A stretch of 64,000 bases of DNA from Rhodospirillales bacterium (GTDB lineage: Bacteria > Pseudomonadota > Alphaproteobacteria > TMED109): NCBI GenBank assembly GCA_028824295.1, contig JAPPED010000003.1:1-64000 (forward strand), in the 5' to 3' direction. Positions 1 to 64,000 of this stretch are shown here, piece after piece. Each line of letters begins with the position of its first letter. The stretch's first letter is position 1. Under the pieces are notes generated by a model. It saw only the letters and a program-made list of their open reading frames with translations. It was not told the DNA's origin and did not search any database. A program made the position numbers and the translations under genes.

Positions 1-203
1 TCGAGGGTGATCAAGGCACAGGGGAGGTCGCCCGGCGTGTCGGTCTCGGCGAGCCGGGTTTCAAGGCTCCGGAAAGCGTCGGCGGTCCGACAGATCCAGG
101 TCGGTTTGCCGAACGTGAAGTAATCGGTGAACGTGTTCTGCGCGACAGCCGGGGACGCCGCGCCCAGCAGGACGAGGCATCCCAGCATCCGAAGTAGGGT
201 CAT
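1..203 (-). CDS. Secreted protein of unknown function (3' end beyond window)
   Basis: This reading frame runs off the left edge, so only about 67 N-terminal residues are visible. They begin with a clear signal peptide (MTLLRMLGCLVLLGAAS..AVAQ), so the product is probably periplasmic. The mature part contains two Cys residues. The ATG overlaps the stop codon of the upstream cytochrome c gene as ATGA, so the two are translationally coupled and the product probably belongs to the same PQQ dehydrogenase system. Three-gene PQQ dehydrogenase clusters often have a periplasmic XoxJ-like protein in this position, but too little sequence is present to claim that. Family not recognised. Confidence 0.6.
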   Translation of the reverse strand, partial: MTLLRMLGCLVLLGAASPAVAQNTFTDYFTFGKPTWICRTADAFRSLETRLAETDTPGDLPCALITL

Positions 204-604
204 TGCCAGTTCGCTCCTTCGATCGAAACCGTTTCGAGAAACGCTCCGATCTGGCTGATCTGATCGAAATCCAGGTACTCTCCGAATGGCGGCATCTTCG
301 GCAGTTTCCCCACTGCAACTACCTCAATGAACTTCTCGTAGCCCCTGAACCACATACGGAGGTCGAATCCCCACTTTCCCCATCGGGGTGACACGCCGTC
401 GGCCTTGACTCCGTGGCACTGCACGCACCACCGACCGTAGAGGAACGCTCCGGCCTCGATGGCTTCAGGATCTCCCGACATGGGGTTGGCGGATTCGATG
501 TCAATGGGGTCGGGCACTTCGTCACTCTCGGCAACCGCGGGAGTAATTGAGCCGGCGATGAGCGCTGTTGCCAGCACTACGGAACGGAAGAGTAACGGTT
601 TCAT
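200..604 (-). CDS. c-type cytochrome, electron acceptor of the PQQ dehydrogenase
   Basis: The 134-residue precursor has a signal peptide ending near residue 25 (TPAVA), so it is periplasmic. It has one haem c attachment motif, CVQCH at residues 60-64. The likely axial ligand is Met104, in KMPPFGEY. The size and single haem fit the small cytochrome cL/XoxG-like electron acceptors of quinoprotein alcohol dehydrogenases. It lies directly downstream of the PQQ dehydrogenase gene, behind a terminator and a second hairpin. No Shine-Dalgarno sequence precedes the ATG: the leader is the 3' flank of the hairpin at 613-634. The stop overlaps the next ATG. Assignment to class I c cytochromes is secure; pairing with the dehydrogenase is inferred from context. 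Confidence 0.88.
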   Translation of the reverse strand: MKPLLFRSVVLATALIAGSITPAVAESDEVPDPIDIESANPMSGDPEAIEAGAFLYGRWCVQCHGVKADGVSPRWGKWGFDLRMWFRGYEKFIEVVAVGKLPKMPPFGEYLDFDQISQIGAFLETVSIEGANWQ

Positions 605-612
605 ATAAGTTC

Positions 613-634
613 AAGGCCGGGAATACCCGGCCTT
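613..634 (-). promoter_or_regulatory. 9-bp perfect hairpin in the leader of the cytochrome gene
   Basis: A perfect 9-bp inverted repeat (AAGGCCGGG, loop of 4, CCCGGCCTT) ends nine bases before the cytochrome ATG on the minus strand. It is not followed by a U-run, so it does not look like an intrinsic terminator. It sits where a Shine-Dalgarno sequence should be, so it may control translation or protect processed RNA. The role is inferred. Confidence 0.5.
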
Positions 635-650
635 CCAACGGTGCAACATC

Positions 651-688
651 AGAGAAAAGCGGGTGGCGGACCCGTGTCCGCCACCCGC
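651..688 (-). terminator. Rho-independent terminator after the PQQ dehydrogenase gene
   Basis: A perfect 12-bp GC-rich stem (659-670 with 677-688, 6-base loop) is followed on the minus strand by TTTTCTCT. It begins 19 bases beyond the stop of the PQQ dehydrogenase. This is a textbook intrinsic terminator. It lies between the dehydrogenase and its cytochrome, so read-through would yield less cytochrome than dehydrogenase. Confidence 0.82.
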
Positions 689-706
689 CAATCTACGTGC
701 GAACCT

Positions 707-2488
707 TTACTTCAAGGCAAAGGTGACTACGAGCGCGCTGCGCTGGTAGTCCAGGGTCTCCCCGGCGAAGGCGCCAGCGAGCATACCCATGCCGACGTAC
801 GTCCCGTGACCGGTGGCCACGGAAATGTACTGCTTGCCGTCAACGGCGTAGGAAATGATCCCGCCGTTCGTGCCGGAACCAAGGTTGAACGTCCAGAGGA
901 TGTCACCCGTGTCCCCGTCGATGGCTTCGAGGTTGCCGGTGTAGTCCGCGTTGAACAGCAGCCCGCTGCCCGTCGTCAAGAGGGCCGAGTGCGGGATGAT
1001 GTCGTAACGCTTCTCCCAAAGGATCTCACCGGAAACCGGCTCACGCGCGACCAGACGGCCGTGGGCCTTGTCGGCCTCCGGGTCAGCCTGGATCCACTCT
1101 GCGGCCATGTACACCTGCGCGTACGGTTCGGTGATCCGCGTGGCTTCACCGAAGCTGATCGGGCCGGAACCGTCCTTGTGGGCGATGGTCAGCCACATGC
1201 ACCATTCCTGGACCGTGCGGTAGGAGATACCGTTGTTCGGGTTGTAGGAACCCGCGTTCCAGCTGTGGCCGCCGTCGATGGCCGGGCAGACCAGGGTCTT
1301 CTCGCCGGCAACCGGCCAGAGCATGTTCTCGAACTCGCCGGTTTCCAGGTTGAACCCGGACGTCCAGTTCTGGTGGTTCATCGCTGAGTAGACCGCCAGC
1401 GGCTGACCGGTCGCAGCATCGTGAACGTGGTTGAACCCGCTCTTGCCCGGGTGGAGGACCATCCGGCGACCGTCCTTCTCGAAGATCACGTACTCGCCGG
1501 GTGAGGCGTCGTAGTCGTACGGGTCACTGGGCGCTTCCTGGAAGTACCAGTTGAGCGCGCCGGTGTCGAGGTCAAGCGCTACGGTGGACGACGTGTAGAG
1601 GTTGTCGCCAGGCCGGTGCGCATCCACGTTCGGGTCGCGGCAGTCGGCGCCACAGTAGTCGTAGTCGGGGTTCGGGTTACCCGTACCCATGATGATCTGG
1701 TTGTTGTCGAAGTCGACGGTACCGGGCTGCCAAGAGCCGCCGCCGCCGTACAGCCATGAGTCACCACCCCAGGTCGCTAGCGCTGCGTCGTCGCCGCGGC
1801 CGGTCGTGTAGAAGGTCCAAACAACCGATCCGTCCTGCGGGTTGATGCCGAAAATCCGGCCTTCGACCGGGTACTCACCACCGTTCTGCCCGATCACCAT
1901 CATGTTTTCGCTGACGTAGGTGGCCGCGCCGCTGAAGCCCGCCGTGATCTTGGCGGAATCGACGATCTGCTGGTCCCAAAGGACAGATCCGTCATCCTGG
2001 CTGAGCGCCACGATCCGGCCGTCTGCCAGACCCATGTAAACACGTCCACCGCCCACGGCCGTGCCGCGAGTGTGTGCGAATGCCGAGCGGGCAACCACCG
2101 CCTGGTTCATCTCAGGGACGTAGGCCCACAGACGCTGACCGGTAGCCGCGTCGAGCTTCATCACCGAAGATGGGTTGTAGGCAACGTACATGGCGCCGTC
2201 GAGCACGAGCTGTGTACTGTGAAGTCCACCGGCCGATTGCTCCGCGCCACCGGGCTGGAAGAGCCAAGCCACGTTGAGGTCACCAAGGTTGTCTTTGTTG
2301 ATCTCGGTAAGTGGCGAGTGGCGATAGGCCTTGTCGATGGTGCGGTGATAGGCGCACCAGTTTTCATCAGCGCAACTGGCGATCTCGTTCCCGTGATCCA
2401 TCGCCGAACCCGACGATGCAAACAACGCGGAGACCATTGCCACAGTGGCAGCGGCCCCAAGGGCCGAGCCGATGCGGGAAAGGGTCAT
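707..2488 (-). CDS. PQQ-dependent alcohol dehydrogenase, lanthanide-type signature
   Basis: The 593-residue quinoprotein has a signal peptide (cleavage near SGSA, residue 29) and acts in the periplasm. It oxidises an alcohol and passes electrons to a cytochrome c. Repeated W-motif blades (ATGQRLWAY, DDGSVLWDQQ, TGALNWYF, DTGDILWTF) mark the eight-bladed PQQ propeller. In SDPYDYDASP, Asp325 aligns with the catalytic Asp. Asp327 occupies the extra Asp that, in XoxF/ExaF/PedH enzymes, coordinates a lanthanide; calcium enzymes have Ala or Ser there. The adjacent Cys-Cys pair of methanol dehydrogenases is absent; the corresponding region reads EMNQAVVARSAF. GGGAGG lies six bases before the ATG. 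A cytochrome c gene follows after a terminator. The substrate cannot be told from sequence. Confidence 0.9.
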   Translation of the reverse strand: MTLSRIGSALGAAATVAMVSALFASSGSAMDHGNEIASCADENWCAYHRTIDKAYRHSPLTEINKDNLGDLNVAWLFQPGGAEQSAGGLHSTQLVLDGAMYVAYNPSSVMKLDAATGQRLWAYVPEMNQAVVARSAFAHTRGTAVGGGRVYMGLADGRIVALSQDDGSVLWDQQIVDSAKITAGFSGAATYVSENMMVIGQNGGEYPVEGRIFGINPQDGSVVWTFYTTGRGDDAALATWGGDSWLYGGGGSWQPGTVDFDNNQIIMGTGNPNPDYDYCGADCRDPNVDAHRPGDNLYTSSTVALDLDTGALNWYFQEAPSDPYDYDASPGEYVIFEKDGRRMVLHPGKSGFNHVHDAATGQPLAVYSAMNHQNWTSGFNLETGEFENMLWPVAGEKTLVCPAIDGGHSWNAGSYNPNNGISYRTVQEWCMWLTIAHKDGSGPISFGEATRITEPYAQVYMAAEWIQADPEADKAHGRLVAREPVSGEILWEKRYDIIPHSALLTTGSGLLFNADYTGNLEAIDGDTGDILWTFNLGSGTNGGIISYAVDGKQYISVATGHGTYVGMGMLAGAFAGETLDYQRSALVVTFALK

Positions 2489-2620
2489 CTATTTCCTCCC
2501 AAGGATGGCGGCTGGCCGGACGGGGTCAACCGCTCCGGCCAGCAAACCCTTCCATCGTAAGCAGATGTGCCGTTCTCCGCAACGCATCCGGTACGCGCGA
2601 GGGCGTGGCGCCATGTGGCC

Positions 2621-3307
2621 TCAGCTGTCGAAGGCGGCGACGACCACGCGCAGCGGAATCAAGACTGCATGCCGGGGATTGGCGTGGGCCTGGATTCGAA
2701 TCCGACGGTTGACGGCACCCGGCGCGCCCTTCAGGGCGGAGAGCCACGCACGCCCCTGCCACCGGGTGCCTACAAACAGTCCGTTCAATTCGGCGTGGCG
2801 GGCCGCGAACGCGATGTGTGCCTCGCCTTCCAGCACCCAGGGGCGAATTCCGATCGCAACCAGCGCCTCTGTGTCATCCGCCCGGACGGCATCGGCGACG
2901 CGCAATTCAGTGTGTTCGCCGGCTCGACACCCGCCGAGGTGGCGAAGACATGCCTGCCAGGCGGACGGTACTTCCGTGGCGGCGTCGGCTGCGCCGATAT
3001 CCGGAGAGAATGCGAACCGCTCTCCCGGCACCGACGATTCCGGAAAGGGATTGAATGGGAACGGCAGGTGATCGCTCCGATAGAGCAGGAAGTCGAGGAT
3101 CGCGCCCAGCAGCGCCTTCATTGCATCCGCGAGCTGCGTGATGCGCTCATTGCTGCGGTCAGCCCACAGATGAAATCCGAATTGGACCACGGCGAGCAGC
3201 AGCAATAGAGGAAGCAGGACATAGCCAATTGCGCCGAACGCGATCATGGCAAGCAGCCGTTTCCACGGCTGCTCAGGTCCTAGCACTACGGGCGGGTCCG
3301 CAGGCAT
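2621..3307 (-). CDS. DUF4389-type membrane protein with C-terminal extension
   Basis: The 228-residue product begins MPADPPVVLGP. The ATG at 3307 is chosen because AGGAG precedes it, although the frame stays open upstream. Residues about 15-40 form one hydrophobic segment followed by WADRSNERI, and the domain continues to SDHLPFPFNPFPE near residue 90. This layout (membrane segment, NERI, PFPF) is that of DUF4389 proteins, whose function is unknown. Those proteins usually end soon after the PFPF motif. Here about 135 further residues follow, rich in charged and Trp residues, with no recognised domain. Codon third positions remain GC-rich, so the extension is probably real. The gene is divergent from the flavoprotein gene at 3489. 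Confidence 0.6.
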   Translation of the reverse strand: MPADPPVVLGPEQPWKRLLAMIAFGAIGYVLLPLLLLLAVVQFGFHLWADRSNERITQLADAMKALLGAILDFLLYRSDHLPFPFNPFPESSVPGERFAFSPDIGAADAATEVPSAWQACLRHLGGCRAGEHTELRVADAVRADDTEALVAIGIRPWVLEGEAHIAFAARHAELNGLFVGTRWQGRAWLSALKGAPGAVNRRIRIQAHANPRHAVLIPLRVVVAAFDS

Positions 3308-3488
3308 GGCGATCTCCTGGCAGCTGCCGCGACACGCCCATTCTGCGCAATTGGTCAGGAAATTCCAAAGTCGCGATCGTTGGCCAGCAATTCTTCGCTC
3401 CGTTGGCCAATCCAATGCACGCGCCTCACGGTCGGGCACGTTCATCTCCGCTAGGATTGGGTACAGCAGCAATGTGAGAACGTCATCG

Positions 3489-4931
3489 ATGCCAACCAGC
3501 GCAGTTGCCTCCCGGCGGCGGTTCCCGCCGAAGTCGAGCGTGGTCGGAGAACTCAAGGAGTTTCTTGGTGACCGTGTCTCGACGGCGCCGGCGATCCTGG
3601 ATCAGCACGGCCGGGATGAATCGTACCACGCGGGACATCGCCCGGACGTGGTCGTGTTTTGCGAAACCACCGAGGAAGTGTCACGTACCGTGGCTCTCTG
3701 CGCGCGCGACCATATTCCCGTGATCCCGTTCGGGACCGGTACATCCCTCGAGGGACACGTTGCGGCTCTTGAAGGAGGGGTATGCATCGACCTGAGCAGA
3801 ATGGATCGGGTACTTGCCGTCAATCCGGAAGACCTCGACTGCACGGTGGAGGCCGGTGTAACGCGGCGCCGGCTGAACGAGCACCTGCGCGACACGGGCC
3901 TGTTTTTCCCCGTCGATCCTGGAGCAGATGCGAGCCTGGGAGGAATGGCCGCTACCCGGGCGTCCGGTACCAATGCGGTTCGCTACGGGACCATGCGCGA
4001 ACTGGTACTCGATCTAAAGATCGTCCTCGCGGACGGCCGCGTCATTCAGACAGGGACACGGAGTCGCAAATCGTCGGCCGGCTACGATCTCACCCGTCTG
4101 TTCGTCGGATCCGAAGGAACGTTGGGCATCGCGACTGAGGTAACGCTCAGGCTGTTCGGGCACCCGGAATCCATCGTTTCCGCGGTTTGCTCATTCCCGA
4201 CGGTCGACGCGGCGGTCCGGACTGTGATCGCCACCACGCACTCGGGTGTGCCGGTGGCTCGCGTGGAACTGATGGACGCCTTGTCAATGGAATGCTTCAA
4301 CCGTTGGGGCAAGACGAGCTACGCCGAGACACCTGCGCTGTTTCTGGAGTTTCACGGCACGCCGGCGACCACGGCGGAACAGGCGGAAACCGTCTCACAA
4401 CTGGCGCAGGAATTCGGTGGCCGTGACTTTGCCTGGAGCGCCAACCAGGAAGAGCGAAATCAGCTTTGGCGCGCGCGTCATGATTTGCTGTATGCGCTGA
4501 TGGCCCGATGGCCGGGCCGCAAGTCGCTGACGACCGACGTATGCGTCCCGATTTCGCGACTGGCAGCGTGCATTTCGGAGACGAATGCCGACATCGCGGC
4601 AAACTCGTCGATCCCGGCTCCGGTTGCCGGGCATGTAGGCGATGGCAACTTCCATATCGCCTTCATGGTGGATCCTGACAGCCCTGAGGAAATTCGGGAA
4701 GCCGCAGTGCTGCACGATCGTCTGGTCCGCCGGGCATTGGACATGGGCGGAACCTGCACGGGTGAACACGGGATCGGCTACGGCAAGATGGAGTACCTGG
4801 AGATTGAGCGAGGGGAGGGAGTCGGCGTCATGCAGGCGCTCAAGCAGTCCTTGGATCCCCACAACATCATGAATCCGGGGAAGATCGTGCCGTTCCCGAG
4901 TCAACGCTCGAACCTGCCTCAGGTTGCGTGA
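3489..4931 (+). CDS. FAD-binding oxidase, D-lactate dehydrogenase (cytochrome)/glycolate oxidase GlcD family
   Basis: The 480-residue product belongs to the VAO/PCMH flavoproteins. The N-terminal FAD-binding half shows PFGTGTSLEGH and FVGSEGTLGI. The C-terminal FAD-oxidase half shows HVGDGNFHI, TCTGEHGIG and NIMNPGKIVPF, the block typical of D-lactate dehydrogenase (LDHD/Dld) and GlcD. It would oxidise a D-2-hydroxy acid and pass electrons to the respiratory chain. There is no export signal, and no GlcE or GlcF partner is adjacent, which favours the single-subunit lactate dehydrogenase type. The ATG at 3489 is preferred over in-frame starts from 3246, because the extra residues are unlike the family and overlap the divergent gene. 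Exact substrate unknown. Confidence 0.85.
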   Translation: MPTSAVASRRRFPPKSSVVGELKEFLGDRVSTAPAILDQHGRDESYHAGHRPDVVVFCETTEEVSRTVALCARDHIPVIPFGTGTSLEGHVAALEGGVCIDLSRMDRVLAVNPEDLDCTVEAGVTRRRLNEHLRDTGLFFPVDPGADASLGGMAATRASGTNAVRYGTMRELVLDLKIVLADGRVIQTGTRSRKSSAGYDLTRLFVGSEGTLGIATEVTLRLFGHPESIVSAVCSFPTVDAAVRTVIATTHSGVPVARVELMDALSMECFNRWGKTSYAETPALFLEFHGTPATTAEQAETVSQLAQEFGGRDFAWSANQEERNQLWRARHDLLYALMARWPGRKSLTTDVCVPISRLAACISETNADIAANSSIPAPVAGHVGDGNFHIAFMVDPDSPEEIREAAVLHDRLVRRALDMGGTCTGEHGIGYGKMEYLEIERGEGVGVMQALKQSLDPHNIMNPGKIVPFPSQRSNLPQVA

Positions 4932-4981
4932 GGTAACGCTGGGTCCAAGCGGCGGCACTGCGCGTGCGTTTTGTGCATGGC

Positions 4982-4990
4982 TGGTATGAT
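4982..4990 (+). promoter_or_regulatory. Extended -10 promoter candidate for the GMC operon
   Basis: TGGTATGAT, an extended -10 element with TATGAT at 4985-4990, lies about 75 bases upstream of the Tat-signal gene. No good -35 box is visible. Weak evidence. Confidence 0.3.
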
Positions 4991-5064
4991 GTTTCGGTCC
5001 GGCTCCTCCCGGCGCGGCAACTCAGCGGCTCCGGGGCTTCCGGAGCTGGCAACGGAGGAGACAC

Positions 5065-5628
5065 ATGGACTTCAGTCACCTGAGCAGGCGTAAGTTCCTG
5101 CAAGGTACGGGTACCACCGCGGCTGGCGTCGCGATCACGGGTACTCTCGGTGCGGGTGGCATCGCGATCGCAGAAGACGCGTCTTGGGCCTTCGAACCGA
5201 AGGCCTTGGACGAAACTACGATCCGTGGCCTCATCGCGATGGCGCGCCAGCTCTATCCGCACGACTTTCTGGATGACGGGCCGTACGTGCAAGTGGTTGC
5301 CGGCCTGGATGCCAGCGCAGCCGAGGACGCGGACCTGCAGGCGCAGCTGACCGACGGGGTGCGCGCCTTGGGCGTAGTGGTGTCTGGCGACGCCTCTACC
5401 CCTGTGGCCTTCCACGAGCAGAGCGGCGGGCTGCAACTAAGGGCGTTGAAGCGCGAAGAGGCAGCGAACAACGCGTTCTTCGAGGCGGTGCGCGGCGCGA
5501 CATTGGGTGGTCTCTACGGCAATCCTGAAGTCGCAGCGGCGTTGGGCTTCGAGGGATCCGCGGTCGAACACGGTGGCTACCTGGACCGCGGCTTCGATGA
5601 CATCGACTGGCTGCCGCAGTCTTCCTGA
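5065..5628 (+). CDS. Tat-exported small subunit of a GMC oxidoreductase (gluconate 2-dehydrogenase subunit 3-like)
   Basis: The 187-residue product starts with a twin-arginine signal (SRRKFLQGTG, then a hydrophobic stretch to about residue 35), so it is exported folded. The mature part has the features of gluconate 2-dehydrogenase subunit 3-type proteins: helical, acidic and without cysteines, containing RQLYPHDFLDDGPYV and a C-terminal GGYLDRGFDDIDWLPQ. GGAGGAG lies just before the ATG. The large GMC flavoprotein starts 20 bases downstream and has no signal of its own, which fits co-export on this Tat signal. No cytochrome subunit follows, so the electron acceptor is not encoded here. Confidence 0.8.
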   Translation: MDFSHLSRRKFLQGTGTTAAGVAITGTLGAGGIAIAEDASWAFEPKALDETTIRGLIAMARQLYPHDFLDDGPYVQVVAGLDASAAEDADLQAQLTDGVRALGVVVSGDASTPVAFHEQSGGLQLRALKREEAANNAFFEAVRGATLGGLYGNPEVAAALGFEGSAVEHGGYLDRGFDDIDWLPQSS

Positions 5629-5648
5629 CTGCAGAGGGGGGATAAACA

Positions 5649-7229
5649 ATGGCTCGTACATACGACCTGAGCGACGACAGCGTCGTCGTCATCATCGGTT
5701 CTGGAGCCGGCGGCGGCACGCTGGGACACGAACTTTCGGAAAAAGGCATTGATGTCGTCTGCCTGGAGGCTGGTCCTCGACTGGACCTCGGCGACATCGT
5801 GAACGACTGGGGCGAGATGGGCGCCAAGCTCAGTTGGAACGACAAGCGGATCGGCTCAGGGGTGCTCAACCCCGGATACCCGCTGTGGGTTTGCAAGACC
5901 GTCGGTGGCACCACGGTGCACTGGGCGGGCGCGAGCCTGCGCTTCCAGGAGCATGAATGGAAGGCCCGCACGACCTACGGAGATATTGCGGGTGCCACCC
6001 TGCTGGACTGGCCGATCGATGCCGCAGAGATGGATCCGTACTATTCCCGCGCCGAGGACAAGATGGGAACCACGGGTACCCACGGAATTCCGCGGCTCCC
6101 GGGCAACAACAACTACAAGGTCATGGAGTACGGCGCGAAGAAGCTGGGCTACCAGACCGTGCACACCGGCAACATGTCGATCAACCCGGAGACTCGCGAC
6201 GGGCGGCCAGGCTGCCTGCAACTCGGCTTCTGCATGGCGGGATGTGCAATCGGGGCCAAGTGGTCGATTCTGTATTCGGAAGTGCCGAAGGCGGAAGCCA
6301 CCGGTCACTTCGAGCTGCGTCCCGACTCGATGGTGGTGCGGATCGTGCACGACGACTCGGGCAAGGCTACGGGCGTCGAGTACCTGGATGCGGACGGCAA
6401 TCTGCAGATGCAGAAGGCGCGGATCGTGGCCGTAGCAGGAAACTCGGTCGAAACACCGCGGCTCCTGCTGAACTCCGCCAGCAGCATGTTCCCGGACGGT
6501 ATGGCGAACTCTTCCGGCCAGGTCGGGCGCAACTACATGCGGCACCTGACCGCCACCGTGTACGCCGTGATGCCCGGACCCGTCCACTTCGACCGCGGCA
6601 CCCAGATGGCCGGCATCGTCATGGACGAGGTGCGGCATGACGACAGTCGCGGATTTGCCGGCGGCTACCTGATGGAGACGCTGCCGGGCTTCGGTGTGGC
6701 CGCGATTGCCGGCAACGTCGGCGGCATGTCGATCGACACCCCAGGAACATGGGGACGGGACTACACCCGCGAGGTGATCGAGAACTACCGCAACATGGCA
6801 GGCATGTGGCTGGTCGGAGAAGACATGCCGCAAGCGGACAACCGGGTCACTCTCCACGACACGGAGAAGGACCAGTACGGGCTGCCAGTACCGGTGGTGC
6901 ACTTCGACGAGCACCCGAATGACCTGGCCATGCGGAACCACGCCTACCGGATGGGAAGTGCGGTCTACGAGGCAGCTGGGGGGAGCAAGAGCTACGAGCT
7001 CCCGCCGTTCCCGGGCACGCACAATCTCGGTACGTGCCGGATGAGCGCGAACGCGGATGAAGGCGTGTGTGGTCCCTCCGGAGCAACGCACGATATCCCG
7101 AACCTGTTCATTTCCGACGGTAGCCAGTTCACGACCGGCGCGGCGGAAAACCCGACGCTGACGATTGTTGCGTTGGCAATCCGGCAGGCCGAGCTCATGG
7201 CAGAAGCCATGCGGACCAACTCGATCTAG
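5649..7229 (+). CDS. GMC-family FAD oxidoreductase, large subunit
   Basis: The 526-residue flavoprotein has an N-terminal dinucleotide-binding motif, IIGSGAGGGTLGHEL, with the acidic residue in CLEAGP. It also has KTVGGTTVHWAGAS, a central FAD/substrate region, and the C-terminal GMC block running from HNLGTCRMS to GAAENPTLTIVALA. These are the hallmarks of gluconate/sorbitol/fructose dehydrogenase-type GMC enzymes that oxidise polyols or sugar acids. It forms an operon with the Tat small subunit upstream (20-base spacing), which probably carries it to the periplasm. The substrate is not predictable. A strong hairpin follows the stop. Confidence 0.88.
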   Translation: MARTYDLSDDSVVVIIGSGAGGGTLGHELSEKGIDVVCLEAGPRLDLGDIVNDWGEMGAKLSWNDKRIGSGVLNPGYPLWVCKTVGGTTVHWAGASLRFQEHEWKARTTYGDIAGATLLDWPIDAAEMDPYYSRAEDKMGTTGTHGIPRLPGNNNYKVMEYGAKKLGYQTVHTGNMSINPETRDGRPGCLQLGFCMAGCAIGAKWSILYSEVPKAEATGHFELRPDSMVVRIVHDDSGKATGVEYLDADGNLQMQKARIVAVAGNSVETPRLLLNSASSMFPDGMANSSGQVGRNYMRHLTATVYAVMPGPVHFDRGTQMAGIVMDEVRHDDSRGFAGGYLMETLPGFGVAAIAGNVGGMSIDTPGTWGRDYTREVIENYRNMAGMWLVGEDMPQADNRVTLHDTEKDQYGLPVPVVHFDEHPNDLAMRNHAYRMGSAVYEAAGGSKSYELPPFPGTHNLGTCRMSANADEGVCGPSGATHDIPNLFISDGSQFTTGAAENPTLTIVALAIRQAELMAEAMRTNSI

Positions 7230-7244
7230 CGGGTTCGTTTCGAG

Positions 7245-7276
7245 GACAGGGGGCGCGGGCTCACGCGCCCCCTGTC
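7245..7276 (+). terminator. 13-bp GC-rich hairpin after the GMC gene
   Basis: A perfect 13-bp stem (GACAGGGGGCGCG, 6-base loop, complementary arm) begins 16 bases after the GMC stop. It lacks a U-run, so it may stop transcription inefficiently or protect the 3' end. Confidence 0.5.
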
Positions 7277-7595
7277 ATTGCAGGATTAGATGCGCACTCC
7301 GCGTAGCGGTCGGTGCCAGTACGCGTTCACTCGGCCATCGACCGGGGCAGTGGCGGCGACTGCCTGAGCCTTGCACTTCGGTCCCGCGGGTCCATCCTGA
7401 GCGAGCTAGGCCAAGCCGCATTGTGCCGCGCTTTCCACGTGAACGGGTAGCCGGCATGACAACCGGCCCGGACATGCAAAGGGCTTGATTGCGCTATCGA
7501 TCGTTGACGCAATTTGACTAGCATGGTACTCAAGACAACGATGTGGCGTGGCCCGACACTGTCGGGCCGGAGCGCCTCCAGAAGGAGTAGTCACC
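7277..7595. other. Intergenic region upstream of the STAS gene
   Basis: About 320 bases without a supported gene. The only structure I see is the palindrome at 7550-7568. Short open frames here look non-coding. Confidence 0.6.
7550..7568. promoter_or_regulatory. 19-bp perfect palindrome upstream of the STAS gene
   Basis: Two 9-base arms (GGCCCGACA and its complement) flank a single central base. It ends 27 bases before the GTG start, with only the ribosome binding site between. It could be an operator or a leader hairpin; the sequence does not decide which. Confidence 0.4.
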
Positions 7596-7931
7596 GTGGA
7601 AATGAAGAGTACTAAAGAAGGAGACGTGCTCATCTTCGAGCCTGAAGGCCGCATCGATGGAACCAATGCCCGAGACGTTGAGACTGCGTTTCTCGACAAG
7701 GTGAGAGGCGGCGAACTGGTCATCCTCGTCGACTTCTCTGAAGTCGACTTTATTTCCAGCGCCGGTTTGCGCGTGTTGCTAATGGTTGCGAAGGAAGTCA
7801 AGGCCCGATCTGGACGGATCGAGCTGTGCTCAATGCGAGACTATTTGAAGGAAGTATTCGAGGTGAGTGGCTTTAACGCGATCTTTCAGATCCATGAAGC
7901 GCGGAGCGACGGATTGGCGTCGCTTTCATAG
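7596..7931 (+). CDS. STAS-domain anti-sigma factor antagonist-like protein
   Basis: The 111-residue single-domain protein has a STAS fold. The key motif is VDFSEVDFISSAGLRVLL, where one of the paired serines (54/55) matches the phosphorylated Ser of SpoIIAA/RsbV. Such proteins bind and sequester a kinase/anti-sigma factor when unphosphorylated. I chose the GTG at 7596 because AAGGAG lies eight bases before it; the longer frame from 7548 has no such signal and would cut the palindrome. No anti-sigma kinase, PP2C phosphatase or transporter gene is adjacent, so it is an orphan. A role in a transporter complex (MlaB-like) is an alternative, but MlaB is usually shorter. Confidence 0.82.
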   Translation: MEMKSTKEGDVLIFEPEGRIDGTNARDVETAFLDKVRGGELVILVDFSEVDFISSAGLRVLLMVAKEVKARSGRIELCSMRDYLKEVFEVSGFNAIFQIHEARSDGLASLS

Positions 7932-8140
7932 CGGGCGCTTGAGAGGTTCCAGACCGAAAGGTTGAGGTCATCCTGCTGGTGCTGGCCGGTGGCGAGCAGG
8001 GTCGCCTCTACATTTGACCTAGTTCTACGGTTGCCACGCGAAACAGCCGAAACAAGCATCTGTCACCGTTGTCCGGACCTGCGTCCCAATGGGATGAGGC
8101 CGGGCAGTTAGTTTGTCAGCCAACCTCGACAGTGTTCCAC

Positions 8141-8959
8141 TCAGGCAAGGTGATTTAGCGGCCCGCGACCGCCGCCCAGTCCCGAAGCAGTCCGAATCGC
8201 ACGCTGAACATAGGCGTGCGCGCGCGCCGTCGCGTCGGTCAGTGTGGCCCCCTTGGCAATCCCGGCGGCTATGGCACTCGCCAGCGTACAGCCAGTACCG
8301 TGGGTGTGGGGCGTGTCAACCCGAATCGCAACGAACTCCCGTACTCCGGCATCGGAAACGAGTAGATCGGTCACCTCAGTGCCCCCAAGGTGCCCGCCGG
8401 TAATCAACGCTGCGCGCGCCCCCATTGCGATCAGGTGTTGACCGGCGCGGAGCATTTCATCCCGATTGGTGACAGGAAGTCCTGTCAGCCTCTCTGCTTC
8501 GGGGGTGTTGGGCGTTACCAGGTATGCGCGTCGCATCAATCGATCACGGAGTGCCACTTCCGCTGCCGGCTCCAACAGAGGCTCGCCCGACGTTGCCGTC
8601 AACACCGGGTCGACGATGAGCGGCAATCCGGCGGCGCAGGTGGCCAAGGTGTCGAGTATGGCGTCGATCGTCTCGTTCGAACAGAGCATTCCCGTCTTGA
8701 TTGCGTCCGCCCCGATATCTCGTAAGGCCGTTTGCATCTGCAAGGCCACGAGGTCCGCGGGCGTGTGCAACACGCGATGGACCCGATGCGTGTCTTGCGC
8801 CGTGACCGCTGTCACCGCCGACATGGCGTACACGCCCATTGCCATGGCGGTCTTGAGGTCTGCCTGAAGACCGGCACCGCCGCCCGAATCCGAACCGGCA
8901 ACAATCAGCAACCGACCACTCGAGTGGCCGCGTCGACGAGCGGACTCAATTTCCGTCAA
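8141..8959 (-). CDS. thiD: Hydroxymethylpyrimidine/phosphomethylpyrimidine kinase
   Basis: ThiD phosphorylates HMP and HMP-phosphate for the pyrimidine half of thiamine. It shows the ribokinase-fold motifs IVAGSDSGGGAGLQADLK near the N-terminus, KTGMLCS, VDPVLTATSG, VTPNTPEAERLTG and the anion-hole/catalytic block HTHGTGCTLASAIAAG. Length (272) is normal. The likely start is TTG at 8959, which overlaps the glmM stop as TTGA; no good ribosome binding site is visible, and the first dozen residues are not conserved in the family. No TPP riboswitch or other thiamine gene is nearby. Confidence 0.9.
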   Translation of the reverse strand: MTEIESARRRGHSSGRLLIVAGSDSGGGAGLQADLKTAMAMGVYAMSAVTAVTAQDTHRVHRVLHTPADLVALQMQTALRDIGADAIKTGMLCSNETIDAILDTLATCAAGLPLIVDPVLTATSGEPLLEPAAEVALRDRLMRRAYLVTPNTPEAERLTGLPVTNRDEMLRAGQHLIAMGARAALITGGHLGGTEVTDLLVSDAGVREFVAIRVDTPHTHGTGCTLASAIAAGIAKGATLTDATARAHAYVQRAIRTASGLGGGRGPLNHLA

Positions 8960-10320
8960 GCCGCGTCCCGGCTGGCTGTAGCCACTGCGGTTGCAATCGA
9001 TTCGATGATTTCTCGGGCAGCCGGTTCGTCCGAAGTCTCGACCAGAACGCGCAGCAGCGGCTCGGTACCCGAAGGTCGGACGATGAGTCGGCCTTTTCCC
9101 CAGAGGCGTTGTTCTGCCTCCTTGACAACCGCCCGGACGGACTGGTCGAGGAGGGGGTCGACGTCACGGCCGTTCGGAAGACGAACATTGGATTGATGCT
9201 GCGGAACTGCTTCGTAGCGGGGCAGCAATTCTGACAGGGGATTGCCCGTACGGGCCATGACAGCCAGCGCCTGTAACGCCGAGGCCAGTCCGTCCCCCGT
9301 CTCGCTGTGGTTCGCCAAAATGATGTGACCGGACGGTTCGCCGCCAACGTTGCATCCATGCAACCGCATCCACTGCGAGACGTGACGGTCGCCGACGGGA
9401 GCGCGTAGAAGGCCCAGTTGAAGGGTGCCCAGGTAGCGTTCGAAGCCGTAGTTCGAGAACGGCGTGCCGACCACTGCGCTGCCGGTAAGCTTTCCGCTCT
9501 CGAGCCATTCGCGCGCGATCAGCGCGATCAGCCGATCGCCGTCCACGACCTGGCCCTGCTCGTCGGCGAGTACGCACCGGTCGGCGTCTCCGTCCAGTGC
9601 GATACCGAGATCTGCCCCGGACTCCCGGACCCGCGCTGCCATCGCGTGGGGCGCTGTCGAACCGCAGTCTCGGTTGATGTTCGTGCCATCGGGTGCGACG
9701 CCCATGGCCACGACGTCGGCGCCAAGTTCCCACAGTACTTGTGGCGTGACTCGCCAGGCCGCGCCGTTGGCGCAATCGACCACGATCTTTAGGCCATCAA
9801 GTCTGAGGTGAGCGGGGACGGTGGCCTTGACCCACTCGTTGTAGCGACCGACGGCATCGTCGATTCGTTTGGCGCGTCCGACGTCTGGGGCGTCTGCCAG
9901 GGTGTGGGACATCGGATGCGCTTGCAGGCGCTCCTCCAGCGAACGCTCGACTTCTTCAGAGAGTTTGCGGCCATCCTGGCCAAACAGCTTGATGCCGTTG
10001 TCCTGCCAGGCATTGTGCGAACCGGAGATCATGACCCCCAGGTCACATCGCATGGAGCGAACCAGCATGGGGATGGCGGCAGTCGGGATCGGCCCGACGA
10101 GGAACACGTTCATGCCGATCGATAAGAAGCCGCTCGTCAGGGCTGTTTCCATCATGTAGCCCGACAGCCGCGTGTCCTTGCCGATAACCACGTGATGGCG
10201 ATGGTCACCGCGGGTAAATTCCGCGCCAGCGGCAACACCGATTCGCTGGACGAATTCTGGCGTGAGCGGCGCCTCGTTGGCGCGGCCACGAATGCCATCG
10301 GTGCCGAATATGTGTCCCAT
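8956..10320 (-). CDS. glmM: Phosphoglucosamine mutase
   Basis: GlmM converts glucosamine-6-phosphate to glucosamine-1-phosphate, which feeds UDP-GlcNAc for peptidoglycan and lipid A. The 454 residues show the N-terminal FGTDGIRGRAN, the phosphoserine loop GVMISGSHNAWQDNGIK, the metal loop ALDGDADRC and the phosphate-binding RPSGTEPLLRVLVE. The active-site loop reads GSHNA where the family usually has ASHNP, but the catalytic Ser and His are kept. It begins with ATG and overlaps thiD at its end. In related genomes it usually follows folP directly; here a plus-strand gene lies between them. Confidence 0.95.
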   Translation of the reverse strand: MGHIFGTDGIRGRANEAPLTPEFVQRIGVAAGAEFTRGDHRHHVVIGKDTRLSGYMMETALTSGFLSIGMNVFLVGPIPTAAIPMLVRSMRCDLGVMISGSHNAWQDNGIKLFGQDGRKLSEEVERSLEERLQAHPMSHTLADAPDVGRAKRIDDAVGRYNEWVKATVPAHLRLDGLKIVVDCANGAAWRVTPQVLWELGADVVAMGVAPDGTNINRDCGSTAPHAMAARVRESGADLGIALDGDADRCVLADEQGQVVDGDRLIALIAREWLESGKLTGSAVVGTPFSNYGFERYLGTLQLGLLRAPVGDRHVSQWMRLHGCNVGGEPSGHIILANHSETGDGLASALQALAVMARTGNPLSELLPRYEAVPQHQSNVRLPNGRDVDPLLDQSVRAVVKEAEQRLWGKGRLIVRPSGTEPLLRVLVETSDEPAAREIIESIATAVATASRDAA

Positions 10321-10398
10321 CGTCCCTTCCGAAACGCTACTGTGGCGCCTTTCTACAACCGGTACCGTTACCCGTAAACGGGACCCAGGAGATCAGGA

Positions 10399-11616
10399 AT
10401 GAAAATTACTGCGATCGAGACCGTCTCGCACGCGCGTTTTCCCAACCTCCTCTGGGTTCACGTGCACACCGACGAGGGAATCACCGGATTGGGAGAGACC
10501 TTTTACGGGACCGGGTCTTCGGAGGGGCACATCCACTCGTACGCAGCCAAGCTCCTCTTGGAGGAGGATCCGCTCCAGATTGACCGGCACAGCAAGCGGT
10601 TGACGACCTACATCGGCCACTCGGGGACGGGCGCAGAGGTGCGGGGCAACTCGGCGCTGGATGTGGCGCTTTGGGATATCTGGGGGCAGGTGACCGGGCA
10701 GCCGATCTACCAGCTCCTCGGCGGACGGAGTCGGGACTCTATCCGCGTGTACAACACCTGCGCCGGCTACCAGTACGTCCGAACGCACTCCAAGCAGTCC
10801 ACCGACAGCTTCAACCTGCCGGGCGACCAGCCAGAGGGGCCGTACGAAGATCTTCAGGCGTTCCTGACGGACGCTGGAGCGCTGGCCAAGAGCTTGCGGG
10901 AAATGGGCATCACGGGGATGAAGATCTGGCCCTTCGACTATGCGGCGGAAGCTTCCGGGGGACATTACATCTCGCCTTCCGACCTAGCGCGCGCAGTGGA
11001 ACCGTTCCAGAAGATCCGTGACGCCGTGGGTGACACCATGGATGTGATGGTCGAGCTTCACGCTATGTGGGATCTACCTCAGGCGAAACGCATCGCGGCG
11101 GCGCTGGAGCCCTGCAGCCCATTCTGGTTCGAAGATCCGATCCGCATGGACAGCCTTCGCAGCCTCAAGGACTTTCGGGATTCCACACGGGTCCCGACGA
11201 CGGCAAGCGAAACCCTGGGAAGCCGGGGGCAGTTTCGGGAACTCCTTGAGCTCGGAGCCTGCGACTACGTTATGTACGATATCGGCTGGGTTGGAGGGCT
11301 TTCGGAAGCCCGCAAGATCGCCGCAATGGCCGAAGCCTGGCACCGCCCGGTTGCTCCGCACGATTGCACCGGACCCGTCATCTTTGCCGTTTCGGTTCAC
11401 CACGTGATGAATGCGACGAACGCACTGGTGCAGGAGGTGGTTCGCGCTTTCTACTACGGCTGGTTCCAAGAAATCGTGACCGAGTTGCCGCCACTCGAGA
11501 ACGGTTTTCTCCGTCCGCTGGAAGGGCCGGGGCTCGGGCTACGCCTCCGGCCCGACTTTCTCGAGGATCCTGACTGCCGGACTCGCAGGACCGACGCCGA
11601 CGGCACGACCGGTTGA
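10399..11616 (+). CDS. Enolase-superfamily dehydratase/racemase (mandelate racemase/muconate lactonizing family)
   Basis: The 405-residue protein has the N-terminal capping domain (TDEGITGLGET) and a C-terminal barrel. The candidate metal ligands are Glu219 (MVELHAMW), Glu245 (FWFEDPIR) and Glu271 (TASETLGS). Lys175 in MKIWPFD and His321 in APHDCTGPV are candidate acid/base residues. The pattern fits acid-sugar dehydratases related to D-galactonate dehydratase more than true mandelate racemases. AGGAGATCAGG precedes the ATG. It is transcribed opposite to its neighbours and splits folP from glmM, so it looks like an insertion. The substrate cannot be assigned, and no sugar-acid kinase, aldolase or transporter lies beside it. 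Confidence 0.85.
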   Translation: MKITAIETVSHARFPNLLWVHVHTDEGITGLGETFYGTGSSEGHIHSYAAKLLLEEDPLQIDRHSKRLTTYIGHSGTGAEVRGNSALDVALWDIWGQVTGQPIYQLLGGRSRDSIRVYNTCAGYQYVRTHSKQSTDSFNLPGDQPEGPYEDLQAFLTDAGALAKSLREMGITGMKIWPFDYAAEASGGHYISPSDLARAVEPFQKIRDAVGDTMDVMVELHAMWDLPQAKRIAAALEPCSPFWFEDPIRMDSLRSLKDFRDSTRVPTTASETLGSRGQFRELLELGACDYVMYDIGWVGGLSEARKIAAMAEAWHRPVAPHDCTGPVIFAVSVHHVMNATNALVQEVVRAFYYGWFQEIVTELPPLENGFLRPLEGPGLGLRLRPDFLEDPDCRTRRTDADGTTG

Positions 11617-11703
11617 CCCGGTTGCAGGAGGGTTGAACCGGCGCTCGGCCGGCACCCCCGCTGCCTGCGTACAGCTACCGCGTCGGTCGGGTTATCGCCA
11701 ACG

Positions 11704-12849
11704 TCAGCTTGGATACCTGCTTGAGTCCGGGACCGAATCGGCCATCGACCGGCCAAGAGCCGCCCACACTCGCAGCGCCTGCCGCGTCTCGGCGACGTCG
11801 TGCACCCGGACGAGGTTTGCGCCCTGACTCACGGCGTGCAGCGCAATCGCCAGCGAACCTCCGATTCGGTCGGAAACAGGAGCATCGCCGTCCAGATGCC
11901 CGATGAGGGATTTGCGGGACGCGCCTACCATCAGGCCGTGCCCGAGGCAGTGGAACATGGGCAGCCATGCGAGGAGCTGCAGATTGTGCTTCCGGTTCTT
12001 TCCGAATCCGAGACCCGGGTCGACGATGATCTGGTGAGGCGGAATGCCAGCGGCGCGAGCCCGCTCCACTGCGACGGCAAGATCCGCATAGACCTCGCTG
12101 GGGGCGTGATCGTAGTAGGGCCGCACCTGCATCGTTTGCGGGTTCCCGCGCATGTGCATGAGCACGACGGCTAACCCCGCTTCAGCAACGACGCGGGCGC
12201 TGTTCGGCGAATGCGACAGTGCAGTGACGTCATTGACGATGGAGGCACCGGCCGCCGCCGCCGCAAGCATGGTCTCGGGATTGCGGGTGTCGACAGATAT
12301 CACAGCGCCAGTTGGCCGCAACGCTTCGATGACGGGGACGACGCGCCGGATTTCTTCGGCCGGCGCCACCGTCGTGGCCCCGGGGCGCGTGGATTCCCCT
12401 CCTACATCGAGGACATCGGCTCCCGCCTTGACCATGGAGAAACCCAGCGCGATCGCCTTTTCGGGCGTGAGGTAGCGGCCGCCATCCGAGAAGCTGTCCG
12501 GCGTCACATTGATCACGCCCACGATGCGGGTGCGGTCGAGCGCCATTCCGGCAAACGGAGCCCGAGCAGCGGTAAGGGCATGGCGTGCCACCTGATGGCG
12601 GTCATCCACCAGTGACGTCAGTGGCAGGGGGCGCACCTCGGGTGCAGGGTGACCAAGGACGATTTCGTCCACGGCGGCAAAGCCCATGGGGCCGCCTGCC
12701 AGGGGCAGACGGTCGGCGGCAGGATGAGCGAAGCGCGAGAGCTTTCGTGGCCGCAGCAGGACGGGGTTGGCTCCTGCGGTCAGCCGCCCACCGGGTGCAT
12801 CAAGCGTTCTCCGGCTGCGCCGAGCCGTCGCCTTGTTCTTGGGACGCAC
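11704..12849 (-). CDS. folP: Dihydropteroate synthase
   Basis: FolP joins p-aminobenzoate to the pterin diphosphate in folate synthesis. The catalytic barrel carries [35 protein letters not shown]-like residues, [28 protein letters not shown] and VGASRKS. About 90 residues precede the barrel, with a PLAGGPMGF segment common in alphaproteobacterial FolP. The frame is open to 12948, deep inside ftsH. GTG at 12849 is the most plausible start (50-base overlap with ftsH), but no clear ribosome binding site supports it. It is the last gene of the pal-cpoB-tilS-ftsH-folP run. Confidence 0.9.
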
Positions 12850-14716
12850 CGCTTTGCGGGACCGATGAACGTCGGCCCGTCTCCGGTGCCGCTTCGTCAT
12901 CGTCGTCGCGATGGATGGACCGCCCGCCCAACACGGCATCCACCTCATCTGCCGTCAACGTTTCGTACTCGAGAAGGCTGCCGGCCAGGGCATGAAGCTG
13001 GTCGACGCGAGCTTCAAGAATCGTCCGTGCCGTGCTTTCTCCGTCCTCGACGATTCTCCGAATTTCTTCGTCGATCATGCGAGCGGTCTGATCCGACATG
13101 TTGCGCTGTTCGGCTACGGAGTGCCCGAGGAACACTTCTTCCTGATTGCTTTGCAGACGGATCGGGCCGAGTCGATCGCTGAATCCGAACTCCATCACCA
13201 TACGGCGGGCCAAATTGGTGGCCTGCTGGATATCGTTGCCGGCACCGGTGGTGATGTGGCGCTTGCCGTAGATGAGCTCCTCGGCAATGCGACCGCCAAA
13301 CAGGCCAGCGATCTGTGCTTCCAGTTCAATTTGCGTGTGCGCGTACTTGTCGCGCTCCGGCAGCCACATCGTGACTCCGAGTGCACGGCCGCGCGGGATG
13401 ATCGTGACCTTGTGGAGGGGCTCGTGGCCTTCGACGTTCAGCATCACGATCGCGTGTCCGGATTCGTGATACGCGGTCATCTTGCGCTCGTCTTCCGTCA
13501 TCACCATCGAGCGTCGCTCGGCGCCCATCATGACCTTGTCTTTCGCCTGTTCGAATTCGGCCATGCCGACGGATCGGCGGCCCTTTCGGGCGGCAAGCAG
13601 CGCGGCTTCATTAACGAGATTTGCGAGATCCGCGCCCGAGAAACCGGGGGTCCCGCGCGCGATGGTCCGGATGTTGACGTCGTTTCCGACTGGAACCTTG
13701 CGCATGTGTACGCGGAGGATCTTTTCGCGCCCGACGATGTCCGGATTGGAGACCACCACCTGGCGGTCGAAGCGGCCGGGACGCAGCAGCGCCGGGTCGA
13801 GGACGTCGGGCCGGTTGGTCGCGGCGATCATGATCACGCCTTCGTTGGCCTCGAAGCCGTCCATCTCCACCAACAGCTGGTTGAGGGTCTGCTCCCGTTC
13901 GTCGTTGCCGCCGCCAAGACCGGCACCGCGCTGCCTTCCGACGGCATCGATTTCGTCCACAAACACGATGCATGGAGCGTTTTTCTTCGCCTGTCCGAAC
14001 ATGTCACGGACCCGGCTGGCCCCGACGCCGACGAACATCTCGACGAAATCCGAGCCTGAGATCGTGAAGAAGGGCACGTTCGCCTCACCAGCGACGGCGC
14101 GGGCGAGCAGCGTTTTCCCCGTTCCTGGCGGGCCCACCAGCAGCACGCCCTTCGGAATGGAACCCCCCAGTCGCTGGAACTTTTGAGGGCTCTTCAGGAA
14201 CTCCACAATTTCTTGCAGTTCTTCCTTCGCCTCGTCGACCCCCGCGACGTTCTCGAAGGTGACGCGCTGCTGATTCTCGGTAAGGAGGCGCGCCCTGGAT
14301 TTGCCAAATCCGAATGCCTTGCCATTGCCGGATTGCATCTGGCGCATGAAGAAGATCCAGATGCCGATGAACAGCAGCATCGGCAACCAGTTGAGCAGCA
14401 GCCCGACTACCGGCGAGACGCTGCTCTCTTCCGGCGCTGCCCGCACGGCAACGTCGTGTTCGCGCAACAGAGGAAGCAGGCTCGCGTCGTCAAGGCCGTA
14501 TGTCGTGAAACGCTGGCCATTCCGGTAGAGACCGTCGATCACGCGGCCGCTCACGGTGATGGACTTGACCTGACCCGTTTCCACGTTCTCGACGAACGTC
14601 GAGTAGTCGATCTCGGCAGCATTCTGCTGCGTGTTGCTATTGAACAGGTTGTACGCGGTCACCACGACCAACCCGATCACAATCCAAAGGGCGAGGTTGC
14701 GGGCAAAACCGTTCAT
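12800..14716 (-). CDS. ftsH: ATP-dependent zinc metalloprotease FtsH
   Basis: FtsH is the membrane-anchored AAA protease that degrades misfolded membrane proteins and regulators such as LpxC. From the ATG at 14716 (638 residues) it has two membrane segments (about 6-24 and 103-124) flanking a periplasmic domain. Walker A is GPPGTGKT (195-202), Walker B is VFVDEIDA, the pore motif is [13 protein letters not shown], and the zinc site is HESGH. The C-terminus is a charged tail (RDDDDEAAP...). The ATG overlaps the tilS stop as ATGA; an upstream extension to 14851 would lie wholly within tilS and is rejected. Confidence 0.96.
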
Positions 14717-16071
14717 GCGTGTCCTCGGCAGCCGGTGTTCCGACCGGTCCCGTTCCTGTTTCCCGGTGACGACGATACGCCGGCCAACAGGCCGGACCGG
14801 GGTTCGAAAACGACCCGTATTCTCGTGCGGAGACGGTCGTCTCGCCACCAATTTAGGTGGGGCACTGCGACCAATCCGTCAAGATCACGGAATGCCGGCA
14901 GTGTAGCAAGATGATCACGGCGCACGCCGGGACCGGGCGGCGCGACGGGAAGCTTGCGGAGATCCCGCGTTCCAAGTGCGCCGACGACTAGATCGTCGGC
15001 CGGGAAGTCGGTTTCAATCTGGAAGCGATTGTCCCATAGCAACTTCGGAGACCGGAGACGGGCAGGGTCGGAGACGGCCCGGGCTTCACGGGTGAATGCG
15101 AGCCGTTTCGCGGTCACCGTGAGGACAGCCCCCCCAAGCGTGGATGTGTGAAGCTCTTGGTTGCGAATGCGCTCCAGGACCCGCCAAAGCGACCGGGTGC
15201 GTGGCGGATAATCTCGGCCCGCTACTGCCTGCACGACTGCGGCAATGCATCGAAGCGCCAGCAGTTCGGGAAGGGCCGCGAAAGGCCCCAGGTCGACCGT
15301 CACGAAGCCCAGAGGTGATACGTGCATCGAATCGTGCAGTCGGGCTGCGGTCGCGCGTTCAGCAAGCGCGTCCAATCGTCTGAACGTTCGGGTCGCACGG
15401 GCCAGCGTGGCGGTCTTAGGGAGGTTGGAGGCAGGATGACGCAGGAGCCTGCGAAGCCGAGTCCGCGTATACCGGAGATCCTGATTCGACGGGTCCTCCA
15501 CGAAGTTGCCGCCGCTCTGCACCACAGTTGCGCGGAGGCGGGACTTCGGAATTCCGAGAAGCGGCCGTACGAGTTCCACCGTCGCCATCGGGGTGCGCAC
15601 GTGCATGCACCCGAGCCCCGGGATGCCGCTTCCTGCTGCCAGACGCATGAGAAACGTTTCAGCCTGGTCCTCGAGATGATGCGCCAGCAATAGATCGGCG
15701 ACGCCAGCACGCATGCACCACGCGCCCATCAATCGAAAACGTGCTGCGCGCGCGCTTGCTTGTATTCCGCGCGTAACATTCCCGTGATGCCAGACCAGGG
15801 TTTCGTGCTGCATTCCGAGTTCTCGGATCCACCGTGAAACCGTGGCGGCCTCGGACGCGGACTCATGGCGAAGCCGGTGGTCCACGGTCAGTGCGGTGAC
15901 GGATGCCCGTCCTCCACCTGCCCATTCCGCCACCAAGTTGGCAAGCGCCATGCTGTCGGTACCACCGGAAACGCCGATGGCGAGGGAACAGCACTGGTCG
16001 GGCGAGAGGTCGGCCTCTGCGGCGAGGAGCCGAAATTCTGCTGGAGTTACCGGCTCGGAAGCCGCCGGCAC
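14713..16071 (-). CDS. tilS: tRNA(Ile)-lysidine synthetase
   Basis: TilS modifies C34 of the CAU-anticodon tRNA-Ile with lysine, which makes it read AUA. The N-type ATP pyrophosphatase P-loop SGGTDSMAL lies at about residues 35-43, followed by ALTVDHRLR and [17 protein letters not shown]. The 452-residue length includes the weaker C-terminal domains. I chose GTG at 16071, one base after the cpoB stop; the longer frame would overlap cpoB by 80 bases. Its own stop overlaps the ftsH ATG. Confidence 0.92.
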
Positions 16072-16072
16072 A

Positions 16073-16900
16073 TCAGGTGCAGCCAGCGCGCTCACTGCCA
16101 ATGGCCGCTCGGTCGAGGATTCGCTTTGACGCGTCTGGAAAGTCCAAACCAAGGCGGCGGAACGCTTCGCACGCGTCGTCGTTCTTGCCCAGAGCGATTA
16201 ACGAAAGCCCCAGCTTGAGAAGGATGTCAGGTGCCTTCTGCTTGTCTGGGGCACTTCGAAACCCGCGCGCGAACTCGGCGGCAGCCTCCGCGTACTGTTC
16301 ACGAACATAGTGGCTCTCGCCAAGCCAGTAATACGCGTTGTCGGTCAAGGTGCCGTTTGGGTATCTGCGAATGAAGTCCCGGAAGGCTGTCTCTGCGGCC
16401 GGATAATCCGCCCTGACCAGCAATTCGTAGGCCTGCCTGTAACTGATTTCCTCGTCATCAAACTGCGTGGCCGTCACAGGTCCGGCCCCTGCCGTAGGCG
16501 ATCCTGACGGTGGCTCCTGCGCCACCGTGTTCTCGGTTTCGGGCCCCGCGCCGACAACTGGCACTGGAGGTACGGTGTCGGCCGTCGGTGCCGACACCGG
16601 CGGGGGCAGCACGTCACTGGATGCCGCCTGTGTCTCCTCCAATTGTCGAAGCTGCCGGTGAAGCTGATCGAGCAAGTGCCGGTTTTCTTCCATCCTGCCG
16701 GTCACGGTGCGCAAAGAGTCTTCAAGCTCCTGGAGTCGCCGCTCTTGGCGCGCGATCGCCTCGGTCTGCCGTGAGAGGGCCTCGAGCCTGGTTTCCAGTG
16801 CGCCAAGCCGTTCGTCACCGGCCTCCTGTGCAACGGCAGGAATCGCAACAATGCTGCCGCACAGGGCCGCGGTTACAAATGCTGCAGCACGCCCGATCAC
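16073..16900 (-). CDS. cpoB: Cell division coordinator CpoB (YbgF), TPR protein
   Basis: This periplasmic protein couples the Tol-Pal machine to peptidoglycan synthesis. The signal peptide ends at IPAVAQ. An N-terminal coiled-coil trimerisation segment follows (about residues 30-90), then a Pro-rich linker. The C-terminal TPR domain has the usual YRQAYELLVRADYPAAETAF and NAYYWLGESHY repeats. The start is GTG at 16900, which overlaps the pal stop as GTGA and places the signal peptide exactly at the N-terminus; the longer frame would add residues that overlap pal. Confidence 0.92.
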   Translation of the reverse strand: MIGRAAAFVTAALCGSIVAIPAVAQEAGDERLGALETRLEALSRQTEAIARQERRLQELEDSLRTVTGRMEENRHLLDQLHRQLRQLEETQAASSDVLPPPVSAPTADTVPPVPVVGAGPETENTVAQEPPSGSPTAGAGPVTATQFDDEEISYRQAYELLVRADYPAAETAFRDFIRRYPNGTLTDNAYYWLGESHYVREQYAEAAAEFARGFRSAPDKQKAPDILLKLGLSLIALGKNDDACEAFRRLGLDFPDASKRILDRAAIGSERAGCT

Positions 16901-17448
16901 GGATTGATTACGGTGATTGCCACCCGGTTTTGGCGCCAAGCCTGTTCGTTGTGGCCCTCGACTTCCGGTCGCTCCTTGCCATAGGAGATCGTCGAAATTC
17001 GGGTCGCCTCTACTCCGAGTGATACGAGGTAGGTCTTGACGGCTTCGGCCCGACGTTCGCCAAGCGCAATGTTGTATTCCCGGGTACCGCGTTCATCACA
17101 ATGCCCCTCGATCGTGACGGTCACAGCCGGCGCACCCAGCAAGAGTTCGCTCTGCGCACGGAGAATTGCCTCACCCTCAGCACCAAAGGAACTCTTGTCG
17201 TAGTCAAAATAGACTCGGTCGCCGGCTTCGATCAGGTCGACTTCGGCTTGCTCGGCGGGAGTCAATTGCGTCACCCCCGCGGTCTCATCGGTTTCGACGT
17301 CGATGCCGCCGTCAGTGATATCGGCGAGTCCAGTTCCCTCCACGACCTCCGCCGGTTCGGCGGTGGGATCTTGTTCGGGGGGGCTGCCGCAGGCCGAAAG
17401 TGCCAGCGCGATGCCGAGGGCCGCAAGAATGTGGATAGGCCGATGCAT
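16897..17448 (-). CDS. pal: Peptidoglycan-associated lipoprotein Pal
   Basis: Pal anchors the outer membrane to peptidoglycan in the Tol-Pal system. The 183-residue precursor has a lipoprotein signal with lipobox LSAC, a short acidic linker, and an OmpA-like domain (YFDYDKSSF..., IEGHCDERGTREYN, LGERRAEAV, YGKERP). The ATG at 17448 is chosen because the lipobox follows at the right distance. In most alphaproteobacteria tolB precedes pal; here the gene upstream is an unrelated plus-strand dioxygenase, so pal appears to lead this operon. Confidence 0.95.
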   Translation of the reverse strand: MHRPIHILAALGIALALSACGSPPEQDPTAEPAEVVEGTGLADITDGGIDVETDETAGVTQLTPAEQAEVDLIEAGDRVYFDYDKSSFGAEGEAILRAQSELLLGAPAVTVTIEGHCDERGTREYNIALGERRAEAVKTYLVSLGVEATRISTISYGKERPEVEGHNEQAWRQNRVAITVINP

Positions 17449-17914
17449 TACTGTGTTCCAGATAACAGATGAGGCAGCCGCCGAGAGTACGGACGAACAG
17501 GCGTACAAAATCAGCCGCCGGTTCGAGGGACTCGACTGAGCATTCAGTACGATAAAAGAAAAGTAGGGTGTCCACAACGATGGGAACAGTATTCCGGCAG
17601 CGAACGGCGGTCGTGAAGCGTGCCGTACCGCAACCTCGCCCCGACGCTCGTTGTGGCGGCTTCGTTTCGGTCGGTGGATCCTGTTCCTCGAGCCGCTTGA
17701 TGGAGCCTGATGGGGTCGCTGACGATCGATCCAGTTCGGCGAATACGGAGTGGTCGCTTGAGATCTCGGGTCCCATATTGCGGGCGTTGGGACTGTTGGT
17801 ACAGAAGCGACTTCGTGGGCCAGGTGCTGACGCGGGTGCCCGGCGTAGACTCAAGAGCAATGAGCGCGGATTGACTGCGCTACGGCAACCAGACGCCATC
17901 GGGGAGGCTGGGCC
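17449..17914. other. Intergenic region between pal and the PhyH dioxygenase gene
   Basis: About 470 bases with no supported gene; the open frames here are unlike any protein I know. It holds the divergent promoters, including a candidate for pal. There is no trace of tolB. Confidence 0.6.
17549..17577 (-). promoter_or_regulatory. Promoter candidate for the pal-cpoB-tilS-ftsH-folP operon
   Basis: On the minus strand TTGTGG (17577-17572) and TATCGT (17554-17549) are separated by 17 bases, within an AT-richer patch about 100 bases upstream of the pal ATG. Spacing is ideal; the boxes match the consensus moderately. Confidence 0.4.
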
Positions 17915-18718
17915 ATGACGGTACTCAATGAATCCATGCGGCGGCAGTTCCAGCACCGCGGGTTCCTCTTGCTGCCCAGCCTCTTTTCGGAGGATGAGAT
18001 CGCTCACGTGCGTTCCGCGGTCGCGGCGGTCGCGGCACGGAAAGGCCCCGAGGTGATCCACGAACCGGATTCAGACGTCGTCAGAATGGTTTACGGCGCA
18101 CACCGCTTCAACGAGGCCTTCGGTCGTCTCGCGAGGCACCCCCGCTGGCTGGAACCGGTCCAGGCTCTGATGGGCGGTCCGGTCTACATCCACCAGTCGC
18201 GCCTCAACACCAAAGCCGCATTTCACGGCGGCCCCTGGACGTGGCATCAGGACTATGCCACCTGGTCGAACCGCGACGGGCTCCTGGAACCGCGCGCCTT
18301 TATGGTCGCGATCCTGCTGGACCAGGCCAGTACCAGCAACGGACCGCTCATGCTGGTGCCGGGTTCTCACCGTTGCGGACTGATTGCCGATGCCGTGGAC
18401 AACCAGGAGTCGTCCAGCTACACGGTGTTCGAGATCGGCGAGGAGCGTCTCGCGCAGATTGTCCGGACTGGTGGCATCGAGTTGTTCGTCGGACCACCCG
18501 GTTCCGTGTTGATCACCCATGCCAACATGGTTCACGGGTCGGCCGGCAACATCACCCCCTGGCCGAGGCGCATCTTTTACCTGAATGTCGCCGCAGTCGA
18601 CAATCCGCCCACCAAGTTCGACCGCCCGGAGCATCTCTGCACCCGCGACTGGTCCGCCGTCGGGCCCCTGGACGATGACTGTCTCCGCATGCTCGGGCCA
18701 AGTTCGGCGGCGCGCTGA
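17915..18718 (+). CDS. PhyH-family Fe(II)/2-oxoglutarate dioxygenase, ectoine-hydroxylase-like
   Basis: The 267-residue enzyme belongs to the phytanoyl-CoA dioxygenase family. His111 and Asp113 (TWHQDYATW) and His207 (ANMVHGSAGN) form the iron triad, and Arg218/219 (PWPRRIFYLN) would bind 2-oxoglutarate. HQSRLNTKAAF, the WHQD..TW block and SNGPLMLVPGSH closely resemble EctD, the ectoine hydroxylase. No ectABC genes are near, and EctD proteins are usually about 300 residues, so a related substrate is equally possible. It is a plus-strand single gene between two minus-strand core blocks. Confidence 0.82.
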   Translation: MTVLNESMRRQFQHRGFLLLPSLFSEDEIAHVRSAVAAVAARKGPEVIHEPDSDVVRMVYGAHRFNEAFGRLARHPRWLEPVQALMGGPVYIHQSRLNTKAAFHGGPWTWHQDYATWSNRDGLLEPRAFMVAILLDQASTSNGPLMLVPGSHRCGLIADAVDNQESSSYTVFEIGEERLAQIVRTGGIELFVGPPGSVLITHANMVHGSAGNITPWPRRIFYLNVAAVDNPPTKFDRPEHLCTRDWSAVGPLDDDCLRMLGPSSAAR

Positions 18719-18818
18719 AGGGGAGACAGGCGCGCTGCGAGCAACCTGCGACCAATCGAATCACGCCAGGCGGTCAGGCGGAAGTTTGTTGGAATGCCGG
18801 GTCGTGTAGCGGCGCCCG

Positions 18819-20816
18819 TCAAGCGAATTCCGCGATCACCTCTTCAGCGGCGATATTGTCGCCCGCCCTTACGCCGATTTTCCGGATAACGCCGTCGCGC
18901 TCTGCCCGAAGTTGATTCTCCGCCTTCATTGCCTCCACCACTGCGATCACCTGGCCTGCCCGTACCTCATCGCCCTCTGCCACTGCAATCGAAATCACCA
19001 AGCCAGGCATGGGGCTGCATAACCGATTTGAGTGGTCCGGCAGAGTCTTCTTTGGCATGTGGACGGCGAGTGCGGCAATTTCGGGAGTCCGGACCAAGGT
19101 CCTGGTCGTCACGCCAGCATGAGTGAACGTCCATCCCTCCACCGCCGGGTCGATCTGGATGACCACCGACTTCGCGTTCACTCGGCCGTGGAACACGACT
19201 TGGCCGGGACACCACGTACTCCTTACTGCCAATTGCCGATCGCCGACTTCCACGTCGCATCCGCCATCGGCAGCACGGACCGTGCAGGGGACAGCTTCTT
19301 CACCCAGCATGACCACGGCTTGCCATGCCTGCCGCTCCGCTGGCGGCCCTACCCGAGATTCCTCGGTCTGCTGGACGAATGCAGCCACTGCGATCAGCGC
19401 ATCCCTGGTCTCTCCTTCGGGAAGGGGCGGTCGGTAGCCGTCAGGGTACTCGGCATCGAGAAAGCCTGTATCGAGGTCCCCTTGCTCGAATCTCCTGGTT
19501 CGGGCCACGCCGGCGAGAAAGGCGACGTTTGTTCGTGGACCTCGAATGTAGAATCCGTCCAACGCTGCTTGCATCGAACGTACCGCAGTCTGCCGGTCCT
19601 TGCCGTAGGTGATCACCTTGGCGATCATCGGGTCGTAGTGCGGGGTGATTTCCGAACCCTCGACTACCCCTGTATCGATGCGGACGCCGTTTCCGGCCAG
19701 CGTCGGCGGTGTCGTCAATCGTCGAATTCGGCCAACCGATGGCACAAAGCCACGTTCGGCATCCTCTGCGTAGACCCTGGCTTCGATGGCCCATCCAGCA
19801 TTGCGTGGCACGTCCTGCTGGCGCAGGCGAAGCGGTTCGCCCGCCGCGACCCGCAGCATTTCCTCCACAAGGTCAACGTCCGTGACCTGCTCCGTTACCG
19901 GGTGTTCGACCTGCAGGCGCGTGTTCATTTCAAGGAAGTGGAACTCCCCTTCCGAATCGACAATGAACTCGACGGTGCCGGCTGAGCGGTACCCCACCGC
20001 TTTGGCCAGCGCGACAGCTTGCTTCTCCATCCGTCGACGAACTTCGGGCTCGAACCGAGGCGCCGGGGCCTCCTCGAAAACCTTCTGATGGCGGCGCTGG
20101 ATGGAACACTCGCGCTCACCGAGCGAAATACACTGCCCGTGTGCGTCAGCGAGAATTTGCACTTCAATGTGGCGGGGACTTGGGAAATAGCGTTCGACGA
20201 ATACCCGCGCGTCACCGAAACTTGACTTGGCCTCGCCGGATGCCAGTGGAAACAGTTCTCGGACAGCCGCATTGCTACCCGCGATGCGCATTCCCTTGCC
20301 ACCGCCGCCTGCAGCAGCCTTCAGCATGACGGGATAGCCGATGCCGTCGGCCATGGAAGCTGCCTCGACGGCGGTTCCCGCCGGTCTGGTGTTGCCGGGA
20401 ACGACATTGACACCAGCCTTGGTGGCCAATTCCTTTGCGGCCAGCTTGTCGCCCATGATGTCGATGGCATCCGCCGGCGGACCCACAAAGGTAATGCCGG
20501 CTTCTTCAACCGCGCGGGCAAATGCCGCGTTCTCCGACAGGAACCCGTAGCCAGGATGGATGGCGTCGGCCTTGGTCGCGCGGGCTGCTTCCAGCAGTGT
20601 TGCGATTCGAAGATAGCTCTGGCTTGCCGGCGCTGGGCCGATCGCGACCGCTTCATCGGCAGCCTCCGCGTGGAGCGCGCCCTCGTCGGCCTCAGAAAAT
20701 ACGGCGACGGTCTTGATTCGCATCCGCCGACATGTGCGGATGATGCGACAAGCGATTTCGCCCCGATTGGCGATCAGGACCTTCCGGAACGGCCGGGTCC
20801 GCCGTCGAGGCTTCAC
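18819..20816 (-). CDS. pccA: Propionyl-CoA carboxylase alpha subunit (biotin carboxylase + BCCP)
   Basis: This subunit carboxylates biotin with ATP and bicarbonate and carries the biotin. The N-terminal biotin carboxylase domain has [42 protein letters not shown] and [15 protein letters not shown] linker domain follows, then the C-terminal biotinyl domain with [10 protein letters not shown] and the biotin site EAMKAEN. That site is normally AMKM, so the residue after the biotinyl Lys is changed to Ala. GTG at 20816 overlaps the pccB stop as GTGA. Total length (665) is normal for PccA. Confidence 0.92.
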
Positions 20817-22345
20817 AGCGGGATGTTTCCGTGCTTCTTCGATGGATTCGTCAGCTGCTTGTTGCGAAGCATTTTCAGCGAACGGGCAATCCGGGTCCGG
20901 GTTTCACGCGGGAGAATAATGTCGTCGATGTAACCTCGACTGGCCGCCACGAACGGGTTCGCAAACTTGCGGCGATAGTCGTCGGTGCGCTGCTGGATTT
21001 TCTCGGGGTCGCCGATGTCCCCCCGGAAGATAATTTCCACGGCGCCCTTTGGTCCCATGACGGCAATTTCTGCAGTCGGCCAGGCCAGGTTGATATCGCC
21101 TCGAAGATGCTTTGACGCCATCACGTCATAGGCTCCCCCGTACGCCTTACGCGTGATCACGGTAATCTTTGGAGAAGTGGTTTCCGCGTAGGCAAACAGG
21201 AGCTTGGCCCCATGCTTGATCAGGCCGCCGTACTCCTGGTCGGTTCCGGGCAAGAAGCCGGGGACATCGACGAAGGTCACGATGGGAATGTGGAAGCAGT
21301 CGCAGAAACGCACAAATCGAGCAGCTTTCCGGCTCGAGTTGATGTCCAGACAGCCAGCGAGCTCCATTGGCTGGTTGGCTACCACTCCTACCGTCCGTCC
21401 CTCGACTCGGCCGAAGCCGATCAAGATGTTGCCGGCGAAGTCGGGCTGGATTTCGAAGAAATCGCCCTCATCCAGGACTTTCTCGAGAACCTCTCGCATG
21501 TCGTACGGCTTGTTGGGATGTGCAGGGACCAGCGAGTCCAGCGAGGGCTCCATGCGACCAGCAGGATCTGCGGTCTCGCGGATCGGCACCTGGTCACGAT
21601 TTGAAAGCGGCAGGAAATGGAACAGGCGCCGTATTTGCGTGAGGGTTTCGAGATCATTGTCGAAGGCGAGATCCGCGACACCTGACGTCGCGGTGTGGGT
21701 TCGTGCGCCACCGAGCTCCTCGTGCGAGACCTCTTCTTGAATCACAGTCTTCACGACGTCTGGCCCGGTAACGAACATGTAGCTTGTGTCGCGCACCATG
21801 CAGATGAAGTCGGTCATCGCCGGCGAATAGACGGCACCGCCCGCGCACGGGCCCATGATTACCGAGATCTGCGGGATGACACCCGAGGCCAGCACGTTGC
21901 GTTGAAACACCTCGGCGTAGCCGCCGAGCGATGCGACGCCTTCCTGGATCCGCGCACCTCCGGAATCATTCAGGCCGATTACCGGCGCCCCTACCTTCAT
22001 GGCCTGATCCATGACTTTGCAGATCTTCTCTGCATGGGCCTCCGACAGTGATCCACCAAACACGGTGAAGTCCTGGCTGAACACAAACACCGGGCGAGCT
22101 CCGATTTCGCCCCAGCCGGTGACGACTCCGTCGCCGGGGATGGTTTGCCGCTGCATGCCGAAATCGCCGCTCCGGTGCTCGACAAACATGTCGAACTCCT
22201 CGAATGATCCTGGATCCAAGAGCGCGGAGAGACGTTCCCGTGCGGTCAGCTTTCCCTTGGCGTGCTGCTTCTTTATGCGCGCCTTGCCGCCGCCCAAATG
22301 GGCGTCACGGCGTTTCTTCTGGAGAGTTCGTAGAACGTCTTGCAT
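20813..22345 (-). CDS. pccB: Propionyl-CoA carboxylase beta subunit (carboxyltransferase)
   Basis: PccB transfers the carboxyl group from biotin to propionyl-CoA, giving methylmalonyl-CoA for propionate and odd-chain or branched-chain catabolism. The 510 residues have both crotonase-like halves. The CoA/biotin-binding blocks include [66 protein letters not shown] and [11 protein letters not shown]. The [24 protein letters not shown] stretch is characteristic of PccB rather than AccD or MccB. It forms a two-gene operon with pccA. No methylmalonyl-CoA mutase or epimerase gene is in this window. Confidence 0.93.
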
Positions 22346-22529
22346 GGCAATCTAGCGAGGGATGTCGCCGGGGTGGAGGCTAGCGGCAATCAGGCGAAAT
22401 CAGGTTCGCAACGATTGCCCCCGTGATCGATGCTTGGGCAGACGGTGCCAAACCGACGGAACAGACTACCTGTTCGCTGCTGCCGCCATGCTAACAGATG
22501 TCCATCGATGTCTTCGGCCGCCAATGCGG

Positions 22530-25265
22530 TCATGGCCGGGTAAGTTTTAGTTCGATCCGCCGGTTACGACGGAGTGCCGCCGGATTGGTTTCCGGGTCTA
22601 TCGGTTGGAACTCCGCGAAACCCGCAATCGAAAGCCTCTCGGGAGGCATCCCATTGTCAAGGAGGATACGGGCGACCGCAGTGGCCCGTGCGACCGACAA
22701 CTCCCAATTGGAGGGAAACTGGTCGGTAGCAATCGGGTCAGTGTCGGTATGTCCCTCGATTTGAAGAACCCATGGTACGTCGTCGGGAATTTCCCCAGCG
22801 AGGACCTTCAAAGCGTCAGAGACCTGGGTGATTTCGCGCCGACCGTTCGGCCCAATTTCCGCGGAACCGCTGGCGAACAGCACTTCGGACTGAAAGATGA
22901 AGCGATCGCCCACGATCCTTACATCCGAGCGGTCGCCAAGGATGTCGCGGAGTCGTCCGAAGAATTCGGACCGATAACGCGCCAGCTCACTGACCCTGGT
23001 GGCCAAGGCCGCATTGAGGCGCTTGCCGAGCTCGACAATCTGGATTCCCTTGGCTTCACGGTCGGCCTCGGCCGCGTCCAGAAGCCGTCCGAGTTCATCC
23101 AGCCTGGCGCGTACGTCGGCCAACTGGCGGTTCAGCAAGGTCGCCTGCTCCCTTGCTGCGACCGAAAGCGCGCGCTCCTGTTCCAGGTCTGCTTCCGTCT
23201 GCAATAGGTCCGTTCGGGCTGCTGCTGCCGCCGCCGCGAGTTCGGCCAGTCGTTCTTCCAGCCGTTCCTTGTCGAGCTCCAGGTTTCTGGCCTGGTCAGA
23301 CAGGCCTTGCTCCGAAGACCGAACGCGGCTGAGGTTCGCACGCAGTGCCTGCTCGCTGCCACGCAGCCGTTCGATCTCGTCCCGTAGTTCTGTTTCCTGT
23401 GCCTGCGCCTCACCGAGCGACCGCCGCAGCGTCCTGACCTCGGATGACAGGTCCCGGTTGCGTGTCTGCAGGCCGGTTTCCAGGGTGCCCGCTTCTTCAA
23501 GTTCCCGGGTAAGTTGCTGGAGGTCGGTGGTCAATTGCTCATTCGTCGTCTGGAGGTTCAATCCCAGCGCTTCAGCGGCCTCGAGCGAGAGCGTGAGCTC
23601 CTGAAAATCTGCACTCAGCACATCGTTCTCGCCCCTTAGTTCACTGCTGCGCGCCTCAGCAATCTCAAGTGCCCGCGTGAGTTCCAGAAGTTCGGCGGAC
23701 AGCGATTCGTTCTGGGTCCGGAGCTCGTCTCCGCGACTCCGGGTTTCGGCCAGAGCGCGCGAGAGCCGCTGGATGTCGACGTCGAGAGCTTCATTGGCGG
23801 CCTGCAGGTCGTCGCCACGGGTTTCCGCGGCGGCGAGAGACTGCGACAGGCGCGTGACGTCGGCATTGAGGCCTTCGTTTTCCGTCTGGAGGTCGTCGCC
23901 ACGAGTTTCGGCCGCAGCCAGAGCCTGCGCCAGTCGCTGGATGCTGGCGTGGAGGTCTTCGTTTTCTGCTTGGAGGTCGTTGCCGCGAGTTTCGGCGGCG
24001 GCGAAAGCCTCGGTAAGCTGCCTGACGTTGTCCTCAAGCGATTGATTCCGCGCTTGCAGGTCCTCGCCGTGCGTGTTGGCCGTTTCCAGGGCGCGCCGAA
24101 GCTGCAGGATGTCGCGAGCCAGTAGCTCGTTTGTGTTCTGTAACTCGTTGCCGTGGCGCTGTGCTGCTTCCAGCGCAGCGGTCAACTGCCGGATGTTGGC
24201 GTTGAGGCCCTCGTTCTCGTTTCGAAGTTCATTGCCGCGAGCTTCGGCCTCCCCGAGTGACTGTGAGAGCTGACGAACGTCCACAACAAGGGTTTCGTTC
24301 TGGACCAGAAGGTCGTCACCACGGGTCTCGGCGCTCATCAGCGCTTGTGCCAACCGTTGGACCTCGGCATCGAGGGATTCGCTTTCCGTCTGCAGCTCGT
24401 CGCCGCGCATCCGCGCCGCCGCCAGTTCCTGTGTGAGCTGTTCGACCTGCGTATCGAGAGCCTCGCCCCGGGTCTGAAGGTCATCGCCCCTGGTGCGGGC
24501 CGTCGCGAGGTCTTGCGTCAATCGCTGAACGTCGGCATCCAAGGCCTGATTCCGGGCTTGGAGATCATCGCCGCGGGTCTGTGCCGTCGCCAAGTCTCGT
24601 GTCAGCCGTTGAACGTCGGTGTCGAGGGCCTGATTCCGGGCCTGGAGGTCATCGCCGCGGGTCTGTGCTGTCGCCAGTTTCTGCGTGAGCTGCGTCACAT
24701 CTTCGGAAAGAGAATCGTTTTGGTTCTTCAGGTCTGCAGCGAGCGTCTCGGTTTCCTGTACCAGCTGTGTGAGTCGTCGGACATCTGCCGCAAGCGCGTC
24801 ATTCTGGGCTTGTCGATTTGCAGCAACGGTTTCGGCTGCCGCGAGCGACTGTGTGAGCTCGCGGACCTGGAGAGTCAGCTGCTCGTTTCTCGTCTCCAGG
24901 TCTTGCCCGAGGGCTTCAGCAGCCTGAAGCGACTCGGTGAGGAGTCGGACTTCATCGCTGAGGCGAACGTTGGCTCCACGCAGGTTGCTGACTTGAGCCT
25001 TGGAGTCATTGAGCGATTGGGTGAGATCGAGGACATTCTCGGACAATTCGGCGTTCTGGGTTTCCTCCCGGGCAAGTTGCGCTGTCAGCGCATCCATCTG
25101 TGAGGTCAGTGACTGCAGTTCCGCATCCCGCCCCTTTAGCAGCAACCCCAGCACAAACTCGGACAGGACATAGATCGCAAGCAGAAAAACGAGGACGAGC
25201 AGTAATGTTGAGATACCGTCGACAAAGCCCGGCCAGATGTTGGGAGATTGGCGTCGCGTGGGCAC
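22530..25265 (-). CDS. MotB/OmpA-like peptidoglycan-binding protein with giant periplasmic coiled coil
   Basis: The 911-residue protein has one N-terminal membrane helix (about 17-43). Asp16, in PGFVDGIST, sits where MotB, TolR and ZorB carry their proton-binding Asp. A coiled coil follows from about residue 46 to 765. Its core, residues 66-625, is twenty consecutive 28-residue (four-heptad) units with no indels. The C-terminal 140 residues form an OmpA-like peptidoglycan-binding domain (FIFQSEVLFASGSAEI, IEGHTDTDPI, LSVARATAVARIL, RRNRRIELKL). GTG start, nine bases after the MotA-like gene. Known MotB or TolR proteins are 140-350 residues, so this is several times longer. It is not flagellar: no flagellar genes are nearby. 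The function is unknown. Confidence 0.88.
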   Translation of the reverse strand: MPTRRQSPNIWPGFVDGISTLLLVLVFLLAIYVLSEFVLGLLLKGRDAELQSLTSQMDALTAQLAREETQNAELSENVLDLTQSLNDSKAQVSNLRGANVRLSDEVRLLTESLQAAEALGQDLETRNEQLTLQVRELTQSLAAAETVAANRQAQNDALAADVRRLTQLVQETETLAADLKNQNDSLSEDVTQLTQKLATAQTRGDDLQARNQALDTDVQRLTRDLATAQTRGDDLQARNQALDADVQRLTQDLATARTRGDDLQTRGEALDTQVEQLTQELAAARMRGDELQTESESLDAEVQRLAQALMSAETRGDDLLVQNETLVVDVRQLSQSLGEAEARGNELRNENEGLNANIRQLTAALEAAQRHGNELQNTNELLARDILQLRRALETANTHGEDLQARNQSLEDNVRQLTEAFAAAETRGNDLQAENEDLHASIQRLAQALAAAETRGDDLQTENEGLNADVTRLSQSLAAAETRGDDLQAANEALDVDIQRLSRALAETRSRGDELRTQNESLSAELLELTRALEIAEARSSELRGENDVLSADFQELTLSLEAAEALGLNLQTTNEQLTTDLQQLTRELEEAGTLETGLQTRNRDLSSEVRTLRRSLGEAQAQETELRDEIERLRGSEQALRANLSRVRSSEQGLSDQARNLELDKERLEERLAELAAAAAAARTDLLQTEADLEQERALSVAAREQATLLNRQLADVRARLDELGRLLDAAEADREAKGIQIVELGKRLNAALATRVSELARYRSEFFGRLRDILGDRSDVRIVGDRFIFQSEVLFASGSAEIGPNGRREITQVSDALKVLAGEIPDDVPWVLQIEGHTDTDPIATDQFPSNWELSVARATAVARILLDNGMPPERLSIAGFAEFQPIDPETNPAALRRNRRIELKLTRP
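23391..25070 (-). repeat. Twenty tandem 84-bp units encoding 28-residue coiled-coil repeats
   Basis: Each unit follows the pattern DLQxxNxxLxxDVxxLTxxLAxAxTRGD and is exactly 84 bp; I aligned all twenty by eye without a gap. Units at 24567-24650 and 24483-24566 are almost identical (DLQARNQALDTD/DLQARNQALDAD), which suggests recent duplication. Outer units are more diverged. A 21st, weaker unit may follow at 23307-23390. Confidence 0.92.
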
Positions 25266-25274
25266 GCCGCAGGC

Positions 25275-26489
25275 TCAGCGCTTGGACCGCGCCTGATCGG
25301 TACTGCGCGACTTTGCCTCGGGCTTGGCTGCTGCCGAGGAAGTGCGTCGCGTCGTTTTCGAAGTAACCCTGGTCGGTTTGGACTCCGGCACGGAAGTACT
25401 CAGGGTGCGTGCGAGCAGCTTGATTTCGCCGCGCACGCCTTGGAGAAAAGCCTCCTGACCGGCGGCGTTCGCTTCGACCAAGCGCTTGAGGTTGGAATCC
25501 ATGCTGCGCAGATGCGCCAAGGAGTGTTCGTCAAGATTGCCGCCAGTGTCGGCGATGCGTTCAATCTGCCGAACAATGGACGACTGATCGCTTCGCAGCT
25601 GATCTCCGAGGGCCGCAATCTGGGTGGCGATCGAGGACATCGACTCGCTGACGTTGCGACGTTCATTCTCTCCCCTGACCAGCGCTTTCTGGAGTTCATC
25701 GATGCTTTCCGCAGTCTGCTCAAGCAGCGCCTGCACGTAGACCGGAACCGGAGTGTGTCCCAGCTCCAACTCGCTGCCGCTCCCTGCAGAAACGTGTGCC
25801 CGGCGAGCAAGCCACTCTTCAAGATCTAGGTAGAAGCGATTCTGTGCCTGGGCAACCTGCAGGTCGAGGAAACCAAGGACCAGCGAGCCCGCAAGTCCGA
25901 ACAGCGACGAGCTGAACGCAGTACCCATGCCAGCCAGAGGCTCGGTCAGCCCCGCCTTCAATGATCCGAAGATCGACGCGACGTCCCCGCCTTCACTGAT
26001 CGAGAGATTGCCGATGACGGCGCCGAACGAGCTAACCGTCTGGAGCAGCCCCCAGAACGTCCCCAACAACCCCAGGAAGATCAGTAGCCCGATCATGTAG
26101 CGGGAAATGTCGCGGGTCTCGTCCAGCCGAAAGTTCACCTGGTCGAGCAGCGAGCGCATGGAGAGCGCGGAGATCAGCGGTCGCGACGTCTTGGTCTGTT
26201 CGGTGAACGTGCGCGCAATCGGGGCAAGCAGATTTGGCGGCCGCGCGTTGGCGATACTGACACTCATGCCAGACGCGTAGCGCTCCAGCCAGCGGATTTC
26301 GGGAACCAGCGCCAGGACCTGGCGAAACGAGTACGCAATTCCGATTACCAGCACGCCTGCGATAAGCCCGTTGAGCGCCGGATTGGCGTTAAACGCCTCC
26401 CTGAGCGTAGGCAGCAGCAGCGATGCCAGGCCGCCGGACACCACGACGAACACGACCATGCGAATCAGGAATCGGTGGGGGCTATGCAC
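25275..26489 (-). CDS. MotA/TolQ/ExbB-family proton-channel protein
   Basis: The 404-residue inner-membrane protein has four predicted membrane helices (about 8-28, 40-60, 131-152 and 186-210). The last two carry the MotA/ExbB signature: GLLIFLGLLGTFWGLLQTV and EPLAGMGTAFSSSLFGLAGSLVLGF. It is paired with the MotB-like gene nine bases downstream, so together they should form an ion-driven motor (a pentamer around a dimer in known relatives). The cytoplasmic C-terminus (211-404) is long, helical, and ends in about 35 residues rich in Lys, Arg, Ser and Thr. GTG at 26489 has a GGGA upstream; ATG at 26459 is an alternative. Target unknown. Confidence 0.88.
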   Translation of the reverse strand: MHSPHRFLIRMVVFVVVSGGLASLLLPTLREAFNANPALNGLIAGVLVIGIAYSFRQVLALVPEIRWLERYASGMSVSIANARPPNLLAPIARTFTEQTKTSRPLISALSMRSLLDQVNFRLDETRDISRYMIGLLIFLGLLGTFWGLLQTVSSFGAVIGNLSISEGGDVASIFGSLKAGLTEPLAGMGTAFSSSLFGLAGSLVLGFLDLQVAQAQNRFYLDLEEWLARRAHVSAGSGSELELGHTPVPVYVQALLEQTAESIDELQKALVRGENERRNVSESMSSIATQIAALGDQLRSDQSSIVRQIERIADTGGNLDEHSLAHLRSMDSNLKRLVEANAAGQEAFLQGVRGEIKLLARTLSTSVPESKPTRVTSKTTRRTSSAAAKPEAKSRSTDQARSKR

Positions 26490-26849
26490 GGTTGATTCCC
26501 GCTAGTTGGGCTGAGGCCGACCCGACAGTGGTCGACCCGCGAATGAGGCGGGACACATCTGGCGGACAACAGTCTCGCTGCCAGATAGCGCGCGCGGCCG
26601 CGATCGGCCCAGCATGTCCAACGCGAACAGTACCTGACGAAATGGCAGAAAAATTTGGAAAGATCAAGCTGAGCGGGGTCCGTCGGCGGTATGATTTGCC
26701 CGACGGATACGCCGCTGGTGGCAGGTGCCGAGGGGGCGGCGCGGCAACTCTCCCTGGATCGCCGCCGCAGGCCTCCGTCTGACGTCCATCGACCCGGTGT
26801 CCTGGGGCGAACACGATCGGACTGAACCCCTGCGCGCTTGGTGTCATCG
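26490..26849. other. Intergenic region between the suhB-like gene and the MotA-like gene
   Basis: About 360 bases. The one AT-richer patch (26640-26670) may hold the motor operon promoter. I see no convincing -35/-10 pair, gene or repeat. Confidence 0.5.
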
Positions 26850-27650
26850 TCAGACTTGTCGGTCAGCCTCCGCCAAGCAGTCTTGAAGAGCAATCGCGAT
26901 GTCGGGAGTACCGGCCACCACATCTCCCGTGATCAGCGGACAGGAATTCCTGCGCAGCCCGACGACTGAACCGCCTGCTTCGGTCACACACAGCATGCCC
27001 CCTGCGATGTCCCAAGGGTTCAGGCCAGTCTCCCAGTACCCGTCGATCCGGCCGGACGCTACGTAGCACAGGTCGAGCGCAGCGGCACCGAACCGGCGAA
27101 GTCCGGCCACTCGCTGCATGATCTGACGCTGGCGGGAAAGATGCAGGTCGTGTGCCCCGCGACTCCTGTGCGGCAGACCAAGTGCGATCACCGCTCCGTC
27201 AAGGGTGGAGCGCGGCGTGATGCGGAGACGGCGGTCGTTCACGTAGGCGCCGCGGCCTTTTTCTGCCCAGTAGGCTTCGTGCTTGATGGGATCGAGTACG
27301 AATGCACCGACGATTGTGCCCGCTCGTTCCAGGGCGATCGAAATTGCGAAGTGCGGTATCCCCCGCAGGAAATTCAGGGTTCCGTCAACCGGGTCGACGA
27401 TCCACCGGTGTTCGCCGTCGCCCGCCTCCTCCAGGCCTTCCTCCATGAGAAAACCGTAGCCGGGCCGCGCGCGCGAAAGTTCGCGGTGCAAGATTTCCTG
27501 GGTTCGTATGTCTGCGGATGTAACGAAGTTGTCGGGCCCCTTGAGAGAGACCTGGAGGTTTTCGATTTCGCCGAAATCACGGCGGAGCGGGCGGGCCGCC
27601 TTCTCGGCAGCGCCTGACATGACGTTGATGATGGCAGTCGGATAGGGCAC
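26850..27650 (-). CDS. suhB: Inositol monophosphatase family protein (SuhB-like)
   Basis: This Mg-dependent phosphatase has the family signatures GFLMEEG (metal Glu near residue 70), WIVDPVDGTLNFLRGIP (metal Asp86 and Asp89) and GLNPWDIAGG. Length (266) is normal. SuhB relatives dephosphorylate inositol phosphates and, in enterobacteria, also act on rRNA antitermination; which role applies here is unknown. GTG at 27650. It lies 19 bases after efp, an arrangement I associate with alphaproteobacteria. Confidence 0.9.
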   Translation of the reverse strand: MPYPTAIINVMSGAAEKAARPLRRDFGEIENLQVSLKGPDNFVTSADIRTQEILHRELSRARPGYGFLMEEGLEEAGDGEHRWIVDPVDGTLNFLRGIPHFAISIALERAGTIVGAFVLDPIKHEAYWAEKGRGAYVNDRRLRITPRSTLDGAVIALGLPHRSRGAHDLHLSRQRQIMQRVAGLRRFGAAALDLCYVASGRIDGYWETGLNPWDIAGGMLCVTEAGGSVVGLRRNSCPLITGDVVAGTPDIAIALQDCLAEADRQV

Positions 27651-27668
27651 GGCTGGCGGCCACGCGTC

Positions 27669-28235
27669 CTACGACTTGGCTCGTTCTACGTATGCCCCGT
27701 CGAGCGTGTTGACCACGACGCGGGTGCCGGTTTCCACGTGCGGCGGCACCATGGTCCGAACACCGTTGTCAAGCACGGCAGGTTTGAATGAGCTCGAGGC
27801 GGTCTGGCCCTTGACAACGGCTTCGGTCTCCGTGACGACCGCAACCGCAGTGTCCGGGAGCCGGATCGCGACCGGCTTGTCCCCCGCGTACTCGACCGTG
27901 ACATCCATGCCGTCCTGCAGGAAAGGCAGGGCATCGCCGACCATGGCTGCTGGAAACTCCGTCTGGTCATAGGTCGTCGTGTCCATGAGCGTGACGGTGC
28001 TCCCGTCGCCGAAAAGGTACTGATATGCGCGGCCTTCAATGTACAGCCGTTCCAGGTTTTCCGCGGCGCGAAACCGCTCGTTCAACTTGCTGCCGTTTTC
28101 GAGGTTGCGCAGTTCCAGCTGGGCATAGGCGCCACCCTTGCCTGTCCGGACCGCCTGCTTCCGTACCACGCGCCAGATGCTGCCCAAGTGTTCAATCACC
28201 ATGCCGGGGCTGGCTTCGTTTCCCTTGATGCGCAT
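27669..28235 (-). CDS. efp: Translation elongation factor P
   Basis: EF-P rescues ribosomes stalled at polyproline. The 188-residue protein starts MRIKGNEASPGMVI and has the three OB/KOW-like domains. The modifiable Lys33 sits in VRTGKGGAYAQ, with Thr rather than Pro two residues before it. I did not see an epmA or epmB gene in the window. The C-terminal domain has the usual TGTRVVVNTLDGAYVERAK. The ATG at 28235 is chosen by homology; the longer frame overlaps the divergent gloB promoter. Confidence 0.95.
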   Translation of the reverse strand: MRIKGNEASPGMVIEHLGSIWRVVRKQAVRTGKGGAYAQLELRNLENGSKLNERFRAAENLERLYIEGRAYQYLFGDGSTVTLMDTTTYDQTEFPAAMVGDALPFLQDGMDVTVEYAGDKPVAIRLPDTAVAVVTETEAVVKGQTASSSFKPAVLDNGVRTMVPPHVETGTRVVVNTLDGAYVERAKS

Positions 28236-28353
28236 GGTCTGCTTCCGCGTGGATCGGAGGGAGGAACGTACCGGCCAAAGTCCGGGGCGGCAACCGCAGG
28301 AACGGGTGTCCGGTGGCGCGTGGTCTTCCCCGGCCGCGCGCGGCAGAGTGCCG

Positions 28354-28359
28354 TATAAT
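28354..28359 (+). promoter_or_regulatory. -10 box for gloB
   Basis: A perfect TATAAT lies 36 bases before the gloB ATG, in a GC-rich setting. The -35 region is poor (CGGCCG at ideal spacing), so activity may depend on an activator. Confidence 0.5.
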
Positions 28360-28395
28360 TTGGGGTGGTACCCGCGTCTGTCGTTCGGAGCTGAC

Positions 28396-29187
28396 ATGCA
28401 GGTTGCGCAAATCTACACCGACAATGACTACCGCAATTTCAACTACCTGATCGCCTGTGAGGAAACCGGCGAGGCGCTCGCGGTGGACCCGCTGGCCGCA
28501 GACCTCTGCCTGGCCGAGGCCAAACGCCGCGGTTGGACCATTACGAAATTCGTCAACACGCATGAGCACTTGGACCATACCGGGGGCAACGCACGCATGC
28601 GGGAGGCCACCGGGGCCACGCTGTATGCCCATGCGGGTGCCGGAGCTTCCATCGAAGGCATCGATGTGGCGCTTAAGGCGGGGGATTCCATCCGGGTCGG
28701 CCGAACGGTGGAATTGGAAGCTCTGGATACGCCCGGCCATACGATGAGCCATGTCTGCCTGCTCGCACATGCGGACCAACCGTCGCTGTTCTCTGGCGAT
28801 ACCCTGTTCAACGCTGGCGCCGGCAATTGCCACAACGGCGGTCACCCCAAGGAGCTGTATCAAACTTTTCGCAGGATCATCGCGAAGCTATCCGACGACG
28901 TGACCGTGTATCCGGGACACGACTACCTGGAACACAACCTCGGTTTCACGCTCGACCGCGAACCCAGCAATGTGCGGGCGCAGTCCTTGCTTGAGGAAGT
29001 ACGTGGACGGGATCCCCACCAGGCAGTTCCCACCAGCCTCGGTCTCGAACGAGAGATCAACGTCTTCCTGCGCCTCGACCAGCCGGAAGTGATGGCCCGA
29101 TTGCTCGACGGAGAAGCCGGCTCGGCGACCGGCCTCGATGAAGAAGCAGTGTTCCTTGCGCTGCGCGACTTGCGCAACTCCTGGTGA
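28396..29187 (+). CDS. gloB: Hydroxyacylglutathione hydrolase (glyoxalase II)
   Basis: The 263-residue metallo-beta-lactamase-fold hydrolase splits S-lactoylglutathione in methylglyoxal detoxification. It has the THEHLDHTGG metal motif, then TPGHTMSHVC, FSGDTLFNAGAGNCHNGG and VYPGHDYLEHNLGF. C-terminal residues needed for glutathione binding in GloB-type enzymes are present in part, and the length matches. The ATG at 28396 follows GGAGCTGAC; earlier starts run into the divergent efp gene. A persulfide dioxygenase is a less likely alternative. Confidence 0.88.
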   Translation: MQVAQIYTDNDYRNFNYLIACEETGEALAVDPLAADLCLAEAKRRGWTITKFVNTHEHLDHTGGNARMREATGATLYAHAGAGASIEGIDVALKAGDSIRVGRTVELEALDTPGHTMSHVCLLAHADQPSLFSGDTLFNAGAGNCHNGGHPKELYQTFRRIIAKLSDDVTVYPGHDYLEHNLGFTLDREPSNVRAQSLLEEVRGRDPHQAVPTSLGLEREINVFLRLDQPEVMARLLDGEAGSATGLDEEAVFLALRDLRNSW

Positions 29188-29616
29188 CGAATGGGCCGGG
29201 CGTCCGGCTCTTCGGGCTCGAGTCCACGCCTTCCGGGGTAGCGTGCTGTCGAGAGTGCGCAGGTTGGCGGTCAGCCTAGTGGCCCTCATTGGCCCTTTCC
29301 GTTCTCCCGGCCCGAGTTCCGCCCCGCTGGCGCAAGTTTCAAGCGCATCGAGCCGAGTGTCGTGACGCGGCTGCTTGCGCACCTTGAGGCCGGCTCGGAA
29401 GCTTTTTCGCAGCCAGGCAAGCTCCAGGCCGCATTGGGTTGTCTCGACGGATGAGGCGCGTGCCGGCGGTTGCGCAGTGAACCGACATCACGGCGCTCGC
29501 CACCGAGCTTGCCGGCACCACCTGAATGAACCCCGGTGCATCACCCGTCGACCCAGGCGACGCGGTCGAGGGCGAGACGTTGACTGCCTGCAATTCTTGA
29601 GTACATTGCCTGCATC
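29188..29616. other. Intergenic region between gloB and vapBC
   Basis: About 430 bases with no supported gene. Its right end holds the vapBC promoter. Small open frames on both strands show no recognisable protein. Confidence 0.55.
29580..29614 (+). promoter_or_regulatory. vapBC promoter with two direct repeats
   Basis: TTGACT (29580-29585), a 16-base spacer and TACATT (29602-29607) form a good promoter. TGCCTGCA occurs twice, at 29585-29592 and 29607-29614, 22 bases apart, flanking the -10 box on one DNA face. This is a good candidate operator for autorepression by the antitoxin. Confidence 0.55.
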
Positions 29617-29865
29617 ATGGGAATGCAGTACACGATCCGTTCCGTCCCCGAGGCGGTCGACCGCGCCGTGCGCCACCGCGCCAGACGCGAAGACAAGAGC
29701 ATCAACGCTGTGGTTGTCGAGGCGCTCGCTCGCGGCCTGCAGCTTGACTCCGGCGCCACCGAGTACACGGACCTTGATCATCTAGTCGGCACTTGGCAGG
29801 AAGACCCGGCGTTCGATCACGCCATCGCCGACTTCGAGCGCGTCGACGGCGACGCCTGGAAGTGA
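29617..29865 (+). CDS. vapB: VapB-type antitoxin, ribbon-helix-helix
   Basis: The 82-residue protein begins MGMQYTIRSVPEAVDRAVRHRA. The N-terminal strand plus two helices (KSINAVVVEALARGL) is a typical RHH/Arc DNA-binding fold of antitoxins. The acidic C-terminus (GTWQEDPAFDHAIADFERVD) would wrap the toxin active site. Translation may start at ATG 29617 or 29623; neither has a good ribosome binding site, and the mRNA leader would be only a few bases. The stop overlaps the toxin GTG. Confidence 0.8.
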   Translation: MGMQYTIRSVPEAVDRAVRHRARREDKSINAVVVEALARGLQLDSGATEYTDLDHLVGTWQEDPAFDHAIADFERVDGDAWK

Positions 29866-30245
29866 ACGTCGCACTCGACACCAACGCGTACAGCGACTTC
29901 ATGCGCGGCAAGGATGAACGGGTCCGGGTCGTCCGCGCGGCGCGTTCGATTGCGCTGCCCCTCATCGTGCTCGGCGAGCTTCGCGCGGGCTTCGCCGCCG
30001 CCGACCGTGAGTCGGCCAACGCGGCCAACCTGCAGCGGTTTCTGGCGAGCTCGCGGGTGTCAGTCCTCTTGCCGGACGAGCAGACCGCCCACCACTATGC
30101 GCAGCTCCACCTTCAACTCCGGACCAAGGGTGCTGCCATTCCGACGAACGATCTCTGGATCGCCTCCCTCACGGTGCAGCACGACCTGGTTCTGTGCACC
30201 TCCGATCGCCACTTCGACCACTTGCCACAACTTGTCACCTGTTGA
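29862..30245 (+). CDS. vapC: VapC-type PIN-domain toxin ribonuclease
   Basis: The 127-residue PIN protein starts with GTG overlapping the antitoxin stop as GTGA. The acidic active site is complete: Asp6 (ALDTNAY), Glu39 (VLGELRAGF), Asp97 (TNDLWIAS) and Asp115/Asp119 (CTSDRHFDHLP). The layout is that of FitB/VapC toxins that cleave tRNA or other RNAs when the antitoxin is degraded. With intact catalytic residues and coupling, the module looks functional. It sits in an accessory stretch between gloB and pntB. Confidence 0.88.
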   Translation: MNVALDTNAYSDFMRGKDERVRVVRAARSIALPLIVLGELRAGFAAADRESANAANLQRFLASSRVSVLLPDEQTAHHYAQLHLQLRTKGAAIPTNDLWIASLTVQHDLVLCTSDRHFDHLPQLVTC

Positions 30246-30482
30246 TTGCTACGGGACGGTCAGGATCGCCACTGACTTGAGCTGCGCCCGACGCCCGGTG
30301 TTTCGACGGCGAAGCCTCTGCTCCCCCGATCCCCGCGATGGAACGGACCGCGGGGTCGAGTATGCGGCCCGGAGCGGCGCCGAGCAGGGTCTTGATCTGG
30401 CGGATCGTCCGTCGACACGGGATCAGCGCCAAGCGATGCTCATAGCGCCTTGGGCTACCGCCCACCGGCAGCACAATCGCTC

Positions 30483-31871
30483 CTAACGGAGTGCCCGGAC
30501 GATATCCTCCACCATTTTCTTGGCGTCCCCGAACAGCATCAGCGTGTTCTCTCCATAGAAGACGGCGTTATCGATGCCGGCGTAGCCGGGTGCCAGGCTC
30601 CGCTTCACGAACAACACGGTCTTCGCCTGCTCGACGTCGAGGATAGGCATGCCGGCGATCGGGCTGCTCGGGTCGGTCCTTGCGGCCGGATTGGTGATGT
30701 CGTTGGCGCCGATTACGAAGGCGACGTCGGTCGCCGAGAAATCGCTGTTGATCTCCTCGAGCTCGAACACGTCCTCGTAGGGAACGGTGGCCTCGGCCAG
30801 CAGGACGTTCATGTGACCCGGCATGCGGCCGGCCACCGGGTGGATCGCATACCGGATGGTCACACCCTTGTCCTTCAGGAGATCCGCCATCTCGCGGAGC
30901 GCGTGCTGGGCCTGCGCCACGGCCATGCCGTACCCGGGCACGATGATCACGCCCGAGGCATTGCCCATGATGAAGGCGGCGTCGTCCGCATTTCCCCCCT
31001 TCGCCGAGCGGTCGCCTTGGTCGGCCGCGGCGGCGTCGCCTTCCTGGCCGAACCCGCCCAGGATGACCGACAGGAACGGCCGGTTCATGGCTCGGCACAT
31101 GATGTAGGACAGGATGGCACCGGAACTGCCGACCAGCGCCCCGACGATGATCAACGCGGTGTTCTGCAGGGTGAAGCCGATGCCTGCTGCCGCCCAGCCG
31201 GAATACGAGTTCAGCATGGAGACGACGACGGGCATGTCCGCACCGCCGATGGGGATGATCAGCAGCACCCCGATCGCCAGCGCCAGCGCGGTCATGACGG
31301 CGAACCAGACCACGTTCTCGTCGCCGACGAACAGTGCGATCAACGCGACGATCACGATTCCGATCAGCAGATTGAGCGGATGCTGCAGCGGGAACACGGT
31401 GGGTGAGCCGCTGACCAGGCCTTGCAGCTTCAGGAAAGCGACCACGGAACCGGTGAACGTGATGGCCCCGATGACGACTCCCAGCGCCATTTCGACACGG
31501 CTGGCAAGGTGGATCGCGCCCGCGCTGCCGATCCCGTACGCGTCAGGCGCAAGGAGGGCCGCCCAGGCGACCAGTACCGCGGCGATGCCGACGAGACTGT
31601 GGAACGCCGCAACCAGCTGCGGCATCGCCTTCATTTCGATCCGGAGGGCGATGACCGCGCCTACCACGGCTCCACATCCCCCGGCCACCACGGTCCATCC
31701 CAACTGGCCCATGCCGGGCTGCAGGAGGGTGGTGACGATGGCGACGGCCATGCCGGCCATGCCGAAGAGGTTTCCGCGCCGGGCGCTGTCCGGCGAGGAC
31801 AGGCCCTTCAGGGCGAGAATGAAGCAGACGGCAGCGCCCAGATAGAGCAGCGCAGCGAGATCGGCGCTCAC
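30483..31871 (-). CDS. pntB: NAD(P) transhydrogenase beta subunit
   Basis: PntB holds most of the proton channel and the NADP(H) domain of proton-translocating transhydrogenase, which makes NADPH from NADH using the proton gradient. The 462-residue protein has about nine membrane helices, then the domain III fingerprint [31 protein letters not shown] and the C-terminal [18 protein letters not shown] at 31871 overlaps the pntAB stop; the longer frame upstream is antisense noise within pntAB. It is the third gene of the operon. Confidence 0.95.
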
Positions 31872-32191
31872 GAGCGACCCCGCGGTTCCTTGCGCCGGAA
31901 CATGCCCAGCATGCGCTGGGTGACGATGAAGCCGCCGAAGATGTTGACGGCCGCCAGTCCCGTGGCCGCGACACCGAGCCATTGCGCGGTCGACAGCGAC
32001 CCGCCGCCGCTCGCATCCTGCGGGGCGATTCCCAGCGCGATGAGGGCGCCCACCACGATGATCCCGGAAATGGCATTGGTGACCGACATCAACGGGGTGT
32101 GCAGTGCCGGCGTCACGGACCACACGACGTAGTAACCGACGAACACGGCCAGCACGAAAATCGTGATGTTGATGATGGTTGGGTCAGCCAT
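31868..32191 (-). CDS. pntAB: NAD(P) transhydrogenase alpha-2 subunit (membrane part)
   Basis: The 107-residue membrane protein has three hydrophobic helices and the [24 protein letters not shown] motif of transhydrogenase alpha transmembrane domains. The split of the alpha subunit into PntAA and PntAB is usual in alphaproteobacteria. It overlaps pntAA by eight bases and pntB by four. Confidence 0.95.
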
Positions 32192-33335
32192 TCGCTTGAT
32201 CCTTCAGTGCGTCGTGCACGACGGCGCCATCCCGGGTCACGACGCTGGCGGCAATGATCGGGTCGTCCCAGGGGACGTGGAGTTCGCCGCCTTCGGCGAT
32301 CAGAGGTTCCATGAATGCATACAGATTCCGCGCATAGAGTGCGCTGGTATCGTGGCTCAACGTGCCCGGAAGGTTTCTGGGCCCCACCACCCGCACGCCG
32401 TTGCGTACGATCGTCTCGCCGGTTCGGGACAGCGGACAGTTGCCGCCTGCTTCGACTGCCAGATCGACGATTACCGAGCCCGGCCGCATGCCGTCAACCG
32501 TGGCTTCCGGAAGCAACACCGGGGCCGGTCGACCGAGAATCAGGGCGGTGGTAATCACGACGTCGCTGGCGGCGGCGGCGTCGTGGATGAGTTCCTGCTG
32601 GCGGCGGCGGTAGTCCTCGCCCATTTCGCGGGCATAGCCGCCTTCGGTCTCGGCGTCCTCGCCCGCCGCGTCGACCTCGATGAACCGCCCCCCCAGGCTC
32701 TCGACCTGCTCGCGCACGGCTGGCCGCACGTCGAAGGCGGACACGACGGCCCCCAGCCGCTTCGCTGTCGCAATCGCCTGCAGGCCCGCGACACCGGCGC
32801 CGAGCACGAGAACCTTTGCCGGAGCCACGGTACCCGCGGCCGTCATCATCATCGGCATTGCCTTCGGCAGCATGGCCGCCGCGTCGATCACGGCCTTGTA
32901 ACCTGCGAGGTTGGACTGCGACGACAGCGCGTCCATGGACTGCGCCCGGCTGATGCGGGGCAGGAATTCCACTGCGAATGACGTGACCTGTTGCTCGGCG
33001 AGCGCTTGCACGTTGTCGGGATTGCCGTGCGGATTGAGGAAGCCCACGAGCATCGAGCCGGCCGGCAGTTGCACAACCTCGTCGGTCCCTTCCGCGGTTG
33101 TCATGGGGCACCGAACCTTGAGAACGACGTCCGCACCTTCCAATGCGCCCGCTGGAGACGGGGCCAGGCTGGCGCCTGCCGCTTCGTAGGACTTGTCGTC
33201 GTGCCCCGACGAGAGGCCGGCTTCCGTCTCGATGGCCACCGTGGCGCCCTTGGCGCAGAAGCGTTTCACCGAATCCGGCGTAGCGGCGACGCGGTCCTCG
33301 CCCGCTCGCAATTCTTTCAGGACGGCTATGCGCAT
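32184..33335 (-). CDS. pntAA: NAD(P) transhydrogenase alpha-1 subunit (NAD-binding)
   Basis: The soluble NAD(H)-binding domain I of transhydrogenase, 383 residues. It shows [19 protein letters not shown], the dinucleotide fold [22 protein letters not shown] with [17 protein letters not shown], the mobile loop region [10 protein letters not shown] and [18 protein letters not shown] at 33335, with AGGAG somewhat far upstream. It is the first gene of the pnt operon, and the MITE-like element ends about 55 bases upstream of it. Confidence 0.95.
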
Positions 33336-33382
33336 GCGATCAACTCAACTCCTCCCGAGCAAGGGCAACCTCAGTCGCCAGG

Positions 33383-33589
33383 AAACATGGGGGCTTATGT
33401 CGAATAGCTGACAGACCCACGGTGACCTCTTATTGTTCCTGTGTTGTTCGATTTGCACGGAACGACGGGCGTCGGGGGCGGGCGCAGCTGCGCGGCGAAC
33501 GTTCGGTTCAGCTGACTCCGGTGACCCGCGAAACGGATCGGAAGCTGGCAACGTGAGCTTGTCAACTATTCGATAGAAGTCCCAAACAT
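33383..33589. mobile_element. MITE-like element, 194 bp, between pntAA and the SLC13 gene
   Basis: Imperfect 24-bp terminal inverted repeats at 33390-33413 and 33560-33583 match at 20 of 24 positions (core TCGAATAG..TGACA). AAACAT occurs just outside each end (33383-33388 and 33584-33589), like a target-site duplication, with one extra G on the left. The interior has no open frame of note. It fits neatly between the pntAA leader and the transporter stop. No transposase is present, so it would be non-autonomous. The alternative is a chance inverted repeat or regulatory pair. Confidence 0.45.
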
Positions 33590-33612
33590 AGGCTGTAAAC
33601 GGAACCGTAGCA

Positions 33613-35151
33613 TCAACCGGAATTGACGGCCCAGTCCGGAAAATCACCGGGAACCACGCCAAGCGCCGGTCCGAGCAGGAACCACGTAAGCGCGACGATG
33701 ACGAGGGCGGCGATCGGATTGAGCACCAGCCCTGCCCGCAGCATCGCGGAACTGGGCACGTGACCCGACGCGAAGACGACGGCGTTGGGTGCCGTGGCGA
33801 TCGGCAGCATAAAGGCGGCCGACGCTGCGAACGTCGCCGGTATGCACAGCAGCAGCGGATTCTCGCCGATGCTTACCGCCACCGCCGCCAGAACGGGAAT
33901 GAAGGTCGCCGTCGTTGCCGTGTTCGAATTGATCTCGGTCAGCAGCACGATCAACAGCGTGACGAGGAACAGGAGGCCGAGGATCGGCAGGACGGCCACC
34001 ACCGCCGTGCTGTCGCCGATCCAGGCTGCAAGTCCGGTCGCCTTGATGGCCGCCGCGAGCGAGAATCCACCTCCCAGGAGCACGAGCACTCCCCAGGGCA
34101 GCCGCATCGCGGTCGCCCAGTCCAGGGCGAACTCCCGGTGGCCTTCCGGATCACGACCCACCGGAAGGAGGAACAGCGCGAGCGCCCCCCACACGGCGAT
34201 GCTGGTGTCGTTGATGGCGAGACCCGGAGCGAGGTCGTTCAGCGTGCGGCGGGCAAGCCAGAGCGACGCCGTGACCAGCAACACCAGCAGGACGGTGATC
34301 TCGGCGCGCGAGAGCGGACCAAGGGCGCGGACGTCGGCCAGAATGCGCTTCTGATGATGCGGGGCGCTGCCCGCCGGCACCGCAAAGCAGACCCGCGTCA
34401 GGACGATCCAGATCAGGGGCAGGAACACGATCGTCATCGGCAGCCCGATCGCCAGCCATTCGGCGAAGCTGATCTCGTATCCGAATGTCTCCTGCAGAAC
34501 GCCAGCGAGCACGGCGTTCGGGGGAGTGCCGATCAGAGTGGACATGCCGCCCACGTTGGCGGCGAAGGCAATGCTGAGCATGAGTGCGCAGGCAAAGGCC
34601 GACTTCCCCCGGTCGCTCATGTGCTCGTCCTGCTGGAACAGCGCCAACACGGACAGTCCGATCGGCACCATCATCGTGGCTGCGGCCGTGTTGCTGATCC
34701 ACATGCTGAGGAAGGCCGCAGGCAGCATGAAGCCCGCGATTACGCGTCGTGGACCGCCGCCGACCCGCGACACCACGTTCAGCGCGATGCGGCGATGGAG
34801 GCCCCATCGCTGCATGGCCAGCGCAATCATGAAGCCGCCCAGCAGCAGGAAGACCACACGGTGACCGTACGGTTCGCCGGCCTCCCGGATCGACGCGATG
34901 TCCAGCAGCGGAAACAGGGCGAGAGGGACCATCGCGGTTGCGGGAATCGGGATCGCTTCCGTGATCCACCAGCAGGCCATCAACACGGCAACGCCCACCA
35001 GCCGCCAGGCGGGAACCGCGAGCCCTTCCGGCGGCTCCGTGATTAGCGTCAGCAGGACCGCCAGTACGCCCAGCGTGAACCCAATCTTTGCGAAACGCCC
35101 ACGCTCGGGTTCGCTTCCGACGGCGTGGGCGCTAGGGGCGGGCGGGGTCAG
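33613..35151 (-). CDS. SLC13/DASS-family dicarboxylate:sodium symporter, probable CTG start
   Basis: This inner-membrane carrier imports di- or tricarboxylates. It has the family motifs MWISNTAAATMMVPI, IGTPPNAVLAG, LLTEINSNTATTATFIPVL and IATAPNAVVFASGHV, each half carrying a substrate/sodium SNT loop. The first ATG/GTG/TTG in frame is GTG at 34998, which would delete the first membrane helix. The frame is open upstream and encodes GFTLGVLAVLLTLITEPPEG, which restores the usual N-terminus. CTG at 35151 overlaps the mlaC stop as CTGA and has GAGG seven bases before it. That gives 512 residues, normal for the family. If CTG is not used, the protein is N-terminally short. Confidence 0.85.
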   Translation of the reverse strand: MTPPAPSAHAVGSEPERGRFAKIGFTLGVLAVLLTLITEPPEGLAVPAWRLVGVAVLMACWWITEAIPIPATAMVPLALFPLLDIASIREAGEPYGHRVVFLLLGGFMIALAMQRWGLHRRIALNVVSRVGGGPRRVIAGFMLPAAFLSMWISNTAAATMMVPIGLSVLALFQQDEHMSDRGKSAFACALMLSIAFAANVGGMSTLIGTPPNAVLAGVLQETFGYEISFAEWLAIGLPMTIVFLPLIWIVLTRVCFAVPAGSAPHHQKRILADVRALGPLSRAEITVLLVLLVTASLWLARRTLNDLAPGLAINDTSIAVWGALALFLLPVGRDPEGHREFALDWATAMRLPWGVLVLLGGGFSLAAAIKATGLAAWIGDSTAVVAVLPILGLLFLVTLLIVLLTEINSNTATTATFIPVLAAVAVSIGENPLLLCIPATFAASAAFMLPIATAPNAVVFASGHVPSSAMLRAGLVLNPIAALVIVALTWFLLGPALGVVPGDFPDWAVNSG

Positions 35152-35750
35152 GGCGAAGCCTCGTTCATCGATCGAAGCGCTTCGACCAATCCATCAATGC
35201 CTTCGGCTTCCACGATGGCGGCAAAATCTTGTCGCTTGGTGGCGAACAGGCTTACGCCTTCGACCGCCACCTCGACGATGCGCGGCTGGCCGTCCTGTTT
35301 CCGATTCCGAAATCGCCAGCGCACTTCCAGCGGCTCTTCGCCGTCGCGTCGAAAGAGCGTGTATACGAAGGTTTCACGATCATTCCTGGGAATCGTGCGC
35401 AGAATCGTGAGAGAGCCGCCCGCGATGCGATCCAACTGCGTGTCCACCAGCTGCACCGTGTGGTCCTCGAACGCGTGTTGGTACGCTTGTTTCTGTGCGT
35501 CGGAGATCGTGCGCCAATGTCGCCCGAGGACGGCCCGCCCGATCAGGGGAAGATTGAAGTAATCGTGAAGCATGCGCCGCACCGCGCGGGCACGCTCCTC
35601 CTGGCGTTCCTCAGGGAATGACACCAGCGGCGCAACATCCTGAGCCAAATTGGTCAGCAGGACTGCGGCCGGATGGTCCGCTTCGGTGTCTGCTGACGCC
35701 GATGCGGTGGCCACGACAAGGCTTCCGAGCCCGATGAGGCCGAGGCGCAA
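35148..35750 (-). CDS. mlaC: MlaC/Ttg2D-family phospholipid-binding protein
   Basis: MlaC shuttles phospholipid between the outer-membrane MlaA complex and the inner-membrane MlaFEDB ABC transporter. The mature protein has the MlaC pattern: DYFNLPLIGRAVLGRHWRTISDAQKQAYQHAF, TILRTIP, ETFVYTLFRR, then VEGVSLFATKRQDFAAIVEAEGIDGLVEAL. A signal peptide ends at ATASASA. The start is uncertain: TTG at 35750 puts the signal peptide at the N-terminus but lacks a ribosome binding site; the frame continues to TTG at 35864. The other mla genes except mlaA are not in this window. Confidence 0.88.
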   Translation of the reverse strand: MRLGLIGLGSLVVATASASADTEADHPAAVLLTNLAQDVAPLVSFPEERQEERARAVRRMLHDYFNLPLIGRAVLGRHWRTISDAQKQAYQHAFEDHTVQLVDTQLDRIAGGSLTILRTIPRNDRETFVYTLFRRDGEEPLEVRWRFRNRKQDGQPRIVEVAVEGVSLFATKRQDFAAIVEAEGIDGLVEALRSMNEASP

Positions 35751-36133
35751 TGTGGCGGAACTCAGGATGATGATCGCGCCATGCGCTTCGGCGCCCCCGC
35801 CAAATTTATCCGTACGATAACGCGGACCAGTGGGTAGGCCGGTAGCGTCGACCGTGCCAAGCAACCCGTGGAATGTATCGCTGCGTCAACGCCGATTCAA
35901 TCGTTTATGCCGAGGTTCGGGGCGGCACGCGACGTTTGCCGGGTGCTTCCGGCGAGTGGAACTCGGTGCGTCAATTTCCGACGTTCCAGCCCGGGGGCAC
36001 GGCGGCCCGGCCCCCCCGGCGCGCATCGCGCTGGCGCTTCCGGGTCCTGCAGCGGTCGGGTTGGCGCGCGAGCGCCAGAATCGGGCACAATGCGGCGCGA
36101 CCGGACTACCCAACACTACAGGCGGGAACCGCG
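35751..36133. other. Divergent intergenic region between mlaC and the CoA transferase gene
   Basis: About 380 bases. A near-palindrome, TTATCCGTACGATAA, lies at 35806-35820 and could be an operator or -10 region for mlaC. No gene is supported. The CoA transferase frame stays open here but has no conserved residues. Confidence 0.45.
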
Positions 36134-37321
36134 ATGCCGCTCCGAGAAGGCCCACTGTCCCGATTCACCGTGCTGGATCTGACGCGAGTGCGGGCAGGCC
36201 CAACCGCGGTGCGCCAGCTGGCCGACTGGGGCGCCGACGTGATCAAGATCGAGCCGCCCGAACCTGTCGACACCTCGGCTGGCCTGGGCGGCAGGCGGGA
36301 TGGTTCGGATTTTCAGAACCTGCAGCGCAACAAGCGCGCCATCACGCTCAACCTGAAAGACGCGCGTGGCCTGGCGCTGTTTCACGGGCTCGTGTCCAAG
36401 GCCGATGTCCTGGTGGAGAATTACCGACCGGATGTGAAGGGTCGCCTGGGCATTGACTACCCGACGCTCAGCCGGATCAACGCCGGGCTGATTTACGCGA
36501 GCATCTCCGGTTTCGGCGCGGATGGCCCGTATGCCGGACGGCCAGGGTTTGATCAGATTGCGCAAGGCATGGGCGGCCTCATGTCCGTCACGGGTCTTCC
36601 TGGCCAGGGGCCGGTGCGGGCCGGCATACCGGTCGCGGACCTCAGCGCCGGTATCTATTGCGCGTTCGGGATTGTGATGGCGCTGCTGGAGCGCGAGCAA
36701 ACCGGCGAGGGGCAGTGGGTGGGCACCTCACTCCTCCAGGCTCAGGTCGCGATGCTCGACTTCCAGGCGGCGCGCTGGCTTATGGATCAGGAAGTACCGC
36801 CGCAGGCCGGCAACAATCACCCGACCAGCATGCCGACCGGTGTGTTCCGGACGGCAGACGGGCATATCAATATCGCAGCGTCGGGTGAGGTCATCTGGCG
36901 GCGACTGTGCCAAGCGCTCGACGCCGAGCATTTGGTGGAAGACCGGCGCTTCGCGTCTGCGGAGGGGCGCTCCGACAACCGCGATGACTTGCATCGCGAG
37001 CTCGAGGCTTGCCTTGGCATTGAAACCAGCGGCCATTGGATCCGGGTCCTCAATGAAGCCGGCGTTCCTTGCGGCCCCATCTACCGGATCGACGAGACGT
37101 TCGCCGATCCGCAGGTCGAACATCTCGGTATGGCCCGTCCGGTCTCGCATCCGCGGTTGGGTGATCTGGCCCTGGTCAACCAACCGATCCAGCTTAGTCG
37201 CGCCCCTGATTCGCCGTTTCAGCCCGCTCCTGAGCGGGGGCAGCACAACGCTGAGGTGTTTGGCCAACTTGGCATCGGCCAAGACGAGTTACGCACCCTT
37301 CAGGACCAAGGGATTATCTGA
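36134..37321 (+). CDS. CaiB/BaiF-family (class III) CoA transferase
   Basis: The 395-residue enzyme moves CoA between organic acids. It has FTVLDLTRVRAGPTAVRQLADWGADVIKIEPP, ENYRPDVKGRLGIDYPTL, the catalytic Asp140 in RPGFDQIAQGMGGLM, and the small-domain GVFRTADGHINIAA and LNEAGVPCGPIYRIDETFADPQVEHLGM. These residues are shared by formyl-, succinyl- and acyl-CoA transferases of this class, so the substrate is open. ATG at 36134 is chosen because the conserved N-terminus starts there. It is followed by a crotonase gene on the same strand, and the pair may activate and hydrate an acid. Both are opposite to the flanking mla genes. Confidence 0.88.
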   Translation: MPLREGPLSRFTVLDLTRVRAGPTAVRQLADWGADVIKIEPPEPVDTSAGLGGRRDGSDFQNLQRNKRAITLNLKDARGLALFHGLVSKADVLVENYRPDVKGRLGIDYPTLSRINAGLIYASISGFGADGPYAGRPGFDQIAQGMGGLMSVTGLPGQGPVRAGIPVADLSAGIYCAFGIVMALLEREQTGEGQWVGTSLLQAQVAMLDFQAARWLMDQEVPPQAGNNHPTSMPTGVFRTADGHINIAASGEVIWRRLCQALDAEHLVEDRRFASAEGRSDNRDDLHRELEACLGIETSGHWIRVLNEAGVPCGPIYRIDETFADPQVEHLGMARPVSHPRLGDLALVNQPIQLSRAPDSPFQPAPERGQHNAEVFGQLGIGQDELRTLQDQGII

Positions 37322-37412
37322 GCACCGGCCGAATTACAGCGCGATCGCGCGGGCGTCCTGCGCTTAGCGGGTAGTTTCAGACCGACAATTTTCTTTTGCA
37401 GGAAACCGATCG

Positions 37413-38207
37413 ATGCCTATTGCACTGCCAGCTTCCCTGATCGCGCAGACGTCTGAAGGCGTCGCCCGGCTCATCCTGAATCGGCCGGAGAAACACAACG
37501 TCATCGACTATGAAATGTGGCGCGGAATCGCTTCGGTAATGCAGGCCTTTTCGGCGGACGAGGCCGTCCGGGTGGTCGTCGTCAGTGGCGCGGGCGGCAA
37601 AGCGTTTTCCGCCGGTGCCGACATCTCGGAATTCGAGCGCAAGCGGCAGCGGGACACGGCCGACAGCTACAACCATGCCACGGCCGCTGCGCACAGCGCC
37701 CTTGGCAACTGTCCGAAGCCCACGATTGCCGAGATCGGCGGCCATTGCGTCGGCGGCGGGCTTGGTCTGGCGCTCGCGTGCGACCTTCGCGTCGCCGCTG
37801 ATCATTCCAGTTTCGGTATTCCTGCAGCCCGACTCGGACTTGGTTACGACTACAGCAGTCTCAAGGTCCTGGTAAGCATCGTGGGGCCCGCTGCGGCGAA
37901 GGACATCATGTTCACGGCCAGACGTTTTGGCGCTGCCGAGGCCGCCGCCCTTGGCCTCGTGAACCGCGTGGTGGTTCCGGAAGAGCTGGAACCGGCCGTC
38001 GCCGACTGCGCCCGCATGATCGCTGCAAACGCGCCGCTGACCGTTCGTGCCTCGAAGCAGATCGTTACAGAGGTTCTCAAAGACTCCGACCAGCGCGACC
38101 GGGCCCTCTGCGAACGCCTCGTCGCCGAATGCTTCGCAAGTGCTGACTACGTGGAGGGTCGGCAGGCCTTCATGGAAAAGCGGGAGCCTCGTTTCCAGGG
38201 ACGCTGA
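37413..38207 (+). CDS. Enoyl-CoA hydratase/isomerase (crotonase) family protein
   Basis: The 264-residue crotonase-fold enzyme has the oxyanion-hole sequences GKAFSAGADISEF and IGGHCVGGGLGLALACDLRVAAD, and the FGIPAARLGLGYDYSSLKVLVSIVGPAAAKDIMFTARRF stretch of a common enoyl-CoA hydratase subgroup. A catalytic Glu at the first usual site (ECH Glu144) is not evident, so isomerase or hydrolase activity is possible. It lies about 90 bases after the CoA transferase gene and probably shares its transcript. Confidence 0.85.
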   Translation: MPIALPASLIAQTSEGVARLILNRPEKHNVIDYEMWRGIASVMQAFSADEAVRVVVVSGAGGKAFSAGADISEFERKRQRDTADSYNHATAAAHSALGNCPKPTIAEIGGHCVGGGLGLALACDLRVAADHSSFGIPAARLGLGYDYSSLKVLVSIVGPAAAKDIMFTARRFGAAEAAALGLVNRVVVPEELEPAVADCARMIAANAPLTVRASKQIVTEVLKDSDQRDRALCERLVAECFASADYVEGRQAFMEKREPRFQGR

Positions 38208-38576
38208 GACTCGGGCGGCCGGCGCAGGGGTGCCGGCCGGGGCGACCGCCCAGCGTCCAGAAGATCCCCCGGTGTCCATGCCTTCGGCCCGCAGTCATAC
38301 CGAGGGCGACCACCGCTCTCGCGTGCTCCTCATGCCCGCACCGAAATAGCGATAGCTGGTGTCGAACGCCGTCTACTGAGACGCCTTGCATCGCCTTGGC
38401 AATGCTTCCGAACAGGCGCCGCCGCTCAGCCGGCATTGGATCACCGATGCCGGGACCGCCGTGCCCAGTGAGACGTTGTCAGGCGCCGGGCGCGCCGTTC
38501 AGCTGGCCACTTCCGCGTCCGTCGCGGCGACAGCGATTGCCACGACGGCATGACGGTAGCGCCGTGTCGCCGCGCA
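38208..38576. other. Convergent intergenic region between the crotonase gene and mlaA
   Basis: About 370 bases without a supported gene. A 7-bp GC hairpin (38217-38223 with 38232-38238) just after the crotonase stop may act as a weak terminator. Nothing else stands out. Confidence 0.45.
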
Positions 38577-39335
38577 CTACTCCTCGAATGCGTCGAAGTC
38601 CAGCTCCGACTCGCCCGTCAAGTCTTCGTCCGTGCCGCTGCGGGCACGAAGCACTTGCAGGTACACACTCCGTGCGGACGCATAGGCGTCGAGTGATCCC
38701 GCGAATCCGGCGTCGACCTGCTCGAAGTGCCGGTCGCGAAACGTCACCGCCCGCAAGCCGGTTTCCGCGGCCTGGAACGTGGCGCTCATCCCCGAGGTCC
38801 GAACCAGGTAGTAGTGCGGCGTCGAAAATGCGTCGAGACCCGTGCCCGCCAGCTCCCGCACCGTCGATGGGCCCAACAGGGGTAGCACGAGATACGGTCC
38901 GGGCTCGACGCCCCAGTGGGCCAGCGTTTGGCCGAAGCCGTGCGAGTCGCCATGGATTCCGGCCTCCGCCGCGACGTCGATCAGCCCGCCGAGGCCAACG
39001 AAGGTGTTGAGCAGAAACCGCGAGATCGCAACCTCGAGGCCGGCGGCGTCCCCTTGGAGAAGCGCATTCAGCGCGTAGACAGGTTCCAGCAGGTTGTCCA
39101 AGAACTGGCCGATGCCTCGTCGCGCCGCATTTGGGACCGCGAACCGGTAGACCACGGTCGTCGGCCGGAGCACGTAGTGGTCAAGTTCGCGGTTGACCTC
39201 GAAGATCGCCCGGTTCAGCGGCTCGAGCGGGTCCGCCGGCGCGCCGGCGGACGCCGGAAAGGAACTCCCGATGCCAACCAGGAAGGCGCCCACCATCCGC
39301 ACATACCGCAGCCGGCGCCTCGGCGTCTCACGCAC
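38577..39335 (-). CDS. mlaA: MlaA (VacJ) family outer-membrane phospholipid protein, no lipobox
   Basis: MlaA extracts misplaced phospholipid from the outer leaflet and passes it to MlaC. Conserved features are [72 protein letters not shown]-like [29 protein letters not shown] and an acidic tail. MlaA is normally a lipoprotein, but this protein contains no Cys; the signal peptide ends at PASAGA and looks like a type I signal. GTG at 39335 slightly overlaps the oxoprolinase stop; ATG at 39296 ([10 protein letters not shown]) is an alternative. Confidence 0.9.
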
Positions 39336-42300
39336 GACCGAAACCGCCTCCGCCCGGGGTCTCGATCACCATGACGTCGCCCGGGTGTACTTCGCGGGAA
39401 GCGCTGCCAGGCAGTCGTTCGACCGTACCATCGCTCCGCAACAGCGAATTGATACCGAGTGCACCATCGCCGCCACCGGCCAGACCGCGCGGGGGCACCC
39501 GCCGTCGATTGGACAGGATCCCGGCCGTCATGGGGGCCAGAAAGCGAATTCGTCGGACAGTGCCGTCCCCGCCTCGGTAGCACCCGCTGCCACCGCTGCC
39601 CCGCCGGACCGCGAACGATTCGAGTTGCACCGGGAACCGGTTCTCGAGCACCTCGGGGTCGGTCAGGCGGGTGTTCGTCATGTGGCAATGAACGGCGTCG
39701 GCACCGCGATGATCGGGCCCGGCGCCTCCGCCTCCGCAGATCGTCTCATAGTACCCGAATGCCTGCGTGCCGAACGTGAAGTTGCTGACAGTGCCGTAGC
39801 TGTGTGCCTGCACGCCCAGCGCCGCAAACAGGACGTCGACAATGGCCTGACTGGTTTCCACGTTGCCGGCAGCGACGGCGGCGGGATGGGACGGAGCGAG
39901 CAGCGATCGATCCGGAATACGGATTTCCACGGGAACAAGGCAGCCGTGGTTGAGCGGAATCTGTCGCTCGATCAGGACGCGCAGCACGTACAGGACGGCT
40001 GAGCGGGCAACCGCGCTCGGTGCATTGAAGTTGTTGGCAAGCTGCGGCGACGTCCCGGCAAAGTCGATGAGCGCCGTGCGCTGTTCACGATTCACGGTGA
40101 TCTGAACGCGAATGACGGCCCCGTCATCGAGCTGTACCTCGGCCGCCCCGGGCTGCAGTCGAGTCAACAGGCGCCGGACCTGTTCCTCGGCGTGCCGCTG
40201 GACGTGCCCCATGTAGGCGTGCACCGTCGCCAGGCCAAACTCCTCGATCATGGCGTGCAATTCCTGGATCCCGCGCTCGCTGGCAGCCAGCTGAGCGGAC
40301 AGGTCGGCGAGATTCTGGTCGGGATTGCGGGCCGGCCAGCGTCCCGCCCCGAGGTGCCGGCGCAGCCCTTCTTCCAACAGACGGCCTTGGGAGAGAATTG
40401 GCAGCGCATCGAACAGGATGCCCTCTTCGCAAACGTTCGTACTGTTCGCCGGCATGGAGCCTGGCGTGATGCCGCCGATGTCAGCGTGGTGCGCCCGGCT
40501 GGCGACAAAGAACAGGATGTGGTCGCCAGCGCGGTCGAAGACCGGCGTTACCACTGTCAAGTCAGGCAGGTGCGTGCCGCCACGGTACGGCGCGTTGTGC
40601 AGGAAGGCGTCCCCAGGGCGCAGTGCACCGGCGCAGGCGTCGCGGACTGCGACAACCGCTTCGCCCATTGAACCCAAATGCACCGGGATGTGCGGCGCGT
40701 TCGCTACCAGTGCACCGGATCGATCGAAGACCGCGCACGAGAAGTCGAGCCGCTCCTTGATGTTGACCGAGTGCGCGGTATTGCGCAGAACCGACCCCAT
40801 TTGCTCCGCGGCGGACATGAACAGTCCGTTGAACACTTCGAGCAGCACGGGGTCGACGTCGGTCGTTTCCCCACGGCGCCGCTGTTGGGGTGACCCACGC
40901 TCCAGCAGCAGCTGCCCGTCGGGCAGCACCCGCGCCCGCCAGCCGGCGTCGACAACGGTCGTGGCCGTCGGTTCGACAATGATCGCCGGGCCGCTTAGCG
41001 AGCCACCGGCGCCCAAGTCGGAACGGCGGTACAGCGGTACCCGCCGGCGAGTGCCGCGGTCATGCAGGACAACGCGCTCGATCGGTTCTGGCGGTGTGTC
41101 CTCGGCGGCCAGTCGTGAGACCGGAAGGGGGCTGGTCCGGGTGGAAGCTTCAACCTCGGCCGCTTCGATATGGAGGGCCCGGCCTTCGTGCAGGAAGCCG
41201 AACAGTCGCCGATGGTGCGTTTCGAAGTCCTGCCGAACCCGAGCGCTCGTGCCGGCAGGGACTTGGAGTGCCGTATTCGTTCCTTCGTACCGAACCCGAA
41301 GGCGCCGGGTCAATTCGACCTCCGCCGCCGGGTCGTCTGAGGAAATCTCGTTGGCGGCGGCGCTGCTGGCAGCCTTCAGCTCGGCCGCTGCCGGCTCCGG
41401 ATCATCGTCGTCGAGCTGGCGCCCGACCGGCTGCTGGCGAATTGCGGACAGGTTGGCCAGCCCCATGCCATATGCTGACAGCACGCCCGCGAGCGGGTGC
41501 AATAGGATCGCTTCCATGCCGAGGTTTTCGGCGACGCGGCAGGCAAGCTGTCCAGCGGCCGCACCGAAACCGGCCAGGGCGCAGGTGGTGACGTCGTAGC
41601 CGCGCTGAACGGAGATCTTCTTGATAGCGGCGGACATGTTTGCCACCGCCACCTCAAGGAAACCTTCGGCCACGCTTTCTGCCGTGGTTCCGACCTTGAT
41701 GGCCAGTTCCTCGAAGGCCTGGCGGGTGACCGCGGCGTCGAGTGGCAGGTCGGCATCGGGCCCAAACACGTGCGGAAAGTGAGCAGCTTGAACCCGGCCC
41801 AGCAGCAGGTTTGCATCCGTGATGGTGAGCGGACCGCCGTTCCGGTAGCAGGCTGGGCCAGGCTCTGCGCCTGCGCTGTCGGGTCCAACCGTGTACCGCG
41901 CCCCGTCGAAATGGAGGATCGACCCGCCGCCGGCGGCAACGGTCTGAATCCGGAGTGACGGCGTTGCCAAGTGCAAGCCTGCGACTTCCGCCTCTTCAAC
42001 CCGCTCGAGGCTGCCGCCGAAATAGCTGACGTCGGTGGACGTGCCGCCCATGTCGAACCCGATGATCCGCGTGAAGTCTGCAGCCTGCGCTGTCCGCGCC
42101 GCGCCGACCACGCCGCCTGCGGGACCGGAAAGGATGGCGTCCTTTCCCCGGAAACGTGCCGCCGAGGCCAGTCCGCCGTTGGACTGCATGAAGGCCAGCG
42201 GAATTCCGTCGAGTTCACGCTGGAGTTCGCGGATGTAGCGATCGAGGACCGGCGATAGGTAGGCGTCTGCCACGGTTGTCCCGCCTCGGCTCACGAGCTT

Positions 42301-42906
42301 CATGAGCGGGACGGTTTCGTGCGAAACTGACACCTGTGAGAACCCGGCCCGGTGGGCGATGTCGGCGAGCATGCGTTCGTGCCCGGTATAGCGATACCCG
42401 TGCATCAGAACGATGGCGATCGACTGGAAGCCGTCACCGGAGGCCCGCCGCAGCATCCGTTCGGCTGAGACGGCATCGAGCGGCACCAGTACTTCTCCAC
42501 TCGCACTGATGCGCTCGTCGATTTCGATCACCCTGGCATAGGGCAATTTTGGTCGCTCGATGCGGCGGGCGAAGATGTCGGGCCGCGCCTGGGTGCCGAT
42601 CTGCAGGGCGTCGCCGAAGCCGCGCGTGACGCACAACACTACGGGTTGACCCTTGCGCTCTAGGAGCGCGTTTGTCGCTACCGTGGTCCCCATGCGAACG
42701 GAGCTGACCGAGCGGCCGGGGATGGGCGCATCTGGACCGAGGCTGAGCACGGCGCGAATACCAGCCACGGCCGCGTCCCGGTAGTGTCCGGGATTGTTGG
42801 AAAGCAGCTTCCTCGCCGTCAGTGCGCCGTTCGGGGCGCGTGCCACCACGTCGGTGAACGTGCCGCCACGGTCAATCCAGAACTGCCAACCGTGGGAAGT
42901 GCTCAT
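39328..42906 (-). CDS. 5-oxoprolinase/hydantoinase (HyuA-HyuB fusion)
   Basis: The 1192-residue ATP-dependent cyclic amidase joins two domains that are often separate. The HyuA part (about 1-650) has [40 protein letters not shown] and [12 protein letters not shown]. The HyuB part (about 690-1190) has [55 protein letters not shown] and a Gly-rich C-terminus (ETPGGGGFG). Single-chain fusions of this size are typical of 5-oxoprolinase, which opens 5-oxoproline to glutamate; other hydantoins or N-methylhydantoin are possible. ATG at 42906 is preferred over TTG at 42918. It is followed closely by mlaA. Confidence 0.9.
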
Positions 42907-43331
42907 GTCATGCAGCAAGCCATGTGCGGGCAGGGCCCGCAGACAAAGGTCGAAGATATCCGAACGTGCGCGGGTCCTTGCCGCCCTACACCGGACCTAG
43001 AAGCTCAAGATCGACGGCCGAGCGACGGCCTGCCTTTAATGATATCGGCTAGGGGCTGGCGGAGATGCCCCTGCACAGCCACGGCGGCACGAGACGCCCG
43101 ATTCGCGGATCCGAGGCAAGATCCGGGTCGCGACCGGTCCCTGCAGTTGGTGGCGGTGTCGAAGTTCGCATTGATGGCCCCGCAACCTGCCAAACAATAG
43201 GGTCTGTGGCGAGGCGCCGACGGCTCCTAGTTTGTCAACACATGCGCCGACAATAGAATGCCAGCGCATCCGGAGCGGACAACTCCTGCCCTCAGGGTGT
43301 GGCCGCCAAAGGGCTCCCGCGACATGATTCG
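42907..43331. other. Divergent intergenic region between the oxoprolinase and djlA-like genes
   Basis: About 425 bases, with no gene or clear promoter that I can support. It marks the border between accessory genes on the left and the conserved envelope/division block on the right. Confidence 0.5.
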
Positions 43332-44114
43332 ATGGCATTTCTAGGTACGTTGCTCGGCGGGACTCTGGGTTTCGCGATCGGGGGGCCGATCGGCGCTCTC
43401 ATCGGAGCGGGCGGCGGGCACTTGTTCGACCGCTTCCGGGAGAGCGAACGGCGGACGCTGGCAGGTCCTGACGCCGGGGTGATGGGGAACCAGGCGGAGG
43501 CTCAGGTTGCCTTCTCCGTCGGATTGATCGGGCTGTCCGCGAAGGTTGCCAAGGCCGACGGACGCGTGACGCCCGATGAAATACGCGCGTTTCGCCGTGT
43601 TTTTCATTTCCCGTCGCAAGATGAAGCGAGAGTGGCGGCGATTTACAACGAGGCTAGGCAGTCGACCGACGGTTTCGAGCAGTACGCCCAGCAGTTGGCC
43701 GCGATCCTTGGGTCACGGGACGAACGGTGCGCCCAGATTCTGGACTGCCTGTTCACGATTGCTGCTGCCGACGGCGTGTTTCATCCGAACGAAGATCGGA
43801 TCATTCGAGAAATCGGCCGCATCTTCGGCTTCAGCGATTCGGAGGTGGCATCGGTTCGGGCACGGCATCAGGGGACGGCCGGGAACGGGACGCAGGCTGC
43901 CACCGATGCTTCGAACTACGAGGTGCTGGGAATCGCGCCGACGGCGTCCGATGATGAGATCAAGACAGCGCACCGGAGCCTGGTCCGAAAGTTCCATCCC
44001 GACCATCTGGTGTCCAAGGGATTGCCAGACGAGCTGATTGAGCACGCAACCGAACGACTCGCCGCCATCAATAGCGCCTACGAAGCGATCATGAAGAGTC
44101 GGCCGCGCCAATGA
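43332..44114 (+). CDS. djlA: DjlA-like co-chaperone (TerB domain + J domain)
   Basis: The 260-residue protein begins with a Gly-rich hydrophobic segment (GTLLGGTLGFAIGGPIGALIGAGGG) that probably anchors it in the inner membrane. A TerB/DjlA helical domain follows (about 55-160, with GLSAKVAKADGRVTPDEIRAFR and TIAAADGVFHPNEDRIIREI). The C-terminal J domain (about 195-258) has the HPD motif (RKFHPDHLVSKG) needed to stimulate DnaK. ATG at 43332 is favoured by the membrane anchor; GTG at 43299 is possible. The stop overlaps the ampD ATG. Confidence 0.88.
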   Translation: MAFLGTLLGGTLGFAIGGPIGALIGAGGGHLFDRFRESERRTLAGPDAGVMGNQAEAQVAFSVGLIGLSAKVAKADGRVTPDEIRAFRRVFHFPSQDEARVAAIYNEARQSTDGFEQYAQQLAAILGSRDERCAQILDCLFTIAAADGVFHPNEDRIIREIGRIFGFSDSEVASVRARHQGTAGNGTQAATDASNYEVLGIAPTASDDEIKTAHRSLVRKFHPDHLVSKGLPDELIEHATERLAAINSAYEAIMKSRPRQ

Positions 44115-44908
44115 ACCGCGCGATTCGAGAGGTCCTGTCTCCGAATTACAACGCCCGCCCGGCTAGCGCCGACATTGAGCTCGTGGTGGTTCATTTCACG
44201 GGAATGGAAACAGCCGATGCCGCCCTGCGCGAACTCACCCAGTTGGGCTCCGGCGTCAGCGCCCACTGGATGATCGACGAGGACGGAACCATCTACCGCT
44301 TGGTTCCCGAGGAGCGCCGCGCCTGGCACGCCGGCCTGGGATCCTGGCACCACTGGCACGATGTGAACGCGGTCTCGATCGGGATCGAACTGGTGAACCC
44401 TGGGCACGATCACGGCTATCGGCCGTTCCCGGACCTGCAGGTCGAAGCGTTGGAGGACCTGCTGGCCGACACGTTCAAATGCCACGGACTGCGTCCCTGC
44501 GACCTCATCGGACATTCGGATGTGGCGCCGGAACGCAAGCAGGACCCGGGTGAGTTGTTTCCGTGGGAACGACTGGCGCGAGCCGGCTTCAGCATCTGGC
44601 CGGACGAGGTGTCGGAGTATCCGGACGGCGGGCTCGGTGTGATGGATGACGCCGAGGACTTCATCGGCGACGAGGAAAGTCGGACCGAATTCGGCTTGGA
44701 TTCCATTAGCCTGCGCGAGAGCGTCTCGGAACTCCAGGAGAATCTCCGGGCCATCGGATACGGGATCGAAACCAACGGGGTGTTTGGTGCTCAGACGGAG
44801 GCTGTCGTGGCTGCCTTCCAGCGGCGGTTCCGACCCGGCACGGTGGACGGATACGCGGATTCCGAGACGCGTGCGCTGATTCAGGCGGTCGCCCAGATAA
44901 CCCGCTAG
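44111..44908 (+). CDS. ampD: AmpD-type N-acetylmuramoyl-L-alanine amidase with PG-binding domain
   Basis: The 265-residue zinc amidase cleaves the peptide from anhydromuramic acid or muramic acid during peptidoglycan recycling. The Amidase_2 domain has zinc ligands His28 (VVVHFTG), His135 and Asp145 (IGHSDVAPERKQDPGELFPW). A C-terminal peptidoglycan-binding domain follows (about 199-262; LQENLRAIGYGIETNGVFGAQTEAVVAAFQRRFRP). There is no signal peptide, which fits cytoplasmic AmpD, though the PG-binding domain resembles AmiD/AmpDh types. ATG overlaps the djlA stop. It precedes the RNase P RNA gene. Confidence 0.9.
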   Translation: MNRAIREVLSPNYNARPASADIELVVVHFTGMETADAALRELTQLGSGVSAHWMIDEDGTIYRLVPEERRAWHAGLGSWHHWHDVNAVSIGIELVNPGHDHGYRPFPDLQVEALEDLLADTFKCHGLRPCDLIGHSDVAPERKQDPGELFPWERLARAGFSIWPDEVSEYPDGGLGVMDDAEDFIGDEESRTEFGLDSISLRESVSELQENLRAIGYGIETNGVFGAQTEAVVAAFQRRFRPGTVDGYADSETRALIQAVAQITR

Positions 44909-44966
44909 CGCAGTTCGCGCAGCCGCGGTCGCGAAGCCACTGTCCGGCCAACTGCGCCGGAGGGCC

Positions 44967-44995
44967 TTGACCTGGCCCACCCGATCCCATTGAAT
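44967..44995 (+). promoter_or_regulatory. Promoter of rnpB
   Basis: TTGACC (44967-44972) and TTGAAT (44990-44995) are separated by exactly 17 bases. Transcription would start near 45001, which is where the P1 helix of RNase P RNA begins, so position and structure agree. Confidence 0.75.
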
Positions 44996-44997
44996 CC

Positions 44998-45367
44998 CGA
45001 GGCCAGACGGCTGGATGACTGCTCCCGGGGTTTCCGGGGGAGGAAAGTCCGGGCTCCACGGAAACACGGTGCCGGGTAACGCCCGGCGGAGGCGACTCCA
45101 GGGATAGTGCCGCAGAAAACAAACCGCCGGCGCGAACTCGCGGCGGCAAGGGTGAAACGGTGCGGTAAGAGCGCACCGCGTCTTCGGCGACGGAGACGGC
45201 ACGGTAAACCCCACCGGGAGCAAGACCGAATAGGGACGGCGTGGCCCGTGATCGGGCCGATGGTGTTTCCGCCTCCGTCCGGGCCGGTCGCGTGAGGCGC
45301 GCGGTAACGCATGCCCCAGATGAATGGTCATCCTTGACAGAACCCGGCTTACAGGCTGTCTGGCCCC
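44998..45367 (+). ncRNA. rnpB: RNase P RNA component (bacterial A type)
   Basis: RnpB is the catalytic RNA that matures tRNA 5' ends. The ends pair to form P1: GGCCAGAC at 45001 with GTCTGGCC at 45358-45365. The universally conserved GAGGAAAGTCCGGGCTCC lies at 45041-45058, with GATAGTGCC and AGGGTGAAACGGTG further on. The 3' conserved ACAGAACCCGGCTTACAGGCTG ends the molecule. About 370 bases is normal for alphaproteobacteria. It lies between ampD and mraZ; long open frames crossing it are artefacts. Confidence 0.95.
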
Positions 45368-45466
45368 ACTCGTTCCTCGGGAGAACCTGCCACGATTCCA
45401 CGCTCCAGCGGGCTATCATAGAACAAAAGAGGATCATCTAAGCACTTGTCGAATCGTTGATTATCG

Positions 45467-45495
45467 TTGACGTGGCCCACGAATAGGCGTAAAAT
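45467..45495 (+). promoter_or_regulatory. Pmra promoter of the division and cell wall cluster
   Basis: TTGACG (45467-45472), a 17-base spacer and TAAAAT (45490-45495) form a near-consensus promoter. It gives a leader of about 55 bases before mraZ. The neighbouring genes overlap so tightly that this may be the main promoter of the whole cluster. Confidence 0.7.
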
Positions 45496-45510
45496 CCCAT
45501 GTTCACCCAT
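45476..45510. promoter_or_regulatory. MraZ-box-like repeats over Pmra
   Basis: Pentamers CCCAC (45476), CCCAT (45496) and CCCAT (45506) lie in a 10-base phase. On the other strand they read TGGGN with 5-base gaps, the known pattern of MraZ operators. The phase position at 45486 (GGCGT) does not match. They cover the spacer and the start site, which suits autorepression. Confidence 0.45.
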
Positions 45511-45555
45511 ATGGGGTGGACAGCGCTGCTGGGTCGTCGTGTGGAGGGTCGAGCG

Positions 45556-46089
45556 ATGCAGGAGGTGGGTAACCGCGCCTTCTTCGCCGGCACGTTTACG
45601 CACCGGATTGACAAGAAGGGGCGGATCAGTATTCCGGCGCGTTGGCGCTCGGAGTTCCGGTCGGAAGAGTCTCCCCATCTGTTCGTCGCGTCGACGGCGA
45701 GCGGTGACGCGGCCTGCGCCATCGAATGTGTGATGCAGTCGGACCTGCGCCGTCGCAACTCCGAGCAGGCTGACCGCACCGAGCTTTCCCAGCGGCAGCG
45801 CGGATTGCTGGGACTCCACCACTTCCACGCATATACCGCGCAGCTGATTGATCCCGAAGGCCGTGTTCAGTTGCCCGCCGAAGCGCTGATTGCGGCCGAT
45901 CTGGCCCTTGACGATTCGGACGAGGGCAGCACCAAGACACGCAGCTACACCGTGCGGTCGCCGACGGCCGTCCTGATGGGCGCAGGCGACCGGTTCTACA
46001 TCCTCCACCCGGACCAGGTCGGACCGTTCTTGGCCGAGGCGTCGGCCGAAGCCGAAGCTGCCGACCACAACTCCAGGTCCGGGCTCTAG
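45556..46089 (+). CDS. mraZ: Transcriptional regulator MraZ
   Basis: MraZ is an AbrB-like DNA-binding protein that represses its own operon. The 177-residue protein has two SpoVT/AbrB-type half motifs: FFAGTFTHRIDKKGRISIPARWRSEF near the N-terminus and AYTAQLIDPEGRVQLPAE in the middle. I chose ATG at 45556 because GGAGGG lies at the right distance and the conserved region starts soon after; the frame opens earlier at 45499. The C-terminus is longer and more acidic than in enterobacteria. Confidence 0.92.
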   Translation: MQEVGNRAFFAGTFTHRIDKKGRISIPARWRSEFRSEESPHLFVASTASGDAACAIECVMQSDLRRRNSEQADRTELSQRQRGLLGLHHFHAYTAQLIDPEGRVQLPAEALIAADLALDDSDEGSTKTRSYTVRSPTAVLMGAGDRFYILHPDQVGPFLAEASAEAEAADHNSRSGL

Positions 46090-46143
46090 AAACGCCGGCA
46101 CGTGGGCACTCGCCTTTCCTCCCTCCAACATGGCATCCCAACC

Positions 46144-47082
46144 ATGGCCCACGTGCCGGTTCTCCTTGCAGAGATCGTCACGCAGCTGCAACCGGTCGAC
46201 GACGCGCTCTACGTTGACGCCACATTCGGCCGCGGCGGCGTGGCGAGGGCGCTGCTTGAGACGGCAGACTGCCGCGTGATCGCCATCGACCGCGATCCGG
46301 CCGCGCAGCCGGCCGCCGCCTCGCTGGCGGAGCAGTTCGCCAGCAGGTTCCAGTTTGTGCAGGCGTGTTTCGGAGGCGTGGATCAGGTTCTGGCCTCGCT
46401 CGACGTGGAGCATGTTAACGGCGGGATCATCTTCGACTTGGGCGTATCGTCTCCGCAGCTTGACGATGCCGAGCGCGGGTTCTCGTTTCGACGGGACGGG
46501 CCGCTCGACATGCGAATGGGCGGTTGCGGGCAGACGGCCGCCGACATCGTCAACGCAATGGACGAACCGGCGCTTGCCGAGATTCTGCGGACGTTTGGCG
46601 AAGAACGCCACTCCCGCCGGATCGCGCGCGCGATCGTGGCCGACCGGCCGTTTGCCCGCACGGTCGAGCTGGCGGACGTGGTGCGCTCGGCGGTTCCGGG
46701 CCGGCAGGAAACGATCGACCCTGCGACGCGCACCTTTCAGGCCCTCCGAATCGCCGTCAACGATGAACTCGGTGAACTGCGTGCGGCACTGCACAGTGCG
46801 GAGCAGCTACTGATCGAAGGCGCCATCTTGGCGGTGGTCGCATTTCACTCGCTGGAGGATCGGCTGGTCAAACGCTTCATGGTGGAACGGTCGAACCGCG
46901 CTCCCCGAGCGCACCGTCACAGTCCTCCCGCCGGTACGCCGTTCGAGCCGACATTCCGGTTGTCGCGGACGCGCGCGATTCGGCCAAGCCAGGCGGAACT
47001 GCATCGCAATCCGCGGGCCAGGTCGGCGCGGCTGCGGACCGCGGTCAGGACCGCGGCTCCGGTCCTCACGGCAGTTGCCTGA
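46144..47082 (+). CDS. rsmH: 16S rRNA (cytosine1402-N4)-methyltransferase
   Basis: RsmH (MraW) methylates C1402 in the ribosomal decoding centre. It has HVPVLLAEI, the SAM-binding DATFGRGGVARALL, GIIFDLGVSSPQLDDAERGFSFRRDGPLDMRM, ATRTFQALRIAVNDEL and VVAFHSLEDRLVKRFM. The start is either ATG at 46144, beginning with the conserved MAHVPVL (312 residues), or GTG at 46102. The C-terminus is rich in Arg and Ala. Its stop overlaps the ftsL ATG as TGATG. Confidence 0.95.
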   Translation: MAHVPVLLAEIVTQLQPVDDALYVDATFGRGGVARALLETADCRVIAIDRDPAAQPAAASLAEQFASRFQFVQACFGGVDQVLASLDVEHVNGGIIFDLGVSSPQLDDAERGFSFRRDGPLDMRMGGCGQTAADIVNAMDEPALAEILRTFGEERHSRRIARAIVADRPFARTVELADVVRSAVPGRQETIDPATRTFQALRIAVNDELGELRAALHSAEQLLIEGAILAVVAFHSLEDRLVKRFMVERSNRAPRAHRHSPPAGTPFEPTFRLSRTRAIRPSQAELHRNPRARSARLRTAVRTAAPVLTAVA

Positions 47083-47414
47083 TGCTGGTGTGGGCCCTCC
47101 GAGTAGGCCGGCTGATGGGCTTCTGGCTGTGCTTGTCGATGGTCTCGGTCATGGTGCTCGGCGGCAGCACCATCTGGCTTCGCCATCAGCTTCGAGCCGG
47201 GGAGGCCCAGCTCGAAGCCCTACATGCCAAAGAGGAAGAACTCCGTGCCGGGATGGATCGTTTGGCCATGGAATGGTCACGTCTGAACCAGCCGGAGCAG
47301 CTGGCCGATTTGGCCCAACGTCATCTTGATCTCCGACCGATTTCAATCAGCCCGCCGGCTCGACTCGTCGAGGTGATGTCGCAGGGCGTATCGCCCGGGA
47401 GGACAGGGCAGTGA
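47082..47414 (+). CDS. ftsL: Cell division protein FtsL-like
   Basis: The 110-residue bitopic protein has one membrane helix (about 12-32), then a short periplasmic coiled coil (LRAGEAQLEALHAKEEELRAGMDRL) and the FtsL-type ending LNQPEQLADLAQRHLDLRPISI. FtsL joins FtsB and FtsQ to activate FtsWI. Sequence identity among FtsL proteins is low, so position between rsmH and ftsI is the main support. It overlaps both neighbours (TGATG before, GTGA after). Confidence 0.85.
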   Translation: MLVWALRVGRLMGFWLCLSMVSVMVLGGSTIWLRHQLRAGEAQLEALHAKEEELRAGMDRLAMEWSRLNQPEQLADLAQRHLDLRPISISPPARLVEVMSQGVSPGRTGQ

Positions 47415-49087
47415 GCCGGCGCTGGCGAAAGTACCGTCGCGAACCCGTCGTCAGCCTCTGGCAGAGCGGACGAAGCCGCTCGGAGCGAACGGGAGAACGG
47501 CTGCGCGCCGGCATGACGATGATTGCGATTGCCTTCGTCGTCGTTGGCCTCCGCCTCGGTGAGGTTGCGCTGTCCGGCGAGACCGATGCCGGGACGCTGC
47601 ACCCAGCAGAGGAAGCTCCATTCCGGGGCGAGGTCTTTGACCGGCACGGAACGATGCTGGCCACCACGGTCTTGGTCCCGTCGATCTGGGTCAATCCTTC
47701 TGACGTCAGAGACCCTGCTGCCCTTGCCGAGGAACTAACGGCGGTGTTTCCCGAACTCGATCAGGCTGACTTGGCGCGACGGTTGGCGGCTGACAAGCGT
47801 CGCAACCGCCAGTTCCTGTGGATTCGGCGCCACGCGCCTCCTTCGCGAGCCGAAGCTGCCATGCGCATCGGTTCGCCCGGCCTGTACATCCAAGAGGAAA
47901 GGCGTCGCGTCTATCCGCAGGGTCGGCTGACATCCCACGTGGTCGGCTATGTCAACATTGACGGTGATCCCCAGGCCGGCATCGAGCGCGTCGGTGACCG
48001 ATCCATTCGGAAAGGCCCGCTTCAACTGACGCTCGACGTCGGGGTTCAGAATGTCCTGCGAAACCGCCTGCAGGCCGCGATGGAAAAATTCCAGGCGGTG
48101 GCGGCGGCGGGAGTGGTGCTCGAAATTGATTCTGGCGATGTCCTCGCCCAGGTCTCGCTCCCGGATTTCGACCCGAATGATGTGCGAAACGTGGACGATT
48201 CGGGAATGCTGGATCTCGGGACGCAAGGCGTCTTCGAGATGGGGTCGACTTTCAAGACGTTCACGGTTGCCGCGGCGCTGGATGCCGGCAAGGCAAGCGT
48301 CAACTCGAATTTTGATGCTACCGAGCCGATCAAGATTGGCCGCTACACCATCAACGACTATCACCCGGAGGAACGTTGGCTCCGGCTGTCCGAAGTATTC
48401 GTGCATTCGTCGAACATCGGGATGGTGCGGGTTGCCGAAGCATTGGGCGAGGAGCAGCATTGGGACTATCTGGGACGCTTGGGGCTCCTGAGCGACATTG
48501 ATGGATCGGGGCTGCGGACTTCGCATCCGCGCCTACCCGATGCTTGGGGAAAGGTCCAGCGCGCGACTGTGTCGTACGGGCACGGCATTGCGGTGTCACC
48601 CATGCATCTGGCGGCCGCAGTCGCGGCGGTCGTCGGAGACGGACAGTACCGTGTTCCTCGACTGCTGCGGTCAGGGTCACATGAACCCTCCACTGCGGCG
48701 TTTCGTCCGTCGACGGTTCGGCAGATGCGCATGCTGCTGCGCCAGGTCGTGTTGCACGGAACTGCCGGATTGTCCGACGTCGGGAACTACGAAATCGGCG
48801 GCAAGACCGGAACCGCGCAGAAGGTGGTGGACGGAAGGTACCGGCGTGGCGCCCGGACAAACTCGTTTGTGGCGGCGTTTCCCATGAGTGCCCCGCGGTA
48901 CGTCGTCGTGGTGCTGCTGGACGAGCCCAAGGCAGCTCCGGGCACCCACGGTTTTGCCACCGCAGGCTGGAACGTGGCCCCGCTTGCGGGTTCGGTGGTG
49001 GCCGGCGTAGCGCCGCTTCTTGGTGTGCCGCCCGTGCCGGTGGAACCGCCGGCGCGGGATGCGGTCACACAGGTGGCTTTACGCTAA
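47411..49087 (+). CDS. ftsI: Peptidoglycan transpeptidase FtsI (PBP3)
   Basis: The septal class B penicillin-binding protein, 558 residues. It has a membrane anchor (about 35-52), a pedestal domain (FRGEVFDRHGTMLA...), and a transpeptidase domain with Ser279-Thr-Phe-Lys282, Ser333-Ser-Asn335 and Lys465-Thr-Gly-Thr. The C-terminus is Pro-rich and somewhat short. GTG start overlapping ftsL. Confidence 0.95.
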   Translation: MSRRWRKYRREPVVSLWQSGRSRSERTGERLRAGMTMIAIAFVVVGLRLGEVALSGETDAGTLHPAEEAPFRGEVFDRHGTMLATTVLVPSIWVNPSDVRDPAALAEELTAVFPELDQADLARRLAADKRRNRQFLWIRRHAPPSRAEAAMRIGSPGLYIQEERRRVYPQGRLTSHVVGYVNIDGDPQAGIERVGDRSIRKGPLQLTLDVGVQNVLRNRLQAAMEKFQAVAAAGVVLEIDSGDVLAQVSLPDFDPNDVRNVDDSGMLDLGTQGVFEMGSTFKTFTVAAALDAGKASVNSNFDATEPIKIGRYTINDYHPEERWLRLSEVFVHSSNIGMVRVAEALGEEQHWDYLGRLGLLSDIDGSGLRTSHPRLPDAWGKVQRATVSYGHGIAVSPMHLAAAVAAVVGDGQYRVPRLLRSGSHEPSTAAFRPSTVRQMRMLLRQVVLHGTAGLSDVGNYEIGGKTGTAQKVVDGRYRRGARTNSFVAAFPMSAPRYVVVVLLDEPKAAPGTHGFATAGWNVAPLAGSVVAGVAPLLGVPPVPVEPPARDAVTQVALR

Positions 49088-49099
49088 GAGGCGGTGAGC

Positions 49100-50572
49100 A
49101 TGCGGCTTGCCGAACTTGCGGCTCGGACGGGGCGGCCGCTTCCCGAGGGTATGCCTGACCCTGTTATCCGCGGGCTCAGCTCAGATTCTCGGTCACTCCA
49201 CGCAGGGTACCTGTTTGCCGCTCTTCCAGGTGGCCAGATCGACGGCATCGAATTTCTGGAGGAAGCTGTGCATCGTGGGGCTGCCGCCGCGCTGGTCCCA
49301 CCGGCCGCAGCTTCCCGGGCCAAAGCGCTCGGAATCACGGCAGTCGCCGATGTGGTGCCGCGCCGCCGTCTCGCCCGAATGGCTGCAGCTTTCTATGGCG
49401 CACAACCCGAAATGGTGGTCGCTGTCACCGGGACGAACGGGAAGACTTCGACGGCGCATTTCCTCGCGGAACTGTGGCGAGGGGCCGGATTGCAAGCTGC
49501 CGAGATCGGGACGCTTGGCGTCAGCGCGGGTTCCGGCACTGATCTCGCCTCGGCGGCATTGAACCTGACGACCCCGGACCCGGTGACGCTCCACGCTGAA
49601 CTGGCATCACTGTCGGAGGCCGGCTTCAATCACGCAGTGCTCGAGGCCTCGTCCCATGGCCTTGATCAGCACCGACTGGACGGGGTGCGCATTGCGACGG
49701 GGATTCTGACTACTGTCGGCCGTGACCACCTCGACTACCACGGTACCGAGCACGCGTACCGGGCGGCGAAGCGGCGGCTCTTCGCCGAATTGGTGACTCC
49801 GGGCGGCACCGCAATCTTCAACTTGGCGAGTGTTGACCAGGACACCCTCGCCGCCGCCGAGCGTCGTGCTCTCAACGTGGTGACCTTTGGGCGGGGGGAA
49901 GAAGCCGACTGGCAACTCAAGGCAGTGACACCCGACGTCCAGGGTCAGGTCCTGCAACTGCTGACCCCGCGTGGAGAACGGATCGTGCCGTTTGGCCCGC
50001 TCGGTCAGTTCCAGGCCGAGAACGCGTTGGCTGCCGTAGTGGCAGCCGTCGAGTCTGACGTGCCCGTGGATGATGCCGTTAACGGATTGTCGTCCATGAC
50101 CGCGCCAGCGGGTCGGCTCGAACGCATCGGGACCAAGGGCGGAGTCTCGGTGTTCGTCGATTACGCGCATACCCCCGACGCTCTGGCCGCTGCCCTCGAC
50201 GCCCTGCGGCCCCACGTGCGCGGCGTGCTGCACGTCGTCTTCGGTTGTGGCGGGGATCGCGACTCGGGTAAACGCCGGTTGATGGGCGAGGTCGCTGCCC
50301 GGCACGCGGACCACGTAACCGTGACGGACGATAACCCGCGATCCGAAGATCCAGCGACGATTCGTGCCGAGGTGCTGCAGGGGGCGCCTGACGCGGCCGA
50401 GGTCGGCGACCGGTTCGAGGCCATCGGCGGTGTCCTCGGGTCGCTTCGGGACGGCGATGCACTCTTGGTTGCCGGGAAGGGGCACGAGACCACTCAGACC
50501 GTGCGTGGCGTTGCGACTCCCTTCGACGACCGCGCAGTCGTGCGGCGTTTGCTCGGGCGAGGTGGAGCTTGA
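49100..50572 (+). CDS. murE: UDP-MurNAc-L-Ala-D-Glu:meso-diaminopimelate ligase
   Basis: MurE adds the third stem-peptide residue. The ATP loop is VAVTGTNGKTSTAHFL, with LEASSHGLDQHRLDG, DYAHTPDAL and FGCGGDRDSGKR. The DDNPRSEDP motif marks meso-DAP rather than lysine specificity, as expected for a Gram-negative. ATG at 49100 has AGAGG eight bases upstream; GTG at 49094 is too close to it. The stop overlaps the murF TTG. Confidence 0.95.
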   Translation: MRLAELAARTGRPLPEGMPDPVIRGLSSDSRSLHAGYLFAALPGGQIDGIEFLEEAVHRGAAAALVPPAAASRAKALGITAVADVVPRRRLARMAAAFYGAQPEMVVAVTGTNGKTSTAHFLAELWRGAGLQAAEIGTLGVSAGSGTDLASAALNLTTPDPVTLHAELASLSEAGFNHAVLEASSHGLDQHRLDGVRIATGILTTVGRDHLDYHGTEHAYRAAKRRLFAELVTPGGTAIFNLASVDQDTLAAAERRALNVVTFGRGEEADWQLKAVTPDVQGQVLQLLTPRGERIVPFGPLGQFQAENALAAVVAAVESDVPVDDAVNGLSSMTAPAGRLERIGTKGGVSVFVDYAHTPDALAAALDALRPHVRGVLHVVFGCGGDRDSGKRRLMGEVAARHADHVTVTDDNPRSEDPATIRAEVLQGAPDAAEVGDRFEAIGGVLGSLRDGDALLVAGKGHETTQTVRGVATPFDDRAVVRRLLGRGGA

Positions 50573-51945
50573 CCGCGCTGTGGGCAGCGGATGCAGCTGC
50601 CGTCGCCACCAGCGGCCGGACCGACGGATCATGGCGTGCATACGGCGTGTCGATCGACACCCGTCAGCTGGCGGTCGGCGACCTCTTCGTCGCCCTGCCG
50701 GGACGCAACACCGATGGCCACGCGTTTCTTGATGCCGCGTTTGCTGCCGGAGCGGCTGCCGCCCTCGTGCGGCCGCAGGATGTCCGCGACGACCGTTACC
50801 TTGAGGTCGACGATCCCCTGGAGGCGCTGCAGGCCTTGGGTCGCGCGGCGCGCCAGCGGACCGAATCAAAGGTGGTGGCGGTCACTGGGAGCGTCGGCAA
50901 GACCGGTACCAAGGAGCTGATCCGCGCCGCACTGGCCCCGTTGGGGTCGGTGCATGCCAGCGCATCGAGCCATAACAACGCGATCGGCGTCCCGTTGAGT
51001 CTGGCGCGGATGCCGGCCGCCACTTCGGCGGCTGTATTCGAGCTCGGCATGAACCGCGCGCGCGAAATCGCTTCGCTCGTCGACCTCGTGCGTCCGGATG
51101 TCGCCCTGGTGACGCGCATCGCACCCGCACATCTCGAGCACTTCGGAAGCCTGGACCGGATTGCTGAGGCCAAGGCGGAGATCTTCGAGGGGCTCAAGCA
51201 AGGTGGAATTGCCTTGATCCCTGCCGCCTCCCAGGGGTCGGAAGTGCTGCTTCGGGCGGCGCGGGCCAGCGGAGCGGCACGCATTGTCACCTTCGGCACA
51301 GGTGAGGATGCCGACGCGCGCCTGCTTGAAGTGACCCCGACGGACACTGGCTCAACGTTCCGCTGGGTGTTTGCCGGGGAGGTTCATCGCTGCCGGCTCC
51401 GGCTGTCGGGTGCCCATTGGGCGTTGAATGCCGTGGCCGCCGGTTGCGTGGCGAAGCTCCTGGGCGTGTCGCCTGCCGAGTCCGGTTCTCACATGGAAAC
51501 GGTCGAACCGCTCGCCGGCCGCGGGCGTCGGCACGCCGTCCGCCTCGTGGACGGGGAAGCCTGGGTGATCGACGACAGCTACAACGCCAATCCTGCCTCT
51601 ATGTGTGCCGCCCTGGCTGCACTGCGCAGCACGCCGGCGGCTGGCCGACGGCTGGCCGTCCTCGGTGAAATGAAAGAGTTGGGCCGGGCATCCGCAGAGC
51701 TCCACGCGGCTCTCGCACCTGCGCTCGAGGGCGTGGACCGGGTGTGGTGCGTCGGGCCCGAGATGGCGGCATTGCATCGAAAGCTTCCTGACAATGCCGC
51801 CGTCGACCTGCTGGTCGATGCCGAGACGGCGGCCGAGCGGGCTGCTTCCGAACTGCGCGCAGGGGACGTTCTGCTTGTCAAGGGCAGTCGGGCAAACGCA
51901 CTCGAGACCGTGGTGGCGCGGGTCACCGGGTCGAAGGCGCACTGA
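50569..51945 (+). CDS. murF: UDP-MurNAc-tripeptide:D-Ala-D-Ala ligase
   Basis: MurF adds the terminal D-Ala-D-Ala dipeptide. The 458-residue ligase has the N-terminal VSIDTRQLAVGDLFVALPG domain, ATP loop VAVTGSVGKTGTKELI, ASSHNNAIGVPLSLARM, ELGMNRAREI and IDDSYNANPASM. It begins at TTG overlapping the murE stop as TTGA. Confidence 0.95.
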   Translation: MTALWAADAAAVATSGRTDGSWRAYGVSIDTRQLAVGDLFVALPGRNTDGHAFLDAAFAAGAAAALVRPQDVRDDRYLEVDDPLEALQALGRAARQRTESKVVAVTGSVGKTGTKELIRAALAPLGSVHASASSHNNAIGVPLSLARMPAATSAAVFELGMNRAREIASLVDLVRPDVALVTRIAPAHLEHFGSLDRIAEAKAEIFEGLKQGGIALIPAASQGSEVLLRAARASGAARIVTFGTGEDADARLLEVTPTDTGSTFRWVFAGEVHRCRLRLSGAHWALNAVAAGCVAKLLGVSPAESGSHMETVEPLAGRGRRHAVRLVDGEAWVIDDSYNANPASMCAALAALRSTPAAGRRLAVLGEMKELGRASAELHAALAPALEGVDRVWCVGPEMAALHRKLPDNAAVDLLVDAETAAERAASELRAGDVLLVKGSRANALETVVARVTGSKAH

Positions 51946-53033
51946 TGCTGTTCCATTTCCTGGTTCCGCTCGCCGAGTCCTTCGGCCCGCTCAACCTGTT
52001 CAGGTACCTCACCTTTAGAACAGGCGGCGCCATGGTGACCGCGATGCTGATCGCGTTCTGCATCGGCCCGATGCTGATACGACGGCTCGGAGCCATGCAG
52101 GGGGGCGGTCAGCCAATCCGCGACGACGGCCCCGACCGGCACTGGTTGACCAAGCAGGGAACGCCCACGATGGGTGGCCTCCTCATCCTGATCGCAGGAC
52201 TCGGCGCAACGATCATCTGGGCGGATCCCGCCAATCCGTACATCTGGACGGTGATCCTTTCCGGTATGGGTTTCGGCCTGATCGGCCTGTTCGACGATAT
52301 CCGGAAGGTTCGACGCCGCCTGACCGGAGGCATTTCGTCTTCAGTCAAGTTCCTGTTGCAGATCGCGGTCGCCCTGCCGACAGCCCTGGCCATCTTCTGG
52401 CTGGCCCCGGACTGGCTCGCCGGCCGCTTGGCCGTTCCGTTCGTCAAGGACTTCCTTCCCAACCTGGGACTGGCTTGGATTGCGCTGGCCGTCTTTGTCT
52501 CGGTGGGGACGTCCAACGCCGTAAACCTGACCGACGGCCTGGACGGATTGGCCATCGTGCCCATCATGATCGCTGCCGGTGCCTTCGGCCTGATTGCGTG
52601 GCTGATCGGCAACGCGTTCTTTGCGGACTATCTGCAGATCCACTACGTGCCGGGCGCGGGTGAACTCGCAGTACTCTGCGGCGCCTTGATTGGCTCAGGC
52701 CTTGGTTTCCTCTGGTACAACGCGCACCCGGCGCGCATTTTCATGGGCGACACCGGGTCGCTGGCAACCGGCGGGATGCTGGCCGCGATTGCGCTCATCA
52801 CCCGCCACGAAATCGTCCTCGCCGTCATCGGCGGGCTGTTCGTGGCGGAGACCGTCTCGGTCATTCTGCAGGTGCTGTCATTCCGGCTGACCGGACGGCG
52901 CATCTTCCGAATGGCCCCGCTCCACCATCACTTCGAGCAGAAAGGGTGGCCGGAGGCCACGGTGGTAGTGCGTTTCTGGATCATTGCTGCGATCTGTGCG
53001 CTTGCCGGACTGGCCACGCTGAAGCTGCGGTGA
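51945..53033 (+). CDS. mraY: Phospho-MurNAc-pentapeptide transferase MraY
   Basis: MraY makes lipid I by moving phospho-MurNAc-pentapeptide to undecaprenyl phosphate. The 362-residue membrane protein has about ten helices and the family motifs GTPTMGGLLIL, the Mg-binding LFDDIRKVRR region, SNAVNLTDGLDGLAI, FMGDTGSLATGGMLA and the HHHFE motif near the C-terminus (PLHHHFEQKGWPE). TGATG overlaps at both ends. Confidence 0.96.
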   Translation: MLFHFLVPLAESFGPLNLFRYLTFRTGGAMVTAMLIAFCIGPMLIRRLGAMQGGGQPIRDDGPDRHWLTKQGTPTMGGLLILIAGLGATIIWADPANPYIWTVILSGMGFGLIGLFDDIRKVRRRLTGGISSSVKFLLQIAVALPTALAIFWLAPDWLAGRLAVPFVKDFLPNLGLAWIALAVFVSVGTSNAVNLTDGLDGLAIVPIMIAAGAFGLIAWLIGNAFFADYLQIHYVPGAGELAVLCGALIGSGLGFLWYNAHPARIFMGDTGSLATGGMLAAIALITRHEIVLAVIGGLFVAETVSVILQVLSFRLTGRRIFRMAPLHHHFEQKGWPEATVVVRFWIIAAICALAGLATLKLR

Positions 53034-54394
53034 TGGCAATGGCGGAACCGCCCACCGGCATTCTGGGATTCGGCCGCACGGGGGCCAGCACGGCGCGCGC
53101 CCTCATGGCCTCGGGCCAGGCAGTCGTGGTGTGGGACGACCGCGCGGCCGGCCGTTCCGCCGCCGCCGCATCGGGATTTGCCGTAAGGGAACTGGCGCCA
53201 CCCCTCGCCCGAATCGTGGCCAGTCCAGGTGTCATGCCCACGCACCCGCAACTGAGAGCGGCGGCGGCTGCGGGGATTCCGGTGTGCGGTGACATCGATG
53301 AGTTTTCGATTCGACTGGCACGGGATCCGGACGCACCGACGCTGACAATCGGGGTCACGGGTACCAACGGGAAATCCAGCGTGGTGGGCATGATCGACCA
53401 CCTGCTGCGCGCAGCCGGTCGTACCTGTGCCGCGGGTGGCAACCTCGGGACACCCGTGCTCGATCTGCCGCGCCTGGCCGACGGAGTGTATGTCCTCGAG
53501 CTGTCCTCGTTCCAATTGGCCCGCTGTCGAGAATTTCGGCCGGACGTCGCGCTGCTGTTGAACCTCGGGACCGATCACCTGGACTGGCACGGGACCCGGC
53601 ACGCCTACGTGGCGGCAAAGGAAAAGATCTTTCAAACGCAGCGTCCTGACGACATCGCTGTCGTCTGCATTGACGATGCGGATGGCCTGCGCATACGAAA
53701 CCGGCTGGCCGACCGTCCCGATGCGCCACGGGTCGTCGCTGTTTCTGCGCACCAGCGCTGCAAAGGCGGTGTCTGGGTTGAGGATGGCGTGTTGCACGAG
53801 GATCTCGACGGTGGCCACCGCGCCATCGGATCCATGGAATCGCTGCTCCGGGTCGCCGGCAAGCACAACTGGCAGAACGCGGTTGCCGCGTGGGCGGCCG
53901 CGAGGTCGGTCGGAGCCGGGCCTGACGACCTGATGCCCGCCTTGGCGAATTTTCGGGGCCTGCCGCACCGAATGGAGCAGCTGGCGTCGGTCGCCGGCGT
54001 CTCCTTCATCAATGACAGCAAGGCGACCAATGTAGCGGCGGCGGCAGCGGCGCTGGCCTGCTTCGAGCAGGTCTGCTGGGTGGCCGGGGGCCGGGGGAAA
54101 AATGAAGAGCTCGACCCGCTGCTTCAGCTGGCACACCGGGTCGATGCCGGATTTTTCTTTGGCGAAGACGGGCCGGTCTTCGAAGCCGCATTTGCCGCCC
54201 GGGTCCCGGTCTTTCGGTTCGAGCACTTGGACGCGGCCGTGACATCCGCCTTCGCGAAGGCTCGGTGTGGGATGCCGCCGCAGCCGGTGCTCCTGTCACC
54301 GGCGTGTGCAAGCTACGACCAGTTTGTTGATTTCGAGGCGCGCGGGGAAGCTTTCCGCGATGTGGTCGAGGCGCTTGCAAGGTCCGAGCCATGA
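53033..54394 (+). CDS. murD: UDP-MurNAc-L-Ala:D-Glu ligase
   Basis: MurD adds D-glutamate. The 453-residue ligase has ILGFGRTGASTARAL at the N-terminus, ATP loop GVTGTNGKSSVVGMI, GGNLGTPVLDL, ELSSFQLAR, GLPHRMEQL and NDSKATNVAA. ATG at 53033 overlaps the mraY stop (TGATG); the frame opens earlier inside mraY, but that part is not MurD. The stop overlaps the ftsW ATG. Confidence 0.95.
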   Translation: MAMAEPPTGILGFGRTGASTARALMASGQAVVVWDDRAAGRSAAAASGFAVRELAPPLARIVASPGVMPTHPQLRAAAAAGIPVCGDIDEFSIRLARDPDAPTLTIGVTGTNGKSSVVGMIDHLLRAAGRTCAAGGNLGTPVLDLPRLADGVYVLELSSFQLARCREFRPDVALLLNLGTDHLDWHGTRHAYVAAKEKIFQTQRPDDIAVVCIDDADGLRIRNRLADRPDAPRVVAVSAHQRCKGGVWVEDGVLHEDLDGGHRAIGSMESLLRVAGKHNWQNAVAAWAAARSVGAGPDDLMPALANFRGLPHRMEQLASVAGVSFINDSKATNVAAAAAALACFEQVCWVAGGRGKNEELDPLLQLAHRVDAGFFFGEDGPVFEAAFAARVPVFRFEHLDAAVTSAFAKARCGMPPQPVLLSPACASYDQFVDFEARGEAFRDVVEALARSEP

Positions 54395-55539
54395 TTTCCG
54401 GGAGCGAGATAGTGCGCGGTTGGTTCGTCCGTTGGGCGGGCAGCGTTGATCGCATCAACCTCGCGTTGCTCGTGGGGCTGGCTTGTGTCGGGGTTTTGGC
54501 CGTGATGACGGCAACCCACCTGGTCGCCATCCACCGGGGTCTGGACGAACTCCATTTCTTCAGCTGGCACGTGCGTGTGCTGGTTCCGACCCTTGCGGTC
54601 ATGGTAGCCCTGTCGTTTCTGTCGCCCGTGGGGGTGTTTCGCTTTGCCGCCGGCGGGCTGGCCGTCGTGATGGTGCTGATGGTGCTGACGCTCATCTTCG
54701 GCGAGCCTGTCAATGGGGCCAAGCGATGGCTCCAAGTCGGCGGCCTGTCCCTGCAAGCCTCCGAACTGGCCAAACCCTTCTTCGCCGTCGTGACGGGATG
54801 GTTGCTGGCGCGGGGGCGCAATGCGTCGTTCGGGGTGTTGGTTCGCTCGCGACCGTCCTACCTGCTCCTACCGCTCGGCCTGCTGTTTGCCCTGTGGGCG
54901 CTGCTGGTCGCCCAGCCGGACTTTGGCATGACGATCATTTTCGGAATCGCCTGGTGCGGCCAGCTGTTCCTTGCAGGTCTGCGCCTTCGGCTGATGCTGC
55001 TGGTGGCCGTCGTGGGGGCTGGCTTCATCCGAATTGCCTACACGACCCTGCCGCACGTGGAAATGCGCATCGACCAATTCCTGAATCCGGAAGGGGAAGC
55101 CGGGTACCAGGTCGCCAAGGGACTGGAAGCCTACGGTCGAGGCGGCTTTCTCGGGCAGGGACCGGGCGAAGGAACGATCAAGGCGAGCATTCCGGACGCA
55201 CACACCGATTTCATCTTTCCGGTCATCGCCGAGGAGTTTGGCGTAGCGGCCTGCTTCGCTGTACTGGCCCTGGTCGCTGGAATCACGTTCCGGGGGTTCA
55301 GCCGGCTTCGCGGGAGTCAGGACCTGTTCGCGATGCTGGCCGCCGGTGGTCTCCTGCTGCAGTTCGTCCTCCAGGCGCTGATCCACGTGGCGGTGACCCT
55401 GAACCTGGCTCCGACCACCGGCGTGACCATGCCCTTCATCTCCACGGGCGGCTCGTCGCTGCTTGCGGTCGGGATTTCGATGGGTCTGATGCTGGCGCTG
55501 ACGCGGCGGCGGGTCGTGCCCATGGGCTGGCACCGATGA
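54391..55539 (+). CDS. ftsW: Peptidoglycan glycosyltransferase FtsW
   Basis: The septal SEDS polymerase, 382 residues and about ten membrane helices. Conserved pieces include NGAKRWLQVGGLSLQASELAKP, QPDFGMTIIFG, GYQVAKGLEAYGRGGFLGQGPGEGTIKASIPDAHTDFIFPVIAEEFG and NLAPTTGVTMPFISTGGSSLLA, which hold the catalytic Asp in the large periplasmic loop. ATGA overlaps with both murD and murG. Confidence 0.96.
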   Translation: MISGSEIVRGWFVRWAGSVDRINLALLVGLACVGVLAVMTATHLVAIHRGLDELHFFSWHVRVLVPTLAVMVALSFLSPVGVFRFAAGGLAVVMVLMVLTLIFGEPVNGAKRWLQVGGLSLQASELAKPFFAVVTGWLLARGRNASFGVLVRSRPSYLLLPLGLLFALWALLVAQPDFGMTIIFGIAWCGQLFLAGLRLRLMLLVAVVGAGFIRIAYTTLPHVEMRIDQFLNPEGEAGYQVAKGLEAYGRGGFLGQGPGEGTIKASIPDAHTDFIFPVIAEEFGVAACFAVLALVAGITFRGFSRLRGSQDLFAMLAAGGLLLQFVLQALIHVAVTLNLAPTTGVTMPFISTGGSSLLAVGISMGLMLALTRRRVVPMGWHR

Positions 55540-56630
55540 GTCGCGTGGCCATGCTCGCTGCCGGCGGTACCGGAGGTCATCTGTTTCCGGCCACCGCATT
55601 GGCTGAGGTGCTGCTGGAACGGGGCTGGCTGGCCCATCTGGTGACCGACCGGCGCGGCGCTCATCACATCAGGCACACCGAAGATGTTCCGTGCACGGTG
55701 CTGCCTGCCGCCGGCATTGCGGGGCGGGGGCTTTGGCCGCAGGTCGTCGCCGTGCCAGTCCTGGGGCTAGGTGCCGTTCGCGCCGTCAGCCTCTTCCGTC
55801 GCCGGCGGCCAGCCGTCGTCGTGGGATTTGGCGGCTACGCGTCGGTCCCGGCTGGCTTGGCGGCGCGGGTCCGGCAGGTCCCGTTGATCCTGCATGAAGC
55901 CAATGCGGTGCTGGGCCGGGCCAATCGACTCCTGGCGTCAACGGCGCATACCCTCGCGACGACGTTTCGCAGCGTTGCGCGGATTCCGCGCGGGTTGCAG
56001 CCGAAGCAAGTTGGTTTGCCGGTGCGTCCCGAGTTCGAACGCCTCGGTGCGACCGACTATGAGCCTCCTGGTCAGGGCAGCGAGGTGCGGCTCGTGGTGA
56101 CCGGTGGGAGTCAGGGCGCGCGTGCCATGGGTGTTGTCGTGCCGGCGGCGTTGGCGGCCGCCGCCGCCGCGACCCGCGGCCGTTTCCGAGTCCTGCAGCA
56201 GGCGCGGAGGGAGACGGTTGACGCGGTCAGCACCGCCTACCGCGATGCCGGCATCCAGGCGACGGTGGTGCCGTTTATCGACGACATGGCAGGGGCCCTG
56301 CGTCAGGCGCACCTGGTCGTTGGACGCGCAGGGGCGGCCACGGTGACCGAAAATTCGGTGGCGGGTCGCCCCGCCATCTACATCCCCCTGCCGTCATCGA
56401 TCGACGGGCACCAGGAAGCCAATGCGCGAGCCGCTGCCGCGACCGGGGCAGCGTGGATCGTGGACGAGGCTGACGGCGCCCCTGCCCTGGCAGGCCTGGT
56501 GACACGCTTGCTGGCCGACCCCGCTCGTTTGGCAGGGGCAGCCGCCAGCACGCAGTGCGTCGTGCCCTCTGGGGCCGCGGAAAGGCTCGCCGATCTCGTT
56601 GAGGGCGCCGCGCCGGGAGCGAACCGGTGA
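55536..56630 (+). CDS. murG: UDP-GlcNAc:lipid I GlcNAc-transferase MurG
   Basis: MurG makes lipid II at the inner face of the membrane. The 364-residue GT-B enzyme has [19 protein letters not shown] at the N-terminus, [41 protein letters not shown] and the [24 protein letters not shown] acceptor block. The true start is ATG at 55536, overlapping the ftsW stop as ATGA; the same frame is open far upstream, but only as a shadow of ftsW. Confidence 0.95.
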
Positions 56631-58069
56631 GCGGCTTTCCACTACCTCTCGGCGCGGTGCATTTTGTCGGAATCGGCGGCATCGGCATGAGCGGTATCGC
56701 GGAGGTGATGCACAATCTGGGCCACCGGGTGCGCGGCAGCGATCTGGCGGAAAACAGCAACGTCAGCCGGCTGCGCGAGCTCGGCATCGAAATCAACGTT
56801 GGGCATCACGCCCGCAATCTGGGTGACGCGTCGGTCGTGGTGGTGTCGTCCGCGCTGCCGGATGACAACCCTGAAGTGCAGGCGGCGAGGTCGGCCCGCA
56901 TCCCGGTTGTCGGCCGCGCCGAGATGCTTGCCGAACTCATGCGCTTTCGGCCCTCCGTGGCCATCGGCGGCACGCACGGCAAGACGACGACCACCTCGCT
57001 TGTGGCGGCAGTTCTTCATGAGGCTGGACTGGACCCGACATTTGTCAACGGGGGAGTCGTCAACGCCCACGGAACGAACGCCCGGTTGGGCACCGGTGCC
57101 TGGACAGTCGTGGAGGCCGACGAGTCGGACGGCTCGATTGCCCGCTTGCCGGCGACCGTGGCCGTGGTCACCAACATCGACCGTGAACATCTCGACCATT
57201 ACGGAACGTTTGAAGCGCTTCGAGACGCCTTCCGAGACTTCGTCAAACAGGTGCCGTTCTACGGGGTGGCCGTGCTTTGCGTGGATCATCCGGAGGTCCG
57301 CAGACTCGCCGCGGCGGTGACGGATCGCCGGATCGTGACCTACGGTTTCTCCGAACATGCAGATGTGCGGGCTACCAATGTCCGCGCCGACGTTGGCGGC
57401 ATGCAGTTTGACGTGCTGCTGCGATCAGAGGCTTTCGGAAACCGCGGCAGTGGCCCCAGTCGCATCGAGGGAATGTGGCTCTCCATGCCGGGTCGACACA
57501 GCGTTCAGAATGCCTTGGGGGCGGTTGCAGTGGGGCGCACAATTGGTGTCGCTCCCGATGGCATCCGCAACGGCATCCGCAATTTTGGCGGGGTGCGTCG
57601 GCGGTATACCCGGGTAGGCGAAGCGCGCGGTGTGGTCGTCGTCGATGACTACGGCCATCACCCCGTAGAAATCCGTGCAGTTCTGTCCGCGGCCCGGGCG
57701 ATCACGCAGGGGAATGTGGTAGCGGTCGTTCAGCCGCACCGGTATTCGCGGCTGAAATCGCTGTTTGACGACTTCTGCCAGGCCTTTGACGACGCCAGTG
57801 CGGTGATCGTTGCCGACGTATATCCGGCCGGCGAGCTTCCCATCGAGAACATCGACCGGGACGCTTTGGTCAGCGGCATCCGAGCGCACGGTCACCCTTG
57901 CGTGCACGCCCTGCCCGCGCCGTCAGCCCTTCCGGCGGTGTTGGCCCCCCTGGTGTCGGCTGGTGACACGGTGCTTTGTCTGGGCGCGGGCGACATCACC
58001 AACTGGGCGGCCGAGCTGCCGGTCGCGCTCGACGACGCGCTCGCCGGTGCCGGTAGGGCGGCATCGTGA
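56627..58069 (+). CDS. murC: UDP-MurNAc:L-alanine ligase
   Basis: MurC adds the first stem-peptide residue. The 480-residue ligase has [25 protein letters not shown] loop [50 protein letters not shown] and [17 protein letters not shown] start overlapping the murG stop; its own stop overlaps the murB GTG. Confidence 0.95.
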
Positions 58070-58983
58070 CCGCGTCGCTGGCGCAGCGCCTGCCGTCCGT
58101 TCGTGGCCGCCTGCGGTCCGGCGCCCTGTTGGCGAAGACCAGCTGGTTTCGCGTAGGCGGGGCTGCGGAGGCACTGTTCAGTCCGGCAGACCTCGAGGAC
58201 CTCACCGAATTCCTGGCCGCGCTCGACCCGGATATCCCGGTGACGGTCGTGGGGCGCGCCTCAAACGTTCTGATCCGTGACGGTGGTGTCCCGGGAGTGG
58301 TCATTCGATTGGGCCGGGCCTTTGCCACTACGCGTGTGGAGGGGAAGATCGTGGAAGCGGGCGCAGCCACCGCCAGTGCGGACGTTGCGCGCGCAGCCCA
58401 GGCGGCGGGCATTGCCGGCTTCGGTTTCCTTGAGGGTATTCCGGGAAGCATCGGCGGCGCGTTGCGGATGAACGCAGGATGCCACGGGAAAGAGACGCGT
58501 CACGTCACGGTGGCCGCTCGCGCCGTCGATCGGGCTGGCCGCGTGCACGACCTGACGCTCGCTGATCTGGGTCTCCAGTACCGCCGCTGCGCAGTGCCTG
58601 CCGACTGGATCTTCGTGTCCGGGCGATTTGCCGGTGCCGACGGCGACCCGGCCGTGATCGCGACATGCATGCGGCAGTTCCGCGATCAGCGCGAACGTAC
58701 GCAACCCATGCGCGTTGCCACCGGCGGCAGCACGTTCCGAAACCCACCGGACCTGAAGGCCTGGAAGCTGATCGAACGGGCCGGATGCCGGGGCCTTCGT
58801 CGGAACGGCGCAAGTGTTTCCGAGAAGCACGCGAACTTTCTTGTGAACGACGGGACCGCGAGCGCTGCCGACCTGGAAGCCCTTGCAGAGGATGTTCGTC
58901 GCCGGGTGCAGGCGCAAACCGGGATCCTGCTCGAGTGGGAGATTCACCGGATCGGCCGTCCGCTTGGAGGCTCCGTCGGATGA
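58066..58983 (+). CDS. murB: UDP-N-acetylenolpyruvoylglucosamine reductase
   Basis: MurB reduces UDP-GlcNAc-enolpyruvate to UDP-MurNAc with NADPH and FAD. The 305-residue protein is of the short (type II) form: [94 protein letters not shown] start coupled to murC; the stop overlaps the ddl ATG. Confidence 0.95.
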
Positions 58984-59897
58984 TGGCCAGCAAGCGCGTG
59001 GTGGTGCTCCATGGCGGGACCTCGGACGAGCGGGAGATTTCGCTCCGCAGCGGCGCTGCCGTCGTCGACGCGCTGGATGCGAGCGGTCTGCAGGTCGACA
59101 CCTTTGATCCGCGCTTCGGTGTGCAGGCGCTGGCGCGCGCTGTCGAGCCGTCAGGGACCATCGTATTCAACGCCCTTCACGGTGGTACGGGCGAGAACGG
59201 CTCCGTTCAGGGTCTGCTGGAGGTGATGGAGGTGCCCTACACGCATTCGGGGGTACGGGCCTCGGCGCTGGCGATGTACAAGCCTGCGTCACGTGACATC
59301 TTCGCTGCTCACGGACTGAACGTCGCCCACGGTCTCGTCGTCTGTCGAGACAAGCTGGCGGCGCGCGACCCGATGCCTAGGCCCTATGTGGTGAAGCCTC
59401 TGGCGGGCGGATCCAGCATCGGGGTCAAGATCCTGCGGGATGGAGACGCCCCACCGGAACCGTCGGCGGGGAGCGAACGCGACCCGGTCTTGGTGGAGGA
59501 GTACGTGCCGGGTCGCGAGATTACGGCGGCGGTTCTCGACGGACGACCGCTGTCGTTGCTCGAAATCCGCGCTCACGGATCATTCTACAGTTACGACAGC
59601 AAGTACAAATCCGACCGCACTGAATACCTCGAGCCGGACGATCTGCCTGACGATGTGCGGGAAGCGGTACTGCATGCTGCGCTGCGCGCCCATGAACTGC
59701 TGGGCTGTCGCGGAGTCACGCGGTCGGACTTCCGTCTCGACGATACGTCGGGTGGGTACCGCCTGGTCCTGCTGGAGGTCAACACCCAGCCAGGACTGAC
59801 CCGGACGTCGCTAGTTCCAAAGCTTGCCCGACAAGCCGGGATGAGCTTCGAGGAGCTTTGCCGGTGGATGGTGGAGGACGCCTCATGTCCGCGATGA
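58980..59897 (+). CDS. ddl: D-alanine:D-alanine ligase
   Basis: Ddl makes the D-Ala-D-Ala dipeptide used by MurF. The 305-residue ATP-grasp enzyme has VVLHGGTSDEREISLRSG, NALHGGTGENGSVQGLLEVM (usually HGxxGEDG), PYTHSGVRASALAM, VVKPLAGGSSIGV and VNTQPGLTRTSLVPKLA. The active-site Tyr loop reads YDSKYKSDRTEYLEP. It overlaps murB as ATGA; ATG at 58983 is an alternative start. Longer upstream frame is a murB shadow. Confidence 0.95.
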   Translation: MMASKRVVVLHGGTSDEREISLRSGAAVVDALDASGLQVDTFDPRFGVQALARAVEPSGTIVFNALHGGTGENGSVQGLLEVMEVPYTHSGVRASALAMYKPASRDIFAAHGLNVAHGLVVCRDKLAARDPMPRPYVVKPLAGGSSIGVKILRDGDAPPEPSAGSERDPVLVEEYVPGREITAAVLDGRPLSLLEIRAHGSFYSYDSKYKSDRTEYLEPDDLPDDVREAVLHAALRAHELLGCRGVTRSDFRLDDTSGGYRLVLLEVNTQPGLTRTSLVPKLARQAGMSFEELCRWMVEDASCPR

Positions 59898-60649
59898 GGT
59901 GGCGTTGGCGCTGGGTGCTGATGGCGCCGGCCGTGGTCGGCGGAATGGCGGCCCTGTTGGTCTGGAGCGACGCGTTCGCGCGGCTGACGGCTGCTGCCAA
60001 GGACGTGAGCACAAGTGCCGGGCTGACAATTGCGGAGGTGTGGGTCGAGGGCCGCAGTCGGACTGAGCGAAACGCGCTCATCCGTGTACTCGCAGCTCCA
60101 GTGGGGCAGCCCAGTTTGTTCGTCGACGTTGATGCAATTGTCGAGGAGGTACGAGAACTCGACTGGGTTGCGGACGCCCAGGCACGGGTTCAGCTTCCGG
60201 GACGCCTGCAGGTGTCGTTGCAGGAGCGTACGGCGGTCGCGCTGTGGCAAACCGGTGGCACGCTGTACGCGATTGAAGCGTCAGGCCGTGTCATTGACGC
60301 CGTCCTGTTCCGGGACTTCCCGGAGCTGCCCCTGGTGGTTGGGGAAGGCGCCAACACGATGCTCGGCGATCTTGCGGACCTGTTTGCTGCTCAACCCGAG
60401 TTCGCCTCTCGGGTGGACGCGGCGATCCGGGTGTCACGGCGCCGCTGGACCCTGCAGATGGATACCGGGTTGTTGGTTCATCTACCAGAAACTGATCCGT
60501 CCGCCGCGATGGCCAAGCTGACGGGGTCGGTTGGCGGGATTGAGTCGCTCAGCCCCAGCGTCGGTGCGGTCGATCTGCGGATACCTCAGCGCATTGTGGT
60601 GCGGATGCGGGCTGACGCCGTGCCCCCTTCATTGCCGGACGGGGTCTGA
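59885..60649 (+). CDS. ftsQ: Cell division protein FtsQ
   Basis: FtsQ is the bitopic hub of the FtsQLB complex. The 254-residue protein has a short cytoplasmic tail, a membrane helix (about 10-30), a POTRA-type domain (IAEVWVEGRSRTERNALIRVLAAPVG) and the beta domain with DWVADAQARVQLPGRLQVSLQERTAVALWQ and IDAVLFRDFPELPLVVGEGA. ATG at 59885 has GGAGG seven bases upstream; ATG at 59894 overlaps the ddl stop. It is shorter than many alphaproteobacterial FtsQ proteins, mainly in the cytoplasmic tail. Confidence 0.92.
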   Translation: MSAMRWRWRWVLMAPAVVGGMAALLVWSDAFARLTAAAKDVSTSAGLTIAEVWVEGRSRTERNALIRVLAAPVGQPSLFVDVDAIVEEVRELDWVADAQARVQLPGRLQVSLQERTAVALWQTGGTLYAIEASGRVIDAVLFRDFPELPLVVGEGANTMLGDLADLFAAQPEFASRVDAAIRVSRRRWTLQMDTGLLVHLPETDPSAAMAKLTGSVGGIESLSPSVGAVDLRIPQRIVVRMRADAVPPSLPDGV

Positions 60650-60651
60650 TC

Positions 60652-61869
60652 GTGACGGACGTCTATTCGGTGCTGGATGTCGGCGCAGAGAAAATCTGCT
60701 GCTTGATTGCCGCGCGGGAGCCCGGTCGCACGTTGACCGTGATCGGCAGCGGGCACACCCGTTCCGAAGGCTTCGACAACGGGGTCGTGACCGACATGTA
60801 CGCGTTGCCCACGGCCATTCGTCAAGCAGTTCGCCGGGCCGAGGAAATGGCCGACGGTCGGATCACCCAGGTCATCGCAACCCTGCCCTGTGCGCGGCCG
60901 ACGTCTTCGCACCAGGAACTACCGCCGTTCCAGGTCAACGGGGGGCGGATTTCCGAGCAGAGTTTCAGCGAGATGCGGCTGGACGATCCCAATGACGACG
61001 ATTCCGGTGCCAACAAGATCGTCCACGCACTGCCGATCAGCTACGAACTTGACGGCAGCAGGGTGGCGGATCCAGTCGATATGGTCGGCAACCTCCTGCG
61101 GATAAACGTCCATCTGGTGCACGCCGAACGATCCGTCGGCTGGAACTTGGAAACCTGTCTGGCAGACGCCCAGATTGAGGTCAAAGCTTTGGTGTTTCCA
61201 GCGCTGGCCGCTGGTCTGGCGGTCATGACCGAGGAGGAACGCTGCATCGGCTCCGTGGTGGTCGACATCGGCGCCAGCCGTACTTCGCTCGGAATTTTCC
61301 ATGAGAACGCGCTGGTCTACACGTGGGCCTGCGCTGGCGGGGGCGACTATTTCACTCGTGACCTGGCGCGTGGACTTGGCGTGTCGCTTCAGGAAGCGAC
61401 GCGGATCAAGAAGTTCCACGCGTCGACGGTTCTGGGAGACGGGCTTGGCCCCGTGTCGGTCCAGCCGCACGAAGCGGACACCGAGGATGAGCGGGTGGAG
61501 ATCCCGGCTGAGGCCGTGAACCAGATCGTCGCGTCTCGAGCCAAGGCCATGTTCGAGGAGCTCGCCGACGTGCTTGCCGGCAGCGGCTTCCCGCAAGAAA
61601 TGGGCGGTGTGGTCGTGCTGACTGGCGGCGGCAGTCAGATCCGTGGGCTCGCCGACGCCGCCAGCAAGGTTCTCGCGCGGCGGGTGCGCCTTGGTCAGCC
61701 GGAGGGCGTTCCGGGTCTGCCGGATGCGCTTCGCAAGCCTGAATTCGCTGTGCTCGTGGGTCTCCTTCGATACGCCGAGGATCCTCCCCGCGAGTTTCTT
61801 TCCCGAGCATTGCCACCTAGGGCCGGCGGTCTTCGCGCCGCGTTCCGCTGGCTCCGAGAGAATTTCTAA
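60652..61869 (+). CDS. ftsA: Cell division protein FtsA
   Basis: FtsA is the actin-like ATPase that tethers FtsZ to the membrane. The 405-residue protein has VYSVLDVGAEKICCLIAARE, a 1C/SHS2 region (GFDNGVVTDMYAL), VVDIGASRTSLGIFHENALVYTWACAGGGDYFTRDLARGL and VVLTGGGSQIRGLADAASKVLARRVRLGQP. The C-terminus RAAFRWLRENF is the amphipathic membrane helix. GTG start two bases after the ftsQ stop. Confidence 0.95.
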   Translation: MTDVYSVLDVGAEKICCLIAAREPGRTLTVIGSGHTRSEGFDNGVVTDMYALPTAIRQAVRRAEEMADGRITQVIATLPCARPTSSHQELPPFQVNGGRISEQSFSEMRLDDPNDDDSGANKIVHALPISYELDGSRVADPVDMVGNLLRINVHLVHAERSVGWNLETCLADAQIEVKALVFPALAAGLAVMTEEERCIGSVVVDIGASRTSLGIFHENALVYTWACAGGGDYFTRDLARGLGVSLQEATRIKKFHASTVLGDGLGPVSVQPHEADTEDERVEIPAEAVNQIVASRAKAMFEELADVLAGSGFPQEMGGVVVLTGGGSQIRGLADAASKVLARRVRLGQPEGVPGLPDALRKPEFAVLVGLLRYAEDPPREFLSRALPPRAGGLRAAFRWLRENF

Positions 61870-61910
61870 CCAAGCGCGGACGTAGTGTCCGAGTGCATAC
61901 GGAGATCACC

Positions 61911-63944
61911 ATGCCAATCAGCCTCAGTGTCCCCGAGGACCTTGACTTTAAGCCGAGGATCACGGTCGTCGGTGTAGGCGGCGGCGGATGCAACGCCGTC
62001 GATCACATGATCGAAAGCAAGCTTGAAGGTGTGTCGTTCGTGGCGTGTAACACCGATCTTCAGGCCCTCCGGCGTTCCACCTGCCCGGTCCGAGTCCGTC
62101 TTGGATTGGACAGCACGCAGGGTCTCGGGGCCGGGTCCAATCCGGTCATCGGCCGTGAAGCGGCTGAAGAGTCCTTGGACGAGGTGATGGATGCCATCGG
62201 CGACACGCACATGCTGTTCATCGTGGCCGGCTTCGGCGGCGGCACCGGTACCGGGGCTGTCCCCGTGATCGCCCGGGCCGCCCACGAGCGGGGCATCCTG
62301 ACGGTCGCCGTCGTGACGACCCCATTCACGTTTGAGGCGGTCAACCGGACGGAAGTGGCCCAGGCAGGCTTGCAAGACCTGCGCAATGCCATCGACACGT
62401 TTGTGGTGATTGCCAACCAGAAACTGTTTGACGTGCAAACCGACGGGATGAGTCTCTTGGACTCGTTCAGACTGGTTGACAACGTTCTCTATGACGGGGT
62501 CAGGGGAATCACCGACCTTCTCATGTGTCCCGGCCTGATCAATCTGGATTTCGCGGACGTCCGGTCGGCCATGAAGGACGCGGGCGCGGCCCTCATGGGT
62601 ACCGGCGAGGCCACAGGCGAAGACAGAATCGAAGAGGCAACCAACGCGGCCATCAGCAACCCGCTTCTGAGCTACCAGGGTCTGGAGATGGACCAGGCGA
62701 CAAACCTGCTGGTGAACATCACGAGCAGCGCCAACGTGAGCCTCACGCAGACTGAACGGATCATGGAGATTATTCGCGGACGGACCCATGAGCGCGTCAA
62801 CCTCAAGGTAGGCGTGGCCATCGATGACAATATGGGCGATACGATCCGGGTATCCGTCGTCATGGCCGGGCTCGACCGGGAGCACGGATCGGGCCTCGAA
62901 GCGACCCCGCCACGGATCCTGGGTCACCCCGAGAAATCATCGAAGCCATCCAGGTCGGAGCCACCCGGTGGCCAGGAGGCCCCGGCACGTCAGGGACATC
63001 TCGAGGTCCCGGGAGTGTTCGGTCATCCGTCGGCGCTCGCCGACAGCCCACGGTCACGTCCGACTTTCGACGATTCGGCGGGCTCGAGAACGGCCTCGAA
63101 CGGCCTGGATCCGGCGGGGCCGTCGATGACGCCGTGTTCGGAGTCGGTTGGCAATGGTTCCAGCCGCAGGGAGACGATGGAGCAGCGATCGACGGACCAC
63201 GGCGGCGACGTCGTACAGGCCGCCGACCAAGGCCGGAGCGGTCCGCCGGAGACGCGAGTCTCCGGGAGTGAAACCCGCGCGTCGCGCTCGGAACCGTCTG
63301 CCGCTTCCATGGGAAACGGCGCCGGTCGCCGGGCCGTCCCAGCGGCGGAGTTAGGGCCGGTGCGTCCGATGTCCGCCCACCGCGCCCGGAAGCCGCAGAG
63401 TGAGCTCGGTGGCGGACTGGGCGGCTCCTCGGCCGAGCCCATCCGTCCGACGCCGCGTGTCGTCGATCGCGACGGTCCGATTCAGGACCCGCTTCCAGGA
63501 GACTTGCGACGGGCCGCTGTCGGACGAGAGCGGACGCGCACTGCGCGGGATTCGGAAACCAACGGTCTGGGTTTGGGCAGCACGCCAGCTCCCGACCGGA
63601 TGGCGGGTGCCGCCGTAGCCCGCGGTTCCGTCGCCACGCCACAATTGCGTCCGGCAGTGCACGTTGACTCGGAGACGGGCCAGGCGTCGTCGTGGACGAA
63701 GCTGTTCGGCCTGCTCCCGGTTCGCCGGAAGTCCGGAAAAGGTCGTCAGGAACCTTCGCTGCAGCTGCATTCGCCGGGAGTGCGAGAGGGCGCGTCCGGC
63801 AACGCACGTTCGTCTGTTTCCGACGTGACGTCCGGGCGTGACTCGAGCGTTAGCTCGGGGGCGGCTTGGACAGGGGGGAAAACCGTCAGCGCACGTGCCG
63901 TACTGGGAATCGATCCGCGGCAGATTCCCAGTTTTCGGAAGTAG
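61911..63944 (+). CDS. ftsZ: Cell division protein FtsZ with very long disordered linker
   Basis: FtsZ forms the division ring. The GTPase core (residues about 15-320) has VVGVGGGGCNAVDHMI, the tubulin signature GFGGGTGTGAVPV and the T7 catalytic loop GLINLDFADVRSAM. Then comes a linker of about 340 residues rich in Pro, Ser, Arg, Gly and Glu, ending in IDPRQIPSFRK, the C-terminal peptide that binds FtsA. Core residues differ from most alphaproteobacteria in places (FEAVNRTEVA, VIANQKLFDV). ATG at 61911 has GGAG six bases upstream; GTG at 61893 is less likely. Total 677 residues is among the longer FtsZ proteins. Confidence 0.95.
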   Translation: MPISLSVPEDLDFKPRITVVGVGGGGCNAVDHMIESKLEGVSFVACNTDLQALRRSTCPVRVRLGLDSTQGLGAGSNPVIGREAAEESLDEVMDAIGDTHMLFIVAGFGGGTGTGAVPVIARAAHERGILTVAVVTTPFTFEAVNRTEVAQAGLQDLRNAIDTFVVIANQKLFDVQTDGMSLLDSFRLVDNVLYDGVRGITDLLMCPGLINLDFADVRSAMKDAGAALMGTGEATGEDRIEEATNAAISNPLLSYQGLEMDQATNLLVNITSSANVSLTQTERIMEIIRGRTHERVNLKVGVAIDDNMGDTIRVSVVMAGLDREHGSGLEATPPRILGHPEKSSKPSRSEPPGGQEAPARQGHLEVPGVFGHPSALADSPRSRPTFDDSAGSRTASNGLDPAGPSMTPCSESVGNGSSRRETMEQRSTDHGGDVVQAADQGRSGPPETRVSGSETRASRSEPSAASMGNGAGRRAVPAAELGPVRPMSAHRARKPQSELGGGLGGSSAEPIRPTPRVVDRDGPIQDPLPGDLRRAAVGRERTRTARDSETNGLGLGSTPAPDRMAGAAVARGSVATPQLRPAVHVDSETGQASSWTKLFGLLPVRRKSGKGRQEPSLQLHSPGVREGASGNARSSVSDVTSGRDSSVSSGAAWTGGKTVSARAVLGIDPRQIPSFRK

Positions 63945-64000
63945 GGCCCGGACGTCGGGGCTGAGCACGGACGGATACCGTCCGCGGCCGAGGTAAAACA

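Follow-up and report, generated by a model that had tools for sequence, protein, structure and literature searches.

How can a protein with the parts of an ion-driven motor accommodate, between its ion site and its wall domain, a coiled coil several times longer than the usual periplasm is wide? The question is raised by two adjacent genes on the minus strand of the window, the whole stretch of 64,000 nucleotides that was analysed. Gene A (25275..26489) encodes a MotA/TolQ/ExbB-fold protein of 404 aa and gene B (22530..25265) a MotB-like protein of 911 aa. Both have GTG starts and open frames and are separated by 9 nt, and the coordinates and residues given for them in a preliminary description of this DNA were all correct.

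Parts, family and neighbourhood of the A/B pair

The transmembrane helix of B (approximately residues 14-43, 25137..25226, minus strand like all parts of the pair) is kept in relatives and contains the sequence WPGFVD, which includes the candidate ion-binding residue Asp16 (25218..25220). This Asp was invariant in 209 of 209 distinct N-termini, collected with a profile that was built from Asp-bearing sequences and that a strongly diverged form lacking the Asp could escape. At its C-terminus B carries an OmpA/MotB-type peptidoglycan-binding domain (residues 796-902, 22560..22880; Pfam OmpA, 60.8 bits), with MotS, MotB and PomB as nearest solved relatives. Asp16 at the membrane helix and the terminal OmpA domain had both been described before and were found again here.

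The fold of A was assigned by fold comparison, since a profile search of the PDB gave coiled-coil look-alikes only. In the predicted model, which has a confident core, residues 24-244 match TolQ, ExbB, ZorA and MotA (Foldseek E 2.4e-4 to 1e-2, prob 1.00; VIA Z 8-12). Pfam MotA_ExbB scored 20-23.6 bits and rose above its cut-off only with neighbours in frame (23.6 vs 22.9 bits). The MotA-like partner proposed earlier is thus borne out as a motor-type fold, but one of the general TolQ/ExbB/ZorA/MotA kind and not specifically that of MotA. Alignment and model further place a helical cytoplasmic tail at residues 250-365 (25395..25742), with a conserved EIKLLART motif at its end. In an alignment of 57 proteins, T144 and S195 of A were invariant; together with Asp16 of B, their conservation is compatible with a 5:2 ion motor.

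B belongs to NCBIfam NF006543 (PRK09039, 'peptidoglycan-binding protein'; 380.8 bits, cut-off 305), so that the pair, described earlier as uncharacterised, is part of an already named family, although one with no assigned function. The family model is 350 aa long, whereas the present B has 911 aa and 20 tandem repeats. Matches above cut-off occurred in 168 of 289 genomes of a class-wide alphaproteobacterial sample, and B adjoined A in 230 of 232 loci; an adjacent upstream gene of the MotA/TolQ/ExbB type, as expected for NF006543, is present here as well. The A family is nearly limited to Alphaproteobacteria, with a few strong matches elsewhere in the phylum. A literature search for a functional study of NF006543/PRK09039 found none, and a paper on Rgs/Tol-Pal in Sinorhizobium makes no mention of MotA, ExbB or OmpA. 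The A/B pair is widespread in Alphaproteobacteria and unstudied. Its neighbours are conserved too: among 75 loci with 5 kb of upstream sequence, an inositol monophosphatase-family gene (here 26850..27650, minus strand; Pfam Inositol_P, 185 bits) lay near A in 63 and efp, encoding elongation factor P (27669..28235, minus strand; TIGR00038, 196 bits above cut-off), in 56, in line with the statement in the preliminary description that related pairs occur near efp in other alphaproteobacteria.

A heptad-quantised, probably continuous rod between membrane and wall

Between the end of the transmembrane helix and the start of the OmpA domain, B spans about 736 residues, which at 0.1485 nm per residue amounts to about 107-109 nm. 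A coiled coil of about 720 residues and about 100 nm, several times the usual periplasm width of 20-30 nm, had been proposed before; our estimate confirmed it and showed the heptad phase to be unbroken. A single phase runs from residue 37 to about 727, residues 44-770 are free of proline, and the hydrophobic periodicity has a sharp peak at 3.5 residues (power 13.7; neighbouring periods at most 0.22). Most of the coil consists of 20 tandem 28-residue (84-bp) repeats of four heptads each (residues 69-628, 23382..25061), followed by a non-repeat stretch recognised by its core hydrophobicity (residues 629-765, 22971..23381). In the repeat unit, the d positions are Leu (once Ala), two a positions Val or Leu and a third usually Gly. 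One core a position is Asn in 18 of the 20 units, and Asn at a core a position is a mark of parallel dimers.

The repeat number varies within the genus. Six members, this genome included, have a B that could be read to its end, the assembly of the seventh being interrupted within the repeat. Measured between two conserved anchors, the WPG motif and the DRFxFQ motif in the OmpA domain, their distances were 748, 748, 776, 776, 776 and 832 residues and thus changed in steps of exactly 28. Since the B proteins of sister genera in the same taxonomic family have 352-376 aa, the expansion is probably peculiar to this genus. Within it, dN/dS was 0.05-0.07 for the core positions of the coil, 0.10-0.19 for its surface positions and 0.03-0.07 for the OmpA domain. 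Purifying selection thus acts on the coil, strongly so at its core, and the length of the coil is not due to chance, because 20 repeat copies are present and are kept in the genus with so low a core dN/dS.

The same two anchor motifs allowed the rod to be measured in 186 distinct B proteins, a survey of coil length and neighbourhood that the preliminary description had suggested. Anchor distances ranged from 164 to 832 residues, corresponding to estimated rods of 18-118 nm with a median of 32 nm, and the longest distance, 832, belongs to this genus; neighbours were mapped in the 75 loci mentioned above. Two frames that seemed to extend the range did not belong in it: an ORF of 1276 aa (G015:C23), first taken as a longer B homologue, is a different protein that shares only the C-terminal module of B, and an 837-aa frame in G184 consists of a B of 492 aa plus read-through from upstream; neither entered the count of long rods.

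The lengths of these rods are quantised. Taken modulo 7, the 186 distances gave counts of 134, 25, 23, 2, 1, 1 and 0. Three large classes thus dominate: whole heptads, +4 (a stutter) and +3 (a stammer). Stutters and stammers are the two classic irregularities with which a coiled coil remains unbroken; only four proteins fell elsewhere. Chi-square per degree of freedom was 88.9 at period 7 and 1.6-4.2 at periods that are not multiples of 7, and the pattern was still present after redundancy filtering to 48 sequences of less than 65% identity. Among 61 disjoint pairs of nearest relatives with B of unequal length, 37 differed by a multiple of 7 (expected 8.7; binomial P ~1e-16) and three lay outside 0 or ±3 or 4 mod 7 (expected 34.9; P ~3e-18). 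Two control regions, the tail of A and the linker of the third gene described below, did not show quantisation.

Register is locked at both ends. The coil register puts the Asp at position b in 186 of 186 B proteins, and at the C-terminal end its relation to the OmpA anchor is constant in 184 of 186; the register shift from one end to the other equals the length class in each of the three large classes. As the uniformity at the Asp end stems from shared ancestry, the 186 cases are not independent observations. In the published register of the E. coli MotB dimer, A31 occupies a and D32 b, so that the Asp sits at b as in B (PMC10659934). This match is the one independent observation for the Asp end (chance about 1 in 7). 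Neither the agreement with MotB nor the repeated return to register that followed many independent changes in length can be explained by ancestry. Heptad-quantised lengths and a register locked at both ends favour a single parallel rod, running without a break between ion site and wall domain, over a folded bundle. Since length changes that keep the register survive almost alone, the rod is probably not a loose spacer but a mechanical link through which tension or twist passes between wall and channel.

Relation to known ion motors

The pair is not a flagellar stator, and it failed the profile test for Zorya and the partner test for Tol/Exb. A flagellar role, for which the preliminary description had noted no adjacent genes, is contradicted by the absence of FliG_C from this genome and from the other six genus members, and by the absence of FliG from 20 of 35 B-bearing genomes, single-contig ones among them. 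Family profiles of the MotB/MotD/MotS type scored 48-102 bits against B, with cut-offs of 250-312. B shares with the flagellar stators MotAB/PomAB the helix register around the Asp and an OmpA domain nearest to those of MotS, MotB and PomB, but plug and linker are replaced by a continuous coil, and A has an additional helical tail. TolQR and ExbBD have in common with the pair the fold of A; their B subunits, however, carry the PF02472 domain (ExbD/TolR) and not an OmpA domain. PF02472 was found in this genome only at C12 and C3:170 kb and not at the A/B locus, and the Tol and Exb motors are thus encoded elsewhere.

The closest functional parallel is ZorAB. The ZorA5B2 complex of Zorya has the same ion-motor core, a helical cytoplasmic tail on A and an OmpA-type wall domain on B (PMC11890865). 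In Zorya, however, the long extension is cytoplasmic and belongs to ZorA, ZorB being short, whereas here the long part is periplasmic and belongs to B, and the locus is probably not a defence locus. ZorAB requires its wall-binding domain, its ion residue and the tail of A, and its authors suggest that wall binding pulls on ZorB and thereby opens the channel (PMC11890865). GldLM is likewise a 5:2 motor, and its B subunit GldM forms a long, rigid shaft in the periplasm (18 nm), but that shaft consists of folded domains and is not described as binding peptidoglycan (PMC9389320), in contrast to the coiled-coil rod of B. The linkers of PadC phytochrome-cyclases also differ in length by multiples of seven or by a fixed -4; they are short signalling elements (PMC9587094), whereas here a motor protein carries the rod, with anchors 164 to 832 residues apart.

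According to a recent survey, non-flagellar B subunits lack OmpA-type wall domains (PMC12505986). A common alphaproteobacterial pair with such a domain on B is a counter-example. For non-flagellar ion motors, discovery outpaces explanation, and a quantised, register-locked rod makes the question whether the anchor carries force directly testable. It also constitutes a natural experiment on how distant from the motor a wall anchor can be.

Arrangement of the rod and rival explanations

On balance we lean towards a non-flagellar, ion-driven A5B2 housekeeping motor of the alphaproteobacterial envelope, a member of the MotAB/ZorAB/ExbBD superfamily whose rod, about 107 nm in length, most likely runs almost flat along the wall. 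By analogy with the superfamily, ions would pass by Asp16 and the A ring would turn around the two B helices, which would serve as axle and wall anchor. The rotating ring would move the conserved helical cytoplasmic tail, the putative output. The present data support a B dimer that extends as an unbroken parallel coiled coil all the way between ion site and peptidoglycan domain; in this genus, tandem duplication of a four-heptad unit has lengthened it to about 107 nm. Because a stiff rod of this length cannot stand upright in a periplasm of ordinary width, it most likely makes a small angle with the wall; lying nearly flat between inner membrane and wall, it would tether the motor to peptidoglycan at distances of up to about 100 nm.

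The main rival, which we regard as possible but rather unlikely, holds that rod length is nearly neutral above a floor and that in-frame, heptad-keeping duplications accumulate as functionless extra length. The shortest rods, of about 18 nm, suffice to reach peptidoglycan, the distribution is open-ended with a long upper tail (median and maximum as given above), and near relatives often differ. A, moreover, stays at about 380 aa across relatives while rods vary about five-fold, and its length does not follow theirs; the extra length may accordingly be tolerated and not used. Against neutrality stand the strong purifying selection on the coil core and the fact that the genus members measured to the end all keep 748-832 residues between the anchors. 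The rod might also be a register-locked torsion bar that carries twist or tension over about 100 nm along the wall, its 28-residue repeats packing rods side by side into a periplasmic motor array. A repeat of this length is also known from myosin rods, but we consider this extension unlikely.

Were the coil folded back as a hairpin or bundle, the paradox would vanish; AlphaFold2 indeed broke the helix of single-chain B near residues 200-235, 368-386 and 567-625. This full-length model was unreliable (pLDDT 65, pTM 0.27), however, with pLDDT below 50 at the break sites, and the core hydrophobic pattern runs through all of them within the proline-free stretch. Turns would, moreover, accept indels of any size, whereas the lengths are quantised and the register at both ends fits a continuous rod, which makes folding improbable. 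Of the options that the preliminary description had offered for the overlong rod, folding back thus loses ground and lying along the wall is the one that remains. A rod spanning an unusually deep periplasm as an envelope ruler would fit the variation of rod length by lineage and the suggestion in a review that periplasm thickness may explain the spread of MotB length (PMC9389320). TolA of the same genome is nevertheless of ordinary size (321 aa), although Tol-Pal must bridge the envelope as well, which argues against a very deep periplasm, and so do the short B proteins of the sister genera; we hold this reading, too, for quite improbable. A Zorya-like anti-phage sensor, finally, is highly improbable. 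The best matches to defence profiles were ZorA (45.7 bits) and ZorB3 (73 bits), and weak relatives of A beyond the class are mostly 700-1100 aa long, like long-tailed ZorA. The NCBIfam ZorA profiles, however, scored 11-17 bits with cut-offs of 100-750, and the pair is broadly present in the class at a conserved place beside efp; among the neighbours identified at this locus (efp, inositol monophosphatase and biotin-carboxylase genes) there was no ZorC-G effector.

The 28-residue repeat, Pal and CpoB/YbgF-like genes nearby and a third OmpA-like gene go beyond the preliminary description. The product of the third gene, which lies directly upstream of A in 88 loci, is exported, rich in Pro and Ala, and carries an OmpA-like domain at its C-terminus. 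Searches of this genome and of five other genus members did not find the gene, although it was detected in the four relatives that served as positive controls. This gene is a candidate partner of the pair, lost where the rod is longest. Two short-rod sister genera also do without it, and we claim no causal link; median B rod length was 335 without and 272 with the gene, values that are uncorrected for ancestry and from which we claim no co-variation. The absence of Tol genes noted earlier holds for the immediate neighbours of the pair but not for the wider surroundings: about 5 kb downstream are genes for Pal (16897-17577) and for a CpoB/YbgF-like protein (16073-16939), and in those other genus members that allowed the comparison, the same OmpA-domain (Pal) gene also lies close to A and B.

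The tol-pal and exb genes

The tol-pal cluster is split in this genome: the gene for the lipoprotein Pal, which scores 133.9 bits against TIGR02802, sits together with a CpoB/YbgF-like gene at 16073-17577 (minus strand), about 5 kb downstream of the MotB-like gene B, and tolQ-tolR-tolA are found on a different contig (locus L001). Elsewhere in the genome, a TonB-dependent receptor gene is followed by exbB and then by two exbD-like genes (locus L002, contig C3 of the source genome, ~170 kb).

Variation around A and B

In most relatives, protein A, of the MotA/TolQ/ExbB fold, terminates just past the EIKLLART motif. In the window genus alone, A gains some 30 further residues at its C-terminus, basic in character (25275-25376, minus strand).

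Upstream of A, a gene for an exported Pro/Ala-rich protein with an OmpA-like domain was conserved in 88 relatives, where it sits between an inositol monophosphatase gene and A (for example L118:740-2125 and L104:8984-9961). This third gene was not found in the source genome or in five other members of its genus. At locus L084 (2457-5876) its reading frame spans 1140 codons, and the same genome also encodes a long B rod, with 490 residues between the anchor motifs.

The C-terminal coil and OmpA module of B, lacking the membrane helix, was also present in a 1276-residue protein with Sel1-like repeats (L067, G015:C23:1-4434, minus strand).

A toxin-like reading frame

Judged by sequence alone, the reading frame at 29793-30245 (plus strand) resembles a VapC-type toxin with a PIN domain.
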